Source: Lachnospiraceae bacterium
GTDB lineage: Bacteria; Bacillota_A; Clostridia; Lachnospirales; Lachnospiraceae
Assembly: GCA_009911175.1 (NCBI GenBank)
Contig: QXWX01000001.1
Location: 124,001-188,000 of the forward strand
Length of the DNA stretch: 64,000 nucleotides
Reading direction: 5' to 3'
In this document: piece after piece, positions 1 through 64,000 of the stretch
Layout: each line of letters starts with the position of its first letter
Position numbering within the stretch: position 1 is the stretch's first letter
Notes under the pieces: model-generated
What the model saw: the letters and a program-made list of their open reading frames with translations, nothing else
Told to the model about the DNA's origin: nothing
Databases searched by the model: none
Position numbers and translations under genes: made by a program

Positions 1-195
1 ACCTGCCCCCGCGATGATCACCCTGATTCCTTTTCCTTCTGCCGCCTTCGCCCATTCAAAAAACACATCCGGTTCCCGATGCGCGGAGATGATCGTCATC
101 TCATACTCGATCCCAAACTTCTCTAACTGCTTTGCAGCCTTGCTCATAACCTTTAAGTCTGAGTCACTGCCCATTACAATTCCTACCTTCGGCAT
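1..195 (-). CDS. purE: PurE, N5-carboxyaminoimidazole ribonucleotide mutase (5' part only)
   Basis: The first 65 codons of the de novo purine enzyme that converts N5-CAIR to CAIR in the cytoplasm; the rest lies beyond the window's left edge. The translation begins MPKVGIVMGSDSDLKVM and carries the family signature GSDSDL plus ISAHREPD, both of which line the nucleotide/CO2 transfer site in PurE. The ATG at 195 is preceded by GGTGGGAAAAGG. The gene starts inside the 3' end of the upstream aminopeptidase gene (32-base overlap), so the two are probably co-transcribed. The signature residues are intact, so identity is secure although the length cannot be checked. Confidence 0.9.
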   Translation of the reverse strand, partial: MPKVGIVMGSDSDLKVMSKAAKQLEKFGIEYEMTIISAHREPDVFFEWAKAAEGKGIRVIIAGAG

Positions 196-2293
196 CCTTT
201 TCCCACCTTTCTAATGGTTCGTTGAGCACTTCCGTTCCCGGGAGTACAAATCTTCCGTTCTTCAACAGTATAATTCTTTTTCCTTCTTTTGTCACTACAC
301 TGATTTCATCCAGCTCCTCATAGGGAATCGTGATATCTGTATGACACTGGAAATACGCCTTCTCCGGGTCCTCCTTCCGAAGCCTGGAAATGGAATTGTC
401 CTTCGCCACGATCTCCTTTCCGTTGGGATTATAGACCCTCACATCCTCGCTCCAGCTGTAGCAGGTATCGCCCACCGCAAAGTGGGGGCCTGTCTTTTCC
501 GCAATGAGGATCGGCAGCTTTTCCTCGATCTGATACTTCCTGCCTGCCACGTAAGCGGTGGTATTGGTCCCGATCGCGAACTCTCCCAGCGGCAGCATCG
601 GATGGTCGTGGAGCACATTGTCGCTGACATACTTCCGGTTATCCTCTTCATTTTCAAAGTTGGAACAGGTATAATCCGTGATCCTGCCTTCCCGGAAGGT
701 CAGCTTCAGATCCCTGTACTGCAGCTCGTTCAGGTACACCCTGCTCACGTGCAGAACCCCTTGTGTCCCTTCCAGGACCGGGGAGGTGAAAATCTCGCCC
801 ACCGGGATATTGACGTCTGCCACACAGTTTTCGAAGACCGTCTCTTTTTCCGGATCCTCCAGAGTATGCAGCTTCACTCTGATATCCGTCTCGTTCTTCC
901 CTTTTCCCAGTACATGGACGTACTCTCCCTGATCCAGAGCGTCGATCATCCTCTGCTGTACAGTCTCATAAAGCTTGGCATCCAGGGTATTGATCCGGAT
1001 GACTTCATCAAAGATCTCCGCATACTGCTCTCCGATCTCCGGAACCGGAAACGCGATAATCGTGAAGCTCCGTTCCTCCCCCTTGATATATTGGTTTGTG
1101 ATCTGCCCGGATCTGCTGTCATATGCCAGGGATAAGCTTCGCTGTGCTTCTGTATAGGTGTTGGCTTCCTTTTTCACCTGCGGAGAAAAGGGGTTCTCTC
1201 CAAATGTCTCGATCAGTGCCGGGCCCGCATACTGCGCTGCCTGTCTCTTGCTCTCCTCGTACACATGCCGGACCACATCCAGCTTCCGCTCCATATACCG
1301 CTTGTCCAGGAACAGCGCCTCATCCTGGCGGTGGTCATATTCGTACTGCTTATTCGCGGCAGCTCCCCAGAAACCGACCTTTCTCTGTCCGCGCTTTGTC
1401 ACCACGCTGGAAGCCGCACGGTAAATGACCGGGGCCAGACCCATTTTTTCAAAATTCTCGATCGCCAGCTTGACTACCCGCTCAAATCCCAGACGATAAC
1501 GGATATCTACCACTGATTTTTTTGACAGGTCCTTTCCCGTATTAATAAAGCCGATCCGATAGCCTTCCGTATAGACGTCCGCCATCTTTTTCAGAGTCTC
1601 CAGCGGCAGGCTTCTCAGATGCCTTGCGGTTCCCAGCTCATTTTCTGTAATGTATTCCCCGAAGCGGTACAGATACCTCTCATCGTCCAGGTCTTCACAG
1701 AGCACCACATCCGCCGCAAAGGACTGCATGGGATAGAGCTGTTCCTCAATCCGATCTGTCAGGAAGACATCGCAGTAATCGCTGGCATACCAGTAGAAGA
1801 TGTCCTGTATGCTCTCAGGCTTTGGAATCCCGCCTTCAAAATGATTGTAGACCTGGATCAGCAGTTCGTTCAGGATCGTCAGATAATCGGGCCTGCACTC
1901 GAAGGCATAGGCGATCCCGCCGCGAAGCTCCGTATACAGGAAGCTGAGCAGCTTTCCCATTTCTTCCCCGAAGACGGACACGGCATACTCCGGATTGGCA
2001 TAGCTTTTTTCATAATGATCCGGCAGGATGTCCGCATATAAGGCAAGATTCCCCTCCTGCAGCTCTTCCAGGCTGAGTTTGTGCCAGGAGCCGTCCATGA
2101 TCTGCCTGGTGATCTCTGTCAGCCCCAGGGCAAATCCCGCCATCTGCCGGAAATAATCCCGAAACGGCTCCGCCGTGGTGTCCTCCGCCTGCATCTCCTT
2201 CAATCTTGCGACCGACAGGTCATACCTTTCCTGATATCCTTCCTTTTCAGACTCCGGCGCTCCCTCCGGAATCTGGCCTTGGTTTTCACTCAT
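164..2293 (-). CDS. M29-family aminopeptidase with long N-terminal extension
   Basis: A 709-residue protein. The C-terminal half (about residues 400-690) matches the metallo-aminopeptidase M29 (AmpS/PepS) fold: it has EIFTSP followed by GTQGVLHVS, LGEFAIGTN and GPHFAVGDTCYSWSED, which in this family supply the two-metal site and active-site residues. These enzymes remove N-terminal residues from peptides in the cytoplasm. Ordinary M29 enzymes are about 370-410 residues, so the first ~330 residues here are an additional mostly helical domain without a motif I recognise. No signal peptide is visible. The gene follows a small membrane-protein gene with a 4-base overlap and runs into purE. Family assignment is firm; substrate preference and the role of the extension are unknown. 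Confidence 0.8.
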   Translation of the reverse strand: MSENQGQIPEGAPESEKEGYQERYDLSVARLKEMQAEDTTAEPFRDYFRQMAGFALGLTEITRQIMDGSWHKLSLEELQEGNLALYADILPDHYEKSYANPEYAVSVFGEEMGKLLSFLYTELRGGIAYAFECRPDYLTILNELLIQVYNHFEGGIPKPESIQDIFYWYASDYCDVFLTDRIEEQLYPMQSFAADVVLCEDLDDERYLYRFGEYITENELGTARHLRSLPLETLKKMADVYTEGYRIGFINTGKDLSKKSVVDIRYRLGFERVVKLAIENFEKMGLAPVIYRAASSVVTKRGQRKVGFWGAAANKQYEYDHRQDEALFLDKRYMERKLDVVRHVYEESKRQAAQYAGPALIETFGENPFSPQVKKEANTYTEAQRSLSLAYDSRSGQITNQYIKGEERSFTIIAFPVPEIGEQYAEIFDEVIRINTLDAKLYETVQQRMIDALDQGEYVHVLGKGKNETDIRVKLHTLEDPEKETVFENCVADVNIPVGEIFTSPVLEGTQGVLHVSRVYLNELQYRDLKLTFREGRITDYTCSNFENEEDNRKYVSDNVLHDHPMLPLGEFAIGTNTTAYVAGRKYQIEEKLPILIAEKTGPHFAVGDTCYSWSEDVRVYNPNGKEIVAKDNSISRLRKEDPEKAYFQCHTDITIPYEELDEISVVTKEGKRIILLKNGRFVLPGTEVLNEPLERWEKDAEGRNCNGQ

Positions 2294-2664
2294 TTCCTAA
2301 CTCCTCCACAAAAAATAATGATCAGGCCGAGCAGGATCAGCAGATTCGCCGCGATCCCGAGCCTGCAGAAGATATATCTCTTTTCTCTCTCCCGAAATCC
2401 TTTTACACCTGCCCGTACTCCCAGAGCGGAAAATATCATTGCCATGATACCGAATCCGCCGATAAATCCCGCGGCCGCGCCATGCTTCCAGTACGCGATC
2501 CCCACTGCCCCCGCGAGAAGCAGAAAAGAGCCGGAAGCATACCAGCAGGAATGCGCGCCCATGTGGGAATATTTCATAGGGGCCTGTCCGTACTTCCTGG
2601 TCCCCCGCTTTTTTCTCCCCCTGTCACGAATCCGCTTTTTTGTATAGTTTGCGCTTCTGGCCAT
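2290..2664 (-). CDS. Small two- to three-helix membrane protein (DUF6142-like)
   Basis: A 124-residue protein with a strongly basic N-terminus (KKRIRDRGRKKRGTRK) followed by hydrophobic segments near residues 42-58, 64-85 and 103-120. It resembles small uncharacterised Lachnospiraceae membrane proteins of the DUF6142 type, though I recognise this only by general pattern. It overlaps the start of the M29 aminopeptidase by 4 bases and the 3' end of the VanZ-like gene by 41 bases, so the three are tightly coupled and probably translated from one mRNA. No catalytic motif is visible. Function unknown. Confidence 0.6.
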   Translation of the reverse strand: MARSANYTKKRIRDRGRKKRGTRKYGQAPMKYSHMGAHSCWYASGSFLLLAGAVGIAYWKHGAAAGFIGGFGIMAMIFSALGVRAGVKGFREREKRYIFCRLGIAANLLILLGLIIIFCGGVRK

Positions 2665-3115
2665 AACACTTTCTCCTTATGATATTGCAGATCAAAAATA
2701 AAATGTATCCCAGAACACCTCCCAGGGTATTCAGAAGCAGGTCATCCACGTCAAAGCTTCCGACCCTGGCAAATAGCTGAAAGATCTCCACCCCCAGGCT
2801 CAGGGCAAAGCTGTAGAACAGTGTCTGGAAAAATCCTCTGCTCGTGCTTGCCATAGATATGAAAAATCCATACGGCACAAAGATCAGGATATTTCCGAAC
2901 AGATTAGCAAATACGGCAAATACCCCCAGCTCCTCCCTGTATTCGATAAAGCGCATGATCTCCTTGAACAGCACCAGGTTATACCGATACCCTTCCGATG
3001 GCTCCGTGCGTCCGTACCACTCCGCAAAGCACAAAAAATACACCAGAAATGCAATATAAAGTACAAACATTACTTTTCCAAGAATGCGGTACCTTCTAAC
3101 TTGTCTCTGACTCAA
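2624..3115 (-). CDS. VanZ-like family membrane protein
   Basis: A 163-residue protein with four predicted membrane helices and the VanZ-family pattern: a conserved NLFGNILIFVPYGF turn, SLGVEIFQL and VDDLLLNTLGGVLGY. VanZ of the vanA cluster gives low-level teicoplanin resistance; chromosomal homologues mostly have unknown roles in the envelope. The start is probably a TTG at 3115, because GGAG lies about 8 bases upstream and no ATG is placed as well. It overlaps the next downstream gene by 41 bases. Nothing suggests a glycopeptide-resistance cluster here, so a resistance role should not be assumed. Confidence 0.8.
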   Translation of the reverse strand: MSQRQVRRYRILGKVMFVLYIAFLVYFLCFAEWYGRTEPSEGYRYNLVLFKEIMRFIEYREELGVFAVFANLFGNILIFVPYGFFISMASTSRGFFQTLFYSFALSLGVEIFQLFARVGSFDVDDLLLNTLGGVLGYILFLICNIIRRKCYGQKRKLYKKADS

Positions 3116-3165
3116 AATAATACTCCTTCAGATTGTCTCCCGTCCGGTCCCGGCCGGACAGCCCC

Positions 3166-3315
3166 TTAAAATGTGATCTCTCCCCGATGCTTCAAAAGCC
3201 GTGCGCCGTTCACGATGGTGATCACCCCGGATGTGATCCCGATCACGATCATCACGATCCCAAATGCAATATTCATTCCGCCGGATGACGTCATTGTTTT
3301 ATATGCTCTCTCCAT
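3166..3315 (-). CDS. 49-residue single-span membrane protein
   Basis: A short protein with one long hydrophobic stretch (IAFGIVMIVIGITSGVITIV) and a basic tail containing LLKHRGEITF. I chose the ATG at 3315 because AAAGGAG lies about 9 bases upstream; an upstream in-frame start would add 14 residues but has no ribosome binding site. It sits between pyrE and the VanZ-like gene on the same strand. Similar tiny membrane proteins are common in Lachnospiraceae next to pyrE, but no function is known to me. Confidence 0.6.
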   Translation of the reverse strand: MERAYKTMTSSGGMNIAFGIVMIVIGITSGVITIVNGARLLKHRGEITF

Positions 3316-3391
3316 GCAATCATGCTCCTTTGATAGTATTTGTGCTTGGCAGTCCAAAAGCCGCCGCTTTTATAGCGGCCTCCGTTACCGG

Positions 3392-4078
3392 TCACGCTGT
3401 AACCTTCACTCCATATGTATTATAATATGCATCAATCGCTGATTTTAATGTATCATCGATCACGATTTGTCCGCCGCATTCCTGATTGTAGAGACACTCT
3501 ACTACTTCTTCCATACTTACGATCGCCGCCGTGTCAAATCCATAAAGGTCTTTGATCTCATCCAGCGCGCTCTTCTGTCCGCCTTTTCCGACCTCCATGC
3601 GGTTCAGGGACACGATCAGCCCCTTCACCTCCACGTCAGCCTGGGCTTTCAGGATGGGGAAGGTTTCCTCAATCGACTTGCCGGACGTGGTCACATCCTC
3701 AATGATCACTACCCTGTCGCCGTCCTGCAGCTTACTTCCCAGCAGGATTCCCGTATCCCCATGGTCCTTGGTCTCCTTCCGGTTGGAGCAGTACCGCACG
3801 TCCTTGCCGTACAGCCTGCTGATTGCGATCGTCGTCGCCACGGACAGTGGAATCCCCTTGTATGCGGGCCCGAACAGTACGTCAAAATCCAGCCCGTAAT
3901 TGTCATAGATTGCTTTTGCGTAGTATTCTCCCAGCTTCTGGAGCTGGGTTCCCGTCACATAAGCGCCCGCATTCATGAAAAACGGAGATTTTCTTCCGCT
4001 CTTTAATGTGAAGTCACCGAATTGAAGCACCTTGCTTTCCACCATAAATTCAATAAATTCTCTCTTATAGCTCTCCAT
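3392..4078 (-). CDS. pyrE: Orotate phosphoribosyltransferase
   Basis: A 228-residue enzyme that joins orotate to PRPP to form OMP in de novo pyrimidine synthesis (cytoplasm). The PRPP-binding signature is present as VVIIEDVTTSGKS near residues 123-135, and the substrate loop region has FGPAYKGIPL and NRKETKDHGD. Its length is typical of the bacterial long PyrE form. No other pyr gene lies nearby, so it appears to be a stand-alone unit with its own promoter upstream. The gene has no unusual feature and the call is secure. Confidence 0.95.
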   Translation of the reverse strand: MESYKREFIEFMVESKVLQFGDFTLKSGRKSPFFMNAGAYVTGTQLQKLGEYYAKAIYDNYGLDFDVLFGPAYKGIPLSVATTIAISRLYGKDVRYCSNRKETKDHGDTGILLGSKLQDGDRVVIIEDVTTSGKSIEETFPILKAQADVEVKGLIVSLNRMEVGKGGQKSALDEIKDLYGFDTAAIVSMEEVVECLYNQECGGQIVIDDTLKSAIDAYYNTYGVKVTA

Positions 4079-4111
4079 AGTCCTGCTTCTCCTTCTTTTT
4101 GAGTTTCACTT

Positions 4112-4139
4112 ATTATCTTCTCTCAAAATACTTTTTCAA
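4112..4139 (-). promoter_or_regulatory. Probable sigma-A promoter of pyrE
   Basis: On the minus strand TTGAAA and GATAAT are separated by 16 bases, about 35-60 bases upstream of the pyrE ATG. The rest of the 4079-4421 gap holds the terminator of the neighbouring glycosyltransferase gene and a small CTGCC/GGCAG hairpin near 4337-4353; I see no gene in it. Confidence 0.5.
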
Positions 4140-4376
4140 TCTTATCCGATCGTCCTGCGCAAAACGGATATCTTATTTTATATCCTATCGCACAGTTCTG
4201 TACTAAACGTCACCTCATTCTAACATATCATTTCCAAAATAACAATTAAGAAACAGGATTTTGCGGGTAATTTTACCATTTGCATAGAGACGAAACACTG
4301 CAGACCGCTTTTCTGTATCATTTTGTCATACAGGAAGCCTGCCGATGGCAGCCTTTCTGCATACGATGGTATGAGA

Positions 4377-4409
4377 AAAGCCGACCGGAAACGAAGATAT
4401 CCGATCAGC
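4377..4409 (-). terminator. Rho-independent terminator after the glycosyltransferase gene
   Basis: Read on the minus strand, GCTGATCGGA pairs with TCCGGTCGGC (10 pairs including two G-U) around a 10-base loop, followed by TTTTCTC. It lies 12 bases past the stop codon at 4422. Confidence 0.8.
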
Positions 4410-4421
4410 TTTCTACAAATT

Positions 4422-5171
4422 CTATTCTTCAAAACCACTGCCGGACAGGCCCTGCTGCTGAATCAGCTCTGCCTCCTCCTGCGTGATCACATGGTGCCTG
4501 ACCATGCTCTGCAGCACCAGGACCACGCGTCGGGCGGCCAGCTCCCGGCTGATATCCGGGGAATACATGGAAGGTGCGTTGGGCACCCCGGCCAGCATGG
4601 CGGCTTCGTAATCCGTCACTTCTTCAGGCAGCTTCCCGAAGTAACCCATAGAAGCCGCATAGATTCCCTCATAGCCGCTGCCGAAATTGGCCGTATTGAC
4701 ATACAGTTCAAAGAGTTCCTCTTTAGTATAGTTCTTTTCCATATCATATGCCGCAAATACCTCCGCGACTTTTCGCTCTATTCGCTTCTCCTGCGTAAAA
4801 AGCATGTTTTTCGCAATCTGCTGAGTAATCGTACTTCCGCCTTCCACATAAGACATTTCCCGGATATCCGTCCATGCGGCGCGCGCGACCGCGATCGGAT
4901 CAATTCCCGAATGGGACATAAATCGGTGGTCCTCCACGGATATGACGGCTTCTACATAAAAATCAGACATCTCAGAATAGACCGTAAAGTTTTCCTTCGC
5001 GCGGATCTCCTCCACACGCTCTTTAATAGAAGTCTGAGATATGGCGTCCTGGTACATCCGATATCCTTTCACTCCGAAAAAAGCGCCGACTGCCCCTGCC
5101 ATTCCCAAGGCAAGGAGTAGCATGGTAAATATAAATTTTCGGATCGGATGTCTTTTTCTTCTTCTCTTCAC
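4422..5171 (-). CDS. Monofunctional peptidoglycan glycosyltransferase (GT51)
   Basis: A 249-residue type II membrane protein: a basic N-terminus (KRRRKRHPIRK), one membrane anchor at about residues 13-35, then a GT51 domain. The five family motifs are recognisable: SVEDHRFMSHSG with the catalytic Glu in EDHRF, GGSTITQQIAKNM, RKVAEVFAA, and the ELYVNTANFGSGYEGI region. There is no transpeptidase domain, so it polymerises lipid II into glycan strands but does not crosslink. It is shorter than class A penicillin-binding proteins and matches monofunctional MtgA-type enzymes. It follows the ABC permease gene by 46 bases and is closed by a terminator. Confidence 0.88.
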   Translation of the reverse strand: MKRRRKRHPIRKFIFTMLLLALGMAGAVGAFFGVKGYRMYQDAISQTSIKERVEEIRAKENFTVYSEMSDFYVEAVISVEDHRFMSHSGIDPIAVARAAWTDIREMSYVEGGSTITQQIAKNMLFTQEKRIERKVAEVFAAYDMEKNYTKEELFELYVNTANFGSGYEGIYAASMGYFGKLPEEVTDYEAAMLAGVPNAPSMYSPDISRELAARRVVLVLQSMVRHHVITQEEAELIQQQGLSGSGFEE

Positions 5172-5217
5172 TGTCCTGTCAATTCCTTTCCGTACTTTTG
5201 ACCTGCCGTTTCCGGTA

Positions 5218-7806
5218 TCAGGTCATCTCATCACGCAGTGCGTCAATGATATTTTCCTTTCTGATCTTACTTACAGCATACATCATTGTGACGAATATTA
5301 CAAGGAATACACTAAGAACACTGATCCCGATGCCAGTCCACGGTAGAATAAAGGCTGTGTCGTCCGTTGACATGGTCTTAACGATCAGCACGGAAGCCAG
5401 CAGTGACAGAGGGATCCCGATGGCCAGCGCCTTGATGCCGTAAAGCGCGCATTCAAAACGCATCATTTTATTAAAATCCTTATCCGACATTCCCACGGAG
5501 CGCAGCATTGCCAGCTCCCGCCTGCGCAGCTTGATGTTAGTAGAGATCGTATTGAACACATTGGCCGCCGCGATCAGTGAGATCAGAGCAATAAAAAGCC
5601 AGGCAAATACGTTGGCGATAAAGAGGTAATTTCGATACTGCTCAAATGCCTCGCTGGTGTTTATCAGTGTATAGGAATATGATATCCCTTCATCGATCAC
5701 GACCCGGCGCATTTCCTCTACAGCCTGAGACGCGTTTTCCGCTTCAAAGCACATCCCCTTGGCTCTAAGCTCCGCCGGAAGATTCGAAGGCGCCAGTGTT
5801 TCCTTCACTGACCAGGGGGCAATGATCTCCAACGTATAGGGCAGTATTTCCTGCCCGGCGTCATCCACAATCGGCGGAATGTCGGGCGGAACAAACTCTG
5901 CAGGCGTTATGGTAACATTCTGCTCCTGTCCTGTTGTTCCATCCGTCATTTTGGGTGAAATGGCAAGTTCCACGGAAGCACTTTGAAACATATCCGCAAG
6001 GTCTTCAACGCCTTTCACATTGTAGCTGTCGTCGTTGATCTTGGCGACAGCAATCCATTTCCCGTTTTGACCCATATACTCTGCCGCCGGCAGTCCCAGC
6101 TTTTCAACCAGCTTCTGATAAAACGCGTCGTCAAAAAAATGCACTTCCAGCAGAAGCTCCTGATCCTCCCGCGCGAAGCCTCCGCCCGACGCTTCCCAGT
6201 ATGCATCCGTAAGCAGATCCGGAGAAGCCTTGCAGGAAAAAGCGATGGCCGCCCGGCAGGAGCTTTCCGAAATACCGGATATTGTTTTCATCTTGTCATA
6301 AAGGCGGAACAGTTCTTCATCCTCCATCTCCCGCGTACCGAACCCTATATCATAATCAGACACAGTTTTTAACCCGTCCGCCGACTGCTGCATGCTTTCG
6401 ATCAAAGCATTGGCAGATACAAACAATACGATACTCAGTACCAGGGAAAGCACGATACTCCGGTAACGCTTCCGGTTTCGTTTGAAATTTTTCAGGGCAA
6501 GGGTTCCTTCCAGGCCGTACATGCGCTGCTTTCTCTGAGAGATTTCCATCGCCCCGGATTCCACTTTGATCTCATTGGTCTGCCGAATGCATTCCATCAC
6601 CGGCAGGCTGACTGCTTTTTTCGCCGGCAGCCAGGCTGAGATCAGGATCGTAACCAGGCTGACCGCGGTCGCGCCTGCCACCGCCGGGAGAGATACCTTT
6701 GTCATAAGCGGAACCCCTGTGTACAGAACGGCGCCAAACCGGCCGGATACTACGGAGATCACGCCCCGGATGCACCCCAGGCCTGCCAGGATACCGATGG
6801 GAATCCCCGCCGCGCCGATGCACAGTCCTTCAAAAAGAACGGAATTGCGCAGCTGCTTCTCCGTAGCCCCCACAGAGGCCAGCACCCCGATCTCCCGGAT
6901 CCGTTCGCTCAGTGAGATGCTGAAGGAATTATAGATCAGAAAAACCGAGCCGATCATAATGATCGCCAGCACGATTCCCCCGAAGGAATATAAAAACGCC
7001 ATAAACACCTTGTCCGACGGCCTGTCTGAAATTCCCATAATGCGCAGCACATCATAATTCAGCATGCAGGGATATCCGGCTTTTACCTGATCCGTATAGG
7101 AATACACCTTACGCATCTGATCCAGCGTGACAAACAGACTGAGCGGATTGTAGCCGGACGCCGCGTCTGTCTTTGTGATGAGTGTACATCCCGGGGATTC
7201 CTCGGTCTCAAACACCGGGGTCCTGCAGATTCCGACTACCGTATAGGTCTTCTCCTTCCGGGGCAGAAAGTTCTCCGCTCCGGCCTCGTATGGATCGGCC
7301 TGGCTCAGCTCCTGCTCTCCCCGCATACGGCTTCCCACAAAAAGCTCCAGTGTGCTGCCTGTTTTACCGGAAATGCCGCATTCTTTCATAGCGCTTCCGG
7401 ACACAAGTATCTCCCCGTCATTTTCCGGGAGCCGCCCGGACAGCAGCGTGATGGGCAGAGCCTGGAAGGTCTCCTCCTGAAATCCGGCAATGAAAAGATA
7501 GGGCCTGCCGGGATCAGTCTCGTTCTCCGACTTTGCATAACCGATATTTTCAAAGGTCACTGTGTCCGTTACCTCTTTGTCCTTGGAGCGTTCCTGCACA
7601 AAGGAATCATCTACATTCAAAAACGCGGCGCTCCACCCTCCGTACTTCTGTATGGCTCCCCGCGCCATATAGTCCAGCAGTGATACGCCGAAGGTGGTCA
7701 CCCCTGTGATCATCACCGTAGACAATACCACACCAATGATAGTTACGAGGGTCCGTGCGCGGTTCTTTTTCAGCCCCTCCAGGGCGATTTTATGAAAAAT
7801 ATTCAT
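5218..7806 (-). CDS. FtsX/MacB-type ABC transporter permease
   Basis: An 862-residue permease with two FtsX-like halves. There is an N-terminal membrane helix (residues ~15-38) and a large extracellular segment up to ~270. A three-helix FtsX domain follows, containing SERIREIGVLASVGATEKQLRNSVLFEG. A second helix and extracellular domain come next, then a C-terminal three-helix FtsX domain with RRRELAMLRSVGMSDKDF. Its start overlaps the ATPase stop by 4 bases (ATGA), so the two are translationally coupled. The duplicated architecture and the adjacent two-component system resemble exporters that respond to cell-envelope stress or peptide antibiotics. The substrate is not evident from sequence. 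Confidence 0.85.
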   Translation of the reverse strand: MNIFHKIALEGLKKNRARTLVTIIGVVLSTVMITGVTTFGVSLLDYMARGAIQKYGGWSAAFLNVDDSFVQERSKDKEVTDTVTFENIGYAKSENETDPGRPYLFIAGFQEETFQALPITLLSGRLPENDGEILVSGSAMKECGISGKTGSTLELFVGSRMRGEQELSQADPYEAGAENFLPRKEKTYTVVGICRTPVFETEESPGCTLITKTDAASGYNPLSLFVTLDQMRKVYSYTDQVKAGYPCMLNYDVLRIMGISDRPSDKVFMAFLYSFGGIVLAIIMIGSVFLIYNSFSISLSERIREIGVLASVGATEKQLRNSVLFEGLCIGAAGIPIGILAGLGCIRGVISVVSGRFGAVLYTGVPLMTKVSLPAVAGATAVSLVTILISAWLPAKKAVSLPVMECIRQTNEIKVESGAMEISQRKQRMYGLEGTLALKNFKRNRKRYRSIVLSLVLSIVLFVSANALIESMQQSADGLKTVSDYDIGFGTREMEDEELFRLYDKMKTISGISESSCRAAIAFSCKASPDLLTDAYWEASGGGFAREDQELLLEVHFFDDAFYQKLVEKLGLPAAEYMGQNGKWIAVAKINDDSYNVKGVEDLADMFQSASVELAISPKMTDGTTGQEQNVTITPAEFVPPDIPPIVDDAGQEILPYTLEIIAPWSVKETLAPSNLPAELRAKGMCFEAENASQAVEEMRRVVIDEGISYSYTLINTSEAFEQYRNYLFIANVFAWLFIALISLIAAANVFNTISTNIKLRRRELAMLRSVGMSDKDFNKMMRFECALYGIKALAIGIPLSLLASVLIVKTMSTDDTAFILPWTGIGISVLSVFLVIFVTMMYAVSKIRKENIIDALRDEMT

Positions 7807-8567
7807 GGCCGCTTCACCTGCCTTTTGCTCACCTCATCTTCGCTGTCCGGCCGTGTTTCTATTCTGTCCGGGATCCGGGCCTTCGAAGCCGTCTGCCGTT
7901 CATCCTGCAGGATCATCCCGTCTGAAATACGGATGATGCGGTCTGCCTGGAGGGCGATATTTTTATCGTGGGTGACCAGGATCAATGTCTGCCCATATTC
8001 CTTGTTGCTCTTTTTCAAAAGCTTTACGATCTCATGTCCGTTCCGGCTGTCCAGGCTTCCGGTCGGCTCGTCGGCAAGCATCACCTGAGGCGCGTTCATC
8101 AGAGCACGTCCGATGGCGACACGCTGCTGCTGTCCGCCGGAAAGCTGGTTGGGGAGATGCGTCTGACGGTCCTCCAAACCAAGCAGATGCAGCAGGTCAT
8201 TCAGCCGTTTCTGATTCACCTTCCGTCTGTCCATCAGCACCGGCAGGGTGATATTTTCCACCACATTGAGGGTGGGGATCAGGTTATGGAACTGATAGAT
8301 CAGCCCCACCTGCCGTCTCCGGAAGATGGCCAGCTTCTCGTTGCTCTGATCATATACATCCTGCCCGTTCAGATAAATTTTTCCCTTTGTAGGCACGTCT
8401 ACCCCGGCAATGGCGTGGAGCAGCGTGCTTTTTCCGGAACCGGAAGAACCGATGATTGCGGTAAACTCGCCCTTTTCAATCGTCAGCGAGACACCGTTCA
8501 GCGCAACGACCTGGTTTTCGTTCTTGCCGTAAACCTTGTATAAATTTTCCACTTTCAAAAAATCCAT
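7803..8567 (-). CDS. ABC transporter ATP-binding protein (MacB/LolD type)
   Basis: A 254-residue ATPase partner of the downstream permease. It has Walker A IGSSGSGKST, the Q-loop in LIYQFHNLIP, the ABC signature LSGGQQQRVAIGRAL, Walker B VMLADEPTG and the H-loop LVTHD, so the site is complete. I chose the ATG at 8567 since AGGAGG lies 7 bases upstream; the in-frame ATG 33 bases earlier lacks one. An acidic and basic C-terminal tail (~residues 225-254) extends beyond the usual domain. The kinase gene lies upstream on the same strand with a 225-base spacer that probably carries a regulated promoter. Confidence 0.9.
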   Translation of the reverse strand: MDFLKVENLYKVYGKNENQVVALNGVSLTIEKGEFTAIIGSSGSGKSTLLHAIAGVDVPTKGKIYLNGQDVYDQSNEKLAIFRRRQVGLIYQFHNLIPTLNVVENITLPVLMDRRKVNQKRLNDLLHLLGLEDRQTHLPNQLSGGQQQRVAIGRALMNAPQVMLADEPTGSLDSRNGHEIVKLLKKSNKEYGQTLILVTHDKNIALQADRIIRISDGMILQDERQTASKARIPDRIETRPDSEDEVSKRQVKRP

Positions 8568-8721
8568 AATGTGAACCTCCTTTAATTTATGGACGTTCAT
8601 AACCGGATAATCTCTGGATTTCTTCTGTCATAAATGCTAAATACGCGCTTCTCAAATATGGCATTATGCCGAGACGTCCGGTTCTGAACTTATTTTTATC
8701 ATAGGATTTCACACTTACATT

Positions 8722-8751
8722 TTCGTGACTTTTTTGTGAGAGATTCGTCAC
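8722..8751 (-). promoter_or_regulatory. Possible response-regulator operator upstream of the ABC genes
   Basis: The octamers TTCGTGAC (8722-8729) and TTCGTCAC (8744-8751) are direct repeats 22 bases apart. A TATGAT-like -10 (minus strand) lies between them and the ATPase gene, with no good -35, as expected for an activator-dependent promoter. The OmpR-type regulator encoded just upstream is the natural candidate to bind here. The assignment is inference. Confidence 0.35.
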
Positions 8752-8792
8752 ATTTCCATTCGTAAAAATTTCAATTCGTATACAGCTTCCCG

Positions 8793-9782
8793 TTATTTTG
8801 GAAAGCGGATGATAAAGACCGCGCCGCCCTGAGGATGATTCTCCGCGGTCACCACCCCTCCCTGCCGGGTGATGATCGTTCTGCAAAGCGCCAGTCCGAT
8901 GCCGTATCCTGCCGCCCTGGAATTTTTCCCTCTGTAAAAACGATCAAATAAGGAGCACAACTCTATTTCTTCAAACCCTGCTCCATTATCATGAATCGTA
9001 AGCTCCGTATACAGCAGATTGTCTTCACAGGCAATTTCGATCCGCCCCTGGTCGCCGGCGCTTTCCATGCAGTTTTTCAAAATATTCCGGATTGCCTCTG
9101 CCATCCAGTCCGAATCCCCCTGGATCTCAATCCCCTCCGGCACTTCCGTCCGTAATGCAATACTGTGCAGCTCCATCGGGATCAGAAGCGGACGAAGGGC
9201 TGCATCTATCAGCCCTCGAACATCCACTGGTCCGCTTCGGAATACGGCAATGCCTGCGTCCAGACGGGACAATTTTAATAAAGAAGTGATGAGCCAGTCC
9301 ATCTGCGCCAGCAGCTCCTCTGTCTCCTGCAGCAATTCCCTGCGCTCTGTTTCCTCCGGGTTGTTTTCCAGCAATGACAGGATCAGGTTTACGGAGGTCA
9401 GAGGGGTGCGGAGCTGATGGGCAATATCTGCCAGCGAATCAGCAAGATTCTCCTTCTCCTTTTTCAGGGCCGCATTCTGTTCCCGAATGCGCTGTGTCAT
9501 TTTCGTGATCTCGCTGCGCAGGATCGAAAGCTCTCCCTCCTCGGATTCGCTGATAAACAGATAGTCCGCATTGTGCAGCACCAGATCAATCTGCTCTGAA
9601 ATCTCCGCAATACTTCGATACCTCGCTCTGGTAAACACATAGAACAGAATTCCGAATACAAAGGCAGACAAGACGGCAAGCAGCCCTGCCGGCCTGTTAA
9701 TCAGAAATCCCGCTGCTGTAAAAGCCACGGCGATCACGAAAAAGCAAACGACAAACCGCCGGTATTCTTTATTTCGAAGCAT
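8793..9782 (-). CDS. Sensor histidine kinase
   Basis: A 329-residue membrane kinase. Two hydrophobic helices (residues ~9-28 and 31-50) are separated by a very short loop, so no extracellular sensor domain exists; this is the intramembrane-sensing layout typical of kinases paired with ABC exporters. The H-box is DIAHQLRTPLTS, the N-box NILKNCMES, and G-boxes appear as DNGAGF and GYGIGLALC. GGGGGA precedes the ATG at 9782. The gene overlaps the response regulator by 14 bases, so they form one unit. It probably phosphorylates that regulator to switch on the adjacent exporter. Confidence 0.88.
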   Translation of the reverse strand: MLRNKEYRRFVVCFFVIAVAFTAAGFLINRPAGLLAVLSAFVFGILFYVFTRARYRSIAEISEQIDLVLHNADYLFISESEEGELSILRSEITKMTQRIREQNAALKKEKENLADSLADIAHQLRTPLTSVNLILSLLENNPEETERRELLQETEELLAQMDWLITSLLKLSRLDAGIAVFRSGPVDVRGLIDAALRPLLIPMELHSIALRTEVPEGIEIQGDSDWMAEAIRNILKNCMESAGDQGRIEIACEDNLLYTELTIHDNGAGFEEIELCSLFDRFYRGKNSRAAGYGIGLALCRTIITRQGGVVTAENHPQGGAVFIIRFPK

Positions 9783-10455
9783 ACCTGTCCCCCAATCGAT
9801 ATCCAGTCCCGTGAACCGTCAGGATCATCTCCGGGTTGGACGGATCTTCTTCCATCTTCTCCCGAAGACGTTTGATATATACAGTCAGTGTATTGTTTGT
9901 GACGAATTCGCCTGCCGCGTCCCAAAGCTCACCCAGAAGGCGGTCCCTTGTGAGGATTGCTTTCGGATTGCTGACGAACATCAGCAGCAGACGGTATTCC
10001 AGGGCGGACAGTGGGATCTCCCTGCCGTCCTTTTTTACAATACCGGCAGTTGTGTCCACATAGAGCCCGTCCGCTTCATAGACAGTGGAAACACGTTCGC
10101 CCCGCCGCAGAGCTGTCCGTATCCGCGCCACCAGCTCCCTGGGACGGAATGGCTTGGTGATATAGTCGTCCCCTCCCATGTTTAACCCGGTCACTACACT
10201 GGCCTCATCCCCAGAAGCCGTCAAAAAGATCACGGGGATATCCTGCACTTCTTTGATCTCCGTACAGACCGTAAATCCGTTTCCGTCCGGCAGAGAGATA
10301 TCCACCAGCCCCAGATCAAACTTTTGTTTTCCCAGCATGTCGAATGCCTGCTGCCGTGTCGGAGCGTGAGCGACTGTAAAGCCCTCCGCGCTGAGCAGTC
10401 TGGTCAGATTTTTGGCAATCGTCATATCATCTTCTACTAAAAAAATCTGTTTCAA
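9769..10455 (-). CDS. OmpR/PhoB-family response regulator
   Basis: A 228-residue regulator with a receiver domain (FLVEDDMTI acidic pair, LGLVDISLPDG with the phospho-acceptor Asp, LTAS, and TKPFRPREL with the conserved Lys) and a C-terminal winged-helix DNA-binding domain (residues ~130-225, ending VHGTGYRLG). The start is most likely the TTG at 10455: AGGAGG sits 8 bases upstream and the protein then begins MKQIFLVEDD as the family does. A longer in-frame start at 10569 adds an N-terminal stretch unlike any receiver domain. Cognate kinase is immediately downstream. Confidence 0.88.
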   Translation of the reverse strand: MKQIFLVEDDMTIAKNLTRLLSAEGFTVAHAPTRQQAFDMLGKQKFDLGLVDISLPDGNGFTVCTEIKEVQDIPVIFLTASGDEASVVTGLNMGGDDYITKPFRPRELVARIRTALRRGERVSTVYEADGLYVDTTAGIVKKDGREIPLSALEYRLLLMFVSNPKAILTRDRLLGELWDAAGEFVTNNTLTVYIKRLREKMEEDPSNPEMILTVHGTGYRLGDRYASK

Positions 10456-10788
10456 TTTTTTATCCTCCTGAACTGTCAAGCAGAATATGGGACACACCAT
10501 CACCATGCGGCCCTGTGCCTCATATAGCGTTACCGCAAGCACCCGGTCAGTATGTGAACAGTCACCCATATAGCCGCAGTCCGTAGCCTGTTGTCAAATA
10601 ATTCTTGCATTCTCCTCAAGGACATCATATCATATCTTTATGGTTTTCTCAATGAATCACAGAATATGGAGAGGGTCTACCATTGGAACGCTTTAGAAAA
10701 GCAACGGCAGCAGGCACGTCAAGAATTGCGGAAATACTCATTATTTATATTTTGCGTTGAAGAAAGTAAAGTTTATCCGCAAAAAATG

Positions 10789-10817
10789 TTGACATTCCAT
10801 TTTAAGCGTACTATAAT
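10789..10817 (+). promoter_or_regulatory. Consensus sigma-A promoter for rplM-rpsI
   Basis: TTGACA and TATAAT, both perfect, are 17 bases apart; transcription would start near 10824, giving a leader of about 108 bases. The remaining part of 10456-10932 is AT-rich and shows no convincing gene. Confidence 0.9.
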
Positions 10818-10841
10818 ATTACAGCGTGAAAAAGGGAGAAA

Positions 10842-10871
10842 CAGTATACACCAAAGCCCCGGAGTATACTG
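10842..10871 (+). promoter_or_regulatory. Hairpin in the rplM leader, candidate autogenous control site
   Basis: CAGTATAC and GTATACTG form a perfect 8-pair stem around a 14-base C/A-rich loop within the 5' untranslated region. Ribosomal protein L13 leaders with regulatory RNA structure are known in Bacillota (L13 leader), but I cannot confirm that this one matches that consensus. Confidence 0.45.
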
Positions 10872-10932
10872 ATTTCATATAAAAACAGATATCAAAATGA
10901 AAGATTAACAGAAAATAACAGGAGGAACCCCC

Positions 10933-11361
10933 ATGAAAACTTATATGGCTAATCCAGACAAGATTGAAAGAAAATGGTATGTGGTTGACGCTGAAGGCTG
11001 CACATTAGGACGTCTTGCTTCCGAAGTGGCAAAAGTGTTAAGAGGCAAGAATAAGCCGGAATTTACCCCACATGTTGATACAGGCGATTATGTAGTAGTT
11101 GTAAATGCAGAGAAGATAAAAGTAACAGGCAAGAAGCTGCAGCAGAAGATCTATTATAACCATTCCGAATATGTAGGCGGAATGAGAGAGACCACTCTGG
11201 CAGAGATGATGCAGAAGAAGCCTGAGAAGGTAGTGGAACTGGCTGTAAAGGGAATGCTTCCGAAAGGACCTTTGGGAAGGGCAATGATTAAGAAGCTTCA
11301 TGTATATGCTGGTCCGGAGCATGCACAGCAGGCTCAGAAGCCAGAAGCATTGACATTTTAA
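10933..11361 (+). CDS. rplM: 50S ribosomal protein L13
   Basis: A 142-residue protein with the L13 family features [18 protein letters not shown]-proximal KTYMANP, and the conserved [11 protein letters not shown] segment followed by [18 protein letters not shown]13 binds 23S rRNA early in large-subunit assembly. The start is preceded by AGGAGG. It is followed after 26 bases by rpsI in the universal rplM-rpsI arrangement. Length and motifs are normal. Confidence 0.97.
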
Positions 11362-11387
11362 GGAAAGGTTGAAAGGAGGACATTACA

Positions 11388-11780
11388 GTGGCTAATGCAA
11401 AATATTACGGAACAGGAAGAAGAAAAAAATCTATCGCAAGAGTATATCTGGTACCTGGTACAGGTAAGATCACTATAAATAAAAGAGATATCGACGATTA
11501 TCTGAGTCTGGAGACCTTGAAAGTCGTTGTTCGCCAGCCCCTCGTTGCAACAGAAACAACCGACAAGTTTGACGTACTTGTCAATGTACATGGCGGCGGT
11601 TACACAGGACAGGCCGGAGCAATCCGCCACGGTATCTCCCGCGCCCTGCTCGAAGCAGATCCGGAGTACAGGCCGATCCTCAAAAAAGCCGGCTACCTGA
11701 CCCGTGACCCGAGAATGAAAGAAAGAAAGAAGTACGGTCTCAAAGCGGCTCGTCGCGCTCCGCAGTTCAGCAAGCGTTAA
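11388..11780 (+). CDS. rpsI: 30S ribosomal protein S9
   Basis: A 130-residue protein with a GTG start and AAAGGAGG 8 bases upstream. It has [16 protein letters not shown] at the N-terminus and the family C-terminus, APQFSKR, whose terminal Lys-Arg contacts P-site t[22 protein letters not shown] is the core signature. It is translationally grouped with rplM. The accessory region begins immediately after its terminator. Confidence 0.97.
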
Positions 11781-11844
11781 TCGGCTGTTCAAACCGTATC
11801 AAAATTGCTCAAAAACCCCGGAAAATCAAATGTTTACGGTTAGG

Positions 11845-11881
11845 CGGTATAGCCCTGATTACAAGGGCTGTACCGTTTTTT
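11845..11881 (+). terminator. Terminator of the rplM-rpsI operon
   Basis: CGGTATAGCCCT pairs with AGGGCTGTACCG (12 pairs, one G-U) around a 7-base loop, followed by six T. It lies 64 bases past rpsI. Confidence 0.88.
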
Positions 11882-11888
11882 CGAGTTC

Positions 11889-12030
11889 CTATGCGCCTAG
11901 CCGTTTCGGTTGCGTGGCAGAAAGGAAATTGATTTCTCCCACAAAATTGAAAACAATATCCACTTTCTGTACCCGTTTCCCGTCCACCTTTTTCGGCACA
12001 TGGACTATGATTTTCTTGATAGATCTCCGC
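11889..12030 (-). pseudogene. C-terminal fragment of a large serine recombinase
   Basis: The minus strand encodes an open frame ending in a stop at 11889 whose residues include IKKIIVHVPKK, KVDIVFNFVGEI and a QPKRLGA end. This resembles the C-terminal DUF4368-type tail of TnpX-like large serine recombinases (KIxVH...xxIDIxFNFIG). The frame has no start and is cut upstream exactly where a repeat element begins (12031). It is therefore the remnant of a transposon that inserted downstream of rpsI. Confidence 0.6.
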
Positions 12031-12196
12031 CTAGTACAATGTTGCATTAATTTTGAAGTAATAAGTGTTCGACGTTCATGTCAATACAAGGCGGAGGAAG
12101 GAGGCGATGCCGGTAGCATCGTTGACTGACTCCAACGCAGTAATGGCATGGACAGCGAGCACTTATTACTCAATTATTAATGCGACATTGTACTAG
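12031..12196 (+). repeat. MITE-like element with ~40-base terminal inverted repeats
   Basis: The element starts CTAGTACAATGTTGCATTAA and ends TTAATGCGACATTGTACTAG. The ends pair as imperfect inverted repeats that extend inwards to AGTAATAAGTG (12031-12070 with 12157-12196). The 166-base interior has no open frame of note. Its right part (about 12087-12196) is homologous to two further copies in inverse orientation at 12193-12285 and 18237-18348. The size and palindromic ends fit a non-autonomous transposable element. Confidence 0.6.
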
Positions 12197-12285
12197 TACA
12201 GCATTGCGTAATTAACGGTGAATTCTGCACCTGCTATTTCTGCCAGTTCTGCGTTGTCGTCAATCAACGATGCCACCGCATCCCT
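12193..12285 (-). repeat. Second copy of the repeat, truncated
   Basis: From CTAGTACAGCATTGCGTAAT to GATGCCACCGCATC this stretch is nearly identical to 18237-18325. It is also an inverted, diverged copy of the right part of 12031-12196, with which it forms a large palindrome centred on CTAG at about 12194. It is broken at about 12285, where MATE transporter sequence begins. Confidence 0.7.
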
Positions 12286-12740
12286 CCGGCCGGCATGATG
12301 ACAAAGCTCTGGAGCCGGATATAGATCACATAAATTCCAGGTGCCACTGCGGACAGTGACAGGAGGATATTGTTCATGCCAAAGGCGAGGACGGAGATCA
12401 GACACTGCGACAGCGCCACCGGAACACCGACTTTAATGATTTCTGCCATCATGCTTCCATCCGGCAGGAATCCTTTCTTCTCGAAACGGACTTCTTTGTT
12501 GAAATGTAAATTCATCCAGAAACCTGCCACCGCTGCTACAGCCTGCGCAATCACAGTCGCATATGCCGCCCCTGCAATCCCCATGGCAGGAAGCCCAAAC
12601 CAGCCAAAGATCATAACAGGGTCAAGCACAATATTTACCACTGCTCCTGTCAGCATGGAAACCATGGTGAGATTTGCCTTTCCGGTCGCCGATAAAAGCC
12701 TCTCCATCATGACCTGATGCTCTCCAGTTAAAGAGATTAT
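12286..12740 (-). pseudogene. MATE efflux transporter fragment
   Basis: About 150 codons of a MATE-family Na+/H+-drug antiporter middle region are readable. They include LLSATGKANLTMVSML, VVNIVLDPVMIFG, GIAGAAYATVIAQ and VGVPVALSQCLISV, with three to four hydrophobic helices. A full MATE protein is about 440-460 residues. Both ends are missing: the 3' part runs into the repeat copy at 12285 and the upstream frame contains sequence (12741-12815) that does not look like MATE. It cannot encode a working transporter. Confidence 0.75.
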
Positions 12741-12839
12741 CGCACAGATTTCGAGACTTGTAAAAACGCTAGGCTTACAGTTAAAGTAACCTTCCCTTAC
12801 CAGCTTCCTGGCCATATCTGAAAATACACGTTTCGATTT

Positions 12840-13718
12840 CTATTCTAACAATTCAGATTTCAATTTTTCAAGCAGTCGTTCGGCAATGGGGGTAAAGATT
12901 TGGTATTTTTTCCAGATTAAATATATCTTTGTTTCAAGCTTCGGCGTGAGGGGACGGAAAACAAGTCCGCTTTCAGGGTTTGTGTCAATCAAATGTTCAA
13001 AGGTCAAAAGATAGCCAAGTCCTTCTTTCACAAAAAGCGATCCGTTATATGATAGCCGAAACGACCCTTCAAGGTGTAATTTATCCATGCTGTTGCCACA
13101 CCATTTGGAAATATCATTGATCCATCCCTGTTCTGAACAAAAAAGAGGGAGTCCAAATAAGTCATCCACGCAGATGGCTTCTTTTTCCGCCAATGGACAG
13201 TTCTCTGGCATAACAACACCCCAAAGATCAGCATGGGGAAAGGTCAAATAATGATATTTCGCAGTATTGGGTTCCTGTGCTAATACGGCAAAGTCAATGA
13301 TACCTTTATCCAGTTTTTCCGTAACTTGTTCCGTGTCGCCGCTGGTGATATGATAACGCAGAGCAGGGTAAGCCTCCTTGAATCTTCTGATTGTGGCAGC
13401 GAGGCATCTAATCTGGTAGGATTCCGCCAGACCGAAGTAAACATCCCCGCCCAGAACATCATCTAAGGTAAGAAATTCCATTGTGATTTTGTCAGCCATT
13501 TTTATCAGGTCTTCTGCCCGTTTTCGAAGCAAAACACCTTCCTCAGTCAACTGTATGCTAAAGCTATGGCGCGTGAACAGTTTTTTCCCAAGCTCATCTT
13601 CAAGCGCTTTTAACTGCTTGGAGAGTGTGGGCTGGGTAACGTGAAGCAGCTCTGCTGCACGGGTCATGTTTTCTTCTCTTGCCACGGCAAGAAAATATTT
13701 CATGGTTCGCAGTTCCAT
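12840..13718 (-). CDS. LysR-family transcriptional regulator
   Basis: A 292-residue regulator: an N-terminal winged helix-turn-helix (residues 1-60, with YFLAVAREENMTRAAELLHVTQPTLSKQ) and a C-terminal periplasmic-binding-like effector domain. It is transcribed away from a three-gene operon (small protein, hydrolase, alcohol dehydrogenase), and the intergenic space contains a perfect LysR-type palindrome at 13744-13763. The arrangement indicates that it controls that operon and itself. The coinducer is unknown; the operon suggests an alcohol, aldehyde or ester. Confidence 0.9.
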   Translation of the reverse strand: MELRTMKYFLAVAREENMTRAAELLHVTQPTLSKQLKALEDELGKKLFTRHSFSIQLTEEGVLLRKRAEDLIKMADKITMEFLTLDDVLGGDVYFGLAESYQIRCLAATIRRFKEAYPALRYHITSGDTEQVTEKLDKGIIDFAVLAQEPNTAKYHYLTFPHADLWGVVMPENCPLAEKEAICVDDLFGLPLFCSEQGWINDISKWCGNSMDKLHLEGSFRLSYNGSLFVKEGLGYLLTFEHLIDTNPESGLVFRPLTPKLETKIYLIWKKYQIFTPIAERLLEKLKSELLE

Positions 13719-13743
13719 TTTGCCCTCCTGTGATATTCCTGAA

Positions 13744-13763
13744 ATTTATATCACGATATAAAT
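13744..13763. promoter_or_regulatory. LysR operator palindrome
   Basis: ATTTATATC-AC-GATATAAAT is a perfect 9-base inverted repeat and contains the T-N11-A core typical of LysR regulators. It lies 25 bases before the divergent lysR start and about 8 bases upstream of the -35 of the plus-strand promoter. Confidence 0.75.
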
Positions 13764-13771
13764 TATAGCCA

Positions 13772-13801
13772 TTAGCAAAATGGAAGTCAAGGGGATATAA
13801 T
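13772..13801 (+). promoter_or_regulatory. Promoter of the hydrolase-alcohol dehydrogenase operon
   Basis: TTAGCA and TATAAT with an 18-base spacer, directly downstream of the LysR palindrome. The weak -35 fits an activator-dependent promoter. Confidence 0.55.
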
Positions 13802-13839
13802 ACAGACATAACAGAAAAGGAGGCGGTCATACGGATGAT

Positions 13840-14043
13840 TTGGTTCAGAATCTAAAGGATGCAGGCTGTAGCGTCCAGACCATTGAGAAGGTTTGCAGAC
13901 TGTATGGTAACGGTCAGGTTCATGATGCGATTAAAACACTGCGGAAACACCGTTGTGGCCTGATGGATAACCTACATGAAAGTCAGGAAAGGGTTGACTG
14001 TCTTGATTTTTTAGTATGGCGGATGGAAAAGGAAAAGCAATAA
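13840..14043 (+). CDS. Small ~67-residue protein of unknown function
   Basis: A soluble, probably helical protein with the readable segment NLKDAGCSVQTIEKV followed by RLYGNGQVHDAIKTLRKHR and a C-terminal LDFLVWRMEKEKQ. AGGAGG is present at 13818-13823 but the spacing to the only in-frame start, TTG 13840, is 16 bases. The well-spaced ATG at 13835 is out of frame. The start may therefore be damaged or non-canonical. Small proteins of this kind accompany LysR/oxidoreductase operons in Lachnospiraceae, as far as I recall; function unknown. Confidence 0.5.
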   Translation: MVQNLKDAGCSVQTIEKVCRLYGNGQVHDAIKTLRKHRCGLMDNLHESQERVDCLDFLVWRMEKEKQ

Positions 14044-14080
14044 TTAAAAAGCAACAAAAAAGAAAGAGAGGCATTACAAA

Positions 14081-15076
14081 GTGGAAAATATTTCAAAACT
14101 GGAATTAACAAAGGAATGGGATAAGACTTTCCTAAAAAGTGAAAAGGTGAACCATCGCAAGGTGACATTTCCTAATCGTTATGGAATTACACTGGCGGCA
14201 GATCTCTATGAGCCGAAAGGGGCAAAAGGGAAGCTGGCTGCGATTGCGGTATGCGGGCCATTTGGCGCAGTAAAAGAGCAGGCAGCCGGACTATATGCGC
14301 AGACGATGGCGGAGCGAGGTTTCCTCACTGTGGCATTTGACCCTTCTTTTACTGGTGAAAGCGGCGGTACACCTCGATACATGGCTTCACCGGATATCAA
14401 TACAGAGGATTTTCAGGCGGCTGTGGATTTCCTTTCTGTACAGGAAAATGTTGACCCTGAGCGTATCGGCATTATCGGAATCTGTGGCTGGGGAGGCATT
14501 GCTCTCAATGCGGCAGCACTGGATACCCGCATTAAAGCAACGGCTGCCTCTACTATGTATGATATGGCCCGTGTTAATGCCAACGGGTATTTTGACGCTG
14601 AGAACTCTGCAGATGCGCGGTATGCAAAAAAGGAGGCCATGAACGCCCAGAGGATCGTGGACTATAAAAACGGCAGCTATGCGCTGGGCGGCGGTGTTGT
14701 CGATCCGCTTCCGGAGGACGCGGCCTTCTTCGTGGCAGATTATCATGATTATTATAAAACAGATCGCGGCTACCATAAGCGCTCTTTAAATTCCAACGGC
14801 GGCTGGAATGTGATCGGCTGTATGTCCTTTATGAACCAGCCCATCCTTCAGTACAGCAATGAGATCCGCGGCGCAGTCCTTATCATGCACGGTGAAAAGG
14901 CACATTCCTGCTATTTCAGCCGTGATGCTTATGACGCAATGGTGAAGGATAACCCTTATACAGATAATAAGGAGTTGCTGATTATCCCGGATGCAGTCCA
15001 TACAGATCTGTATGACGGCGGCAGAAAGGATGCGATTCCATTTGATAAGCTGGAGCAGTTTTTTCGGAAAATGTGA
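14081..15076 (+). CDS. Alpha/beta hydrolase with a cysteine nucleophile elbow
   Basis: A 331-residue hydrolase starting at GTG with GAAAGAGAGG upstream. The fold signatures are the oxyanion region AVCGPFGAVKEQ and the nucleophile elbow IGICGWGG, in which the nucleophile position is Cys rather than Ser, as in dienelactone hydrolase. Late Asp/His candidates are also present (HGEKAHS and PDAVHTDLYD). No signal peptide, so cytoplasmic. It is the middle gene of the LysR-controlled operon and is followed 38 bases later by an alcohol dehydrogenase. Ester or lactone hydrolysis feeding an alcohol/aldehyde conversion is plausible but unproven. Confidence 0.8.
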   Translation: MENISKLELTKEWDKTFLKSEKVNHRKVTFPNRYGITLAADLYEPKGAKGKLAAIAVCGPFGAVKEQAAGLYAQTMAERGFLTVAFDPSFTGESGGTPRYMASPDINTEDFQAAVDFLSVQENVDPERIGIIGICGWGGIALNAAALDTRIKATAASTMYDMARVNANGYFDAENSADARYAKKEAMNAQRIVDYKNGSYALGGGVVDPLPEDAAFFVADYHDYYKTDRGYHKRSLNSNGGWNVIGCMSFMNQPILQYSNEIRGAVLIMHGEKAHSCYFSRDAYDAMVKDNPYTDNKELLIIPDAVHTDLYDGGRKDAIPFDKLEQFFRKM

Positions 15077-15114
15077 GATGACATATATGAGATTAAAATA
15101 CGAGGAGGAAGACG

Positions 15115-16281
15115 ATGTTAGGAAATTTTATATATTGTAACCCGACGAAACTTTATTTTGGCGAGGATTCCCTAGCCAGCCTGAATGAGGAACTGCCGAA
15201 ATACGGACAGAATGTACAGCTTGTGTATGGCGGCGGGTCGATCAAAAAGAATGGCATCTATGACAAAGTCATGGAGATTTTGAAAGCAAATGGAAAAAAT
15301 GTGTTTGAAGATGCAGGCGTCATGCCAAATCCAACGGTACAGAAACTGCAGGAAGGCTGTAAGATTGCCAGGGAGGGTAAGGTAGACCTGATTCTTGCGG
15401 TCGGGGGCGGCTCTGTCTGTGACTATGCAAAAGCAGTTTCCGTATCTGCATACTGTACGGAAGATCCCTGGGAAAAATACTATCTCCAGATGAAGGATGT
15501 GGACAATGAGATCATCCCGGTGGGATGTGTCCTGACAATGGTTGGCACCGGCTCTGAAATGAACGGCGGCGCGGTTATAACGAACCATGAGCAGAAGTTG
15601 AAGATCGGCCATGTATTTGACGAGAGGGTGTATCCGAAATTCTCCATCTTAAATCCGGTATATACCTACACGCTGCCCCGGTATCAGATGGTTGCAGGAA
15701 TCTATGACATCATGAACCATATTACAGAGCAGTATTTCTCCGGGGAGGACGACAATACTTCGGATTATCTGATGGAAGGACTGCTGAGGTCTTTGATCCA
15801 TTCCAGCAGGATTGCCGTGAAGAATCCTACGGATTATGAAGCAAGGAGCAATATCATGTGGATTGCGACATGGGCGTTAAATACCCTGGTGGCGAAAGGA
15901 AAATCTACAGACTGGATGGTGCATATGCTTGGGCAGGCTGTTGCGGCACATACGGATGCAACCCATGGCATGACACTTGCAGCGGTATCCATGGCCTATT
16001 ACCGGTTTGTCTGTCCGTTTGGGCTGGCAAAGTTTAAGAAATTTGCCATGAACGTATGGGGCGTAAATCCGGAAGGAAAAAGTGATGAACAGGTTGCAGC
16101 GGAAGGTCTGCGGAAAATGGAGGCTTATATGGAGGAACTGGGCCTTACAATGCATCTGAAAGAACTTGGGGTAACAGATGAGATGCTTCCGGGGATCGTT
16201 GACAGCACGCTGGTCATGGATGGCGGTTATAAGGTGCCGGATAAGGATGAAATCAGGGAAATTTTAAAGAACAGCTTATAA
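15115..16281 (+). CDS. Iron-containing alcohol dehydrogenase (YqhD/BdhA type)
   Basis: A 388-residue group III alcohol dehydrogenase, AGGAGG 6 bases before the ATG. The NAD(P)-binding GGGSVCDYAKA, the metal-ligand region YDIMNHITEQYF, and the HTDATHGMTLA segment that supplies further metal-binding His residues are all present. Length matches butanol-dehydrogenase-type family members. It interconverts aldehydes and alcohols with a nicotinamide cofactor in the cytoplasm. It is the last gene of the LysR-controlled operon and is closed by a strong terminator. Confidence 0.9.
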   Translation: MLGNFIYCNPTKLYFGEDSLASLNEELPKYGQNVQLVYGGGSIKKNGIYDKVMEILKANGKNVFEDAGVMPNPTVQKLQEGCKIAREGKVDLILAVGGGSVCDYAKAVSVSAYCTEDPWEKYYLQMKDVDNEIIPVGCVLTMVGTGSEMNGGAVITNHEQKLKIGHVFDERVYPKFSILNPVYTYTLPRYQMVAGIYDIMNHITEQYFSGEDDNTSDYLMEGLLRSLIHSSRIAVKNPTDYEARSNIMWIATWALNTLVAKGKSTDWMVHMLGQAVAAHTDATHGMTLAAVSMAYYRFVCPFGLAKFKKFAMNVWGVNPEGKSDEQVAAEGLRKMEAYMEELGLTMHLKELGVTDEMLPGIVDSTLVMDGGYKVPDKDEIREILKNSL

Positions 16282-16314
16282 AAGGCAGCACAAACCAAAG
16301 CGTTATCATGCTGT

Positions 16315-16342
16315 AGCGGGATGCTCTGGCATCCCGCTTTTA
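16315..16342 (+). terminator. Terminator of the alcohol dehydrogenase operon
   Basis: AGCGGGATGC, loop TCTG, GCATCCCGCT: a perfect 10-pair stem followed by TTTAAT. Confidence 0.88.
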
Positions 16343-16396
16343 ATAAGACATTCTGGTGTTGGCAAGAAATAAACATACAATATGGAGCTAATAATT

Positions 16397-16708
16397 ATGC
16401 GCATTTTAGTATTAAACGGAAGCCCCCGTCCAAAGGGCAATACGAAACAGATGGTGGATGCGTTTCGGGAAGGTGCAGAATCAGCAGGACACAGGGTGGA
16501 TGTAATCGATGTATGTAAGAAAAGGATTGCGGGCTGTCTGGCCTGCGAATACTGCCATACAAAGGGAAGCGGAGCCTGCGCGCAGAAAGATGATATGCAG
16601 GAAGTCTATTCCCTGCTGGGGGAGGCAGATATGTTTGTCATTGGCATTTCCTATGACAGCGCGCAGGCAAAACAGGGCAGGGAAAAACGGGACAGCCGGA
16701 GGCATTGA
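16397..16708 (+). pseudogene. NADPH-dependent FMN reductase, truncated
   Basis: The first ~85 residues match flavodoxin-like FMN reductases: MRILVLNGSPRPKGNT is the FMN phosphate loop, and CLACEYCHTKGSGACAQKDDM carries the cysteine pattern of the iron-sulfur-flavoprotein group. Homology stops at about residue 88 (FVIGISYDS), after which the frame runs into unrelated sequence and stops at 16708. Full-length members are about 180 residues. The break joins it to aldo/keto reductase sequence, so a deletion is likely. Confidence 0.7.
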
Positions 16709-16753
16709 AACAATCCCGGCAATAGATACCATTAAATCTGTACGGGGAACGAG

Positions 16754-17152
16754 ATGGAACATCCGGCCCGGTCGATCCAGGCTTGCCTTGATCGGCTGGA
16801 TATTGGCTATGTGGATTTAATGCTTTTGCACAATCCTGATCCGAATGATGTGATCCCGTTTATTCAGGATTTAGGGATCGTGATGCAGGGTTGGTATCCG
16901 CTGGGTGGCAGAGGGCATATGGGAGAGCTGCTTGGCGATTCCGTAATCTCTGAAATAGCCGGAGCGCATGGCGTGTCTTCCGCACAGGTGATTTTACGAT
17001 GGAATCTGCAAAAGGGCGTGGTGGTCATCCCCGGTTCCAGTAATCCCGATCATATCAGGGAAAATACGGAGATATACCATTTCAGCCTGACCGAGGATGA
17101 AATGGCACGAATAGATGCCCTTGACCGGGGCGAAAAACATGATTGGTATTAG
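16754..17152 (+). pseudogene. Aldo/keto reductase with missing N-terminus and internal deletion
   Basis: Readable blocks are RLDIGYVDLMLLHNP (the strand and helix around the catalytic His), then GIVMQGWYPLGGRG, AQVILRWNLQKGVVVIPGSS and the C-terminal NTEIYHFSLTEDEMARID. The TIM-barrel N-terminus with the catalytic Asp/Tyr/Lys is absent. About 60 residues expected between LLHNP and the PLGGRG block are also missing. The frame is open, but it can hardly encode a folded enzyme. Confidence 0.75.
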
Positions 17153-17163
17153 GAGGAATGATT

Positions 17164-17649
17164 GTGAGAAAATTATTTGGTTTATGCGTATCTTTTCTGC
17201 TTGTGAGTGCTATGTTCAGCGGCTGCGGGGCTTCTCCTTCCAGTAATAATCCTGCTGCTGGATCAGGCAAGCAGCAATCGGAGGAAAATACAGAAACGAC
17301 ACTTTCAAACGAAACGGAGGATACTGAAAATATGGGTTCTAATTCTACAGCAAAAAATCTGGTTGTATATTTTTCCATGCCGGAAACTACGGGGCCTGAG
17401 AATATGTCGAGGGAGGAAGAACTCAGCACCGTGGTGATCGACGGCGAGGTTTTGGGAAATACCCAGTATGTTGCTTATATCATTGCAGAAAATACGGGGG
17501 CGGATATTTTCCGGATTGAGCCAGTTACACCATATCCGCTGGATCATTCGGAGCTTGAAGATATTGAGCAGCATGAAGCAAAAAACAATCTTAAAAATAG
17601 TAATCGATATTGGAATGACAGTCATGTCGCTGCTTCTTATGGCTTATGA
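17164..17649 (+). pseudogene. Flavodoxin-domain lipoprotein, 3' truncated
   Basis: A GTG start with AGGAGG 7 bases upstream opens a lipoprotein: signal peptide KLFGLCVSFLLVSAMFSGC with the lipobox Cys, a Ser/Asn/Glu-rich linker, then the beginning of a flavodoxin domain (NLVVYFSMPETTGPEN, YIIAENTGADIFRIEPVTPYP). The frame then continues through the start of the next gene and ends at 17649. About 60-90 residues of the flavodoxin fold are missing, so the gene was probably fused to its neighbour by deletion. A secreted short form cannot be excluded. Confidence 0.6.
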
Positions 17650-18238
17650 ATTGATTGGCGAAGCAGCCCATGAATGGCTAGGAATCGGGATGTTTGCTCT
17701 TTTCATCATCCACCATATTTTAAACCGGAAATGGAGTCGGTGTGTATTCAAAGGGAAATATACATTGTTTCGTATCTGGCAGACGGTTCTTGTCATTGGA
17801 GTCCTGATTACAATGACCGGTTCCATGTACGGTGGAGTGATTCTTTCCAAGCACGCATTATCATTTCTTCCAATCAAAGGCGGGCGGGGTTTTGCCAGAG
17901 AGATTCACATGGTTTCCGCCTATTGTGGATTTGTATTGATGTCACTCCATCTTGGACTACATTGGAGCATGATGATGGGGATGGCAAAACAGCTTGTAAA
18001 AGAAATCCCTACTGCTGGAAAATGGGTGCTTCATGGGATTGTTGCCCTTATCGCCGGGTATGGCGTGTATGCTTTCATACGGCGGGAAATCGGACATTAT
18101 ATGTTCTTACAAAATCAATATGTGTTTTTCGATTTTGAGGAACCGTTGATTTTCTTTCTGGTGGATTATATAGCAGTCATGGCTCTGTTTGTATGGGTGA
18201 GTTACTACTTTTCTAAGCGGCTGAAATACAATATCTAG
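17573..18238 (+). CDS. DUF4405-type membrane protein, possibly truncated at its end
   Basis: About 221 residues with five to six hydrophobic helices and the histidines typical of cytochrome-b-like DUF4405 proteins: GMFALFIIHHILNRKW, REIHMVSAYCGFVLMSLHLGLHW and RREIGHYMF. These could ligate haem in a membrane redox protein, in keeping with the neighbouring flavodoxin remnant. The ATG at 17573 lies within the flavodoxin frame. The stop codon TAG is the first TAG of the repeat copy at 18237, so the natural C-terminus may have been lost. Confidence 0.6.
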   Translation: MKQKTILKIVIDIGMTVMSLLLMAYELIGEAAHEWLGIGMFALFIIHHILNRKWSRCVFKGKYTLFRIWQTVLVIGVLITMTGSMYGGVILSKHALSFLPIKGGRGFAREIHMVSAYCGFVLMSLHLGLHWSMMMGMAKQLVKEIPTAGKWVLHGIVALIAGYGVYAFIRREIGHYMFLQNQYVFFDFEEPLIFFLVDYIAVMALFVWVSYYFSKRLKYNI

Positions 18239-18348
18239 TACAGCATTGCGTAATTAACGGTGAATACTGCACCTGCTATTTCTGCCAGCACTGCGTTGTC
18301 GTCAATCAACGATGCCACCGCATCGCCTCTTTCCTCCGTCTTGGCCGT
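18237..18348 (-). repeat. Third copy of the ~100-base repeat
   Basis: Nearly identical over ~85 bases to 12193-12285 and extending further, to CCTCCGTCTTGG, which matches the 12087-12110 part of the first copy. It sits between the DUF4405 gene and a recombinase fragment. In the minus-strand reading it is open (SLIDDNAVLAEIAG...NYAMLY then stop), which could be the end of a lost transposase or chance. Confidence 0.7.
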
Positions 18349-18957
18349 AACTACATCATGTGCGGGCAATACACCGAGATTTATTTCCCTGAGCGCCATG
18401 TGCGCTACATCGCCCTGAACGATGGCGTTGACACGCTGAACCAGACCAACAGCATGGATATTACGCCGTTCAAGCACATCCTAAACGATATGTACGCCAA
18501 GGATATTTCCACCAAAATCAAGTCCACGCTCCATACCAAAGCAAAGCGCGGCGAATACCTTGGCGCACTCGACCCCTACGGCTACCTGCGGCATCCTGAC
18601 GATAAGCACAAGCTGATTATCAACAAGGAAACCGCGCCGGTTGTCCGGCGAATGTTTGAAATGCGCGCGGCAGGGATGGGGTCAAAGAGCATTGCAACAA
18701 CCCTGAACAACGAGGGTATCTTATCCCCCAAGGAATACACACGTTTCCGCAAACATAACCCGGAGCGTGACGGAGAATTTGAACGCCGCCATTTCTGGAC
18801 ACGGACTTATGTACAATTCATGCTGAAAAATGAAATCTATGTGGGGAGCATGGTGCAGGGGCGGCAGTACACGCCATCCTACCGCAGTAAGAAGCGGGAA
18901 CCCCTCCCCAAAGAAGATTGGGTCGTTGTCCCTGCGGCAATAGAGGGCGGTAATTTT
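18349..18957 (+). pseudogene. Serine recombinase, middle part only
   Basis: An open frame enters from the repeat as GRNYIMCGQYTEIYFP and continues with the family's recombinase domain: YAKDISTKIKSTLHTKAKRGEYLGALDPYGY, the ATTLNNEGI helix and RRHFWTRTYVQFMLKNEIYVG. This corresponds to about residues 85-290 of a ~540-residue TnpX-like enzyme. The catalytic N-terminus (with the active Ser) and the C-terminal third are gone; homology stops at EDWVVVPAA. It lies in opposite orientation to the C-terminal fragment at 11889, so the two may come from different elements. Confidence 0.8.
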
Positions 18958-19048
18958 GTCAGACTGCCTTAACATAATTTCTGCTCCTTTCGTCGGCGGG
19001 CAGTCTGCCAATACAGGATTGCTTGAAGCTATTATAGTGGCTTCCCGT

Positions 19049-19252
19049 TCATTCTTCAACATCTTTTTCTGCTTTTTCCTGTTCCATAAGGCGCAGAACC
19101 TTGTGGGGCAGGCTCCTTTCTCCGTCATAACTTCCCGTAAAGCGGTAGAGCGTCTTGCCGGATTTTATCGCCACTTCCTGTTTTGGCATTTCTTGATATA
19201 GCGGATTTTTCACCACGATATGCCCGTCCTTGATTTTCCGTTTCCTTTCCAT
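19049..19252 (-). CDS. TnpW-like small transposon protein
   Basis: A 67-residue basic/acidic protein with the core VAIKSGKTLYRFTGSY followed by a helical charged tail (LMEQEKAEKDVEE). The GKT-[LI]-YR-[FV]-T core recurs in the 57-residue protein at 27884-28057, which supports both as members of the TnpW-type family found in Clostridial mobilizable transposons. Function unknown. It is isolated among transposon debris. Confidence 0.5.
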   Translation of the reverse strand: MERKRKIKDGHIVVKNPLYQEMPKQEVAIKSGKTLYRFTGSYDGERSLPHKVLRLMEQEKAEKDVEE

Positions 19253-19579
19253 TCCCTTCCCGTCCTTTCTATGTTTATTAAAGTGATAAGTTTCGGAGCA
19301 AGCATAGGAAACGGGTACCCATTTCCGTAAATCTGCTCGTCCGCGCTATGGCTTGCCGGACAGATTTTGCTTGTTGGGAGGAATCCCAAACCCTCTTGAA
19401 AACCCACTCACTACCTACAACACCGCACAGGGCAGTTTTGACGAAATTTTGAGAGAAATTCTTCAAAAAGTTTTCCTTGTTTCTTAATACGGGCAAGTTT
19501 TAGAAATGCCAAACAAAATCATAAAAATTTACGCCTGTTTCCAATCTTTTCAGAAAGAAAACAGGCGTATTATTGCGTC
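19253..19579. other. Transposon-derived non-coding stretch with a hairpin
   Basis: No convincing gene. The stretch reads like the end of a mobilisation region. The only clear structure is TACGCCTGTTT (19530-19540) paired with AAACAGGCGTA (19559-19569), an 11-pair hairpin just past the merR stop codon that probably terminates the merR transcript. Confidence 0.45.
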
Positions 19580-19954
19580 CTAATTATTTTTTGATGTGCG
19601 GTCTATCTCCTGTCGGTAAAAGTCAATTTTATCATCCAGTTTTGCCATGTGTTCCTGTAACTGTCTTATTTGCTCATTTAGGGCTTCCCTATGTACAGTC
19701 AGCATTTCCATTCTCTCACGTAGAGTGGGGTCTCCCGCCGCCCGCAGTTTTGCATAATGCTGTATCTCCTTAATCGGCATACCCGTATCTTTCAGACGCT
19801 TGATAAATTCAATCCATACAAGGTCTTTATCCGAATAACAGCGGCGGTTACTGGAATTGCGCCCCGGCGTAATTAAGCCCTCATGTTCATAGTAGCGCAG
19901 GGTATGTATTCCTAAATCTGTAAGCCTTGAAAATTCACCTATGGAGTATTCCAA
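19580..19954 (-). CDS. MerR-family regulator (AdhR-like)
   Basis: A 124-residue regulator with the MerR winged helix (YSIGEFSRLTDLGIHTLRYYEHEGL, then NRRCYSDKDLVWIEFIKRL) and a C-terminal coiled coil (residues ~80-120). No Cys-rich metal loop is present, so metal sensing is unlikely; the sequence resembles the aldehyde-responsive AdhR/YfmP group. A perfect MerR-type promoter lies divergently at 19974-20004, but no plus-strand gene follows. The broken flavodoxin, aldo/keto reductase and alcohol dehydrogenase genes nearby are the kinds of targets such regulators have, which is suggestive only. Confidence 0.85.
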   Translation of the reverse strand: MEYSIGEFSRLTDLGIHTLRYYEHEGLITPGRNSSNRRCYSDKDLVWIEFIKRLKDTGMPIKEIQHYAKLRAAGDPTLRERMEMLTVHREALNEQIRQLQEHMAKLDDKIDFYRQEIDRTSKNN

Positions 19955-19973
19955 AAAATCACTTCCTATCCTC

Positions 19974-20004
19974 TTGACATAGAGTTTACTCTACATTGTA
20001 TGCT
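19974..20004 (+). promoter_or_regulatory. MerR-type promoter/operator with 19-base spacer
   Basis: TTGACA and TATGCT are 19 bases apart, the over-long spacing that MerR proteins correct by DNA twisting. The spacer holds the perfect dyad TAGAGT-TT-ACTCTA (19980-19993). It points right, away from merR. Confidence 0.8.
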
Positions 20005-20039
20005 TGCATTATAACATAAGCATCTACTCATAGCTATTA

Positions 20040-20080
20040 AAAATCAGTATACTACTCGCCTTGAATAGTATACTGATTTT
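20040..20080. terminator. 15-pair hairpin, probable terminator
   Basis: AAAATCAGTATACTA pairs perfectly with TAGTATACTGATTTT around an 11-base loop. It would stop transcription from the MerR promoter about 40 bases after its start, which suggests the original target gene has been replaced. A second, shorter hairpin (ACGACGGC/GCCGTCGT) is at 20151-20177, beyond the stop of the ABC permease gene. Confidence 0.6.
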
Positions 20081-20199
20081 GATTGCACCCTGTATGACAT
20101 CTACCCTATTTCAATTTGTTGGTTGATACTGTTTTATGAGTAGCCATCATACGACGGCTTTTTTTCTTTGCCGTCGTCCGGCAGATGTTGGTTGTATCA

Positions 20200-20937
20200 T
20201 TACTTATTTTTGATTGTTTTTTTAGATATTAAAATCAAGACAGAAAACAATCCACAAAAGAACAAACTCATAAGGCTAATAATGCTTTCTCCAAAGGTGG
20301 CAGAATAATAGCCGGAAATATTGAATGTAGCAGTAATAGGATAGCAAGCCGAAAGAACATCGCATATACTTGTGAATAATCCTGCAAAAGAATAAATTAC
20401 TGTAAAAATCAAAGCAAGCCAATAGCCTTTCTTTATTCTTGATACAAACGCAATAACAGGTGCAATAGCAAAGAAAATCCCAATGCCGTCAAGTAAATAG
20501 ATTTTAAAAAAACTTAAAATCATTTTGATAGACAAGCCCCTAAAATGCAAAATAACTTCAACTAAAAATGTAATGCCGAAAAGCAGCAAATAAAAGAATA
20601 CGCTAAACGCAAAAGTAATAAGTAATTTTGCAATCGTCATTTTAGCTTCACTTATAGGAATTAAACGTAATGATTTAATAGTATCTTCTTGTTCTTCACG
20701 ACAAATCATATAGCTCCCCAAAAGCGCAATAACCGCAGGAAGAACAAAAAAAGTTGCTAAAGACTGTGCTGCGTTCATAAACCACCCTGCGTCATCTATA
20801 TAGCGTTTTTCCCCAAAAGAAAACTGCCCTTGAGTAAAAACAATAATTGCAGCCATAATAACTGCGAATATGGCGACCAACACAATTTTTGAACGTCGGA
20901 GTTTTTGATGTTCTGCCCAAATCAATTCTTTCATCAT
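20200..20937 (-). CDS. ABC-2 type permease (lantibiotic-immunity-like), third permease
   Basis: A 245-residue integral membrane protein with six hydrophobic helices, beginning LIWAEHQKLRRSKIVL, the cytoplasmic amphipathic start seen in LanE/LanG-type permeases. YMICREEQEDTIKSLRLIPISEAKMTIAKLL is the shared cytoplasmic loop of this family. It starts 8 bases after the preceding permease gene, the last of a run of transporter genes. Such pumps expel bacteriocins or bacitracin-like antibiotics from the membrane. Low GC content compared with the flanking genes suggests acquisition. Confidence 0.78.
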   Translation of the reverse strand: MMKELIWAEHQKLRRSKIVLVAIFAVIMAAIIVFTQGQFSFGEKRYIDDAGWFMNAAQSLATFFVLPAVIALLGSYMICREEQEDTIKSLRLIPISEAKMTIAKLLITFAFSVFFYLLLFGITFLVEVILHFRGLSIKMILSFFKIYLLDGIGIFFAIAPVIAFVSRIKKGYWLALIFTVIYSFAGLFTSICDVLSACYPITATFNISGYYSATFGESIISLMSLFFCGLFSVLILISKKTIKNK

Positions 20938-20945
20938 TCAATCAC

Positions 20946-21677
20946 TCACTTTCTATGCTTTAAGGAAATGTATGCAAATACGATAGAAACAATAGTCCAT
21001 ATACCGATACAAAAAAGCGCAGCCGGAATATTGACTTCCTGTGCCAAAATAACACCAGGAATATCTCGCATGATAATTGCTGTTGCACTGGATAGAGGGT
21101 GTAGGTACATATTAACCATAAGCAAAATAAAGCTAAGAAAGGTGTAAACCAGTGTCACACATACAGGGAGTATATAGTTCTTCCCGGCAGTTGCAACCGC
21201 TAAAAGTGGTAATATGGAAAATGCGGTAAGTATAGCGATTTCAATACATTTCTTAAATAGATAACTGATACTATTCCATTCAAAGGTTATATAACCGGGA
21301 AGCATACCGAAAAATACAGACGCTATGGCTGTAAGCAACATAAAACAAACGGAATAAGACAGTACAACAATAAATTTGCTAAAAAAATATCCTGTCTTGC
21401 TAATCGGTATAATCCACAACTGTTTGAGCATATCGTTTTGATTTTCGTCATACATGAGCATAGTAGAAACCAAACCCAATACAACAGGAAGTATAATCCA
21501 AGCTGTATAGCTGAATGTAGTCCATTTATAAAATTGTAATGGTTCAATAACTGTTTTATCAGCACTTCTGAAATAAAAGACTGCAAGAAGTGGCATGAAA
21601 AGAGCGGATAACAGCATGAACACAATAAATTTTTTTCGACGCAGTTTAAAAAACTCTGCCTGTATCAGCCTAAGCAA
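20946..21677 (-). CDS. ABC-2 type permease (lantibiotic-immunity-like), second permease
   Basis: A 243-residue, six-helix permease beginning IQAEFFKLRRKKFIVFM, with the conserved loop MLMYDENQNDMLKQLWIIPISKTGYFFSKFIVV. It overlaps the ATPase stop by 8 bases. Its pattern closely parallels both neighbouring permeases, indicating paralogues. With the ATPase it probably forms the membrane part of an exporter of the LanFEG/BcrAB/CprABC type. Confidence 0.8.
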   Translation of the reverse strand: MLRLIQAEFFKLRRKKFIVFMLLSALFMPLLAVFYFRSADKTVIEPLQFYKWTTFSYTAWIILPVVLGLVSTMLMYDENQNDMLKQLWIIPISKTGYFFSKFIVVLSYSVCFMLLTAIASVFFGMLPGYITFEWNSISYLFKKCIEIAILTAFSILPLLAVATAGKNYILPVCVTLVYTFLSFILLMVNMYLHPLSSATAIIMRDIPGVILAQEVNIPAALFCIGIWTIVSIVFAYISLKHRK

Positions 21678-22596
21678 TTCCTTCTCCTCCTGTGATTTTT
21701 TTGAAATAGTCCTCTAATGTATCATTGCATAGCTGAGAACTGATAACAGCTATATCCTGTACCACAAGAGCTTTATTGACAGCAGCCATATCCAACGAAG
21801 TGTCATAAATCCGCAGGGTGTGTTCGTCCTGTACGGAATATTCGGTAACCCCAAACTGCCTTTCCAAAACAAGAGAAGTTTTCGGTATATCAGAAACTTG
21901 CAGAAGTATATACTTACTGTTTTTCTTTTGCAGCTCATTCATGCTGTTTTCTTCCAGTAGTACACCATGGTCAATAATGCCGATGTCATCAGCCAGTAGT
22001 GCAATTTCGGACAGAATATGACTGGAAATAAGAATTGTTTTTCCACGCTCGATACTTAAAGTCTTAATAAAGTCCCTTACTTCTGCAATGCCTATCGGGT
22101 CAAGACCGTTTGTAGGTTCATCTAAGATTAGCAGTTCCGGGTCATGTAAAATAGCATTTGCTATTCCAAGACGCTGCTTCATTCCAAGAGAATACTTGCT
22201 AAACAATTTTTGGTCCCGATAAGGCAGACCGACAATCTCCAAGGCGTTTTTTACTGCATTTGGCGCAGCAGTACCGCGCAGTTTTGCAAATATCTCCAAG
22301 TTTTCCGTACCTGTTAAATTCGGATAAAAGCCGGGTGTTTCAATAATAGCACCAATCCGGGGATATACTCTTTTTTCCCTCCCTTTGATATTTTGACCGA
22401 ATACGTCTACTTCGCCGGAAGTAATATCGGTCAACCCCAAAATCATTTTCATAATTGTGGTTTTACCCGCCCCATTACGCCCCAACAGCCCATATATCTG
22501 TCCTTGTTTCACATGGATATTAACAGAATTGACTACCGTTTGCTCTCCATAAGTTTTTGTCAGTTGTTTTGTTTCAATTACATATTTATTCATCAT
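21670..22596 (-). CDS. ABC transporter ATPase (BcrA/LanF type)
   Basis: A 308-residue ATPase: Walker A GLLGRNGAGKTT, Q-loop/EXTPGFYPNLTG region, signature YSLGMKQRLGIANAIL, Walker B LLILDEPTNGLDPIG and H-loop ISSHILSE. The C-terminal ~90 residues form the accessory domain of bacitracin/lantibiotic exporters. Only one ATPase serves three permease genes here. GTGAGGAT lies shortly before the ATG. Family assignment secure; substrate inferred. Confidence 0.88.
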   Translation of the reverse strand: MMNKYVIETKQLTKTYGEQTVVNSVNIHVKQGQIYGLLGRNGAGKTTIMKMILGLTDITSGEVDVFGQNIKGREKRVYPRIGAIIETPGFYPNLTGTENLEIFAKLRGTAAPNAVKNALEIVGLPYRDQKLFSKYSLGMKQRLGIANAILHDPELLILDEPTNGLDPIGIAEVRDFIKTLSIERGKTILISSHILSEIALLADDIGIIDHGVLLEENSMNELQKKNSKYILLQVSDIPKTSLVLERQFGVTEYSVQDEHTLRIYDTSLDMAAVNKALVVQDIAVISSQLCNDTLEDYFKKITGGEGIA

Positions 22597-22608
22597 ATAT
22601 CCTCACTT

Positions 22609-23376
22609 TCAATAGGTCTGTTTCCGCAATGCAAGTACGGAAGCAATGGCTGAAATACTTCCAATTACCAAAAGAGAAATTAAACAGATATTCGGAGAAA
22701 TAGTTATTTCTATTCCTCCCGCCCATTTCTTAACCATTTCTGCTGCGTCAGATGAAATATAGGGATAAATTCCCATAACACTCGCCAGTGGGTGCAGTCC
22801 CATAATCCCCGACGGAATAAGCACGACAGGCACAAGATAAAGTAATGCAGCCCCAATCGGTAGAACATATCCCTTTGCCAATGTTGCTAAAAAAATAACG
22901 GGGAGCATTGCAAGTGGAACTAACACGCCACCAGCTAAAAATAATAATCCCGCCTGTAAAATTGTTTCCGTATTCAAATCTGTAAAGCCGCCTGCAAGAA
23001 AGCCGCCAAGAATACAGATTGCAAAAGTAAGCAGACATAGTGCTAATGACATAAAAATTACCACTGCTATCTTTGAAAAATAAAGTTGCGTTTTGGAAAT
23101 CGGAATAATCAGAAGTCCTTTTAAGGTATCATTTTTCTGTTCATCAAAGAACAATGTGGTTGCAAACATACTCAACACAATAGGCAGAAACAAACTTGTA
23201 AGGTTCTTAAATGCCAATGTGTATAAATCACTAAAACTATTCATTAGTGAGCTACTTCTTGATATACTGAAAGCACGTTCAACTGCGAATATTCCTAAAA
23301 TTGCAGTTAGAATAAAGATACCTAAGACTGTTTTATTGCGTTTCCATTTCAGCATTTCAGTAGAAATGATAGTCAT
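22609..23376 (-). CDS. ABC-2 type permease (lantibiotic-immunity-like), first permease
   Basis: A 255-residue six-helix permease with STEMLKWKRNKTVLGIF at the start and the loop LFFDEQKNDTLKGLLIIPISKTQLYFSKI, nearly the same as in the second permease. I chose ATG 23376 because AAAGGAGG is 8 bases upstream. It is the first structural gene after the histidine kinase, 12 bases before the ATPase gene. The ~80-base gap to the kinase contains a GC-rich stretch but no clear terminator. Confidence 0.8.
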   Translation of the reverse strand: MTIISTEMLKWKRNKTVLGIFILTAILGIFAVERAFSISRSSSLMNSFSDLYTLAFKNLTSLFLPIVLSMFATTLFFDEQKNDTLKGLLIIPISKTQLYFSKIAVVIFMSLALCLLTFAICILGGFLAGGFTDLNTETILQAGLLFLAGGVLVPLAMLPVIFLATLAKGYVLPIGAALLYLVPVVLIPSGIMGLHPLASVMGIYPYISSDAAEMVKKWAGGIEITISPNICLISLLVIGSISAIASVLALRKQTY

Positions 23377-23481
23377 TGTCTCTTCCTCCTTTCTACCTCC
23401 CATTATATAGTATTAACCTTGCCATAACCTTGCCGAAACCTTGCTTTTTTCTTGTTTTATAACAGGAAAGCCCCGCATTAT

Positions 23482-24405
23482 TTACAGGGCTTTGGGAAGC
23501 AATATAGTAAATACAGTCCCTTTATCAGAGCTGTTTTCAGCGGTAATGGTTCCTTTGTGAACACTGATAAGCTCTTTTACAATCGCCAGTCCTAAACCAT
23601 TTCCCTTTGCAGACCGCGACTGGTCGCACTGGTACATTCTTTCAAAAATATGTGGCAGCTTGTCGGGAGCTATTCCTTTTCCATTATCTGAAATTATAAT
23701 TTTAGCTTGTTGTATATCTTCACAAATATGCAGTGCCATTTTATCTCCCGCACTGTGGATAATAATATTTTGAAAAAGATTGTTAAGTACGCGGGTATAT
23801 GCGTTTACATCTATGCGAATAAAATACTCTGTTTCGGGTATGGCAAACTCATACTCAAAATGATTGCTTTCTAAGACGGGAATCCAGTCCGCTATAATGT
23901 TGCGGGATAACTCGTTAAGGTCAAATTTTTCAAAATGAAAAATCTGCTCTCCGGAATCCAGTTTTACCCATTCAAACAAATTTTCCACAAAGGATTTCAT
24001 ATAGTGGGCTTTTTCATGCGCGACATGGATATATTCGTCCTTTTCTTCTCCAATAACAATTTTGTTTTCAACCGCTTCTAGATAACCTACAAGAGAAGCA
24101 AGCGGGGTCTTTACATCATGTGAAAGACTTGTCATCAGCCGTTTATATGCCTGTTCAGATTGTCTTTGCCGTATAAGCCGCGCCTGGCTGTTTACTGCTA
24201 TTTTGTTAATGTCATAGCAGATTGTTTTTGTCATATCGTTTTCGCCTGCTAAAATACGTCGGTTCAAATTCCCGCCCTTTATATCCTCTAAGGCGTCTTT
24301 TATCAGCGCAAGCTGTGTCCGCACACGCCGTAAGAGAAAAAGGAGATACATAATAATAAGCAGCATAAGGGCTATCGCTATGAAAAGATAAACATTTATA
24401 TCCAT
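23482..24405 (-). CDS. Sensor histidine kinase of the ABC immunity locus
   Basis: A 307-residue kinase with a single N-terminal membrane helix (residues ~5-25), a HAMP-like helical linker and no extracellular sensor. H-box: TSLSHDVKTPLASL; N-box NLFQNIIIHS; G-boxes DNGKGIAPDKL and KGNGLGLAIV. AAGGAGG stands 6 bases before ATG 24405. The gene follows its response regulator with only a 1-base spacer. Kinases of this shape (CprK, SpaK-like) sense antimicrobial peptides indirectly and induce the adjacent pump. Confidence 0.88.
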   Translation of the reverse strand: MDINVYLFIAIALMLLIIMYLLFLLRRVRTQLALIKDALEDIKGGNLNRRILAGENDMTKTICYDINKIAVNSQARLIRQRQSEQAYKRLMTSLSHDVKTPLASLVGYLEAVENKIVIGEEKDEYIHVAHEKAHYMKSFVENLFEWVKLDSGEQIFHFEKFDLNELSRNIIADWIPVLESNHFEYEFAIPETEYFIRIDVNAYTRVLNNLFQNIIIHSAGDKMALHICEDIQQAKIIISDNGKGIAPDKLPHIFERMYQCDQSRSAKGNGLGLAIVKELISVHKGTITAENSSDKGTVFTILLPKAL

Positions 24406-24406
24406 G

Positions 24407-25105
24407 TTACGCCTCCTTGTTAAAACGGTAGCCGACACCCCGGACAGTTAAAATGTAAAAGGGGTGGTCGGGGTCTGGCTCAATCTTTTTCCTTAATTTG
24501 CTGATAAAAGACATAATATTGCTATCATCAAAAGCGTATTCTTCCTCCCATACCTGTGAATAAATTTGTTTTTTGGTAAATACCCGTCCCTTGTTGGAAG
24601 CAAGAAAGAGAAGTAAATCAAATTCTTTCCCTGTAAGCGAAACAGGAATATCTTTGACCGTAACTGTACGGTTTAATTTGTCAATTACCATATCTTTCAA
24701 CGATATGCTATCTATGTCTACCGTAAAGGGATTTAAGGTGGTATATCGCCGGATAAGGGAATTGACACGCGCCATAAGCTCGTTAATACCAAATGGCTTT
24801 GTTAAGTAGTCGTCTGCTCCAAGTCGCAGACCGAAAACCTTATCTTCTTCGTTGCTTTTTGCAGTAAGCATAAGCACCGGGATATTGCTTGTATCTCTAA
24901 TTTTTTGGAGAATCTGAAACCCGTCTATATCCGGCAGCATTACGTCCAAAATAATAAGGGAATAGCTATCTTTATTTTCATCAATCAGACGAACCCCCTC
25001 AATACCGTTATATACAGTTACGGCTGATAAATTTTCCTGCTCTATACATTTTTTCATAAGAGCGCAAAGCTCTTTATCATCATCTATAATTAAAACTTTA
25101 TTCAT
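24407..25105 (-). CDS. OmpR-family response regulator of the ABC immunity locus
   Basis: A 232-residue regulator: MNKVLIIDDDKEL opens the receiver domain, the acceptor Asp is in LIILDVMLPDIDG, the conserved Lys in YLTKPFGINEL, and the winged helix ends LTVRGVGYRFNKEA. The ATG at 25105 has GGAAAGGAG 7 bases upstream and is preferred to an in-frame start 36 bases earlier. It overlaps the preceding small helix-turn-helix gene by 8 bases. Confidence 0.88.
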   Translation of the reverse strand: MNKVLIIDDDKELCALMKKCIEQENLSAVTVYNGIEGVRLIDENKDSYSLIILDVMLPDIDGFQILQKIRDTSNIPVLMLTAKSNEEDKVFGLRLGADDYLTKPFGINELMARVNSLIRRYTTLNPFTVDIDSISLKDMVIDKLNRTVTVKDIPVSLTGKEFDLLLFLASNKGRVFTKKQIYSQVWEEEYAFDDSNIMSFISKLRKKIEPDPDHPFYILTVRGVGYRFNKEA

Positions 25106-25286
25106 GGTGCAGCTCCTTTCCTTGTTTTGTTCTTCCGTCAATCGGTTTTTCTGCGTCTTTTGGTATCAGCCACATATATCCAAGTTTTGAAACACCCGGT
25201 ATGCGGTTTTCTCTGCAAAGTACCTGTACCCGCCGTTCAGAAATTCCCCATTTCTTCGCTGCTTCGGGGCAAGACATATATTCCAT
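25098..25286 (-). CDS. Small helix-turn-helix DNA-binding protein
   Basis: A 62-residue protein with an excisionase/MerR-like helix-turn-helix: MSCPEAAKKWGISERRVQVLCRENRIPGV, then YMWLIPKDAEKP. The ATG at 25286 has GAAAGGAC about 9 bases upstream; a longer start at 25337 has none. It is the first gene of the two-component/ABC operon and lies right behind its promoter. Similar mini-proteins open many antibiotic-response operons in Lachnospiraceae, but the role is undetermined. Confidence 0.65.
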   Translation of the reverse strand: MEYMSCPEAAKKWGISERRVQVLCRENRIPGVSKLGYMWLIPKDAEKPIDGRTKQGKELHHE

Positions 25287-25322
25287 AACACCCAAGTCCT
25301 TTCTACAAATCATATCAGCATA

Positions 25323-25351
25323 ATTATAGTCGGACATACGAATAATAGCAA
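25323..25351 (-). promoter_or_regulatory. Promoter of the ABC immunity operon
   Basis: On the minus strand TTGCTA and TATAAT are 17 bases apart, ~37 bases upstream of the first start codon. A 10-base palindrome GCTAATTAGC lies further upstream at 25375-25384. Confidence 0.65.
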
Positions 25352-25476
25352 GAATATAAATATGAATTATTATGGCTAATTAGCGGAACTGTATAGACAT
25401 ATCCAAGAAGAAAGGGGAGTCATTTCACATTTTTTAACAATTCCTTTTTTTACAATCTGCAGTCCACTACTGTAAA

Positions 25477-25677
25477 TTACCGTTCTGAATGCCATTGCAG
25501 TAAATCGTCCCTTCCGTCTTCTTTAAGTTTCTCAACTACATATTTAAGCCATTCTTCTGGTGTTGGCATTTCACCAGCACAAGGTATTGCTTTCCACTGA
25601 TCCTGTTTTTCCGGATCAGGGTCATTCATCCCTTGTCTTATCCTCTCTGAAATGCTCCTCTTCATTTCAGATTCCAT
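25477..25677 (-). CDS. Hypothetical small charged protein
   Basis: A 66-residue frame (ESEMKRSISERIRQGMNDPDPEKQ to LLQWHSER) without recognised domain. A good AGGAGG with ATG lies at about 25735 but opens another frame that stops after 20 codons near 25675. This suggests the original longer gene has a frameshift. It lies between the ABC operon and the MATE gene; expression is uncertain. Confidence 0.3.
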   Translation of the reverse strand: MESEMKRSISERIRQGMNDPDPEKQDQWKAIPCAGEMPTPEEWLKYVVEKLKEDGRDDLLQWHSER

Positions 25678-25907
25678 AATGCCGCGTTCTTTTTGCCCAT
25701 TTGCCAAAAATTGTTTCCTGTTCTGCCATAAATCTGCCTCCTGACTTGACAAGTATTATCCCCTGTTAACTGTTGGTCATAATCAATCCGTATGTTCCTT
25801 TTGGGAAACCACCTATCTACCAATCGTGACTATTATAGTACCCTTTTGGGAATCCGCTGACTGACGAGCAAAAACGGCTCCTGCTCGACCTTATGAAAAC
25901 AATGTGA

Positions 25908-25946
25908 AATCCCGTTGATTCTCAAATTGTCAGAATCAGCGGGATT
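25908..25946 (+). terminator. Orphan terminator hairpin
   Basis: AATCCCGTTGATTCT pairs with AGAATCAGCGGGATT (one mismatch) around a 9-base loop, followed by TCTTTG. No intact gene precedes it, so it probably belongs to a lost gene. The region 25753-26010 also holds two copies of CCTTTTGGGAA ~50 bases apart and otherwise nothing recognisable. Confidence 0.5.
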
Positions 25947-26010
25947 TCTTTGAGGGGATTTGTACTTTTTTATTTTACCTTGCGAATTTTTGATACCGTA
26001 AAAATAGGGA

Positions 26011-26039
26011 TTGACTTTTTCATGAAAAGATGTTAAATA
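26011..26039 (+). promoter_or_regulatory. Promoter of the MATE transporter gene
   Basis: TTGACT and TAAATA with a 17-base spacer; transcription would begin near 26046, leaving a leader of about 100 bases. Confidence 0.7.
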
Positions 26040-26084
26040 TATCTATGTGCTTGTCAGAGGACTTGCAATCAATATGATTGTTGA

Positions 26085-26122
26085 AGTGGGATAAGATCCA
26101 ATGGATTTTATCCCACTTTTTT
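26085..26122 (+). terminator. Leader terminator (attenuator) upstream of the MATE gene
   Basis: AGTGGGATAAGATCC pairs with GGATTTTATCCCACT (15 pairs, one G-U) around AAT, then six T. It stands between the promoter and the AAAGGAGG/ATG of the MATE gene, so read-through must be needed for expression. A 10-codon frame (ATG 26045 to TGA 26077) and a small AATCA/TGATT hairpin precede it. Confidence 0.75.
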
Positions 26123-26144
26123 AATTTAAAGGAGGTTTTATGTT

Positions 26145-27455
26145 ATGAATCCCAAAGCAAAGCAATTATGCAGCTATATCTTTCCGGCTGTAGGAAGCCT
26201 GTTTGTCACTTATCTGTATAATGTCATGGATGGTATTTTCGTAGGTCAGGGAATTGGTTCAGCTGCTTTAGGCGCTGTCAATATCGGCGTTCCATTCATT
26301 ACATTCGCTGTAGCCATTGTTTCAATGTTCCCCATGGGAGGTGCCACTATTATTGCCATCAGAATGGGACGGGATGACAAGGATGGGGCAAATAATGCTT
26401 TCATGACAGCCTTAACACTGTCTGTCCTGACAGCGGTTATTCTGACAGTTGTTGGAACTGTTTTTTCACAGCAGATCGTGGATTTAAGCGGCGCACGTAA
26501 GCTGGGGGAGGAAATGCGCAGGATGTCGACAGACTATCTTTTTTACTATTCCGCATTTTCACTTCCCATGCTGATGAGCAACTGCCTTTCCGTATTTGTC
26601 CGGAATGACGGTTCCCCTACTCTATCCTTTGTGGGTATGTGTACAGGGGCAGTATCCAATATCTTTCTTGACTGGCTTTTTATTTTCCCGCTTCAGATGG
26701 GCGTGATTGGGGCTGCTGTTGCCTCCGGATTGGGACAGATTGTCTCACTTCTGGTTCTGCTGTCCCATTTCATCCGTAAACATGGAAATCTCCGAATTCG
26801 GCGTTTTACAATACAGCCTGTGCTGATCAGGAAGATCTGCAAACGCGGCGCTCCCGAAGCTGTCACACAGCTTACTACCCCGGTTACAGCCCTGTGTTAT
26901 AATTTGGTTCTTGCCGGTCTAGTAGGCGATATTGGGGTATCCACCTACAGCGTCCTAAGTTTTATCTATTCTCTGGCAAATGCAGTTCTTTCTGGTGTGG
27001 CACAGGGATTACAGCCGCTTTGGGGCAACAGTTATGGAAAACAGGATACAAAAGAAATCAACGACTATTTTCGCTTTGGCATGACAATCAATCTTATGCT
27101 GTCAGTTCTGGTTTCTGCAGTTCTGATTCTCTTTGATGAACCAGCCATCCGCATTTTCAGCCAAGACATGGAGCTGATCAATGCAGCATCCAAAGCATTG
27201 CCGGTTTTTGCCCTGTCCTTTATTCCCATGGCTTTAAATCTGGTCTACACCTCACTGCTTTATTCCACGAAAAGGACAAAGCAGTCGGATATCATTGCCA
27301 TATGCAGGGGAATCGTAATAAAAGCAATCGCCATATTCTGTATCCCTATTATATTCGGAAGCAACACAATCTGGGCAGCCCCGCTCGTTGCTGAAATGAT
27401 TACATTTGCCATTGCGGTTATCCTTACCAGAAAAACAAAGCTGATTTATCAATAG
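26145..27455 (+). CDS. MATE-family multidrug exporter
   Basis: A 436-residue membrane protein with about 12 helices in two homologous halves. Typical blocks are YNVMDGIFVGQGIGSAALGAVNIGVPF in the first half and QLTTPVTALCYNLVLAG in the second. MATE proteins export cationic drugs or metabolites using a Na+ or H+ gradient. ATG 26145 has GGAGG 9 bases upstream. The gene is full length, unlike the MATE fragment at 12286-12740. The leader terminator suggests that expression is induced. Confidence 0.9.
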   Translation: MNPKAKQLCSYIFPAVGSLFVTYLYNVMDGIFVGQGIGSAALGAVNIGVPFITFAVAIVSMFPMGGATIIAIRMGRDDKDGANNAFMTALTLSVLTAVILTVVGTVFSQQIVDLSGARKLGEEMRRMSTDYLFYYSAFSLPMLMSNCLSVFVRNDGSPTLSFVGMCTGAVSNIFLDWLFIFPLQMGVIGAAVASGLGQIVSLLVLLSHFIRKHGNLRIRRFTIQPVLIRKICKRGAPEAVTQLTTPVTALCYNLVLAGLVGDIGVSTYSVLSFIYSLANAVLSGVAQGLQPLWGNSYGKQDTKEINDYFRFGMTINLMLSVLVSAVLILFDEPAIRIFSQDMELINAASKALPVFALSFIPMALNLVYTSLLYSTKRTKQSDIIAICRGIVIKAIAIFCIPIIFGSNTIWAAPLVAEMITFAIAVILTRKTKLIYQ

Positions 27456-27595
27456 ATTACTTAGCAGGTTTCTGTTTCATAAGGAAAAATAACCTTTTTA
27501 AACTTTTTTATTTTGCCTTACAAGGGGGTTCAAATCAGTTAGAGGGGTTCAAATTACATTATAAGAACAGCTCACTATTTCAGAACATAAAAAGA

Positions 27596-27635
27596 AAAGG
27601 CTTCCAGCAAATTATCGAATCTGCCGAAAGCCTTT
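27596..27635. terminator. Hairpin terminator after the MATE gene
   Basis: AAAGGCTT (27596-27603) pairs with AAGCCTTT (27628-27635), with a further AGCA/TGC pairing inside. A T-rich tract is stronger on the minus-strand side, so it may serve both directions. The rest of 27456-27883 shows no gene. Confidence 0.55.
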
Positions 27636-27883
27636 ATTTCAAGCGTTCTTTATACATTTTAGGAAACTGGATTGTATCAAAATGCGGTTTTACATATCAA
27701 TATAGACATCGACCTCATTCCAGCCACGTTGTATGTTGTATCCATCATCTTTCTTTTACCTCCCGACCATCTCAGAATCCATACCTCGTGCGGCAAAATG
27801 GCTCCACAGGTTTTACCCCGCATGAATATCTTACCGGAGAATCCACCGCCGCACAAGGATACGGCAGGCCGAGAGACTTTCTG

Positions 27884-28057
27884 TTATTTGGAACCGCTGG
27901 CAGCTGGAACGGCTTCTGACATAGCGCGTCTGACTGCCAGCTGTTCCAGCGTCTTTCCCAGGTCCTTTTCTCCCGAAAAAAAGCTGGTGACGCGATAAAT
28001 TGTTTTCCCGATCCGCACCTCTTTGTAGGAGCTTGTCGGGGTTGTCTGTTTGGTCAT
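27884..28057 (-). CDS. TnpW-like small transposon protein (second copy)
   Basis: A 57-residue protein that starts MTKQTTPTSSYKEV and has the core RIGKTIYRVTSFFSGE followed by a short amphipathic helix (LEQLAVRRAMSEAV). It shares the GKT-[LI]-YR pattern with the protein at 19049-19252. It is probably a leftover of a second mobilizable transposon. No further gene of that element is intact nearby. Confidence 0.55.
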   Translation of the reverse strand: MTKQTTPTSSYKEVRIGKTIYRVTSFFSGEKDLGKTLEQLAVRRAMSEAVPAASGSK

Positions 28058-28211
28058 AAAGACGCGTCTCCGTTCAAAAACTGTTTTTCACATACCGGCT
28101 GCGCGGTATTCCTGTTCCAGCCGGGTCCCCACAAACAATGACAGTGAGAGATAAACGCTATCCTTGTATCACTAACCAAATCAAATTATAATAGAGGTAG
28201 ATATTTTTTTG

Positions 28212-28288
28212 AAATGTCCGAGCGTTGTAACATCTCACCCCGATTTTCAAGGAAATTTTTTGACTGCTGTAACATTTCGTGGACATTT
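28212..28288. promoter_or_regulatory. Repeat array, possible operator
   Basis: TGTAACAT occurs at 28226-28233 and again at 28268-28275 (42 bases, four helical turns apart). The pair is enclosed by the inverted pair AAATGTCC (28212-28219) and GGACATTT (28281-28288). It lies just upstream of a small gene and ~500 bases before a BceRS-like system. Confidence 0.35.
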
Positions 28289-28330
28289 GGGTTTTACAAT
28301 AGCCTTATCAAATATGGAGGTGATACAGCT

Positions 28331-28480
28331 ATGGCATGGCTTTTTGAGAATGGCACCAGCGCCATTGTACTTTCCCTCAATCCCGACAACGCAATTGCGG
28401 AAGATCGCCCCGCCGAGATCCATGCACTTCAAGCAGAAAACCCACTGGATAAACGAGGCCTTTTCATAAAGACTGATTGA
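28331..28480 (+). CDS. Small protein of unknown function, probably frameshifted
   Basis: A 49-residue frame with GGAGG 9 bases upstream of ATG 28331, starting MAWLFENGTSAIVLSLNP and ending RGLFIKTD. The following ~110 bases read openly in another frame (LIEGTADRQKLINGKDVIV), so a longer protein may have been interrupted near 28470. I do not recognise the family. Confidence 0.4.
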   Translation: MAWLFENGTSAIVLSLNPDNAIAEDRPAEIHALQAENPLDKRGLFIKTD

Positions 28481-28804
28481 GGGAACCGCAGACCGTCAGA
28501 AACTTATCAATGGAAAAGACGTTATCGTTGATAATTCCGCAGGAACGATTACCTATGATGAAAGAAAATGTTTCCAACTTTAACATGACCTGTATTGTAG
28601 ATGTGGAAAGGGATCGGCTTACGGACTTTAAGAATAAGATTTTCCAGTTGGCGGAAAATCATGGAGGGATAGAAGTTTTCAAGTTACTATTCACAGTCAG
28701 ATAAAAACAATGGAGTAAATTTCCCTTTATCAGAAAATTATGTGTTCCGCAACACGGGACATTTGCCTGTTATACTATCTGCAAAAAGCAAAGGAAGTGA
28801 GGAT
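28481..28804 (+). other. Intergenic debris before the BceRS-like system
   Basis: Contains the out-of-frame continuation of the preceding small gene. A further short frame (28559-28704) includes FNMTCIVDVERDRL and NHGGIEVFKLLFTVR but has no convincing ribosome binding site; it looks like a decayed gene. A TATACT box at about 28773-28778 may be part of the promoter for the response regulator. Confidence 0.35.
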
Positions 28805-29497
28805 ATGAAACAGATTTTAATTGTCGAGGATGACAGTTTTTTGAATAAGATGTTAGCCTATAACCTGACCGCAGACGGATACGGCGTGACTTCTGCCCTA
28901 AATGCCAGAACCGCAGCCGATGTCCTGCGCCAGCGGGAATTTGATTTAGTGCTGCTGGACATCAATCTGCCGGACGGGAATGGTTTTGAACTGTGCAGGC
29001 TGATAAAGCCCCAGCACCAGGACACCATCGTAATCTTCCTGACCGCTAACGATCAGGAGAGCGACCAGATACGGGGCTATGAGATGGGCGCGGTGGACTA
29101 CATCACAAAGCCCTTTGTGATCGGGGCCTTGCAGCGGAAAGTCAAAGCCATGTTCGCCATGCTGGAACATCACAAACCGGCCAGGGACATTTACGACGAC
29201 GGGAGGCTGTTTCTGGACTTCTCGGAGCAGACGGCTTCCCTAAACGGCAAGCCCCTGACCCTATCCCCGATGGAGTACAAAATGTTGAACCTGTTCCGCA
29301 AAAATCCCCGGCAAGTACTGACCCGTGGGCAGCTTCTGGAAAAGCTGTGGGATATAGACGAGAAGTTTGTGGATGAACACACCCTGACAACCTCCATCAG
29401 CCGGATTCGCGGCAAGATCGAATCTGACGGCGGCGCGCCCTACATCAAGACCGTTTACGGCATGGGCTATCAGTGGACGGGAGGCGAGGCGAAATGA
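28805..29497 (+). CDS. OmpR-family response regulator (BceR/VncR type)
   Basis: A 230-residue regulator with MKQILIVEDDSFL, acceptor Asp in LVLLDINLPDGNG, LTAN, YITKPFVIGAL and a winged helix ending TVYGMGYQWTGGEAK. The ATG at 28805 has GGAAGTGAGG upstream. It overlaps the kinase gene by 4 bases (ATGA). GC content is higher than in the preceding ABC locus, consistent with a separate origin. Such pairs normally control an adjacent peptide-antibiotic ABC exporter, of which only fragments remain here. Confidence 0.88.
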   Translation: MKQILIVEDDSFLNKMLAYNLTADGYGVTSALNARTAADVLRQREFDLVLLDINLPDGNGFELCRLIKPQHQDTIVIFLTANDQESDQIRGYEMGAVDYITKPFVIGALQRKVKAMFAMLEHHKPARDIYDDGRLFLDFSEQTASLNGKPLTLSPMEYKMLNLFRKNPRQVLTRGQLLEKLWDIDEKFVDEHTLTTSISRIRGKIESDGGAPYIKTVYGMGYQWTGGEAK

Positions 29498-30525
29498 AGT
29501 TTCAAAACCTATCAGTAAAGCGGCTGTTTGGCCGGGTAGCAATGGGACTTGTCCTCTCTATGTCCGGGATCACCATAGCCCTGTTTTTTGTGACAAAACA
29601 GGCAGCGGTGCTGCTGACTGGCGGGGCGCTGCTGCTATGCGCCCTTGTGGGGATTTTTGTACTGACGCAGGCGTTTGGAAAACGGCTGTCACAGTTTACC
29701 GCTGACCTGTGCCAGACCTTAGACCACATGATCGCCGGGAACGAAGCGCCCCAGCGCCCGGAGGACCGTGAAACCCAGCTTGCCAGAATCGGACACCGGC
29801 TGGCAAGGCTCTATCAGATCATGCAGGAGAACCGCCGTCTTGTGGACGAGGAACGGCAGGAGTTACAGACCCTTGTATCGGATATTTCCCATCAGGTGAA
29901 AACGCCGGTAAGCAATCTGAAAATGGCGACGGACACCCTGCTGGAAAAGCCCATGACCGAGGCGGAGCGCACTGACTTTATCCAGGGAATCCGCAGCCAG
30001 ACGGATAAGCTGGACTTTCTCTTTCAGGCCCTTGTGAAAACCTCCCGGCTGGAAACGGGCGTGATCCAGTTGGATAAGAAACCGTGCCGCCTCTTTGATA
30101 CCGTGGCGCAGGCCATGAGTGGGATCGTGTATGCAGCGGAGAAAAAGGAAATCGCCGTATCTGTGGACTGCCCGGAGGATTTGACCGTTTCCCATGACAG
30201 CAAGTGGACATCCGAAGCCCTCTTTAACCTGCTGGACAATGCGGTGAAGTACTCCCCGGCAGGCGGGAAAATCGCTGTGTCGGTGGTACTGTGGGAAATG
30301 TATGTGGAAATCAAAGTAGCCGACACCGGCAAGGGCATTTCCGAAAGCAAGCAGGCCTCCATCTTTCGGCGCTTCTATCGTGAGGAAGAGGTGCACGAAC
30401 AGCAGGGCGTTGGCATTGGCCTGTATCTGGCCCGCAAGATCGTAACGCGGCAGGGCGGCTATATCAAAGTGGTTTCGGAGCCGGGCATGGGTTCGGAATT
30501 TTCCATTATGCTGCCGACAAAATAG
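29494..30525 (+). CDS. Sensor histidine kinase (BceS-like, intramembrane-sensing layout)
   Basis: A 343-residue kinase: two closely spaced helices at ~residues 15-35 and 38-60 with almost no loop, then a dimerisation domain with H-box DISHQVKTPVSNL, N-box FNLLDNAVKYS and G-boxes DTGKGISE and GVGIGLYLA. There is no input domain outside the membrane, so in known homologues the ABC permease acts as the actual sensor. Because that permease is broken here, signalling may be impaired or rerouted. Confidence 0.88.
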   Translation: MKFQNLSVKRLFGRVAMGLVLSMSGITIALFFVTKQAAVLLTGGALLLCALVGIFVLTQAFGKRLSQFTADLCQTLDHMIAGNEAPQRPEDRETQLARIGHRLARLYQIMQENRRLVDEERQELQTLVSDISHQVKTPVSNLKMATDTLLEKPMTEAERTDFIQGIRSQTDKLDFLFQALVKTSRLETGVIQLDKKPCRLFDTVAQAMSGIVYAAEKKEIAVSVDCPEDLTVSHDSKWTSEALFNLLDNAVKYSPAGGKIAVSVVLWEMYVEIKVADTGKGISESKQASIFRRFYREEEVHEQQGVGIGLYLARKIVTRQGGYIKVVSEPGMGSEFSIMLPTK

Positions 30526-30542
30526 AATGCGGCGGATGGCCA

Positions 30543-31398
30543 TTCCCGGCTAGAACGAAAAATCACTATAAATGAGCTTTTAGACTACCTCCTTATTGCG
30601 CTGGCTGTTTTAGTGGCTGCCGCCGTTGTTATATACAATATATTCCATATTTCTATCACACGAAAAGTTCAAGAGTATGGACAATTACGAACCATCGGTA
30701 TGACTTCAAAACAAATGAAGCAGTTAATTATGCGAGAGGGTCGCCGAATTGCATTACCAAGCATTGTTGTAGGGATAATAGCAGGTGCGGTTTTGGGCTA
30801 TATTATTCTGCCGGAGGGGTGGAATACTCTAAACTTTTTGAAAGCAGCTCTATTTTCCTTTGTATTTGGAATTTTGACAGTATCACTTAGCATACATTCA
30901 CCTGCAAAAATAGCGAGTAAAACCTCGCCCATGAAGGCTTTGAGATTTTCAAGTTACTCAATAGACAAATCAAATAAAAGAAACCGTAGATACAGGATTA
31001 CTCCTTTGAGATTAACTATTTTGAATTTAGGCAGAAGTAAAAAGAGAAGTTTTTTGACGGTTTTATCGCTGGGCTTGTGCGGAGTAATACTAATTAAAAG
31101 CGGTATTTTGCTGGCAGTTGGTCTTACCAGACGACAACTTTGTAAAACACGCATTTTTGAGGGTGAAGCATTGGTTATTGGCTCTATCTTAATTGCCTCT
31201 CTAATTGGTATTCCTGTCGGTTATCTTGCAGCGAACACTTTTAGAATCACAGGCGCGGTTGAACAATACATTTTCCCGTTCAAAGAATATAGTATATTCT
31301 TAGTCGTATTGATTGTAATAGATATACTGTTAGAATTTATCTTGAATCGTTCCATGAAAAAACAATCTCTGATTGAACAAATGCGGGCGATGGAATAA
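30543..31398 (+). pseudogene. FtsX-like ABC permease remnant (C-terminal half)
   Basis: The open frame has no start codon. It shows FtsX-domain blocks ITRKVQEYGQLRTIGMTSKQ and MREGRRIALPSIVVGIIAG, then the linker and a further SKKRSFLTVLSLGLCGVILI. After an abrupt join (LLAVGLTRRQLCKTRIFEGEALVIGS) the last three helices follow. The second extracellular domain expected between these parts is missing. This was probably the partner permease of the two-component system just upstream. Confidence 0.75.
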
Positions 31399-31424
31399 GC
31401 GTATAAAATTGGGAGGATTTATCT

Positions 31425-31538
31425 ATGGATAACGATAAAAGAAAATTAACAGAAAAAGAATTGAAGCGTAAAGATGGCTTTGAAAAAATAAGCTCTGAAA
31501 GAAAATCGAATTATCTGTTGTCGGAACTATTGACATGA
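31425..31538 (+). pseudogene. Fragment of a DUF3267-type protein
   Basis: A good GGGAGG precedes ATG 31425, and the frame begins with KRKLTEKELKRKDGFEKI, an N-terminus seen in DUF3267 membrane metalloprotease-like proteins. It stops after 37 codons (31536), where sequence of another protein begins. Truncated and presumably non-functional. Confidence 0.45.
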
Positions 31539-31750
31539 GCGATACGGACTATAACGGAACATATTTCTTTGTCCCGGCAAATGTACTATCCGAGATATAT
31601 CCAGAGAAGAAAAATTTTATCGCTGTATTTGTTATAAATGCACATGAAAATATTTCTATTATTCAAGGAAACGCCTTAGACTTGTCCGATTTCGTTACAT
31701 GTCACACCCTGACCAATCACTACGCTGATTGGTCAGGAGGATGCACATAA
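31502..31750 (+). pseudogene. Fragment of an ABC permease extracellular domain (tentative)
   Basis: The frame IELSVVGTIDMSDTDYNG followed by FFVPANVLSEIYPE resembles the beta-rich extracellular domain of FtsX/MacB permeases (pattern VVGT-D, -VP--VL-E-Y). It has no start and is joined on the left to the DUF3267 fragment. It may derive from the same permease as 30543-31398, whose extracellular domain is missing. Confidence 0.4.
31708..31737. repeat. Perfect 12-pair hairpin
   Basis: CCTGACCAATCA, loop CTACGC, TGATTGGTCAGG. It directly precedes the three-way-junction structure and may be part of the same RNA or mark the end of a mobile element. Confidence 0.55.
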
Positions 31751-31753
31751 AAG

Positions 31754-31852
31754 CTGGGATTCAGGCCGTCCATTGCCGTAGGCAATTTTAAATGACGGCC
31801 TGAGTTACAGGGCACGCCTGGTCAAGGTGTGACCTGTAACCCGATTTCCCAG
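31754..31852 (+). ncRNA. Predicted structured RNA (three-way junction)
   Basis: A 99-base stretch folds completely by eye. The closing stem is CTGGGA/TCCCAG (31754-31759 with 31847-31852). Arm 1 is CAGGCCGTC/GACGGCCTG (31762-31770 with 31794-31802), topped by ATTGCC-GTA-GGCAAT. Arm 2 is GTTACAGG/CCTGTAAC (31804-31811 with 31833-31840), topped by CACGCC/GGTGTG with a 7-base loop. All main stems are perfect apart from one G-U. The strand is not certain because the pairing is symmetrical. No matching RNA family came to mind. It lies 27 bases upstream of the -35 of the LytTR regulator promoter. Confidence 0.5.
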
Positions 31853-31878
31853 ACAGTCAGTATGACATTACGCATACT

Positions 31879-31907
31879 TTGACGTTAGAAAAGCAGTGTG
31901 CTATAAT
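31879..31907 (+). promoter_or_regulatory. Promoter of the LytTR response regulator gene
   Basis: TTGACG and TATAAT, 17-base spacer; start codon 28 bases further on with GGGGG as ribosome binding site. The -35 overlaps TACTTTG (31875-31881), which is the reverse complement of the core of the repeats at 34655-34685, so self-regulation is possible. Confidence 0.78.
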
Positions 31908-31935
31908 ATCCCTCGTATGAAAAGGGGGAACGCCT

Positions 31936-32655
31936 ATGTACCGGGTTGCCATCTGTGATGATGAACCACACGCCGCAGAGCAGAATGAAGCCATGCTCTG
32001 CCATATCCTGGAGGACAGGAACCTGAAACGCGATATTGATTATTCCATCCATTGTTTTTCCTCCCCTGTGCCTTTGCTTGCACAGATGGAAAAACAGCCG
32101 TCCGCCTTTCACCTGCTCCTGCTGGACATTAAGCTGAAAAACGACAACGGGCTTTCCCTTGCCGCGCATCTGCGGGAAATAGACGCGGACTGCTCCATTA
32201 TCTATATCACCGCTTACCGGGATTATGTTTTCGACTGCTTTGACACCCGCCCGCTCCACTACCTGCTCAAACCGGTAGACCAGGAAAGGCTGGCAAGGGT
32301 AATTGAACGGGACTTACAGGAAAATTACCACCCGGAACAGATCAGGCTTCTGGTGGATGGCTGCTGGCAGACTGTGGATGCACGGAACGTCCTCTATGCA
32401 GAAGCTACCAGCCATAAATCCGCCGTCCACCTGCAAGGGGGAGAGGTTTTGTATATCAACCAGAATTTTTCCGACCTGCTCCCCCGCCTGAATGGGAAAC
32501 GGTTCTGCCGCGTCCATTTCAGCATCCTTGTGAACCTGGAACACGTTTACCGCCTGGCGGACAGCGCCCTCACGCTGGATGACGGCCGGGAGCTTCCCGT
32601 CAGCCGCTCCCGGAAGAAAGAAGTCAAAAAACAGTATATCGCTTTCATCAAATAA
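31936..32655 (+). CDS. LytTR-family response regulator
   Basis: A 239-residue regulator: receiver domain (VAICDDEPHAAEQ, acceptor Asp in LLLLDIKLKNDNG, ITAYRDY, LLKPVD) and a C-terminal LytTR DNA-binding domain (residues ~140-235, with VLYAEATSHKSAVHL and FCRVHFSILVNLEHV). LytTR regulators bind pairs of short direct repeats. The convergent kinase gene at 32775-34583 is its likely partner. Intact and of normal length. Confidence 0.9.
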   Translation: MYRVAICDDEPHAAEQNEAMLCHILEDRNLKRDIDYSIHCFSSPVPLLAQMEKQPSAFHLLLLDIKLKNDNGLSLAAHLREIDADCSIIYITAYRDYVFDCFDTRPLHYLLKPVDQERLARVIERDLQENYHPEQIRLLVDGCWQTVDARNVLYAEATSHKSAVHLQGGEVLYINQNFSDLLPRLNGKRFCRVHFSILVNLEHVYRLADSALTLDDGRELPVSRSRKKEVKKQYIAFIK

Positions 32656-32661
32656 AAAAAA

Positions 32662-32697
32662 CAGTCCTTTCCGGTTCACAAAAGGGCTGGTTTTTTT
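32662..32697. terminator. Bidirectional terminator between the convergent lytTR and kinase genes
   Basis: CAGTCCTTT pairs with AAAGGGCTG (one G-U), flanked by runs of A on the left and seven T on the right, so it can act in both directions. Confidence 0.8.
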
Positions 32698-32774
32698 ATG
32701 CCATTGGATACAGCAAATCATTCAGCGCAGAAATCCCGCCGCAGGCAGCGGCTCCGGTTCTACAAAAAGCCCTG

Positions 32775-34583
32775 TCATTCTTCCGGCATCTGCAAAGCTG
32801 TGGCGGCAGAAAACATTCCAGAAGGAAATTCCAGCAGCAGCTCGCTCTGATATTTCTGTGCCACGGCCTGCACTGCTTTCAGGCCATAACCGTGAACCGT
32901 CCTGTCTGCCTTTGTCGTGCGGCACAGGCCGGTTTTTTCATCATATTTTACCGGGCCGAACCGTGGATTCTCCACGCCGATGTATAAATGCGCTCCCCGG
33001 ATGTGTATGCTGACCCGGAGCCATTTTTCCGCCCCTGCGGGTGCAAGGGCGTTGGCATCCAGGGCATTTTGCAGCAGGTTCATCAAAACAGTGCAAAGCT
33101 CTGTATCTGGAAACGGCAGCGTTTCCGGCGCGCTCACCTCATGCTCCACTTTAATCCCCTGCTTCTGTGCGCGGGCCAGGATCGTGGTCAGGACTGCGTT
33201 GATGGCCGGATGTGCAACGTATACCATAGCAGGAACCGCCTCCACATCCGACAGCAGGCCGTCCAGATATGTTTCCAGCCTGTCCCATGCCCCAGCCTGG
33301 GACAGTTTCTGCATGACGGTGTAATGATTTACAGTTTCATGCCGCATCCTGCGGAGTGATTCATCGCTCTCCTGAACCACCGCAAGCTGTTCCTGGGCCA
33401 TGCTTTCCCGCGCGGCCAGCACCTGCATCTGTGTTTCCCGCGCCGCCAGAAAGCGAAGCTGAGACAGTACGCTCACCAGAAAACAAAGCAATAACACAAA
33501 GGCGCTCCACCAGTACAGCGGGAGGTCTGGCTGGTGCCAGGTGATTTCTGAAACGAGCCACTGCATATAGGGTAGCAGCCCGCCGCCGCACAGCCCCGAC
33601 ACCGACAGCAGGCTCGCCGCACCGATTCCGGCGGCGGATAACAAAAGCCCCGGCAGGAACAGGCGGAATACCTGGTTTTCATCCCGGTATTCCAGTACGG
33701 CGCACACCACAAGCGCCGCCACAGTCAGATAAAACACTTCCCCCATCCGGGAGCCGACCATGGAGAACGCAGGAACCACCGTCTGAAACCCCGCGACTAC
33801 AAAATAAGCCAGCCCCGGCAGAATGGCAAAAGGCAGGAACAGCTTCCGCCATTTTTTCATATGCAGCAGCAGAAAGAGCGGCGGGAGGGCGAACAGCGCC
33901 GCCCTGGACAGGCAAAGCCACGGCCCATAAATTTCCGGGGGAAGGATATACCCGCCCCGGCTTTGTGCATGGAAATAAAATGCCTGGGTCAGCGCCGCAA
34001 AACCAAGCAGCAGAACCGGCCAGTCACAGTGTCCCTCTGTCAGCCCAAAGAAAAACAGCCCAAGGACAAGCAGCGACACCACGGCAAAAACGGCTGCCGG
34101 GAGTGTGCTTTTCGCCGTATAAGCCCGCTCAGTTTCTCTCGTTACGCCGCTGTCCGTAAGGAACAAAAGCGGGAGCGGCTCCTCTGCTTCCTTTGCTGTT
34201 TCCAATGTCACCGTTTTTCCAGCACAGTCTTTCGGCAGCATAAAGACGGCATTGCCCAGCGTTTTCCCGTCCCATGCCTCCATACGGCCTAACATCTCCC
34301 CGTCTAAAAACACTTCCGCTTCACCCGTGTGCCTGACTTCCAGCATCGGACGCCACTGGCTCTCCCATTCGGGAAGCGTCACCGCCAGCGTCAGTGCGCC
34401 GCCATATTCATAGCCTGTCTCCAGCGTCATCTTGCCGCCATTGACGCTTGCTTCCAGTATGAGCCGTTCCCGGCGTGGAGTAACCTCTGATGCCAAAAGC
34501 CCTGTCATTGCCAGCGCACAGATTAGAAATACCGCCCCTGCCAGCCATCGGGGTATTGCCCCTTTCCGTTTCCAAAGCAGCAT
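32775..34583 (-). CDS. 7TM-type GHKL sensor histidine kinase
   Basis: A 602-residue protein starting at ATG 34583 (AGGAGG upstream). Residues ~12-30 form a first membrane helix and ~30-165 a beta-rich extracellular domain (with GEAEVFLDGEMLG). Seven helices (~165-385) follow, then a cytoplasmic part with the H-box RRMRHETVNHYTVMQ, N-box LMNLLQNALDAN and G-box GYGLKAVQAV. This is the layout of 7TMR-DISM-type kinases that pair with LytTR regulators. The ligand may be a carbohydrate or peptide sensed outside the cell. Confidence 0.82.
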   Translation of the reverse strand: MLLWKRKGAIPRWLAGAVFLICALAMTGLLASEVTPRRERLILEASVNGGKMTLETGYEYGGALTLAVTLPEWESQWRPMLEVRHTGEAEVFLDGEMLGRMEAWDGKTLGNAVFMLPKDCAGKTVTLETAKEAEEPLPLLFLTDSGVTRETERAYTAKSTLPAAVFAVVSLLVLGLFFFGLTEGHCDWPVLLLGFAALTQAFYFHAQSRGGYILPPEIYGPWLCLSRAALFALPPLFLLLHMKKWRKLFLPFAILPGLAYFVVAGFQTVVPAFSMVGSRMGEVFYLTVAALVVCAVLEYRDENQVFRLFLPGLLLSAAGIGAASLLSVSGLCGGGLLPYMQWLVSEITWHQPDLPLYWWSAFVLLLCFLVSVLSQLRFLAARETQMQVLAARESMAQEQLAVVQESDESLRRMRHETVNHYTVMQKLSQAGAWDRLETYLDGLLSDVEAVPAMVYVAHPAINAVLTTILARAQKQGIKVEHEVSAPETLPFPDTELCTVLMNLLQNALDANALAPAGAEKWLRVSIHIRGAHLYIGVENPRFGPVKYDEKTGLCRTTKADRTVHGYGLKAVQAVAQKYQSELLLEFPSGMFSAATALQMPEE

Positions 34584-34654
34584 ATTTCCTACCTCCTGCA
34601 AATTCTCTGCTATTAGCGTAAAGGGTTAAGCGGCCAGTGTCAAGAACAGAAAAC

Positions 34655-34685
34655 TGCAAAGTAGGTAAAAAAATTGCAAAGTAGG
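34655..34685 (+). promoter_or_regulatory. Probable LytTR operator
   Basis: Two perfect copies of TGCAAAGTAGG (34655-34665 and 34675-34685) with a 20-base period. The pair ends about 10 bases upstream of the -35 of the following surface-protein gene and lies ~70 bases before the divergent kinase gene. Direct repeats about two helical turns apart next to the -35 are the normal geometry for LytTR activators. Confidence 0.6.
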
Positions 34686-34694
34686 AAAGCTCCC

Positions 34695-34724
34695 TTGTTA
34701 TCCAAATCCAATTTTTTGTATGAT
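34695..34724 (+). promoter_or_regulatory. Promoter of the surface-protein gene
   Basis: TTGTTA and TATGAT with an 18-base spacer; weak boxes compatible with dependence on an activator bound at the adjacent repeats. Confidence 0.5.
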
Positions 34725-34793
34725 GTGCAATAGAGAAGTATAAACGGGGAGAAACAACTCCCCCCCACCAAATATTGACAGGAGGAAAAAAGG

Positions 34794-37280
34794 ATGAGAA
34801 AAAAGTTGTGTAAATATCAGTTTTTTACACTTCTGCTGGGAGTGCTGTTCTGGATGATGCCGCTTGCGGTACGGGCGGAGGAGCCGGCAGACGGAGGGGA
34901 TAAATCCAATGGGTTTATTTTTAATGAGGACGGGTATGACCCTGCGAATCCGGACGCCTATCCCTTGAAACTCCCGTCGGAAGAGACCGTCTATACGGCA
35001 GGAGGGGGACAGATCATCTGGACGCCGGAAACGGATTCGGCCGGAAATGTGGTCAGCGGCAGGCTGACACTGAGGGATGCGGTCATTCAAAATACTTATA
35101 GTGGAGCTACTTTTGAAAATTATGGGAGCGGAATCTGGATGTGTGTGCCTTTTGAACTGGTACTGGAAGGGGAGAACCGGATTACTTCTCAGGGCCGCGG
35201 GATCTTTCTGACTGACAGCAACAATTCCGGCATGCGGACTCTGAACGTACGTGGTACCGGGTCCCTGACCATCGACAGCCAGATGGAAGGAATCCGCACA
35301 GACGGCGCTGTAACATTGGACGCCGTGAACCTGACGGTTACCTATGGCTTCGCGTCAGGGATCATTACGGAATACGGGGACATTGTAATCCAGAACGGAA
35401 GCCGGGTGACTCTGAAAAACAGCGCGGGTATTACCGTGTCTTCCGCTGCGGTGAGAACAAATAACATCGGTGATGTGAGCATAAGAAACAGCCACGTGAT
35501 CGCAGTCAACAGCGCCGGAACCGCAATCAGCGCAAATGGTAATGTACTGTTTGAATCCAGCCAGGTCAGGGCTCTCGGCAGCGCAGGGTATGAAGGCATG
35601 ATCACATTTGGAAACGGCAAGAACTTTACTGTAAACGGCGGTTCCTTATATGTGAAAAATAATCAGACCCCAGGCTATGATATCTACCCCGACCCTAATA
35701 GTGTGAAATGGGAGAACAGCGCCGTGATATACTGCGGAGGCCCCTATAATTATCTGATCCAGAAGGGGGATAATATCCAGTATGCCGATTGCGTCTATGA
35801 CGAAGCGTCCGACCAGATCACATCTGTGGGCAACGGAAATGTATATGGAAATGTGGTTTGGAACGAGCATATCCGTTTCCCGCTGGGAGCGGACCAGCGA
35901 CTGTATATCGGCATGCTTGGAAGTACCCTGACGATTCCAGAAGGGACAACGGCAGTGATCCCGGACGGAGCCACGCTGCGCAACAGCTACGGGGGAACGG
36001 GAGAAATCGGCGTACTGACCAATTATGGAACATTGAATGTATCAGAGGGAGGGACACTCTATAATTTCGACGGGGCTAACGGCAGCCGCGGGGTACTCAC
36101 CAGGAATTACGGCGAGATCAATCTGGCGCCGGGAGCTACATTTTTTAATGCCTCTCTGTTGGAAAATAAGGGCACGATCAATGCCGACGGAACCTTATGC
36201 AGCATTCAGGTCAATTTTAACGGCGATCCGTACAATGGTGTGATTCAGAATGAAGGGACGATCAACGGATTGGTGAATATAAGAGAATCCGGTCAGGTCA
36301 GATATCAGGCGGAAGGCAATGCCGTATTAAGGAATGGACAGACGCTGGAACTGGGGGCGGGAACTGCCAACAATGGGGCCTGGGGGACTGTCCTGGAGAT
36401 TCCGGCGGGAGGAAAGCTGACGATAGAGGAAGGGGCCGTTGTAGACGCAAAAACACATGTTACGAACGAGAACCTGTCGATATATCTGAAACTGGGAGAC
36501 ACTCTGGTCGTAGACGGAATCCTTCTGCTTCCGGAGGACCTTTCTGAGGAAGAACGGAACCGCCTGGCCGAAACTATAGGAGGAACCGGAACGGTGCAGA
36601 CAGGAAATACAGTCAATTTTATCATTACATTTGATCTTGGAGATGGTACGGTTGAAAAACGGCTTCTGCCGGAGGGGAGTACGTTTACTTTGCCGCCTGA
36701 CCCGGTGAGGAGCGGCTATCTATTTGAAGGGTGGTATATAAACACAGACGGAAAAGAGACTGCAGCGGATCAGACGATGATCGCAGCCGGGCACATGACC
36801 ATTTATGCCAGATGGAAGCCGTCAGACACCGGAGAAACGCCCGGAGGAGAGGACAAACCCGGAGAGGATCAGAAGCCCGGAGAAACAGATAAGCCGGGCG
36901 GAGAGGAGAAACCCGGAGAAGACAATAAACCCGACGGAACGGATAAGCCCGGCGGAGACAATAAACCCGGAGGAACGGATACGCCCGGCGGAACGAATAA
37001 GCCCGGCGGAGACAATAAACCCGGCGGAAGCAATACGGCCGGTACAAGCAGTGACCCGAAGGGAGATCATGCGAACGGCGCGTCAAATGGCGCTGCCGGA
37101 AGCAGTACGTCAGATTCCGGCAATGGAAGGAACAAAGGTGATCTCTATGTGAACGGCCAAAATTCTGCCGGCGCGGTCCGGACAGGCGATACCGCAGATT
37201 GGGGAGCGGCGGTCCTGGGACTGGTATTTTCACTGGCAGCTATAGGAGGAATCAAATATTTGCGCCACCACTCTGACTGA
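34794..37280 (+). CDS. Secreted surface protein with beta-helix, InlB-type repeat and C-terminal anchor
   Basis: An 828-residue protein. A signal peptide (KLCKYQFFTLLLGVLFWMMP, cleavage near VRA-EEP) leads into ~550 residues of Asn/Gly-rich beta-strand repeats that look like a right-handed beta-helix. Then comes one InlB B-repeat/Flg_new module (FIITFDLGDGT, then GYLFEGWYINTDG and ARWKPS). A Pro-Gly-Lys-Glu-Asp repeat of ~80 residues (KPGGDNKPGG units) probably spans the wall. The end has VRTGDTADW, a membrane helix and basic RHHSD, with no LPXTG. It is likely an adhesin or glycan-binding protein controlled by the LytTR system next door. Confidence 0.78.
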   Translation: MRKKLCKYQFFTLLLGVLFWMMPLAVRAEEPADGGDKSNGFIFNEDGYDPANPDAYPLKLPSEETVYTAGGGQIIWTPETDSAGNVVSGRLTLRDAVIQNTYSGATFENYGSGIWMCVPFELVLEGENRITSQGRGIFLTDSNNSGMRTLNVRGTGSLTIDSQMEGIRTDGAVTLDAVNLTVTYGFASGIITEYGDIVIQNGSRVTLKNSAGITVSSAAVRTNNIGDVSIRNSHVIAVNSAGTAISANGNVLFESSQVRALGSAGYEGMITFGNGKNFTVNGGSLYVKNNQTPGYDIYPDPNSVKWENSAVIYCGGPYNYLIQKGDNIQYADCVYDEASDQITSVGNGNVYGNVVWNEHIRFPLGADQRLYIGMLGSTLTIPEGTTAVIPDGATLRNSYGGTGEIGVLTNYGTLNVSEGGTLYNFDGANGSRGVLTRNYGEINLAPGATFFNASLLENKGTINADGTLCSIQVNFNGDPYNGVIQNEGTINGLVNIRESGQVRYQAEGNAVLRNGQTLELGAGTANNGAWGTVLEIPAGGKLTIEEGAVVDAKTHVTNENLSIYLKLGDTLVVDGILLLPEDLSEEERNRLAETIGGTGTVQTGNTVNFIITFDLGDGTVEKRLLPEGSTFTLPPDPVRSGYLFEGWYINTDGKETAADQTMIAAGHMTIYARWKPSDTGETPGGEDKPGEDQKPGETDKPGGEEKPGEDNKPDGTDKPGGDNKPGGTDTPGGTNKPGGDNKPGGSNTAGTSSDPKGDHANGASNGAAGSSTSDSGNGRNKGDLYVNGQNSAGAVRTGDTADWGAAVLGLVFSLAAIGGIKYLRHHSD

Positions 37281-37291
37281 TTACATAAGAG

Positions 37292-37322
37292 CCACCCTCT
37301 CCCGTATAACCGGCGGAGGGTG
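37292..37322 (+). terminator. Hairpin after the surface-protein gene
   Basis: CACCCTC pairs with GAGGGTG around a GC-rich interior that pairs further (CC/GG). There is no T tract, so termination is uncertain. Confidence 0.4.
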
Positions 37323-37385
37323 ACTCGCATCATAAAAGCCATTTCAGATTATGATCTGCAGTTTTATATGCTCTGCAGCATGCGT

Positions 37386-38420
37386 TTAATGCTTCGCATA
37401 TACAACCTCTTTCTTGATTCCAGGCGCTGCGGACGGCTGTCCGTCATTGGGAACATCCTCGATCACCCGGTTGCTGAGAGTACCAACCTCCATTGCGTCC
37501 GCAAAGTTGATCGGATGATTGCGCATATGCACCTTCATCAATTCGAACAGCCGGAGGGTGGGGCGCCTGGATTCGAACACACCTGAGATATCGATGCATT
37601 TGCAGCCGGTCTGTACGGCCAGTGCTTTCAGACGCTGGTTGATCTTGAATGCGGCCGGGCTCTTTGACACGATGGGTACGATATAGATGGACGTCTGCGT
37701 CTTTGTATGGATCATGTAGAGCAGCCATTCATATTTGGAAATGAAGTTGTCTACATCCACATTCTCATCCCGAATATCCACATCCCCCATATTTACAAAA
37801 ATCTTACGGGGATTTAAGTCATACAGGCACACCTTCAGATAACGTTCGATCTGGTCAATGCGTATATCCTTGACGCTTCGGTTATAAATGGGCTCTGTGA
37901 TGCGGAAAGCCTGTGCCAGCTCCCCAACCGGAAGTGAAGCAAATGTATTTGAGCCGAAAAGTACGACGCCGCCTGCTTCTGTAATACTGTTAAGTTCACG
38001 ATAAGTCTGCATTTCATCATCTCCTTGTTCATGCATGGATGGTTGGAAGGGGTCGGATGTATGGGCGTTGTCTGCAGATGCTTCTGCGATGCCTTTGTCC
38101 GTATTTCCTGTGTGTCCTGATATCTGTCTGCTCAGTTCTGCATTTGCCGCCTGCGCCTGCCTGTCGTAACGTGTGTTGATAAAGTAGACAATGACGTTGG
38201 CGGATACGACAACCAGATTTAAGAGGTACACGACCAACACATAGTTGAATCTGTGACTGTAGATCTTTGCGGAAATTCCTGCAATGTACCCCGTGATAAT
38301 AAGCAGTATAAACTGGATGCTCATGTTTCTGGCTGATCTGGCTTTGATATTCTTGGCAAGATTCATAGGCCAGGATAATCCGAAGCAGATCAGCATGGTT
38401 GACTCTAAAAGTTCGGCCAT
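37386..38420 (-). CDS. Fusion of a PQ-loop-like membrane domain with an SGNH hydrolase-like domain
   Basis: A 344-residue protein. Residues 1-85 hold three hydrophobic helices and the PQ-loop-like segment SWPMNLAKNIKARSARNMS. A polar linker follows (~90-145). Residues ~146-330 look like an SGNH/GDSL-type esterase: VVLFGSNTFASLP as block I, VNMGDVDIRDENV as the later block, and a late IDISGVFESRRPT region. The catalytic Ser is plausibly in GSNTF. The protein is divergently transcribed from a LysR gene. Membrane-bound acyl/acetyl-ester hydrolysis is conceivable; activity is not established. Confidence 0.6.
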   Translation of the reverse strand: MAELLESTMLICFGLSWPMNLAKNIKARSARNMSIQFILLIITGYIAGISAKIYSHRFNYVLVVYLLNLVVVSANVIVYFINTRYDRQAQAANAELSRQISGHTGNTDKGIAEASADNAHTSDPFQPSMHEQGDDEMQTYRELNSITEAGGVVLFGSNTFASLPVGELAQAFRITEPIYNRSVKDIRIDQIERYLKVCLYDLNPRKIFVNMGDVDIRDENVDVDNFISKYEWLLYMIHTKTQTSIYIVPIVSKSPAAFKINQRLKALAVQTGCKCIDISGVFESRRPTLRLFELMKVHMRNHPINFADAMEVGTLSNRVIEDVPNDGQPSAAPGIKKEVVYAKH

Positions 38421-38568
38421 TTTTTATTCCCTCTCTTTCCTTACAGCTCTTGTTTCATCTTTCGACTATAGTTTATCATTGACGTTTGATTATGTCTAAT
38501 ATATAATATTTATAAAATTCATAATGTTTACATTATGAATTAAAAGAAAGGCAAGAGAGGGGTTTGGT

Positions 38569-39459
38569 ATGGAACTGATGCAGATCCGGTATTTTCTGGA
38601 AGCGGCCAGCACGAAGCATATGACGAACAGCGCAAAAAACCTGCATATCACGCAGCCTGCGCTGACCCAGGCGATCCGGCGGCTGGAGAATGACCTGGGG
38701 GTTCCGCTGTTTACGGCCAAGGGCAGGAATATCGTGCTGACAGAATATGGAAAATATCTCCAGAAGAAGCTGGAGCCACTGATGGCGCAGATTGACGATA
38801 TTCCGGAGCAGCTCCGGATGATGGTTGCCCTGGAGGGCGAAACCATACATATGAATGTTCTGGCGGCCTCAGGGCTTGTGATGGAAGCCATCATAGAATA
38901 CAAGAAGGAGCATGAGGATATCAATTTTCAGCTCCAGCAGAACTCGGAGAGCGAGCTTTATGACATCGCTGTTAAGACAAAACTGTTTTACCAGGCGGTA
39001 AATGAAGAAAACAGCTTTACCTGCGCGGAGGAGATCTATCTGGCTGTTCCCAGAAACGGGAAATATAAGAAACGGGAGTCCGTCTGTCTGGATGAGGTGG
39101 CGGAGGAAGGGTTTATCAGCCTTCTGGGATCAAGAGAATTTCGCTATATCTGCGACCGGTTCTGCCAGCATGCAGGCTTTACACCGAAGATCATCTTCGA
39201 AAGCGACAATCCCTCCGCCGTAAAAAATATGATCGCAGCCAATATGGGCATCGGCTTCTGGCCGGAGTTTACATGGGGAAGTATTGAAAACGAACATGTT
39301 CGGCTTTTAAAGATCGAGGAGCCTGTCTGTCAGAGGGACATTATCATTAACTATAACAGGAATAAGATGGACTCTCAGAACGTGATTGATTTCTATGGTT
39401 TTCTGACAGAATTTTTTAAATGCAGGAAGCTATGCAGCATGCAGCCGGCCAGGCAGTGA
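38569..39459 (+). CDS. LysR-family transcriptional regulator
   Basis: A 296-residue LysR protein with the winged helix MQIRYFLEAASTKHMTNSAKNLHITQPALTQAIRRLE and a C-terminal effector domain containing NMIAANMGIGFWPEFTWG. It is divergent from the PQ-loop/SGNH gene with a 148-base AT-rich spacer, and the next gene to the right is the carboxylate exchanger at the end of the fumarate operon. Either could be its target. AAAGGCAAGAGAGG precedes the start. Confidence 0.88.
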   Translation: MELMQIRYFLEAASTKHMTNSAKNLHITQPALTQAIRRLENDLGVPLFTAKGRNIVLTEYGKYLQKKLEPLMAQIDDIPEQLRMMVALEGETIHMNVLAASGLVMEAIIEYKKEHEDINFQLQQNSESELYDIAVKTKLFYQAVNEENSFTCAEEIYLAVPRNGKYKKRESVCLDEVAEEGFISLLGSREFRYICDRFCQHAGFTPKIIFESDNPSAVKNMIAANMGIGFWPEFTWGSIENEHVRLLKIEEPVCQRDIIINYNRNKMDSQNVIDFYGFLTEFFKCRKLCSMQPARQ

Positions 39460-39607
39460 ATTGACGATAGATGTGCGTATGCGCCTGGCAGGTTTACAGT
39501 CTCTGAGGGAACAAAGAGTTTTGCTTGCGAAACTTGCGCCTGCGGCGGTCGCATTGCGACATCTACCTCATACGCCGCAGTGCGCATCCCCCGGAGGGTT
39601 TTTGTAC

Positions 39608-39664
39608 TATAGGAAAATTCGGAGAAGTTTTCTATAGAATAAAAAAACGCCCTGTTCAGGCGTT
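39608..39664 (-). terminator. Terminator of the fumarate operon, with an adjacent second hairpin
   Basis: On the minus strand AACGCC, a 7-base loop, GGCGTT (39646-39664) is followed by seven T. Next to it CTATAGGAAAA pairs with TTTTCTATAG (39608-39637). A third GCGGCG/CGCCGC pairing lies near 39543-39580. The 39460-39789 gap holds these hairpins and no gene. Confidence 0.7.
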
Positions 39665-39789
39665 CCTTGCTGCAGCGGTCTATCGGGAAACAGGATTCGC
39701 ACACGTTCTATTGACGGTTCTTCGGAGACCCGCCATATATTTGTGTGGATTCCGTTTTTTCCCGACACCCCTTTGCAGCGGTTCTTATT

Positions 39790-41001
39790 TTAGCAGAATA
39801 GTATAATCAACTGCGACGCCAGTACAACCGCGATCAGCGCGATCGGATATGTCGCCGCATAGGCAGCCGCGATATCTTCCGTACCGGCCATATTGATCAG
39901 TGTTCCAAGGGCCGGTGTACTCGTCATACCTCCGGTCAGTGAACCAAGGTTATTGAGCAGGGGCAGCTTCAATACATTCTTTGCCACAATGAATCCGATG
40001 ATCATCGGAAGGATCGTCATGATCGCTCCGTAAAGGAAATATACCGGTTCGAAATACTGTACGAACTTGGCACCGCCGGATACTCCCGCTCCGATCAGAA
40101 ACAGCATCAGTCCCAGCTCCCTCAGCATCTTCAAGGTGGAATTTTTCGGAACGATGGAAATCTTTCCGGCATGTCCGTAGTGTCCGAATACGAGGGCTGT
40201 CAGAAGGCAGCCGCCTGTCGTGGTCAGCGAAAAGTTCCTGTAGCTGAGGCTTCCCACCAGGATTCCAATGATCGCCGCAAGTGAAAACGCGAAGAATCCG
40301 AATTCATCCACTTCTGTCAGGATCAGACTGCTCTTTTTCCTGCCCTCGCCTTCTTTTGCGGTGATCTTTGCCACTTCTTCATTCATGTTTGCTTTCAGCA
40401 TCTTCGGAACGATCTGCACAAACAGAACCACACCGACCACGCCGAACAGATAGGAGATCCCATACCCTACGGATACCAGCGCTTCCAGATCCAAACCGAC
40501 AGCCGCTTTGGATGCGGAAAATGCAGGCGTACTGGTCAGCGCTCCGGAAAGCAGGCCCACCATGATCGCCCGGAACTGCTCATGTTCCAGGTCCGTAAAG
40601 TTGGAACCGATCAGAATACATGCGACGCAGGTAACCGCCGCCGCAAAAATGATCACAGCACCCAGCAGAACGTAGGATTTGAAGTTCCGTTTCAGGTTTC
40701 CAAAAAAATTCGGCCCCGCAATAAAGCCGACAGAGGTCACGAAAAAGATGAGCCCCATATTTTCCACGATTTTCAGCGCGTCCGTAGCAAAGGTCGTCTC
40801 TCCCGCCATCAGGTTGTCTGACAGTTTTGTGTACAGCAGGCATCCGTAAACCAGAGCAATGATAAATACCCCGGCCGTTCCAAGGTTGATTCCTTTTACG
40901 GTGATCTTACCGATCGCATACCCGATGGCCGCAATCGCAAAGACCGAAAACGTAAGAAATACTACAGCCTTTACTGCCAATATTCCTCCAAATAACTCCA
41001 T
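39790..41001 (-). CDS. AspT/AAEX-family exchanger, probably for C4-dicarboxylates
   Basis: A 403-residue membrane protein with ten to eleven helices in two halves. The duplicated family signature is seen as LLSGALTSTPAF and LTGGMTSTPALGTL, which characterise the aspartate:alanine exchanger (AAEX, YidE/YbjL) family. The cytoplasmic TrkA-C domains of many relatives are absent; only a ~35-residue charged loop separates the halves. As last gene of the malate-fumarate-succinate operon it is a good candidate for succinate export or fumarate/malate uptake. Family firm; substrate inferred from context. Confidence 0.78.
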   Translation of the reverse strand: MELFGGILAVKAVVFLTFSVFAIAAIGYAIGKITVKGINLGTAGVFIIALVYGCLLYTKLSDNLMAGETTFATDALKIVENMGLIFFVTSVGFIAGPNFFGNLKRNFKSYVLLGAVIIFAAAVTCVACILIGSNFTDLEHEQFRAIMVGLLSGALTSTPAFSASKAAVGLDLEALVSVGYGISYLFGVVGVVLFVQIVPKMLKANMNEEVAKITAKEGEGRKKSSLILTEVDEFGFFAFSLAAIIGILVGSLSYRNFSLTTTGGCLLTALVFGHYGHAGKISIVPKNSTLKMLRELGLMLFLIGAGVSGGAKFVQYFEPVYFLYGAIMTILPMIIGFIVAKNVLKLPLLNNLGSLTGGMTSTPALGTLINMAGTEDIAAAYAATYPIALIAVVLASQLIILFC

Positions 41002-41110
41002 GTCTTATGACTCCCTTCTGTAAATACAGAACATCCGCTGCCAGTGCAGAACTGCATTTCTTCCTGACTCATACAGCATCCCATCGGCAGCCGATCTGCA
41101 TACTATGGTA

Positions 41111-41141
41111 AAAGACAGCAAGCCGCCAGAGGCCCGCTGTC
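41111..41141 (-). terminator. Possible leaky terminator between fumarase and exchanger genes
   Basis: On the minus strand GACAGC pairs with GCTGTC, with inner GCC/GGC pairs, followed by TTTTAC. It stands in the 158-base gap between the two genes and may reduce exchanger expression. Confidence 0.45.
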
Positions 41142-41159
41142 TGTATGAATGTCCTACAA

Positions 41160-41723
41160 TTACTCTTTATGCTCTTCCAGATAAGCGGCTCTTCCGCTCT
41201 CGTACAGGTTATTTCCCTCGCTGTCAATGATGACAACCAGCGGCATATCCTCAACATAAAGCTTTCTCAGCGCTTCCGCGCCCAGATCTTCAAAAGCGAT
41301 CAGTTCTGCCTTTTTGATACATTTTGCAAGCAGAGCTCCCGCTCCGCCGATGGCTCCGAAGTAAACGCCGGAATACTTCTTCATCGCGTCGATGACTTCC
41401 GGAAGGCGTGCGCCTTTTCCGATCATTCCGCGCGCGCCTACGGACATCATAGTCGGCGCGTAAGCATCCATACGCCCGCTGGTGGTCGGTCCTGCAGAAC
41501 CGATGACCTGGCCCGGTTTTGCCGGAGTCGGCCCTACATAGTAGATGGTCGCATCTTTCGGATCAAATGGAATCTCTTCGCCTTTTGCCAGAGCCTCGCA
41601 CATACGCTTATGGCCTGCGTCCCGGGACGTATAGATCGTTCCTGTCACAAGAACGCTGTCTCCTGCGTGCAGTGTCTTTGCAAGTTCCTCTGTCAATGGT
41701 AATGTAATCTTTTTTGCTGCCAT
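41160..41723 (-). CDS. Class I fumarate hydratase, beta subunit
   Basis: A 187-residue C-terminal-type subunit of the two-subunit iron-sulfur fumarase. Recognisable blocks are GDSVLVTGTIYTSRDAGHKR, GPTPAKPGQVIGSAGPTTSGRMD and GMIGKGARL, shared with the C-terminal half of single-chain FumA and the beta chain of L-tartrate dehydratase. It starts 1 base after the alpha-subunit stop. Fumarase is favoured over tartrate dehydratase because malate dehydrogenase and fumarate reductase are in the same operon. Confidence 0.85.
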   Translation of the reverse strand: MAAKKITLPLTEELAKTLHAGDSVLVTGTIYTSRDAGHKRMCEALAKGEEIPFDPKDATIYYVGPTPAKPGQVIGSAGPTTSGRMDAYAPTMMSVGARGMIGKGARLPEVIDAMKKYSGVYFGAIGGAGALLAKCIKKAELIAFEDLGAEALRKLYVEDMPLVVIIDSEGNNLYESGRAAYLEEHKE

Positions 41724-41724
41724 C

Positions 41725-42567
41725 TTAGATCACCTCCGATTTATGACGTGTTACATGGCAGTTGATATTTACTGCACATGGCATGCCTGCAATATGGGTT
41801 GGCAATGTCTCAATGTTTAATCCGATCGCTGTCGTCTTTCCGCCGAAGCCCTGAGGTCCGATGCCCAGCTTGTTGACTTTTTCCAGCATCTCTTTTTCCA
41901 GGTCTGCATAGAAGGGATCCGGATTGGAGGAATCAATGGGCCGCATCAGCGCTTTTTTCGCCAGAAGGGCCGCCTTGTCAAAGGTTCCGCCGATTCCAAC
42001 GCCGACTACCATCGGCGGGCACGGGTTGGGTCCTGCGGTCTCCACAACCTCCAGGATGAAGTCCTTGATCCCCTGCAGGCCGTGAGACGGCTTAAACATA
42101 CGGATCTGGCTCATGTTCTCGCTTCCGAAGCCCTTCGGTCCAACGGTGATCTTGATCTGCTCGCCGGGAACGATCTCTGTGTAGAGCATTGCCGGTGTGT
42201 TGTCTCCTGTGTTTCCGCGGCGGACCGGGTCTTTTACAACGGATTTCCGAAGATATCCCTTGTCATAGCCCCGGCGTACACCCTCGTCAACCGCTTCCGC
42301 AAGGCTGCCGCCTGTCAGATGCACATCCTGGCCGATCTCTAAAAATACACATGCCATGCCGGTATCCTGGCAGATCGGCACGCACTCGCTGTCTGCGATC
42401 TCAAAATTCTCGATGATATTATCCAGGACGCCCTTCGCGATCTCTCCGTCCTCGCAGGCACGGCAGTCTTTGATCGCGCATTTCACGTCTTCCGGAAGAT
42501 GCTCATTTGCTTCGATACAAAGTTTTTCTACGACTTCCGTAATCTTGCTTACTTCTATCTCACGCAT
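41725..42567 (-). CDS. Class I fumarate hydratase, alpha subunit
   Basis: A 280-residue oxygen-sensitive [4Fe-4S] subunit that, with the beta chain, interconverts malate and fumarate. Blocks: VPICQDTGMACVF with one cluster-ligand Cys, RRGNTGDNTPAML, GSENMSQIRMFKPSHG, and GPNPCPPMVVGVGIGGT with another ligand Cys. A further Cys near the C-terminus (MPCAVNINCHVTRH) completes a plausible three-ligand set. Normal length. AAGGAG precedes the start. Confidence 0.87.
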   Translation of the reverse strand: MREIEVSKITEVVEKLCIEANEHLPEDVKCAIKDCRACEDGEIAKGVLDNIIENFEIADSECVPICQDTGMACVFLEIGQDVHLTGGSLAEAVDEGVRRGYDKGYLRKSVVKDPVRRGNTGDNTPAMLYTEIVPGEQIKITVGPKGFGSENMSQIRMFKPSHGLQGIKDFILEVVETAGPNPCPPMVVGVGIGGTFDKAALLAKKALMRPIDSSNPDPFYADLEKEMLEKVNKLGIGPQGFGGKTTAIGLNIETLPTHIAGMPCAVNINCHVTRHKSEVI

Positions 42568-42635
42568 AACTTAATCTCCTTCTTTATATTCACGGCGGGG
42601 CTGCCGGAAACTGATTTTTCACACTCGAAATATTG

Positions 42636-42688
42636 CCACCTGTACGGTTGGATGCTCTAAAGAGCCTCCAACCGACTCGTACAGGTGG
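42636..42688 (-). promoter_or_regulatory. Long hairpin between fumarate reductase and fumarase genes
   Basis: CCACCTGTACG (42636-42646) pairs perfectly with CGTACAGGTGG (42678-42688), and inside it GTTGGA/TCCAAC and GCTCT/AGAGC pair as well. There is no T tract on the minus strand, so mRNA stabilisation or processing is more likely than termination. It fills most of the 167-base gap inside the operon. Confidence 0.5.
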
Positions 42689-42734
42689 AAATATCATCCC
42701 TTCCCGGCACCCCCGTTCCCAATACTGCTATCGA

Positions 42735-44345
42735 TTATCTCTCATGGCGCGCATACTTCGGAAGAAGCTTCGGTGATACCTCTCCTGTCGCTGCAGAAGC
42801 GCCCTTTAATTCCTCGTCATAGCTTGCCACATGGTCAAGATTCATAGCGCCAAGTTCAACTTCTTTTGCCTTTGCCGCTGCTTTCTTACCTGCGTTCCGG
42901 CCGAATACGATGACATCAAGAAGGGAATTGCCCATCAGTCTGTTTGTTCCGTGGATTCCGCCTGCTGCCTCTCCTGCTGCCAGAAGATTCGGAATGTTCT
43001 TTGCGAAGCCTTCTCCGTCGATCTCAAGGCCGCCGTTCTGATAATGCAGTGTCGGATAGATCAGGATCGGAACTTTTCTCATATCGATTCCATACTTCAT
43101 GTACATACGGAACATGGCAGGGATTCTCTTTTCGATCGTTCCCTCTCCTCCGAGAATCTCGATCATCGGTGTATCAAGCCATACGCCGTGCTCTCCGTCT
43201 GGCGTCTCTACGCCGCGGCCTTCTCTGCATTCACGGATTACACCTGAAGCATTGACGTCGCGGGTCTCCAGAGGATGAATATAAGCTTCCCCATTTGCAT
43301 TGACAAGCTGTGCGCCGACAGAACGAACCTTCTCTGTCACAAGAGCGCCCAGGATCTGCACCGGATAAGCGACGCCTGTGGGATGGTACTGGATGGAATC
43401 CTGGTACAGAAGCGGTACTCCTGCCCGGTATCCCAGTACAAGACCGTCTGCCGTTGCCCCGTAGTGGTTGGATGTGGGGAATCCCTGGTAATGCATTCTT
43501 CCCGCGCCGCCTGTTGCGATCACAACCGTCTTTGCTCTGGCAACAGAATAATCTCCTGTCTCCATATTGAGAAGAACCGCGCCTGCTGCCTGGCCTTTCT
43601 CATCTTTGATGATCTCTACCGCAGAAGTAAATTCTACCACCGGGATCTGAAGGTTCAATACCTCGTCGCGGAGTGTACGCATGATCTCTGCTCCGGAGTA
43701 GTCCTTACATGCATGCATTCTCTTTCTGGAGGTACCGCCGCCGTGGGTCGTTACCATCCGTCCGTCTGCGTCCTTGTCAAACATAACGCCCAGTTCGTTC
43801 AGCCATTTGATCGCGTCAGGCGCTTCCATTACAAGACGTTTTACCAGTTCCGGCTTTGCAGCAAAATGTCCGCCGCCGAACGCGTCCAGATAATGCTGTA
43901 CCGGAGAATCATTTTCCTTATCTGCCGCCTGGATGCCGCCTTCGGCCATCATCGTATTCGCATCGCCGATACGGAGTTTTGTCACGATCATTACATTTGC
44001 GCCTGCATTGTGCGCTTCGATGGCACAGGAGGAACCGGCGCCGCCGCCGCCGATCACAAGCACATCTACGTCATAATCCACTTTCGTAATGTCAACCTTC
44101 TCCTCCACAAGACGGCTTGTGGAGTGAAGCATTTCAGCCAGTTCAAGGGGTGCTTTTTGTCCTTTGTTCGGGCCTACTTTAATCTCTGCAAACGCATCTG
44201 GATTATAATCCGGATGAAATTCCTTCAGGAGAGCATCTTTTTCGTCAGCAGTCAGACGTCTTGGTTCTGTAGACATACGTTCTGCTCTTGTAGCCTCTAC
44301 CTTTTTGATGGATTCCATCATATTCTCTGGATATGGTGTATACAT
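42735..44345 (-). CDS. Fumarate reductase flavoprotein subunit (soluble, TfrA/FrdA-like)
   Basis: A 536-residue FAD protein. The N-terminal ~70 residues are a helical extension; the FAD fold starts at VLVIGGGGAGSSCAIEA. Active-site elements of the FrdA/SdhA/NadB family are present: THGGGTSRKRMHA, SIQYHPTGV, LVTEKVRSVGA and GTNRLMGNSLLD. The His that bears covalent FAD in membrane-bound FrdA (SHT-AAEGG) is Asn here (ANTMMAEGG), so FAD is probably non-covalent as in TfrA. ATG 44345 has GGGAGGG upstream. No membrane subunit is encoded nearby, so the enzyme is likely cytoplasmic. Confidence 0.85.
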   Translation of the reverse strand: MYTPYPENMMESIKKVEATRAERMSTEPRRLTADEKDALLKEFHPDYNPDAFAEIKVGPNKGQKAPLELAEMLHSTSRLVEEKVDITKVDYDVDVLVIGGGGAGSSCAIEAHNAGANVMIVTKLRIGDANTMMAEGGIQAADKENDSPVQHYLDAFGGGHFAAKPELVKRLVMEAPDAIKWLNELGVMFDKDADGRMVTTHGGGTSRKRMHACKDYSGAEIMRTLRDEVLNLQIPVVEFTSAVEIIKDEKGQAAGAVLLNMETGDYSVARAKTVVIATGGAGRMHYQGFPTSNHYGATADGLVLGYRAGVPLLYQDSIQYHPTGVAYPVQILGALVTEKVRSVGAQLVNANGEAYIHPLETRDVNASGVIRECREGRGVETPDGEHGVWLDTPMIEILGGEGTIEKRIPAMFRMYMKYGIDMRKVPILIYPTLHYQNGGLEIDGEGFAKNIPNLLAAGEAAGGIHGTNRLMGNSLLDVIVFGRNAGKKAAAKAKEVELGAMNLDHVASYDEELKGASAATGEVSPKLLPKYARHER

Positions 44346-44358
44346 ATTCGACCCTCCC

Positions 44359-45042
44359 CTATTTCTCAATCTCTCTTGTGTTGTAAAGTTCCTGCATCTC
44401 TTCGATCGGCTTCTGCATGATCTGCTCGATCAGGCTGTCATACTCGCCCCGGTTCACCTCGTCCACACGGTTTTTGAGATGCTCGGTCTCAGGCGCGATG
44501 TACTTACCGGTGAGACGTCTTGCTAAGAGTCCAACCATCGGATGGGAGATTCCTGCCGGACATCTTACGGAACAGCATCCGCAGCTGACACAGTCAAAGG
44601 ACTCTTCCGCGCATTTCTCAAATTCGCCCCGCTGTGCGTATGCGATATACTGCATTACATTCAGATCCTGGGTACATGCCTTCGTACATGCGTTGCATCC
44701 GATACAGCTGTAGATCTCCGGATACAGTTCCATCATAATCTGCTGGGTCGGCTTGATATCCTTGATCTCATAAGTCCTCTTATCTGTCGGGAAGAAGGGG
44801 ATACTTGCCACGTACATGCCCTCTTCTACCTGTGTCTGGCAGGCAAGGCAGGTCTTTAATTCATTTTTTCCCTTGATCCTGTAGATCGTCGCACATGCTC
44901 CGCAGAAACCATGACGGCAGCCACATCCTCTTCCCAGTGTATATCCGGCATATTCCATCGCAGTCATGATCGTAAGTTCTGCAGGTACGCTGTATTTTTT
45001 ACCGAAAAAATATACATTTACCATCTTTTCCATGTCATTCAT
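44359..45042 (-). CDS. Fumarate reductase iron-sulfur subunit
   Basis: A 227-residue protein with a [2Fe-2S] ferredoxin domain (CGCRHGFCGAC and LKTCLAC) and two ferredoxin-type motifs, CIGCNACTKAC and CVSCGCCSVRC. These are the clusters that pass electrons to the flavoprotein in FrdB/SdhB. The first motif has the full CxxCxxCxxxC for a [4Fe-4S] cluster. Unlike methanogen TfrB it lacks the C-terminal CCG domains; those are supplied here by a separate HdrB. It precedes the flavoprotein gene by 13 bases. A link from HdrB to this subunit is inferred. Confidence 0.85.
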   Translation of the reverse strand: MNDMEKMVNVYFFGKKYSVPAELTIMTAMEYAGYTLGRGCGCRHGFCGACATIYRIKGKNELKTCLACQTQVEEGMYVASIPFFPTDKRTYEIKDIKPTQQIMMELYPEIYSCIGCNACTKACTQDLNVMQYIAYAQRGEFEKCAEESFDCVSCGCCSVRCPAGISHPMVGLLARRLTGKYIAPETEHLKNRVDEVNRGEYDSLIEQIMQKPIEEMQELYNTREIEK

Positions 45043-45081
45043 GTCCTTTCTTTGATTATTTCATGTTCATCCAATCGAGCC

Positions 45082-45936
45082 TTAGTATTCATTCGGAAGT
45101 TCATCAATCTCATCATACCGGAATACCGGACCGTCCTTGCACACGTACTTGGAACCGATGTTGCAGCGTCCGCACTTTCCGACTCCGCACTTCATCCGGA
45201 GCTCCAGTGTCGTATAGACCTGCTCTGTGGTAAATCCAAGTTCCTTTAAGCCTGCAAGCACGAACTTGATCATGATCGGAGGTCCGCACACGAGCGCTGT
45301 CTTGTCCGTATCAAATCCAAGCTCCTTCACATAATTCGGAACAAATCCAACATGGCCGTCCCAGCCTTCCTGCTCACGGTCGATGGTCAGGTATACATTC
45401 ACGCCCTCTGCCTTCATCCAGACTTCCTGGATCTCCTTGAGCTGAACCAGGTCGTCCGCAGAGCGGGAACCATAGACAATATCTACGGTACCGTAATTCG
45501 CACGGTTATCCAGCACGTAATTGATCACGGAACGGAGGGGCGCAAGGCCGATACCGCCTGCGATAAACAGAAGGTTCTTGCCTTTTAACTCTGTCTCCAC
45601 CGGAAATGAGTTGCCGTAGGGGCCGCGGACTGTGATCTCGTCGCCCACCTCCAGGCTGTGGAGATAATCTGTCAGGATTCCGCATTTCTTAATACTGAAT
45701 TCCTGATATTCCTTGTTGGTCGGCGAAGAAGTAATGGAAAACATACCTTCGCTGATACCCGGCGCACAGACCATGGCGCACTGTCCCGGCATATGCTCGA
45801 ACAGCTTGCCGCCCTCCGGCGCATTGACGCGGAACGTCTTTACGTCCGGGGTCTCTTCCCGGATATCCGTGATCACGCCTACCTGGGGGATCAGAGTATC
45901 TAATGTATAATTCTTATGACATGTACATTCACCCAT
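45082..45936 (-). CDS. FlxA-like NAD(H):FAD oxidoreductase subunit
   Basis: A 284-residue protein of the ferredoxin-NADP reductase fold (AsrB/PyrK/HydG group). FAD-binding block GMFSITSSPT, NAD-binding block FIAGGIGLAPLRS and ALVCGPPIMI, and a C-terminal [2Fe-2S] motif CGVGKCGRCN with a later Cys in KYVCKDGPVF. In Desulfovibrio, FlxA delivers electrons from NADH to the Flx-Hdr complex; the same role is likely here. It abuts the FlxB-like gene upstream. Confidence 0.82.
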   Translation of the reverse strand: MGECTCHKNYTLDTLIPQVGVITDIREETPDVKTFRVNAPEGGKLFEHMPGQCAMVCAPGISEGMFSITSSPTNKEYQEFSIKKCGILTDYLHSLEVGDEITVRGPYGNSFPVETELKGKNLLFIAGGIGLAPLRSVINYVLDNRANYGTVDIVYGSRSADDLVQLKEIQEVWMKAEGVNVYLTIDREQEGWDGHVGFVPNYVKELGFDTDKTALVCGPPIMIKFVLAGLKELGFTTEQVYTTLELRMKCGVGKCGRCNIGSKYVCKDGPVFRYDEIDELPNEY

Positions 45937-46967
45937 TATTTTTCACCTCCCTGATTCTGAAATGCTTTCACGACCTTCACGATGTTCAGGGCGGACGGAC
46001 ATTTTTCTACGCAGCGTCCGCATCCTACGCAGGAATACATCCCGTCGTTGTTGGCCGGATAGTATACCAGCTTGTGCATGAACCGCTGGCGGAACCGCTG
46101 CATCTGGCTGGTGCGGTTGTTGCCGTGGGCCATCATCGTAAAGTCGGAATACATACAGGAATCCCAGCATCTGTAACGGGAAACGCTGTTTCCTGCGGTG
46201 TAGTCCTTGATATCATAGCACTGGCAGGTCGGGCACACAAACGTACAGGTGCCGCATGCCAGACATGGCTTGTATAATTCTTCCCAGATTGGGGAGTCAA
46301 ATTTTTCCGTAAGGGCATCCCCGTTCCATCCTTCCAGAGAAAGGTTCATATAGGGGAGCTTTTCCACGATTTTGTGGATTGCTTCCTTCTCCGCTTCAAC
46401 GGCTGCTTCGTCAGCGTCCGAGAGCAGTTCCTTCACCGCCGCTGTCAGCGTCTCGCCTTTTTCGGTCAGCGCTTTCCAGAAAAGATCCTCGCCTACCGTC
46501 CAGACTGCTACGTCCGACGCCGGCTGAGCCGCATCCACGCCGAACACCTTGCAGAAGCAGGTCTCTTCCGGTTCGTGGCAGGCCATGGCAACGATGGTTC
46601 CGTGATCCCTTCTTGCCGCATAAAAGGTATCGACAGGATCTGTAAGGAATACGTTGTCCAGTACCTCGATCCCCTTCACGTCGCAGGCTTTCATGCCGAA
46701 TACGACAAAGTCCTGCTCTTTCAGCGTCTGAGGCTCTACGGACATCTTCTTTCCTTCTTTTTTTACGGTGTAAAGACCTTCGCTCTGCGGGAAAAATGCA
46801 TCTTTCGCTGATTTTACGGTCTTCAATGTATCCAGATCCACCTCTGCGTCCTCAGTCCATGCCGCAAAATTGGTCTGCCCGGCGGTTTTCACCGGAAGAT
46901 ACAGTTCCTGGCTATCCGCGATTAAATGGAATAATGCGGAAAGATCTTTTTTTGCTATCTTATACAT
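45936..46967 (-). CDS. FlxB-like (AsrA-type) iron-sulfur protein
   Basis: A 343-residue protein resembling anaerobic sulfite reductase subunit A. The C-terminal part carries two [4Fe-4S] ferredoxin motifs, CLACGTCTFVCPTCQC and CVGCGRCVEKCP. Additional cysteines occur in ACHEPEETCFC and KACDVKG. The N-terminal ~200 residues are the usual AsrA/FlxB domain. It lies between the FlxA- and FlxC-like genes with almost no spacing. Probably relays electrons from the FlxA flavin towards FlxC and FlxD. Confidence 0.78.
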   Translation of the reverse strand: MYKIAKKDLSALFHLIADSQELYLPVKTAGQTNFAAWTEDAEVDLDTLKTVKSAKDAFFPQSEGLYTVKKEGKKMSVEPQTLKEQDFVVFGMKACDVKGIEVLDNVFLTDPVDTFYAARRDHGTIVAMACHEPEETCFCKVFGVDAAQPASDVAVWTVGEDLFWKALTEKGETLTAAVKELLSDADEAAVEAEKEAIHKIVEKLPYMNLSLEGWNGDALTEKFDSPIWEELYKPCLACGTCTFVCPTCQCYDIKDYTAGNSVSRYRCWDSCMYSDFTMMAHGNNRTSQMQRFRQRFMHKLVYYPANNDGMYSCVGCGRCVEKCPSALNIVKVVKAFQNQGGEK

Positions 46968-46970
46968 ACA

Positions 46971-47945
46971 TTATCCCCTCTTTCCTACAATACTTGGTTC
47001 CGCGTCTTCAAACGTATAGTTCGTAAGCGGTGCTTTTGATTCGGTATCTTCCCCTGCCTGGTATTCGCCGTACAGCTCGTCAATGTCCTTGATAAACTTG
47101 CGGTTGAACAGGTGGAGCGGGATTCCCTGGGGACATACGCGGCTGCATTCTCCGCAGTCTGTACATCTTCCTGCCACATGGAACGCGCGGATGATATGGA
47201 ACATCTTTTCCTCAAAGGTATCCACATTGGCTTTCTGGGAGCTGTCAAACTTGTTGCTGTCGAATACACACTTGCGGCAGCTGCAGGCCGGACATGCATT
47301 TCTGCAGGCATTGCAGCGGATACACTTGCTCAATTCGCTCTGGAAGAATGCAAACTTCTCCTCCGGGCTCATAGCCTCGATCCTTGCCACTTCGTCAAAC
47401 CGTTCCCCATCCTTGGTTTCCTTGGACTCTCCGATCAGCTCATCGTAGATCATGTGGTCCTTTCCCTTGCAGACATGGCATCTTTCCAGCATAGCGTCTG
47501 CGTAGGCGCAGGTCTTTTCTCCATAGATGGTATGGACCTTAAGGGTATCTGCAGCGTCGGTGATCTCCGCGCCTTCAATACTCTCGATTCCCTTGATCCC
47601 CTGCTTTTTGATCCGTTCGATATCCAGTTTTCCTTTGCATCCCACACCTATGATATAGGCTTTGTCCCTGTCTACGCGGTGTTCCTTGATCAACTGGTTG
47701 AAGCTGTATGTATCGCATGGCTTTAAGCAAACCAATGTCTTTCCTTCCAGCTTGGATGCCTCGATCATATATTTGCTCAGATTGGCCCCGCAGAATCCGT
47801 TATACACGAAATCCTCCAGAGCTTCCGCTGTCTCAAAGTAAGCCGGCTCCGGGTTATAAGGCAAGTCTCCGGCTTTCCAGCCGAGAACCCGTGCCACAGT
47901 CCCATCTGCCAGCAGTTCTTTTGCACGGTTTACTACTTCTTGCAT
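46971..47945 (-). CDS. FlxC-like iron-sulfur protein
   Basis: A 324-residue protein with two ferredoxin-type motifs, CIRCNACRNACPACSCRKC and CTDCGECSRVCP, in its C-terminal half. The N-terminal half has extra cysteines (NGFCGAN, LKPCDTYSF, GVGCKGK, CHVCKGK) that recall the FrhB/HydB-like domain of coenzyme-F420-type and FlxC proteins. It overlaps the MvhD/FlxD-like gene by 13 bases. It is an electron-transfer subunit; its exact equivalence to FlxC is judged by gene order and cysteine pattern only. Confidence 0.72.
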   Translation of the reverse strand: MQEVVNRAKELLADGTVARVLGWKAGDLPYNPEPAYFETAEALEDFVYNGFCGANLSKYMIEASKLEGKTLVCLKPCDTYSFNQLIKEHRVDRDKAYIIGVGCKGKLDIERIKKQGIKGIESIEGAEITDAADTLKVHTIYGEKTCAYADAMLERCHVCKGKDHMIYDELIGESKETKDGERFDEVARIEAMSPEEKFAFFQSELSKCIRCNACRNACPACSCRKCVFDSNKFDSSQKANVDTFEEKMFHIIRAFHVAGRCTDCGECSRVCPQGIPLHLFNRKFIKDIDELYGEYQAGEDTESKAPLTNYTFEDAEPSIVGKRG

Positions 47946-48373
47946 CTTAAATCCCCCAATCTTACATTTTCGCCAAGAGAATAGATCTTCTCTACAAAAC
48001 TGTTCATTGTCTCAGAGAACTTCACACCCTCTGCCGCAGATACCCACTCTACGCGTGTACGGCCGTTTTCCACACCGATGTAATCCAACATGGAGAACAA
48101 CAGGGTCATACGCCTTCTTGCGTAATAGTTGCCGGTACTGTAATGGCAGTCTCCCGGGTGGCATCCGCACATGATCACTCCGTCCGCGCCTTTCTCGAAT
48201 GCCCTTAAGATGAACATCGGATTCACACGGCAGGAACAGGGAACGCGGATGATCTTTACGTCAGCAGGATAGGACAGACGGCTGCTTCCTGCCAGGTCAG
48301 CTCCTGCATAACTGCACCAGTTACAGCAGAACGCTACAATTTTCGGTTTGAATTCTTTATTTTCTAACGACAT
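47933..48373 (-). CDS. MvhD/FlxD-like [2Fe-2S] adaptor protein
   Basis: A 146-residue protein of the hydrogenase-delta (MvhD) family. It has the family cysteines FCCNWCSYAGADLAG, VPCSCRVN and GCHPGDCHY, ending with the GxNY-type helix. MvhD links the electron donor (hydrogenase or Flx) to HdrA. It overlaps hdrA by 10 bases. No hydrogenase genes are present, so NADH through the Flx-like proteins is the likely donor. Confidence 0.87.
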   Translation of the reverse strand: MSLENKEFKPKIVAFCCNWCSYAGADLAGSSRLSYPADVKIIRVPCSCRVNPMFILRAFEKGADGVIMCGCHPGDCHYSTGNYYARRRMTLLFSMLDYIGVENGRTRVEWVSAAEGVKFSETMNSFVEKIYSLGENVRLGDLRCKK

Positions 48374-50352
48374 ATTGCATCCACCTCCGCTATAATCTGT
48401 CTATTTGAGAATCCCTGCAGATCCATGGCTCCTGACGGACATGCAACGGTACATGCGCCGCAGCCCTGGCAGAGTGCGTTGTTTACCACTGCGATACGGC
48501 GGGTCTCACGGATTCCGTGGTCATTGACTTCTTTATCCTCATAGGTGATCGCACCGTATGGGCATACGTTCTCACAGGTGGAGCATCCGTTGCAGAGCAG
48601 GATATCTGCCTGTGCGGTACACGGATTGGTCATCAGCTTATCCTTCGCAAGAAGCCCGATCGCCTTCACCGCTGCAGCGCCTGCCTGGGCAACGGTCTCC
48701 GGAATATCCTTGGGGCCCTGGCATACGCCGGACAGGAAGATACCCGCTGTGGGAGATTCTACCGGACGCAGCTTGGCATGTGCTTCGGTGAGGAAGTTGT
48801 TGGTGTCGATACTTGCGGTCAGCATGGTTGCGATCTTGCGCACATCCGGATTCGGTTCGATGGCTGTTGCCAGAACCACCATATCCGCTTCTTTCAGGAT
48901 CTGACGGTTGTCCAGAAGGTCAGAGCCCTGAACCAACAGCTTGCCGTCGGGCTGGGGAATGACCTTTCCGACCTGGCCCTTGATGTAATTCACTCCATAC
49001 TGTTCCACCGCTCTTCTGTAGAACTCGTCAAAGTTCTTGCCCGGTGTACGAACATCGATATAGAATACGGTCACATTCACATCCGGATATTTGTCGCGGA
49101 TCAGCATCGCATGCTTTGCGGTGTACATACAGCAGATCTTGGAGCAGTACGGCTTTCCTCTGTCGTCGGAACAGCGGCTTCCCACACACTGGATAAATAC
49201 AATCTCTTTCGGTGCTTTTCCGTCGGAAAGTCTCTCCAGATGGCCGTGGGTCGGTCCAGCCGCGTTCATCACACGCTCTAATTCCAGGGAGGTGATGACG
49301 TCTTTGCTCTGGCTGTACGCATACTCGTCATATTTTTCCAGGTTGATGGTGTCAAAGCCGGTGGCAACTACGATAGCGCCGTACTTCTCTGTTACGATCT
49401 CATCCTTCTGTTCGTAATCAATAGCTCCTGCCTGGCAAACCTTGGAACAGAGTCCGCATTTGCCGGTCTTGAACTTGATGCAGGCCTCCCGGTCGATCAC
49501 CGGAACATTCGGGATCGCCTGTGCAAACGGCGTGTAGATCGCGCTTCTTGTATTCAGGCCCCGGTTAAATTCGCTGGGTGCCTTCTTGGACGGACATTTT
49601 TCCTGGCAGACGCCGCAGCCCGTACATTTGTCCATATCCACGCTTCTTGCCTTCTTGCGGATGTCTACCGTGAAGTCGCCTACGAAACCGCTCACTTTGT
49701 CTACTTCACTGTATGTATAGATCTTGATCTTGTCATGGGCCGCCGCTTCCACCATCTTCGGTGTCAGGATACATGCGGAACAGTCCAGCGTGGGGAATGT
49801 CTTGTCCAGCTGTGACATCCTTCCGCCGATGCTGGGTGTCTTCTCCACAATGTCCACTTCATAGCCCGCGTCCGCGATGTCCAGAGCGGTCTGGATTCCT
49901 GCGATACCGCCGCCGATCACAAGCGCTCTCTTGGTCACGCGGCTCTCTCCTGCCTGGAGCGGCGCATTTAAGTTCACCTTCGCAACCGCCGCGCGCATCA
50001 GGATGACTGCCTTCTTTGTTCCTTCCTCCATATCCTTGTGAATCCAGGAACAATGCTCACGGATGTTGGCGATCTCCACCATATACGGATTCAGTCCGGC
50101 ACGCTCCGCTGCCTTTCTGAATGTGGTTTCATGCATACGCGGGGAGCAGGAACATACTACAACTCCTGTCAGCCCTTTTTCATGGATGGCCGCCGCGATC
50201 TTCGCCTGTCCCGCCTCGGAACACATATACTGGTAGTCTTCGGCATGGACAACGCCCGGCTCCATCTGTGCCATATCTACGACTTTTTTTACATCTACCG
50301 TTGCGGCGATATTGCTTCCGCAGTGGCAGACAAATACTCCTATCCTCTGCAC
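48364..50352 (-). CDS. hdrA: HdrA-like flavin- and iron-sulfur subunit
   Basis: A 662-residue protein. N-terminal part: VFVCHCGSNIA and VVCSCSPRMHE; FAD-binding fold from LVIGGGIAGIQTALD; the HdrA-specific LDCSACILTPKM. Four ferredoxin motifs follow: CTGCGVCQEKCP and CGLCSKVCQ in the middle, CNGCSTCENVCP and CQGCGACTVACP at the C-terminus. In methanogens HdrA holds the flavin that bifurcates electrons between ferredoxin and the heterodisulfide side. All key cysteines appear intact and the length is normal. Bifurcation here is inferred from family knowledge. Confidence 0.88.
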   Translation of the reverse strand: MQRIGVFVCHCGSNIAATVDVKKVVDMAQMEPGVVHAEDYQYMCSEAGQAKIAAAIHEKGLTGVVVCSCSPRMHETTFRKAAERAGLNPYMVEIANIREHCSWIHKDMEEGTKKAVILMRAAVAKVNLNAPLQAGESRVTKRALVIGGGIAGIQTALDIADAGYEVDIVEKTPSIGGRMSQLDKTFPTLDCSACILTPKMVEAAAHDKIKIYTYSEVDKVSGFVGDFTVDIRKKARSVDMDKCTGCGVCQEKCPSKKAPSEFNRGLNTRSAIYTPFAQAIPNVPVIDREACIKFKTGKCGLCSKVCQAGAIDYEQKDEIVTEKYGAIVVATGFDTINLEKYDEYAYSQSKDVITSLELERVMNAAGPTHGHLERLSDGKAPKEIVFIQCVGSRCSDDRGKPYCSKICCMYTAKHAMLIRDKYPDVNVTVFYIDVRTPGKNFDEFYRRAVEQYGVNYIKGQVGKVIPQPDGKLLVQGSDLLDNRQILKEADMVVLATAIEPNPDVRKIATMLTASIDTNNFLTEAHAKLRPVESPTAGIFLSGVCQGPKDIPETVAQAGAAAVKAIGLLAKDKLMTNPCTAQADILLCNGCSTCENVCPYGAITYEDKEVNDHGIRETRRIAVVNNALCQGCGACTVACPSGAMDLQGFSNRQIIAEVDAICR

Positions 50353-50359
50353 TTAGACC

Positions 50360-50749
50360 TCACCTCCTATATCTTCTGAATGCACTGACTAATAACTGCT
50401 GCGGAAGTTCCGGGTCCAGTAATTCCGGAATTTCGTTTGGCGACAGATAATCCTTGTCTTTCTGACGCACTACGACCTGTCTTGCCGCGTCGATCAGTTT
50501 TCCCGGCTTCACATCGCGGGGGCATCTCTCCACACACGCGAAGCAGGAAAGACATTTCCAGAGCGACTTGGAATTTACCAGGCTTTCAATATCTTCATTG
50601 ACCACATAGGATACAAATTGATGCGGCTTGATATCCATCTCGTTATATGACGGACAGGATGCAGAGCATTTCCCGCATTTCATGCATTTCAACGGATTGA
50701 CGCCGCTGATCTCCTTGATCAGTTCGGCCTGTTTCTTTTCAGAACTCAT
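50360..50749 (-). CDS. hdrC: HdrC-like iron-sulfur subunit
   Basis: A 129-residue protein with two [4Fe-4S] motifs, CMKCGKCSASCP and CLSCFACVERCP, as in HdrC. It passes electrons from HdrA to HdrB. It overlaps the hdrB stop by 4 bases, and hdrA starts 7 bases later. No membrane anchor (no HdrE-like part), which fits the soluble HdrABC type. Confidence 0.87.
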   Translation of the reverse strand: MSSEKKQAELIKEISGVNPLKCMKCGKCSASCPSYNEMDIKPHQFVSYVVNEDIESLVNSKSLWKCLSCFACVERCPRDVKPGKLIDAARQVVVRQKDKDYLSPNEIPELLDPELPQQLLVSAFRRYRR

Positions 50750-51540
50750 GACTTCTGCACCTCCTCCTTTACGCCAAGAGCTTCTGCCAGCAGCTCCGTG
50801 AAGTAAACCACCGGGAGCTTCCCGCTGCTCTTGTTCAGATTATACAGACATAACGGACAGGCCGTGATCAGCATCTCCGCGCCGAAGCCTTCCGCACTGT
50901 CCATAATCTTCTCACACATCGTTTTGGACATATCCTTTTCCTTCAGGGAAATGTAGCCGCCGCAGCACTCGTTGCGGTACGGGTAAACCACCGGCTCCGC
51001 TCCGATTGCGCGGATAAAGTCTTCAATGATCTTCGGATTCTCCGGATCGTCAAAAGCTAAAAGGCTGCTCGGACGCAGAAGCAGGCATCCATAGTAAGCG
51101 CCGATCTTCTTTCCTGTCAGAGGATTGGTCACCTTTTTCTTCAGCTCGTCGAATCCAACCTTATCACGAAGAACCTCTAAGAAATGAAGGACCTCTGTTT
51201 CACCTGCATAAGGCTCTTCAAGCTCCATATAGTTGTTTGCCCTGGTACGGATGTCCTCCACGTTCTTCATGTCGTCATTGACACGCTTGATCACATGATG
51301 GCATGCGGAACACAGGGTTACAAGACTCTGTCCTTTTACCTTTGCCTCATTCAGGGCGCGGACAGAAGACAGCTTCGTAGCGATCTCGTCAGTACCAAGC
51401 GGATAGACGCCGCCGCAGCACTGCCAGTCTTCAATCTCTTCCAGTTCAAATCCCAGTGCTTTTGCCGAAGCCCTTGCATAAGCATCCAGATCCTTTGCCT
51501 TTGTTCTCAAAGTGCATCCCGGATAATAACTGTACTTCAT
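50746..51540 (-). CDS. hdrB: HdrB-like subunit with two CCG domains
   Basis: A 264-residue protein starting MKYSYYPGCT (ATG 51540, AAAGGA upstream). Both cysteine-rich CCG motifs are complete: C9, C41-C42, C77 and C80, and C152, C192-C193, C228 and C231. In methanogen HdrB these bind two non-cubane [4Fe-4S] clusters that reduce CoM-S-S-CoB. Clostridia lack that heterodisulfide, so the acceptor here must differ; the neighbouring fumarate reductase is the obvious candidate. The longer in-frame start overlaps the mdh gene and is less likely. Confidence 0.87.
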   Translation of the reverse strand: MKYSYYPGCTLRTKAKDLDAYARASAKALGFELEEIEDWQCCGGVYPLGTDEIATKLSSVRALNEAKVKGQSLVTLCSACHHVIKRVNDDMKNVEDIRTRANNYMELEEPYAGETEVLHFLEVLRDKVGFDELKKKVTNPLTGKKIGAYYGCLLLRPSSLLAFDDPENPKIIEDFIRAIGAEPVVYPYRNECCGGYISLKEKDMSKTMCEKIMDSAEGFGAEMLITACPLCLYNLNKSSGKLPVVYFTELLAEALGVKEEVQKS

Positions 51541-51568
51541 AGTTCTCGCTGTCCTTTCTTTATTAAAA

Positions 51569-52504
51569 TTATAATTCAATCTGAGCAATGACTGCTTTCA
51601 ATGCCTCCGCACTGATTTTGAGTTTTTCTACTTCCTCATCGGTAAGCGTCATCGGAATCTTGCTGTGGATTCCTTTGGGTCCAACCAATGCCAGCGTACT
51701 CAGGCAGACATCTTCAATGCCGTATTCTCCGTGCATCATGGAAGATACGGTAGATACGGATTCAGAAGCAGCCATCAGGATGCTGCATAATTTGCACACG
51801 CCTCTTGTTACCGCATAGAAGGTAGCTCCCTTATTTGCAATGATCTTGCCGCCGGATTTCTGTACATATGTAAGCATCGCTTCCTTATCCAGCTTCTCAA
51901 AGCCCGGCATCATCTCATAGTAATCGTCTACGTTGACGCCTGCGATCCTTGCCGCTGACCATGGAATAAAGGAGGTATCGCCATGCTCGCCGAATACATA
52001 TGCATGGATATTTCTCTGTGCAACTTTAAAATGTTCGGAAAGACCGCAGCGAAGACGCGCGGAATCCAGAATTGTTCCGGAACCGATAATCTGATTCTCC
52101 GGAAGCCCCGAAATCTTGGTAAATACATAGGTCATGATATCAACCGGATTGCTTACGATGATATAAAGCGCCTTGGGAGCCGCTTTTACAATCTCCGGTG
52201 TGATCTGCTTTAAGATATTAACGTTGGTCTGGGTCAGCTCAATTCTTGTCTGTCCTGGTTTACGCGCGATTCCGGAAGTAATGATCACGATATCGGAATC
52301 TTTTGCGTCCTCATACTCGCCCGCAACAATAGAAACAGGATCTCTGAAGCATGTTCCCTGCTCGATATCCATCACTTCGCCTTCTACCTTTTCCTTGTTG
52401 ATGTCGATCATGACGATCTCGGACGCGATGTCCTCTCCAGACAATGTGTACGCAATTGTTGAGCCTACGCTTCCGGCTCCAATGATTGTGATTTTGCTGC
52501 TCAT
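51569..52504 (-). CDS. mdh: LDH-like malate dehydrogenase
   Basis: A 311-residue NAD-dependent enzyme of the lactate/malate dehydrogenase family. It has the NAD fold ITIIGAGSVGSTIAYTL, the active-site His in AYVFGEHGDTS (His174) and catalytic loop GIARKPGQTR. The residue that decides substrate choice (Gln102 in lactate, Arg102 in malate dehydrogenases) is Arg81 here, matching B. subtilis Mdh (RKPG) rather than lactate enzymes (QKPG). Malate is also what the fumarase downstream needs. It is first in the operon with its own promoter. Automated annotation may well call it L-lactate dehydrogenase. Confidence 0.8.
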   Translation of the reverse strand: MSSKITIIGAGSVGSTIAYTLSGEDIASEIVMIDINKEKVEGEVMDIEQGTCFRDPVSIVAGEYEDAKDSDIVIITSGIARKPGQTRIELTQTNVNILKQITPEIVKAAPKALYIIVSNPVDIMTYVFTKISGLPENQIIGSGTILDSARLRCGLSEHFKVAQRNIHAYVFGEHGDTSFIPWSAARIAGVNVDDYYEMMPGFEKLDKEAMLTYVQKSGGKIIANKGATFYAVTRGVCKLCSILMAASESVSTVSSMMHGEYGIEDVCLSTLALVGPKGIHSKIPMTLTDEEVEKLKISAEALKAVIAQIEL

Positions 52505-52586
52505 GTTTTTTCTCCTTTAACCTATTGTTTTTTACTACAAGTTACTCAGCTGGCAAATCCTGTCGTATTTTGCCATCGCTTTCATA

Positions 52587-52615
52587 ATAATAACACATTG
52601 ACAATAAATTAACAA
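52587..52615 (-). promoter_or_regulatory. Promoter of the mdh-hdr-flx-frd-fum operon
   Basis: On the minus strand TTGTTA and TATTAT are 17 bases apart, ~80 bases upstream of the mdh ATG. No other promoter-like sequence of this quality was seen within the operon. Confidence 0.6.
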
Positions 52616-52661
52616 GCATTTTTCACTGTAAATAATATACAAATTTTTCCTGTTTTTTTCG

Positions 52662-52883
52662 TCAGTATTCCTTCGCCACCTCCTTCAGATCATACATCCT
52701 CTTAAATGTCTCCAGATCCTCCTCATTTTTGATCAGCATCACCTCTTCCCATTGTCCTGTATGAATATTTTTAAAGCCCGCCACCTGCTCTCCTGTACAG
52801 ATACTGCAGCGCAGGACAGGCTTCTGGTTAGCTCTGTCATATTCCTTCTTTACCAGCTGTTTTTTTCGAAACATGTTTAACAT
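52662..52883 (-). CDS. Small conserved protein with a CxxC motif
   Basis: A 73-residue soluble protein with LRCSICTGEQVAGFKN and VMLIKNEEDLETFKRMY. A single CxxC could bind metal if the protein dimerises. Homologues in Lachnospiraceae are sometimes labelled aspartate dehydrogenase, but it is far too short for that enzyme and no dehydrogenase motif is visible. GGGGAG lies about 12 bases upstream of ATG 52883. It stands alone between the helicase and the fumarate operon. Confidence 0.6.
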   Translation of the reverse strand: MLNMFRKKQLVKKEYDRANQKPVLRCSICTGEQVAGFKNIHTGQWEEVMLIKNEEDLETFKRMYDLKEVAKEY

Positions 52884-52973
52884 TTGTTCTGCAGTCTCCC
52901 CTTTCCCTTTGTCCTGCTTTTTAAGTTATGATGCTTACAGGCGCCTCATTCCTTTTTGTCTTGATTTTATGCT

Positions 52974-55900
52974 TTATCTGATTTTCCTGAAATACTCCTC
53001 CAGGATCCCTTTGATATAATAGTATCGTCTGGCGTAGGAATTTTCCACCCGGATCAGTTCAAATCCATGTGTTCTGCAGACTTCTGTCTTCTGCCTGTCC
53101 CTCTGCTTTACCAGCGATTCATCCTGGTGTTCTTTTCCGTCCAGTTCAATAGCCAGGATCGGCTTTTCCCCGCCGCCGTATTCCTTTTCATATATTACAA
53201 AATCAAACCTTTCATTATAAAACAGTCCTTCCCCTGTGTGTCCGTCACGGAATACCTGTGAAATGTCTACTTCATTTTCCACCTTACACTTCCGCCCGTT
53301 GTTGAGGATATTTCCAAGGGCATGATTGAGGCTGACCAGAAAATCCGCCTCGATCTGCGCGCTGTAAGGCTTGATCCCCAGAGCGCGGGAATGCACTTCA
53401 TCCGGGGAGACACGGCAGAGTCCTTTGCTGCTCACATACCGTGCCAGCTCGTACATATCGTCCTTCTCCGCCTCGTCATGGAGGCGTTCCAGATTCTTTG
53501 TGCTGGAAAACAGGACCAGCTTTTCCCTTGCCCGGGAAGTGGCTACGTTGATCAGCTCCCGGTTATTTTTCAGCCACCCGTAGGTTTTCTCCGACATCTG
53601 ATCCGTTACCGCTGTGGAAAATAAGATGATATCCTTCTCATCGCCCTGAAACGCATGGACCGTACCGCAGGACACATCCTGGATCCCCTTGTCTTTGAGC
53701 ATCCGGCTGATGCATTCTTTCTGGTTGGCGAAAGGCGTGATGATCCCGATCTTCTTATCCCGGTTTTCCATCACGTACCGGACAATCTGCTCTGCCTCCC
53801 GGGGAGCCGCGTTTTTCAGTTCCGTCTCATTGCCTTTGACATCCACATAGACGAGGGGCTGTTCCGGCTTCTCCCGGCTCTCGATCTTCAATCTGCTGTT
53901 GTAATATTTTACGTTGTTGAACTCAATGATCGATCTGCAGCATCGGTAGTGATGCCGCAGAAGAATTTCCTCGCTGACAGCGTCATTTGCCAGGAATGTC
54001 TTGTAAATGGAATTTTCCAGATAATCGTATTCCTGCGGAATCTGGTAACGCTGCTTGAGGATCTCATTGTCTTTACTGTCCAGAAGGATTACCGGATTCA
54101 GCTGCTGAGGATCTCCCACCAGCATCAGGTTCTTTCCCCGGATGACAGGAAGCAGGGACATGGCCGTGCTGCACTGGCTGGCCTCATCTATGATGGTCAG
54201 GTCAAAATGTGCCTCCGGGCTTCCGATCCGGTGGGATGAGATACAGGAGGTGGCAACCACAGGGAAAATGCGCAGGAATTTTTTTACATTTTCTGTCTCA
54301 TTCAGATAACTGTGAAATGCTTTTACCTTCTCGTTCTCGTCGTCCATCTCCAGGATATGACGCAGATCCCCGTTTTTGGGTTCCCCCAGACGTTTGAGAT
54401 ATTTGATGGAGGTGAAATTCAGGTATTTTTTAAATTCCGCTTCATCGTCATCCAAAAGTGAGAGCGCCTGTTCATTGGTAATCTCGCCGATCTCCTGCAG
54501 CTCCCGGCGTATTTCTTCCAATTGCCTTCCCTGCAGGTCAGTCTGGAAAGTCAGATGCTGTGTGCTGCCGAGCAGACACTCAATCGCCTCCTGTTTTTCC
54601 CGCAGCGCCAACGTATTCTCATATTTTTTCAAAAGCTCTGTCAGTTTCCTGGCGCGGTTGATCTTATTGTCTTTATTTTTTTCCAGCGTTCCCTCAAAAA
54701 CCGACTTGTCTTTGATCCGTTCATACTGTTCCCGGATATTGAGAAGCGCCTGCTTTACAAGGTTTGTATTTCCCAGGCGGATCACCGGGAAGGGGATATC
54801 TTCTCCCTGTTTGTAGGGAATGGACCGGAGTTTTTCCACCACCGTATCAATGGGGTGGTTGTTGTAGGATGCCAGAAGCACTGTTTTTTCATTAAAAAAT
54901 GCCGTGATGATGCTGTTGATGATCGTGTGTGACTTTCCGGTGCCGGGCGGGCCCTGGACATAGGTGACCGGATATTTCACAGCATTGTGGATCGCAAGAA
55001 GCTGATCCAGATTGGCCCGGTGTTCCAAAAGCGCCAGCGGATAATCCTTCCTCCGCTTGGGTTTGCTCAGAAGCTTTCCGAAAAAAGCTTTAACGGGCTG
55101 AGTCTCTTTTCCTTCCTCCAGGCTTTTGATGACCGCTTCATACTCCTTGTTCAGATCCACCTTGATATCTCTTGCAAGGGCGATGATATAGGGACGGTCA
55201 TCGATCCCCTGCTTAAGCGAATTATAATGTGTGATCCGGTCTTTGATCGTCTCCCTGTGCCGGGTAAATTCCGCAAGCAGGTCATAATCTGCCGGATCCA
55301 TATATTTCCGGATGCTTTCCTTCTCTCCGTTGACAGTAAATTCCCGGCTGATCGTAATCTCTCTGTCCGGCTGGAGGACACGCCGCTTCACATCCAGATA
55401 CAGCTTCCGGTACGCAAGAACATACAGCGCTTCTCTCTGGCTGCTCCGGCCCTTGACCAGGATGCTCAATTCATTCATGACCATCTGTCGGTACTGCCAG
55501 CTTTTATGCTTCTCCGGCCGGGTGCTCTCGTCCTGGAACTGCCGGACCAGCTGCCGGAACTGCTCCTTGTCCAGGGGATATTCTCCATTTTTGAAAGAGT
55601 TGCCGTCCAGGTGTTCAAGCAGGGAATAGTCGCACTGGTAGGGCTGGGTGTCCAAACGGTTGCAGTCGATCAGGTAATTGAGGATCTTCAGGTTCACAGT
55701 CTGCCCGAAAAGGGGTTCGTATTTTTCCGGATTCCGTTCGATGTCCTCCACAAGCTGTTCTTCAATCTTATAGGAGGAAGCCTCCACCACCGCGGCAGAC
55801 AGGATGGAGTCTATATAAATGGAGTCGTAACGCTCCACCGTATGCATCATCAGGTGAAAGCCTTCCACACTGAGGCTGCGTTTCCTGACATGGATCCCGT

Positions 55901-56009
55901 GGATTGCGATCCAGTAGTTTGTGATCTGGTCTCTCTGGTTTTTATATTCTATGCTGAGCCATTTTCCCTCATGTATTGCTTTGAAAATATTCTGAGCGAT
56001 CCTGTCCAT
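52974..56009 (-). CDS. Large SF1 helicase with WYL-like N-terminus and PD-(D/E)XK-type nuclease C-terminus
   Basis: A 1011-residue protein. Residues ~5-75 resemble a WYL sensor domain (AIHEGKWLSIEYKNQ, RYDSIYIDSI). The ATPase core has Walker A GPPGTGKS (353-360), a coiled-coil-like insertion (~430-505), Walker B IIDEASQC (~607-613), GDPQQLNP (motif III), and late SF1 motifs VHAFQGDEKDI and NVATSRAREKLVLF. The C-terminal ~100 residues look like a restriction-type nuclease (ERFDFVIY, LAIELDGKEHQ, then RTHGFELIRVE). The plan fits DNA repair or anti-phage defence helicase-nucleases. It is a single-gene unit. Confidence 0.72.
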   Translation of the reverse strand: MDRIAQNIFKAIHEGKWLSIEYKNQRDQITNYWIAIHGIHVRKRSLSVEGFHLMMHTVERYDSIYIDSILSAAVVEASSYKIEEQLVEDIERNPEKYEPLFGQTVNLKILNYLIDCNRLDTQPYQCDYSLLEHLDGNSFKNGEYPLDKEQFRQLVRQFQDESTRPEKHKSWQYRQMVMNELSILVKGRSSQREALYVLAYRKLYLDVKRRVLQPDREITISREFTVNGEKESIRKYMDPADYDLLAEFTRHRETIKDRITHYNSLKQGIDDRPYIIALARDIKVDLNKEYEAVIKSLEEGKETQPVKAFFGKLLSKPKRRKDYPLALLEHRANLDQLLAIHNAVKYPVTYVQGPPGTGKSHTIINSIITAFFNEKTVLLASYNNHPIDTVVEKLRSIPYKQGEDIPFPVIRLGNTNLVKQALLNIREQYERIKDKSVFEGTLEKNKDNKINRARKLTELLKKYENTLALREKQEAIECLLGSTQHLTFQTDLQGRQLEEIRRELQEIGEITNEQALSLLDDDEAEFKKYLNFTSIKYLKRLGEPKNGDLRHILEMDDENEKVKAFHSYLNETENVKKFLRIFPVVATSCISSHRIGSPEAHFDLTIIDEASQCSTAMSLLPVIRGKNLMLVGDPQQLNPVILLDSKDNEILKQRYQIPQEYDYLENSIYKTFLANDAVSEEILLRHHYRCCRSIIEFNNVKYYNSRLKIESREKPEQPLVYVDVKGNETELKNAAPREAEQIVRYVMENRDKKIGIITPFANQKECISRMLKDKGIQDVSCGTVHAFQGDEKDIILFSTAVTDQMSEKTYGWLKNNRELINVATSRAREKLVLFSSTKNLERLHDEAEKDDMYELARYVSSKGLCRVSPDEVHSRALGIKPYSAQIEADFLVSLNHALGNILNNGRKCKVENEVDISQVFRDGHTGEGLFYNERFDFVIYEKEYGGGEKPILAIELDGKEHQDESLVKQRDRQKTEVCRTHGFELIRVENSYARRYYYIKGILEEYFRKIR

Positions 56010-56404
56010 ACCGTCTGCTCCCGCACTCTGCGCAAAATAAGTAAAAAAATCTGTGACTATTGTACCATGTCACGCGCAATTTGAAAATACTTTTCCTGAT
56101 TGGGTTTACACTTTTTTATACTATGTAGTACGACATGAAAATTCACAATTTTTTAATGGCATTTTTTTTAATGCTTAGGCAATCATCAGGTTATTCCTGT
56201 CGATTTAATTAAGGCGGTGGGGATAAGCGAAATCTCGATAAAAGAATTAACTTACCGTCAAAAGAACCTGTGACAACGGGAATCTAAAAATCACCTTGAA
56301 GATGAATGCAAAAGAGACCACATCTCCTGATCAGGAAAGATGTGGTCTTGTACGTTCTGGAAAATCTTCCGGATTTGATACTTTATGCGGCATTTTCCAT
56401 GTGC
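56010..56404. other. Intergenic region with a terminator
   Basis: An AT-rich spacer between the helicase gene start and the end of the YczE-like gene. Its clear feature is AGACCACATCT (56315-56325) paired with AGATGTGGTCT (56338-56348), 11 perfect pairs, followed on the minus strand by CTTTTGC: the terminator of the YczE-like gene. The helicase promoter must lie in 56010-56150, but no box set is convincing. Confidence 0.6.
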
Positions 56405-57064
56405 TCATGCTGGCCTCCCATTCATAACCGGCTCCGCAACATGGGTCTTGAAGAACTGGATCAATGGTCCGTTCAGCAGTGCGTTGCAGATCGTGCCGAT
56501 CCCAATGATGAGCCACAGGTCTCCATGAGACATGAGGCAGAATACCACACCGATCACAACTACCGTAACATCACTCATGACGCGGGCATTCTGGAAGGGA
56601 ATCTTACCACGGGTCACATTTTCGATAATCACCGCTACACTGTCATAAGGAGCGATCCCCATCTCCGCCACCATATAAAACGCCACGCCCATCCCCGCGA
56701 AAATGCTGCCGATGATCAGAGCCAGGATCCGAAGCGGCAGCGTCATCTCTACTTTCAGGATGTCCTGGAACAGCCAGCATATGAAGTCTGCCAGATAACC
56801 GACACAGACCATATTGACGATAGTGCCCGCCCCTATGCACTGCTTTGCTTTAAAAAACACAACCACCAGTATCGCCGCATTCATGATCAGCTGCCATGTG
56901 CCGAAAGTCATGTGCAGAAATCCGCTGATTCCCAGGTTCATACAGGTAAATGCATCCACCCCGAAAGCACTGAGCCGGTAGGCGCCGACGCAGACCCCAA
57001 TAAACAGGATGCCGGTCACCATCATGATGCAGCGTTTGAGAAAAGGTTTGTTTTGCGTATCCAT
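56405..57064 (-). CDS. YczE/YitT-type membrane protein
   Basis: A 219-residue protein with five to six helices. The family-like segment is LSAFGVDAFTCMNLGISGFLHMTFGTWQ, and a mirrored segment AEMGIAPYDSVAVII occurs in the second half. YczE/YyaS/YitT proteins are inner-membrane proteins of unclear function; YczE affects non-ribosomal antibiotic synthesis in Bacillus. ATG 57064 with GGGGG upstream is preferred to the in-frame start at 57082. Stand-alone gene with its own terminator. Confidence 0.75.
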   Translation of the reverse strand: MDTQNKPFLKRCIMMVTGILFIGVCVGAYRLSAFGVDAFTCMNLGISGFLHMTFGTWQLIMNAAILVVVFFKAKQCIGAGTIVNMVCVGYLADFICWLFQDILKVEMTLPLRILALIIGSIFAGMGVAFYMVAEMGIAPYDSVAVIIENVTRGKIPFQNARVMSDVTVVVIGVVFCLMSHGDLWLIIGIGTICNALLNGPLIQFFKTHVAEPVMNGRPA

Positions 57065-57151
57065 TCGAATAACCCCCTGCAAATTTTTTTGAAAGATCCG
57101 GAACAGCAGACAGGTCGATGGTCTGTTATTCCAGATCTGCCGATTTCCGTA

Positions 57152-59374
57152 TTATATAGCCTTAAATATAAAAAGTCTGGAATCAAAGTCGCCGTAGTCC
57201 GCATTCGAATCTTCCACCTGGCCGGATAACGCATCTGACGTGATCAGGCCTAGATTCATCAGTTCATCCCCGTAATAGGACTGTCCTGTTTCCTGATTCC
57301 GGTAGCAAAGCTCCGGATCCAGGCCCTGAAGGCGGATCCTCGTATAGGGCAGGTTTACGCCGCAGAGCACCCGGTACCATCCGACAATCGCCTGTGTCTT
57401 GTTTTCACTGACTGCCATCCAGCAGGTGATGTTGCCCTCAAAGGGACTGGACAGACGGTAAAACGTGCCGAACTGCAGCACTTCCCTGTATTCCTTCATA
57501 AATGCGATCTGATGCTTCACCTCTTCCTGCTCCTGTTCCGTCAGATGGTTCAGGTCCAGTTCATAGCCGAAGGTGCCGAAGTAAGCGACATTTGCCCGTG
57601 TATGCAGCGGTGTCCTGCGGAACACCTGATGATTCGGGATGACCGATACGTGGCTTCCAATGCTGCTGACAGGATAGCAATAGGTGGTGCCGTATTGGAT
57701 CTTTAAGCGTTCGACCGCATCGGAATCATCGCTTGCCCAGCCCTGGGGCGCGTAATAAAGCATTCCCGGGTCAAACCGCCCGCCGCCGCTTGCGCAGGAT
57801 TCGAAAAGCACATGCGGGAACTCAGAAGTCAGCCTCTCGTATAAGTCGTAGACACCCAGGATATAACGATGGAACACCTCCCCCTGGCGGTCGGCCGGGA
57901 GCGCTGCGGAATAGCATTCCGTGATGCTCCGGTTCATATCCCATTTGATATATGAGACCTTTGCCTCCCGTAGGATCTTTGCCATCATTTCATAGATGCA
58001 GTCTACGATCTCCTTCCGAGAAAAATCAAGTACAAACTGGTTGCGCCCATGGGATGCCCTTCTTTCCGGCGTCTCCAGAATCCAGTCCGGATGCGCCCGG
58101 TAAAGGTCGGAATCTTTATTCACCATCTCCGGCTCAAACCAGAGTCCGAACTTCATCCCCAGGTCTTCTATACGCGCCGCCAGCCCGGTAATGCCGTTTG
58201 CCAGGCGCTCCCGATTGGCGGTCCAGTCGCCCAGTCCGGCATGGTCGCTACTGCGTTCCCCGAACCAGCCGTCATCCAGAACAAATAATTCCACGCCGCA
58301 TTCCTTTGCTTTAGACGCGATCTCAACCAGCCTGTCCTCTGTAAAATCAAAATATGTCGCTTCCCAGTTGTTATTCAGGATCGGCCTTGGACGGTCCCGC
58401 CAGTAACCTCTTGCCAGACGTTTCTGGTAGAGCTTGTGGAAGGTCTGGCTCATACGATTTAACCCGGCATCCGAATAAACCATCACGGCTTCAGGAGTCT
58501 GAAATTCTTCTCCCGGTTCCAGCTTCCAGTCAAAGCCATCGGGATGGATTCCCAGCATCACCCGGGTCGTGTCATGCGTATCTACCTCCGCCTGCGCCAG
58601 GAAATTGCCGCTGTAGATCAGGCTGAATCCAATGGCCTCTCCCTGAGATTCATTGGTGTCCGGACGTTTCAGCACGATAAACGGATTGTGCTCATGGGAG
58701 GAATGTCCTCTTCTGCTGTCCACCGCCTGGATGCCCTGTTCCAGCCTTCGTACCTTTAAATGGCGCTCCCGAGCCCATGCGCCGGAGAACTGGAGCCATT
58801 CGTAATCGCAGTCCGGCAGATCCATGCACAGGCTCATGGCAGTCAGCAGATGTACATCTTTTCTTCCATGATTGGTCAGCTTTGCGCTCCGCGCCAGGAT
58901 TCCGCCTCCCGCGAAAATCGTATAGAAAAGCTGCAGCGTGATCTCCGTCACCGGATCCTTCAAAACCAGTGTCAGGGTTTCCGCCTCGCCGTCCTCTTCT
59001 GTATAGGTGGCCGGAAGTCCTGCGAGCTTCGGCTTTCCTGCAGTAATCGTGTGGCTCTGATAACGGAAATCCGAAAGGCGGCTGCCGTTTTCCTGAAGGA
59101 TCTCCACTGCCGGATGCCGGTAATCCGTCGTACCGTATACGCCGTATTCCTGCCTCACATGCTCCAGGGAAAACGACCTGTCTCCTTCGAATACGTAAGA
59201 GGTCATGGGGCGGTAGCCGGTTTCCAGAAGATAGGAAAAGTCTTCCTTATGATGGATCCGCTTGCCGAAATACAGCTGGCCCATCTGTTCATTGGGAAGG
59301 ACCGTCATGATATAGCTGATCTCGTTGTTGAATAAATGAAAGGTACGTGTGCGTTCGCAAAATAATATGCTCAT
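57152..59374 (-). CDS. Alpha-galactosidase, GH36
   Basis: A 740-residue enzyme of glycoside hydrolase family 36, which removes terminal alpha-1,6-galactose from raffinose-type oligosaccharides and melibiose. N-terminal beta-supersandwich domain (1-330), then the TIM barrel with LDDGWFGERSSDHAGLGDW, nucleophile Asp in YIKWDMNRS and acid/base Asp in ASDDSDAVERLKIQYG. No signal peptide, so intracellular. AGGAGGAGGG precedes the start. It works with the GPH transporter encoded upstream. Confidence 0.93.
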   Translation of the reverse strand: MSILFCERTRTFHLFNNEISYIMTVLPNEQMGQLYFGKRIHHKEDFSYLLETGYRPMTSYVFEGDRSFSLEHVRQEYGVYGTTDYRHPAVEILQENGSRLSDFRYQSHTITAGKPKLAGLPATYTEEDGEAETLTLVLKDPVTEITLQLFYTIFAGGGILARSAKLTNHGRKDVHLLTAMSLCMDLPDCDYEWLQFSGAWARERHLKVRRLEQGIQAVDSRRGHSSHEHNPFIVLKRPDTNESQGEAIGFSLIYSGNFLAQAEVDTHDTTRVMLGIHPDGFDWKLEPGEEFQTPEAVMVYSDAGLNRMSQTFHKLYQKRLARGYWRDRPRPILNNNWEATYFDFTEDRLVEIASKAKECGVELFVLDDGWFGERSSDHAGLGDWTANRERLANGITGLAARIEDLGMKFGLWFEPEMVNKDSDLYRAHPDWILETPERRASHGRNQFVLDFSRKEIVDCIYEMMAKILREAKVSYIKWDMNRSITECYSAALPADRQGEVFHRYILGVYDLYERLTSEFPHVLFESCASGGGRFDPGMLYYAPQGWASDDSDAVERLKIQYGTTYCYPVSSIGSHVSVIPNHQVFRRTPLHTRANVAYFGTFGYELDLNHLTEQEQEEVKHQIAFMKEYREVLQFGTFYRLSSPFEGNITCWMAVSENKTQAIVGWYRVLCGVNLPYTRIRLQGLDPELCYRNQETGQSYYGDELMNLGLITSDALSGQVEDSNADYGDFDSRLFIFKAI

Positions 59375-59479
59375 AGAACCCTCCTCCTGGTATAATATAA
59401 TAACAAATTACTGTGCTCTCCAAGACAGCTTCAAAAACCTGCTGTCCTGGAGATATTTTTCTTCCGAAATGCCGTATTG

Positions 59480-60901
59480 TCAATTCGCATTCTGCTGAAT
59501 TGCATGCATTTCATTGACTTTACGTGTCACTTCTGCCATTTTTTCACCTTTTAAGGTGTAGAACGTTTTGTAGATAAAGAAACTCAATACTGCCAGCGCG
59601 ATCGGTATCACGATCATCAGAACCCTGATGCCGGTGATCGTTCCAAGACTCTGAGCCTCTGCCTTTGCATTGTAACCTACAATCTGCAGGCCCACGCCGG
59701 TCAGACCGCCTGCCGCTGCCATGGCAGCCTTCATCAGAAAGGTCTGCGCAGAACAGGTCACGCTTTCATTCCTGACACCAAATTTCACTTCCCCGTAATC
59801 GATCACATCTGCCATGCAGCAGGTGGTCACACCCAGAGATAAGCCGGAGCCGAAGAACATCAGTCCGCAGCACAGGATTACAGCTGCCTTGCTCTGAGGA
59901 GCGATAAATCCCATCAGCCCCAGCGTGGCAAGCCCAAGGATCACAAGTCCGCATGCAAGGGCATATACCTTTTCACGGCTGATCTTTTCCGCGATCTTCG
60001 GGAAGCAGATCAGACCCAGCATTTCCGCGATAATGGCAAATCCAAAGATGGAGTACAGGTATTCATTTCCGCAGACATTTTTGAAATAATATACGGCAAA
60101 GCCTTTTGCAATCTGTGTACAGAGGTTGAAGGTCAGCAGCAGTCCGATAAACGCAAGAAGCTGGTCATTCTTTACGATCACGTTCAATGCCTGTTTCAGA
60201 CTGGTCTTCTCAGCCTTTGCATTCAGTGTGGATTCTTCTTTTACATTGAATACGGTAATGCCGATGGTCAGGATGAATACCACTGCGATGGCCACTGCAA
60301 ACATAGTAAACCCCTGCTCCGCATAAAGATTTTTATTTCCTGCCATGCGGTTGAAGCCATTGATGATATACAGACCGAAGGTGGCAACTGTAAAGCCTGC
60401 AAGGCTTGCGAAGAAACGCGGGATAACGGACACCTTTTCACGTTCACGGGGATCGTTGGTCAGGTTCGGAAGCCAGGACCAGTAGGGTACATCCATAATG
60501 GTGTAAGTCATGCCGTACAGGATATACATCACCGAAACATAGACGTACAGGGATGTTCCGGTCAACCCGCAGCTTGTAAACAGGAAGATAAATACCACGG
60601 AATTCAGCAGGGTTCCAACAATCAGCCAGATACGGAATTTGCCGTATCTGGACCGGGTGTTATCTACGATCATGCCCATCATCGGATCATTGACTGCATC
60701 CCAGATCCGGGCTACAAAGAACAGTGCCCCGACAAATCCCGGCGCCAGATATAAGGTGTCTGTAAAATACAGCATCAGAAAAGATCCTACCAGATTTACG
60801 ATCGCGTCTTTTCCAATCGCACCGATTCCGAAACAATATTTTTCTCTTGCAGAAACATGCTTGTATTGGGGTTTCTGCGTCTGTGCATTTGTATTACTCA
60901 T
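59480..60901 (-). CDS. Glycoside-pentoside-hexuronide (GPH/MelB-type) sugar symporter
   Basis: A 473-residue, 12-helix transporter. Family features are GIGAIGKDAIVNLVGSFLMLYFTD, RIWDAVNDPMMGMIVDNTRSRYGKFR (the cation-binding helix with Asp residues) and PYWSWLPNLTNDPREREKVSVI. MelB-type proteins import melibiose or raffinose with Na+ or H+. ATG 60901 with GGAGG 8 bases upstream replaces a longer in-frame start that would add 67 unlikely residues. The alpha-galactosidase lies 105 bases downstream, so the substrate is probably an alpha-galactoside. Confidence 0.9.
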   Translation of the reverse strand: MSNTNAQTQKPQYKHVSAREKYCFGIGAIGKDAIVNLVGSFLMLYFTDTLYLAPGFVGALFFVARIWDAVNDPMMGMIVDNTRSRYGKFRIWLIVGTLLNSVVFIFLFTSCGLTGTSLYVYVSVMYILYGMTYTIMDVPYWSWLPNLTNDPREREKVSVIPRFFASLAGFTVATFGLYIINGFNRMAGNKNLYAEQGFTMFAVAIAVVFILTIGITVFNVKEESTLNAKAEKTSLKQALNVIVKNDQLLAFIGLLLTFNLCTQIAKGFAVYYFKNVCGNEYLYSIFGFAIIAEMLGLICFPKIAEKISREKVYALACGLVILGLATLGLMGFIAPQSKAAVILCCGLMFFGSGLSLGVTTCCMADVIDYGEVKFGVRNESVTCSAQTFLMKAAMAAAGGLTGVGLQIVGYNAKAEAQSLGTITGIRVLMIVIPIALAVLSFFIYKTFYTLKGEKMAEVTRKVNEMHAIQQNAN

Positions 60902-60974
60902 AAGTTCTTCCTCCAAATTCTTTTCTTGATTCGGACGAAAGAAGCTGCGCAATTTCTTCGTTCCTTGTAAGTCT

Positions 60975-61069
60975 ATTATATATGGAGGCCGGACAAGTAA
61001 GTAGGCACATTTGTTTAGAAAAACAGTGAAAATGATGTTACAGTTCGCGGCCGACCGTGAACTGTAACA
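60975..61069 (-). promoter_or_regulatory. Promoter and hairpin upstream of the transporter gene
   Basis: A minus-strand TATAAT (60975-60980) without a good -35 suggests activator dependence. Further upstream TGTTACAGTTC (61036-61046) pairs perfectly with GAACTGTAACA (61059-61069). This could be the AraC-type binding dyad, or the terminator of the regulator gene. Confidence 0.45.
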
Positions 61070-61138
61070 AAATGATGACACCGCTTTCCACTGTTTTAGC
61101 ACGCATCTGCAGAGTATTCTCGGATTACAGCAGAAGAG

Positions 61139-62014
61139 TCATAATTTCCCCAGGATATCCTGATTCGTCTGAAGATGTTCGTTGGCATCCTTACGGTTTT
61201 TCTTCCGGAACTGTGCGGGAGTAATCCCTCTTTTCAGCTTAAATGCTTTTCCGAATACAAGCGGATCCCGATATCCGCAGGACAGCGCCACTCCTCCTAC
61301 CGGAAGGTCTGTCAGGGAAAGCAGCTCTGCCGCACGGGTGATCCGGTAATTGACCAGATAATCCTGAGGAGACATATCCATGCGCTGCCGGAACAGCCTG
61401 TACAGATAACTCCGGTCAATGCAGACATAATTCGCGATATCAGACACTTTGATGCTGTTGGAATAGTTGTTGTGGATATACTCAAGCGCCCTGCGGATAT
61501 ACATATTTTCTTCATTCGCGACCGCAGATGGAACAATATCGATATCCTGCGACAGTATAGAAAAAAAGGAAAACAGAAGGCTCTCCAGCAGAAACTGGTT
61601 CGTTGTGCTGGAGGTATTGTTTTTCAGCATAGTGATCACCAGCTGCTTCAATTCGTCCCCATGTCCGGACCGGAAAATCAGCTGGCGGCTGTTGAGGCCG
61701 ATGTCTTTCAGATATTCCTGCGCCTGGCTGCCGTTAAAGCCAACCCAGAGGTAGGTCCACGGTTCCTCCTGATCCGCCTGATAGAAGGTCTGAACCTCCG
61801 GTTCGATCAGAAAGCCCTGCCCGGCCTGCAGTTCATACTGGGTATCCTCTACATAATACCTGCCTTTTCCTTCCAGGATGTAGTGGAGAATATAGTTGGG
61901 GCGGACGGCAGGACCGAAGCTGTGCAGGGGTTCGCATTTTGCGTAGCCGCAGAAGCAGAGATAAAGGTCTTGAAACTTATGGTCAGACAGTTGCAATACA
62001 TATGCATTTTCCAT
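61139..62014 (-). CDS. AraC-family regulator of the alpha-galactoside locus
   Basis: A 291-residue regulator: N-terminal cupin-like sugar-binding domain (residues ~20-150, with GKGRYYVEDTQYELQAGQGFLIEP) and two C-terminal helix-turn-helix motifs (IKVSDIANYVCIDRSYLYRLFRQ, and VGGVALSCGYRDPLVFGKAFKLKRG with the family end PAQFRK). It resembles MsmR/RafR activators of raffinose-family genes. It is followed by the transporter and alpha-galactosidase on the same strand, its likely targets. Confidence 0.9.
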   Translation of the reverse strand: MENAYVLQLSDHKFQDLYLCFCGYAKCEPLHSFGPAVRPNYILHYILEGKGRYYVEDTQYELQAGQGFLIEPEVQTFYQADQEEPWTYLWVGFNGSQAQEYLKDIGLNSRQLIFRSGHGDELKQLVITMLKNNTSSTTNQFLLESLLFSFFSILSQDIDIVPSAVANEENMYIRRALEYIHNNYSNSIKVSDIANYVCIDRSYLYRLFRQRMDMSPQDYLVNYRITRAAELLSLTDLPVGGVALSCGYRDPLVFGKAFKLKRGITPAQFRKKNRKDANEHLQTNQDILGKL

Positions 62015-62173
62015 TTCGGTATACTCCTTTTTGAAATCAGGCTTTGGAGCGTCTTTGATATCATAGCGTGTAATTTAGAATTTGTACAGCGCAAAATCAA
62101 CTATTTTCACACTAAAGGATTTGTGCTAAAATGAGAAAAATATAATTCCGATTTTTGGGAAAGGAAGGTTGAT

Positions 62174-62314
62174 ATGAAAAAGATAGGCTTCGGGATTTCC
62201 ATATTGCTTTTTGCGCTTGTATTGCATGTTTGCTCATCCGGGCTGGACGCAATCACACTTTCATTAGGAGTTGTCGGTTTTCTGTTTTCATTCCTCGGCT
62301 TTTTGGAAAAATAA
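62174..62314 (+). CDS. 46-residue membrane mini-protein
   Basis: An ATG with AAGGAAGG upstream opens a 46-codon frame: MKKIGFGISILLFALVLHV, a short SSGLD turn, and a second helix ending FLGFLEK. Two hydrophobic segments fill the protein. The form (MKK-GFGISILLF) recurs among tiny Lachnospiraceae membrane proteins as far as I recall. It is followed directly by a terminator, supporting a real transcript. Function unknown. Confidence 0.6.
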   Translation: MKKIGFGISILLFALVLHVCSSGLDAITLSLGVVGFLFSFLGFLEK

Positions 62315-62317
62315 AAG

Positions 62318-62355
62318 CGGAGCTGTCAAAGAATAATTTTCTTTGCGCAGCTCCG
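62318..62355. terminator. Bidirectional terminator
   Basis: CGGAGCTG pairs with CAGCTCCG, and AAAGAA/TTCTTT pairs inside. The minus-strand side has CTTTTATTTTT, the plus-strand side TATTTATATC. It separates the mini-protein gene from the convergent dehydrogenase gene. Confidence 0.82.
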
Positions 62356-62379
62356 TATTTATATCTTTATTTTACGGCA

Positions 62380-63645
62380 TTACTGCTCCACGCCGAAGTG
62401 CTCGAATAATATCCGCTCCGCCTCCGCGCTCCACAGCCCCCGGTTCTTTTTGCACACTTCGTCCAGCTTTTTGAACAGCGGATCACTTTCTCCCAGCTTT
62501 CCAAAGTCCTCAATCGCCGTCAGCGGCATATCGAACTGTGTATAAGTCAGCTTCTTTCCACCCGGAATCTTGGGCAGGTTCAGAGTTGCATCCGCGATGC
62601 TGTCAATGCCGCCCACGTGGGTCACCATCACAGCCGGTTCGATCTTTCCTTTCGCGGCCAGGTCATTCGCCTCGATCAGGTCGTCGTTATTTCCCCCGGT
62701 CGTTCCCATGATATGCGCGCTTGTATAGTGTACATTATACAGGTTGATCTCCCCCTTGAACTGGTTGTCCGTGGGGCCTGCGAAGAAGTTCATGCAGCCG
62801 TCAAATGCCAGGAGCTGGTCGCCCATCTCCGCCACCTTACGGTTGGGGATATATACAAACACATCATCATAACCCTTTCCGCCTGTGATCGCCCGCAGAC
62901 CTTCCACCGGATCTTCCATCTTCGCCGTATTCACATAGAGGAGCTCTACTCCGTTTTCCGCCGCCTTGCTTTCCGGGATCACTTCCCTTGCGCGCTCGAT
63001 CTTAGCATCGTCAATGTCCGTCACCACGATCCGCTTCGGCCTGTTTTCAATCTGGATTCCGTAGCTCACCGCCCCCAGTCCCATGGGGCCGCAGCCGCCC
63101 AGGATGATGATGTCGCCATCCGGTTTCGTACCCACCGCCAGATCATGGTTCCTCTTGTTGGTGTGGTAATTTCCATGGTAGCCTCCGATGATGCAGCTCA
63201 TGGGCTCACCCAGAGACGCTTCGAAAAAGCTGTCTCCCTCGTAGGGCATCAGGCATCCCAGCTCCATCACCTCGTGAGGGATGATGCAGTAGGTACATGC
63301 CCCTCCGAAGAATTCATAAGAATATCCGGGGGAAGCCAGACTTCCTTTATAATTCAGCGCCGGCTGCTGAGCGAACTTCATGCCCGGCTTGAACTGGTCT
63401 TTCCACTTCTCTCCCACTTCCACGATCACACCCGCAAATTCATGTCCGATGATAACCGGATTGGTGTCGATATTTTGGGGCGCACGTTTGTGCTTCTTGC
63501 CCTGCTCCGCAAGCTTATAGGTAGACATACAGATACTGTCGCTCATGACCTTCACCAGGATCTCATCCTCCCTGATCTCCGGCAATTCAAATTCCTCCAG
63601 TCTCAGGTCTCTCGTTCCATACATTCTGACTGCTCTTGTCTTCAT
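62380..63645 (-). CDS. Zinc-type dehydrogenase, L-sorbose-1-phosphate-reductase-like
   Basis: A 421-residue medium-chain dehydrogenase: catalytic domain with SDSICMSTYK (zinc-ligand Cys), GHEFAGVIVEVGEKW (ligand His-Glu), a nucleotide-binding fold ILGGCGPMGLGAVSYG, and VTDID at the end of the second strand. The extended length and the GYHGNYHT segment resemble L-sorbose-1-phosphate reductases (SorE-like). The downstream gene encodes a PfkB-family sugar kinase on the other side (63673 onward, transcribed first), so a ketose/polyol phosphate pathway is likely. The exact substrate is inferred. Confidence 0.75.
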   Translation of the reverse strand: MKTRAVRMYGTRDLRLEEFELPEIREDEILVKVMSDSICMSTYKLAEQGKKHKRAPQNIDTNPVIIGHEFAGVIVEVGEKWKDQFKPGMKFAQQPALNYKGSLASPGYSYEFFGGACTYCIIPHEVMELGCLMPYEGDSFFEASLGEPMSCIIGGYHGNYHTNKRNHDLAVGTKPDGDIIILGGCGPMGLGAVSYGIQIENRPKRIVVTDIDDAKIERAREVIPESKAAENGVELLYVNTAKMEDPVEGLRAITGGKGYDDVFVYIPNRKVAEMGDQLLAFDGCMNFFAGPTDNQFKGEINLYNVHYTSAHIMGTTGGNNDDLIEANDLAAKGKIEPAVMVTHVGGIDSIADATLNLPKIPGGKKLTYTQFDMPLTAIEDFGKLGESDPLFKKLDEVCKKNRGLWSAEAERILFEHFGVEQ

Positions 63646-63672
63646 TTTTGCTCACTCCTCATTGATTCAAAT

Positions 63673-64000
63673 TTATTGTACACTTTCAATCTTCACCTGC
63701 ATTTTCAGCTCTTCCACCAGTTCCTTCGCCGGAGGCTTCGTTCCGATCGTCGTAACCGCTCCTGCCGATGCCGCCATACACAACCTGACGGTTTCCTCGT
63801 CTCCCAGCTTCTGATCCCATGCATACGCCAGCGCCGCCACCATCGCGTCTCCCGCGCCTACCGTAGAATGCGCCTTCACCGGAAGGGCCGGGCAGACCGC
63901 TTCATATCCGCCTCGCACGAACATTGCGCCACTCTTCCCCATGGAGACTGCCGCCGTATGGATTCCCTTTTTCATCAGCTTCCGGGTCATTTCCAGGAGT
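63673..64000 (-). CDS. PfkB-family sugar (phosphate) kinase, C-terminal part
   Basis: About 109 residues of the C-terminal end; the start is beyond the window. The PfkB signature with the catalytic Asp is VGAGDAMVAAL, preceded by MGKSGAMFV and followed by AASAGAVTTIGTKPP. The closest match by eye is 1-phosphofructokinase or tagatose-6-phosphate kinase (LacC) type. It precedes the sorbose-1-phosphate-reductase-like gene by 27 bases, so both belong to one ketose-phosphate operon. Confidence 0.82.
   Translation of the reverse strand, partial: LLEMTRKLMKKGIHTAAVSMGKSGAMFVRGGYEAVCPALPVKAHSTVGAGDAMVAALAYAWDQKLGDEETVRLCMAASAGAVTTIGTKPPAKELVEELKMQVKIESVQ

Follow-up and report, generated by a model that had tools for sequence, protein, structure and literature searches.

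The FlxABCD-HdrABC complex reportedly acts as an NADH dehydrogenase/heterodisulfide reductase. The TfrB subunit of methanogen TfrAB carries a fused CCG part, and SdhE of the 8-methylmenaquinol:fumarate reductase (SdhABE) is a CCG protein. According to the available text, tfrAB is interspersed with flxABCD-hdrABC in gammaproteobacteria (tubeworm symbionts and Thioflavicoccus), where a complex was suggested and where the setting is an autotrophic reverse TCA cycle with korABCD (PMC6315080); in a cluster of the tubeworm-symbiont type, the available part of another report describes tfrAB expression that departed from that of the remaining genes (PMC11636981). Co-presence alone is no proof of one machine, since D. 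alaskensis is described, in the accessible sections, as having a menaquinol Frd beside separate Hdr/flox operons, one of which, Hdr/flox-1, was important for pyruvate fermentation according to one study and not according to another (PMC4215793). A 'succinate operon' was described in Pseudoclostridium thermosuccinogenes, citing a 2019 preprint (Koendjbiharie and van Kranenburg), and in the available text it was up approximately 4-fold under CO2 limitation, although not significantly for every subunit (PMC7282089).

The window, that is, the whole stretch of 64,000 nucleotides of Lachnospiraceae DNA that was analysed, contains a minus-strand run of 13 genes at 39790-52504 in the order mdh, hdrBCA, flxDCBA, frdBA, fumAB and an AspT-like carrier. 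All 13 minus-strand frames of the original prediction were open at the predicted positions, and domain searches bore out the protein names assigned to them. Comparison with the P. thermosuccinogenes operon, by its description in the available text, revealed a similar composition (a single run comprising fumarase, seven Flx-Hdr genes, two frd genes and a putative carrier for succinate), the same order of hdr-flx, frd and carrier, and the same proposed coupling of fumarate reduction with ferredoxin reduction (PMC7282089). In contrast, fumarase heads the run in P. thermosuccinogenes, as far as described, whereas in the window mdh heads it and fumAB lies between frdA and the carrier. The earlier statement that no enzyme of this composition had been described did not hold, because a similar operon has already been published together with the same idea of bifurcation (PMC7282089, available sections).

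After correction of the starts, four of the 12 junctions were overlaps (hdrB/hdrC, 4 bp; hdrA/flxD, 10 bp; flxD/flxC, 13 bp; flxB/flxA, 1 bp), six were gaps of 1-39 bp, and the remaining two were wider (frdA-fumA, 167 bp; fumB-carrier, 158 bp). A pattern scan located a terminator-like stem-loop with a T run on the minus strand (39642..39668), approximately 120 bp beyond the last gene, whose function is putative. The same type of scan counted 18 terminator-like stems in the region versus 12.7 in shuffles, and promoter-like sites showed no excess (14 versus 14.3 in shuffles), so neither scan is strong evidence.

All seven subunits of the FlxABCD-HdrABC set are present and contiguous in the window, all on the minus strand. 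HdrB (50746..51540; PF02754) contains two complete CCG motifs of the noncubane-cluster type. Its frame is open from TTG 51588, which would overlap mdh by 20 bp; the likely start is ATG 51540, since residue 17 is the first that aligns with solved HdrB. HdrC (50360..50749) is a short form of 129 residues with 4Fe-4S dicluster domains. The flavoprotein HdrA (48364..50352), the candidate bifurcation site, matched HdrA of the methanogen HdrABC-MvhAGD complex (5odc_A) with 690 bits over residues 3-660 and the HdrA2 model over positions 1-640; the MvhD-like FlxD (47933..48373; FlpD domain, PF02662) carries on the same model at 642-773. HdrB was also related to its counterpart in that complex (101 bits), in which the donor is H2 and the acceptor heterodisulfide, whereas NADH and fumarate would take these places here. 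FlxC (46971..47945; Fer4 dicluster) and FlxB (45936..46967; Fer4_22) are iron-sulfur proteins; the former resembles, in their C-terminal part, formate dehydrogenase beta chains whose structures were determined together with Hdr complexes, and the latter resembles sulfhydrogenase beta. FlxA (45082..45936; PF00175, PF00970, PF10418) is the FAD/NAD(P)H-binding entry subunit with a 2Fe-2S domain. The set differs from FlxABCD-HdrABC in its shorter HdrC and its attached frdAB, and may differ in its disulfide partner, since no class relative had DsrC over cut-off.

The iron-sulfur subunit FrdB (44359..45042, minus strand; 227 residues) contains a 2Fe-2S motif and two 4Fe-4S motifs. Pfam gave no CCG match in FrdB, in agreement with the original prediction that this part is a separate HdrB. 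A CCG-type cluster protein is thus paired with FrdB/FrdA as in methanogen TfrAB, although as a separate protein. FrdB-HdrB fusions were not seen at 83 places among frames of up to 320 residues, the protein search having a length limit that long fusions exceed. The eight dicluster cysteines were invariant and the full CxxCxxCxxxC was present in 15 of 15 aligned FrdB sequences, giving cysteine sets for two 4Fe-4S clusters; the cysteine pattern of the 3Fe-4S centre of complex II was thus not seen in these sequences. The AlphaFold2 model of FrdB (mean pLDDT 54) was too poor for use.

The flavoprotein FrdA (42735..44345, minus strand; FAD_binding_2) likely starts at ATG 44345, with TTG 44369 also open. 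Its best NCBIfam model was TfrA, at 335.5 bits versus a cut-off of 718, and it scored 221.2 bits versus the SdhA cut-off of 1100 for 8-methylmenaquinol:fumarate reductase, an enzyme that resembles the locus in having a CCG protein beside SdhAB but uses a quinol donor. H321, E338, R341, R362, H434 and R469 were invariant in 39 aligned sequences, in columns that correspond, by alignment, to the catalytic residues of E. coli SdhA; FrdA therefore keeps the fumarate/succinate active-site residues of quinol:fumarate reductase and complex II. The arginine of 'REGRG' was considered as the catalytic arginine and rejected, as it varies in the family alignment and the RD arginine R362 matches instead. 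Unlike complex II, the locus lacks the SdhC anchor and the 3Fe-4S pattern, and the covalent FAD histidine is absent from FrdA, where Asn130 is invariant at that place. The FrdA model (pLDDT 80) gave the complex II fold in a PDB fold search, with E. coli FrdA nearest; it was silent on the N-terminal extension of approximately 90 residues.

The remaining genes, also on the minus strand, encode malate dehydrogenase (51569..52504; Ldh_1_N/Ldh_1_C; oxaloacetate + NADH to malate), class I fumarase alpha (41725..42567; NF004885, 419 bits, cut-off 276) and beta (41160..41723; NF005310, 292 bits, cut-off 238), and an AspT-family carrier (39790..41001) with two stretches of PF06826 (Asp-Al_Ex) and no further Pfam family. 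The carrier may be a succinate/dicarboxylate exporter or exchanger. Such carriers were frequent in the operons of relatives, and mdh lay upstream in many of these operons but not in all.

We compared the locus with a class-level sample of 391 genomes and a phylum sample of 299 genomes, and linkage was counted with trimmed ORF starts. In the class sample, frdA directly followed frdB at 53/53 judgeable places, flxA directly preceded frdB at 53/54, and the full hdrBCA-flxDCBA lay upstream at 41 of the 42 places with enough sequence. The single exception to both of the latter counts (L113) has the order frdBA-hdrBCA-flxDCBA, with hdr-flx downstream. The first two counts indicate that the gene run is not due to chance. 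Eighty named loci, which overlap in part with the class-sample genomes, gave flxA before frdB in 76/76 and the full hdrBCA-flxDCBA upstream in 59/59.

Both FrdB and HdrB were found in 52 class genomes, FrdB only in two, HdrB only in two and neither in 335 (54 carriers each), and the four genomes with one partner only were 62-88% complete. HdrB matches at E <= 1e-15, examined in 53 class genomes, numbered one in 51 and none in two. The original prediction named frd and hdr-flx genes that never occur together as a finding against it; they were instead linked in the class sample, yet a frd-type HdrB was not found in nine of the 30 FrdB-positive phylum-sample genomes, so that other donors can serve this FrdAB. 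In five more FrdB-positive genomes of that sample, an hdr-flx operon was present but unlinked. An alternative reading is that FrdAB is an ordinary soluble enzyme fed by ferredoxin, or by NADH via a diaphorase, while hdr-flx only balances redox pools. The nine genomes without frd-type HdrB suit this reading, but the near one-to-one occurrence of FrdB and HdrB in the class, the persistence of the linkage through changes of gene order and the restriction of the HdrB clade, within the phylum sample, to genomes with FrdB (FrdB in 21/21 genomes with HdrB of at least 213 bits; next HdrB score, 198) argue against it, and we regard it as very improbable.

In a tree of 52 HdrB rows, the 31 frd-type HdrBs, which came from five linked arrangements and from unlinked operons, formed one clade (support 100/99), and the HdrB of the window was thereby set apart from the sampled flx-linked HdrBs without frd. 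In one arrangement, HdrBC-FrdBA stood with a double-HdrA unit that had a distant FlxC but neither FlxA nor FlxB. The ten cluster cysteines were kept in 31/31 frd-type rows, including the HdrB of the window, and in 17/17 other rows, so they do not distinguish between a conduit and a disulfide reductase. A few columns (such as T26, V99 and Y212; long-ORF numbering) set frd-type HdrB apart and were considered as signatures, but were unconvincing as a mechanism.

Canonical HdrB is a disulfide reducer, and the kept cysteines would also fit two machines encoded in one operon, in which Flx-Hdr bifurcates electrons from NADH to ferredoxin and a cellular disulfide (DsrC-like or a small thiol) and FrdAB oxidises the thiol like methanogen TfrAB. 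FrdB, however, lacks the CCG domain that TfrB carries, and hdrCB-frdBA modules without adjoining hdrA fall in the same HdrB clade. Of the possible partners the search covered DsrC, which was over cut-off in 0/54 class relatives, with one weak match (G180). For a vent symbiont, the available text names two routes, one direct and one DsrC-like (PMC11636981). Overall, two separate machines appear unlikely, though less so than an ordinary FrdAB.

No membrane anchor was found among the 13 genes of the window, and a search of class relatives for anchors of the SdhC type (PF01127) found them in 0/53. MenD was over cut-off in 0/53 class genomes, with matches below it in G001 (164.6 bits against a cut-off of 244) and in other genomes; MqnC was over cut-off in 0/54, with matches below it in 46/54.

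Taken together, the gene content, the linkage, the HdrB/HdrC subfamily and the cluster and active-site motifs make it probable, judging from sequence comparison, that the operon specifies a soluble fumarate reductase that depends on NADH and bifurcates electrons at a flavin, together with the enzymes that supply its substrate. Apart from its claimed lack of a described counterpart, the predicted machine is the reading favoured by the linkage, the co-occurrence, the HdrB clade and the absence of SdhC and of over-cut-off MenD, MqnC and DsrC in the relatives searched. NADH would reduce FlxA, and FlxB, FlxC and FlxD would relay the electrons to the flavin of HdrA, where the pair would be split. 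One electron would reduce ferredoxin, while the second would travel via HdrC, in its short form, and the dedicated HdrB with its noncubane clusters directly to FrdB and then to FrdA, presumably within one complex, for the reduction of fumarate to succinate. The net reaction would be 2 NADH + fumarate + oxidised ferredoxin to 2 NAD+ + succinate + reduced ferredoxin. Our own arithmetic with midpoint potentials from the literature (fumarate, +33 mV; NADH, -320 mV; ferredoxin, -400 to -500 mV) gives about -33 to -53 kJ/mol. Mdh and fumarase would supply fumarate from oxaloacetate, and the AspT-like carrier would probably export succinate.

Such an enzyme could be reversible, and reduced ferredoxin could then drive succinate oxidation by confurcation, feeding NADH. 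In other lineages, inspection by eye showed fumAB next to unlinked frdBA, along with genes for malic enzyme or sucC-like genes, a setting that would fit the oxidation of succinate there. The operon of the window, in contrast, includes the reductive branch (mdh and fumarase) and a carrier, and Blautia luti, a relative of two carriers of the operon (L174 and L175), makes succinate and showed fumarate reductase activity in extracts, according to the available text (PMC12773636). We therefore consider the reverse role highly unlikely here and favour the fumarate-reducing direction.

The hdr-flx-frd block is widespread in gut Clostridia, with what appear from their sequences to be its own dedicated electron-transfer subunits. 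The bifurcation idea was previously proposed for one other bacterium, and the comparison across gut Clostridia is added here. On balance, we lean slightly towards a broader reading in which HdrBC-FrdBA is an acceptor module plugged into varied donors: this HdrB/HdrC lineage may have given up disulfide reduction and become a fixed conduit to a soluble complex-II-like FrdBA, and quinone-free gut Clostridia would usually reduce fumarate and generate reduced ferredoxin in this way. The donors would be HdrA-FlxABCD (NADH) here, the double-HdrA unit elsewhere, and none in the same operon for hdrCB-frdBA.

The locus bears on how quinone-free Clostridia reduce fumarate to succinate, a major metabolite of the gut, and on what they gain thereby. 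For the gut acetogen B. luti, a study of 2026 used a simple NADH-dependent fumarate reductase for one modelled ATP balance, and the words 'hdr' and 'heterodisulfide' are absent from its main text as available (PMC12773636). Two other Blautia species (L174 and L175) carry the operon, so the ATP balances of B. luti may need revising if it carries the operon as well. RnfC was over cut-off in the nearest relative among the genomes compared (G001). If the operon works as argued, each succinate would yield one reduced ferredoxin, which Rnf could convert to an ion gradient.

All 13 genes of the operon in the original prediction were found on the minus strand between 52504 and 39790, in the order mdh, hdrB, hdrC, hdrA, flxD, flxC, flxB, flxA, frdB, frdA, fumA, fumB and a gene for an AspT-family carrier. 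Taking ATG 51540 and ATG 44345 as the likelier starts of HdrB and FrdA, respectively, neighboring genes overlapped at four of the 12 junctions (by 1, 4, 10 and 13 bp). The largest intergenic gaps separated frdA from fumA (167 bp) and fumB from the carrier gene (158 bp), and a terminator-like stem was present 3' of the latter, the last gene. The carrier (39790-41001, minus strand; 403 aa) matched Pfam through two Asp-Al_Ex stretches alone and was shorter than the Asp_Ala_antiprt model of 562 positions. A 344-aa protein encoded at 37389-38420 (minus strand) had no Pfam hit at 0.001; by eye, it had a membrane part resembling SemiSWEET/PQ-loop proteins and, after it, a part resembling SGNH hydrolases.

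The class and phylum samples were centered on G001, the sampled genome closest to the window: 42% of the 31-letter words sampled from the window recurred in it, and its FrdB was identical. Genome-wide statements refer to relatives of the window. The protein search revealed 7243 FrdB relatives at E <= 0.001 among 7301 candidates. FrdB-query matches at E <= 1e-20 were present in 54 of the 391 genomes of the class sample and in 30 of the 299 of the phylum sample, and since G001 belongs to both samples, the surroundings of 83 FrdB places were read, all of them. In the synteny check, flxA immediately preceded frdB in 53 of 54 class-sample places, and the full seven-gene block lay upstream of frdB in 41 of the 42 with enough sequence, shorter contigs displaying it in part. 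The sole exception in both counts was locus L113, with the order frdBA-hdrBCA-flxDCBA. Among named genomes, which yielded at least 542 FrdB relatives, the best 80 were kept (mostly gut-derived Clostridia by record titles); here flxA preceded frdB in 76/76 places, and the block was full in 59/59 that were long enough.

Related genomes in which frd and hdr-flx genes never occur together would have refuted the original prediction; these genes were found together in both samples. HdrB was detected at E <= 1e-30 in 54 of 391 class genomes, 52 of which were also FrdB-positive; FrdB alone was found in G072 (75% complete) and G380 (88%), and HdrB alone in G033 (62%) and G225 (77%). The Fisher p was 9e-60, which is not a probability of chance, because the genomes are related. 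With the threshold at E <= 1e-15, a single HdrB match was obtained in 51 of the 53 class genomes and none in the other two. In the phylum sample, some HdrB reached E <= 1e-30 in 121 of 299 genomes, with no score falling between 213.5 and 197.8 bits; FrdB was present in each of the 21 genomes above this gap. Nine phylum FrdB genomes had no HdrB above the gap, including G638, in which the contig carrying frdB is 11 kb long.

Several gene orders were seen in the other 29 places of the phylum sample. The order frdBA-hdrBCA-flxDCBA recurred in four (L116, L118, L122, L123), hdrCBA-flxDCBA-frdBA was seen in one (L133), and hdrC-hdrB-frdB stood without adjacent hdrA or flx in three (L117, L124, L130), of which L124 is a 3.8 kb contig ending right after frdB, so that no frdA is visible. 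In eight places (L125, L131, L132, L134-L138), hdrA was doubled (about 650 and 1050-1490 aa); flxD and a weak flxC accompanied the pair, and flxA/B were missing. On the short contig of L136, one hdrA and neither hdrB nor hdrC were visible. By eye, a sucC-like gene was located 3' of frdA in L125 and L131. In the remaining thirteen (L114, L115, L119-L121, L126-L129, L139-L142), frdBA had no adjacent hdr or flx genes, with less than 2.4 kb of upstream sequence in L114, L121 and L140. Five of these thirteen genomes (G401, G572, G596, G620, G480) carried a separate hdrBCA-flx operon elsewhere (L223-L227; the L224 listing ends at flxB, and flxD was uncalled in L225 and L226). In L119 and L139, frdBA was observed by eye 3' of ResB/ResC-like membrane genes, a gene for a roughly 160-aa iron-sulfur protein and, in L139, cytochrome c-like genes; this neighborhood suggests that here the same FrdBA is served by a membrane-linked donor. 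Additionally, a class II fumarase-like gene was seen by eye between mdh and hdrB in L242 (1398-2771). Other loci, mostly without fumAB after frdA, had a gap of ~1.4 kb or a 454-459-aa ORF in this interval, which may hold the same fumarase. FrdA in L147 (Sporofaciens musculi) and L219 and HdrA in L061 and L152 read as two ORFs, probably owing to sequencing frameshifts.

A midpoint-rooted HdrB tree was built from 52 rows (every fifth class-type row, the window and all other fetched rows), which included part of the non-frd HdrB matches. One branch, with support of 100/99, separated 31 frd-type HdrB rows, from five linked arrangements and unlinked operons, from 20 other HdrB rows, whose genomes all carry FrdB as well. 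Only a single HdrB of an frd locus, L125_16332, fell outside the clade; it is a second copy in its genome, whose better-scoring HdrB is situated at the margin of the retrieved region and was not part of the tree. HdrC measured 125-143 aa in the frd-type groups (outliers of 90 in L098, at a contig start, and 202 in L125) and 177-235 aa in the remaining groups (one outlier of 128). In some loci without frd, such as L235, L239 and L240, a long HdrC accompanied HdrB, HdrA and flx genes, so the HdrBC split does not merely reflect the presence of flx. Judged from these sequences, HdrB and HdrC appear to be specialized for FrdB.

The ten cluster cysteines were kept in HdrB, as in other HdrBs, and FrdB showed the ligands of one 2Fe-2S cluster and of two 4Fe-4S clusters in 15/15 sequences. 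The 3Fe-4S pattern of quinol enzymes was absent from FrdB. In FrdA, His321, Glu338, Arg341, Arg362, His434 and Arg469 were kept in 39/39 aligned sequences, and Asn occupied the position of the His of covalent-FAD enzymes; the distant relatives L140-L142 failed the last motif pattern, and the first misplaced L128 and L141. The nearest match of the predicted FrdA structure was E. coli FrdA. FrdA residues 1-90 (44076-44345, minus strand) formed a conserved helical N-terminal extension with pLDDT block means of 76-95, and the listed solved-flavoprotein matches started at residue 75 or beyond. Among class relatives, SdhC was found in 0/53, and MenD (0/53), MqnC (0/54) and DsrC (0/54) did not exceed their cut-offs; below cut-off, MenD appeared in 10/53, including G001 (164.6 bits vs a cut-off of 244), weak MqnC matches in 46/54 and a weak DsrC match in G180. 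Of 27 phylum-sample genomes, SdhC was present in eight and MenD over cut-off in one (G423).

The original prediction knew of no described enzyme with such a composition, but a like composition is already in print, namely the 'succinate operon' of Pseudoclostridium thermosuccinogenes (PMC7282089). Similarly, PMC6315080 suggests a complex of flxABCD-hdrABC with tfrAB and korABCD in gammaproteobacteria. Within open-licence papers, the literature search found no report of a purified enzyme of this kind.

In the soluble bifurcating fumarate reductase that we favor, NADH electrons would enter FlxA and pass through FlxB/C/D to the HdrA flavin, from which one electron would go to ferredoxin and the other via HdrC-HdrB and FrdB-FrdA to fumarate; direct HdrB-FrdB contact, bifurcation and the carrier substrate are what we infer. 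Published midpoints are +33 mV for fumarate and -320 mV for NADH (PMC5861303) and -400 to -500 mV for ferredoxin (PMC12773636). From these values, the reaction of 2 NADH, fumarate and ferredoxin was calculated to yield -33 to -53 kJ/mol, which is ample for bifurcation. RnfC exceeded its cut-off in 48 of 80 FrdB genomes, so many of them must dispose of reduced ferredoxin in other ways.
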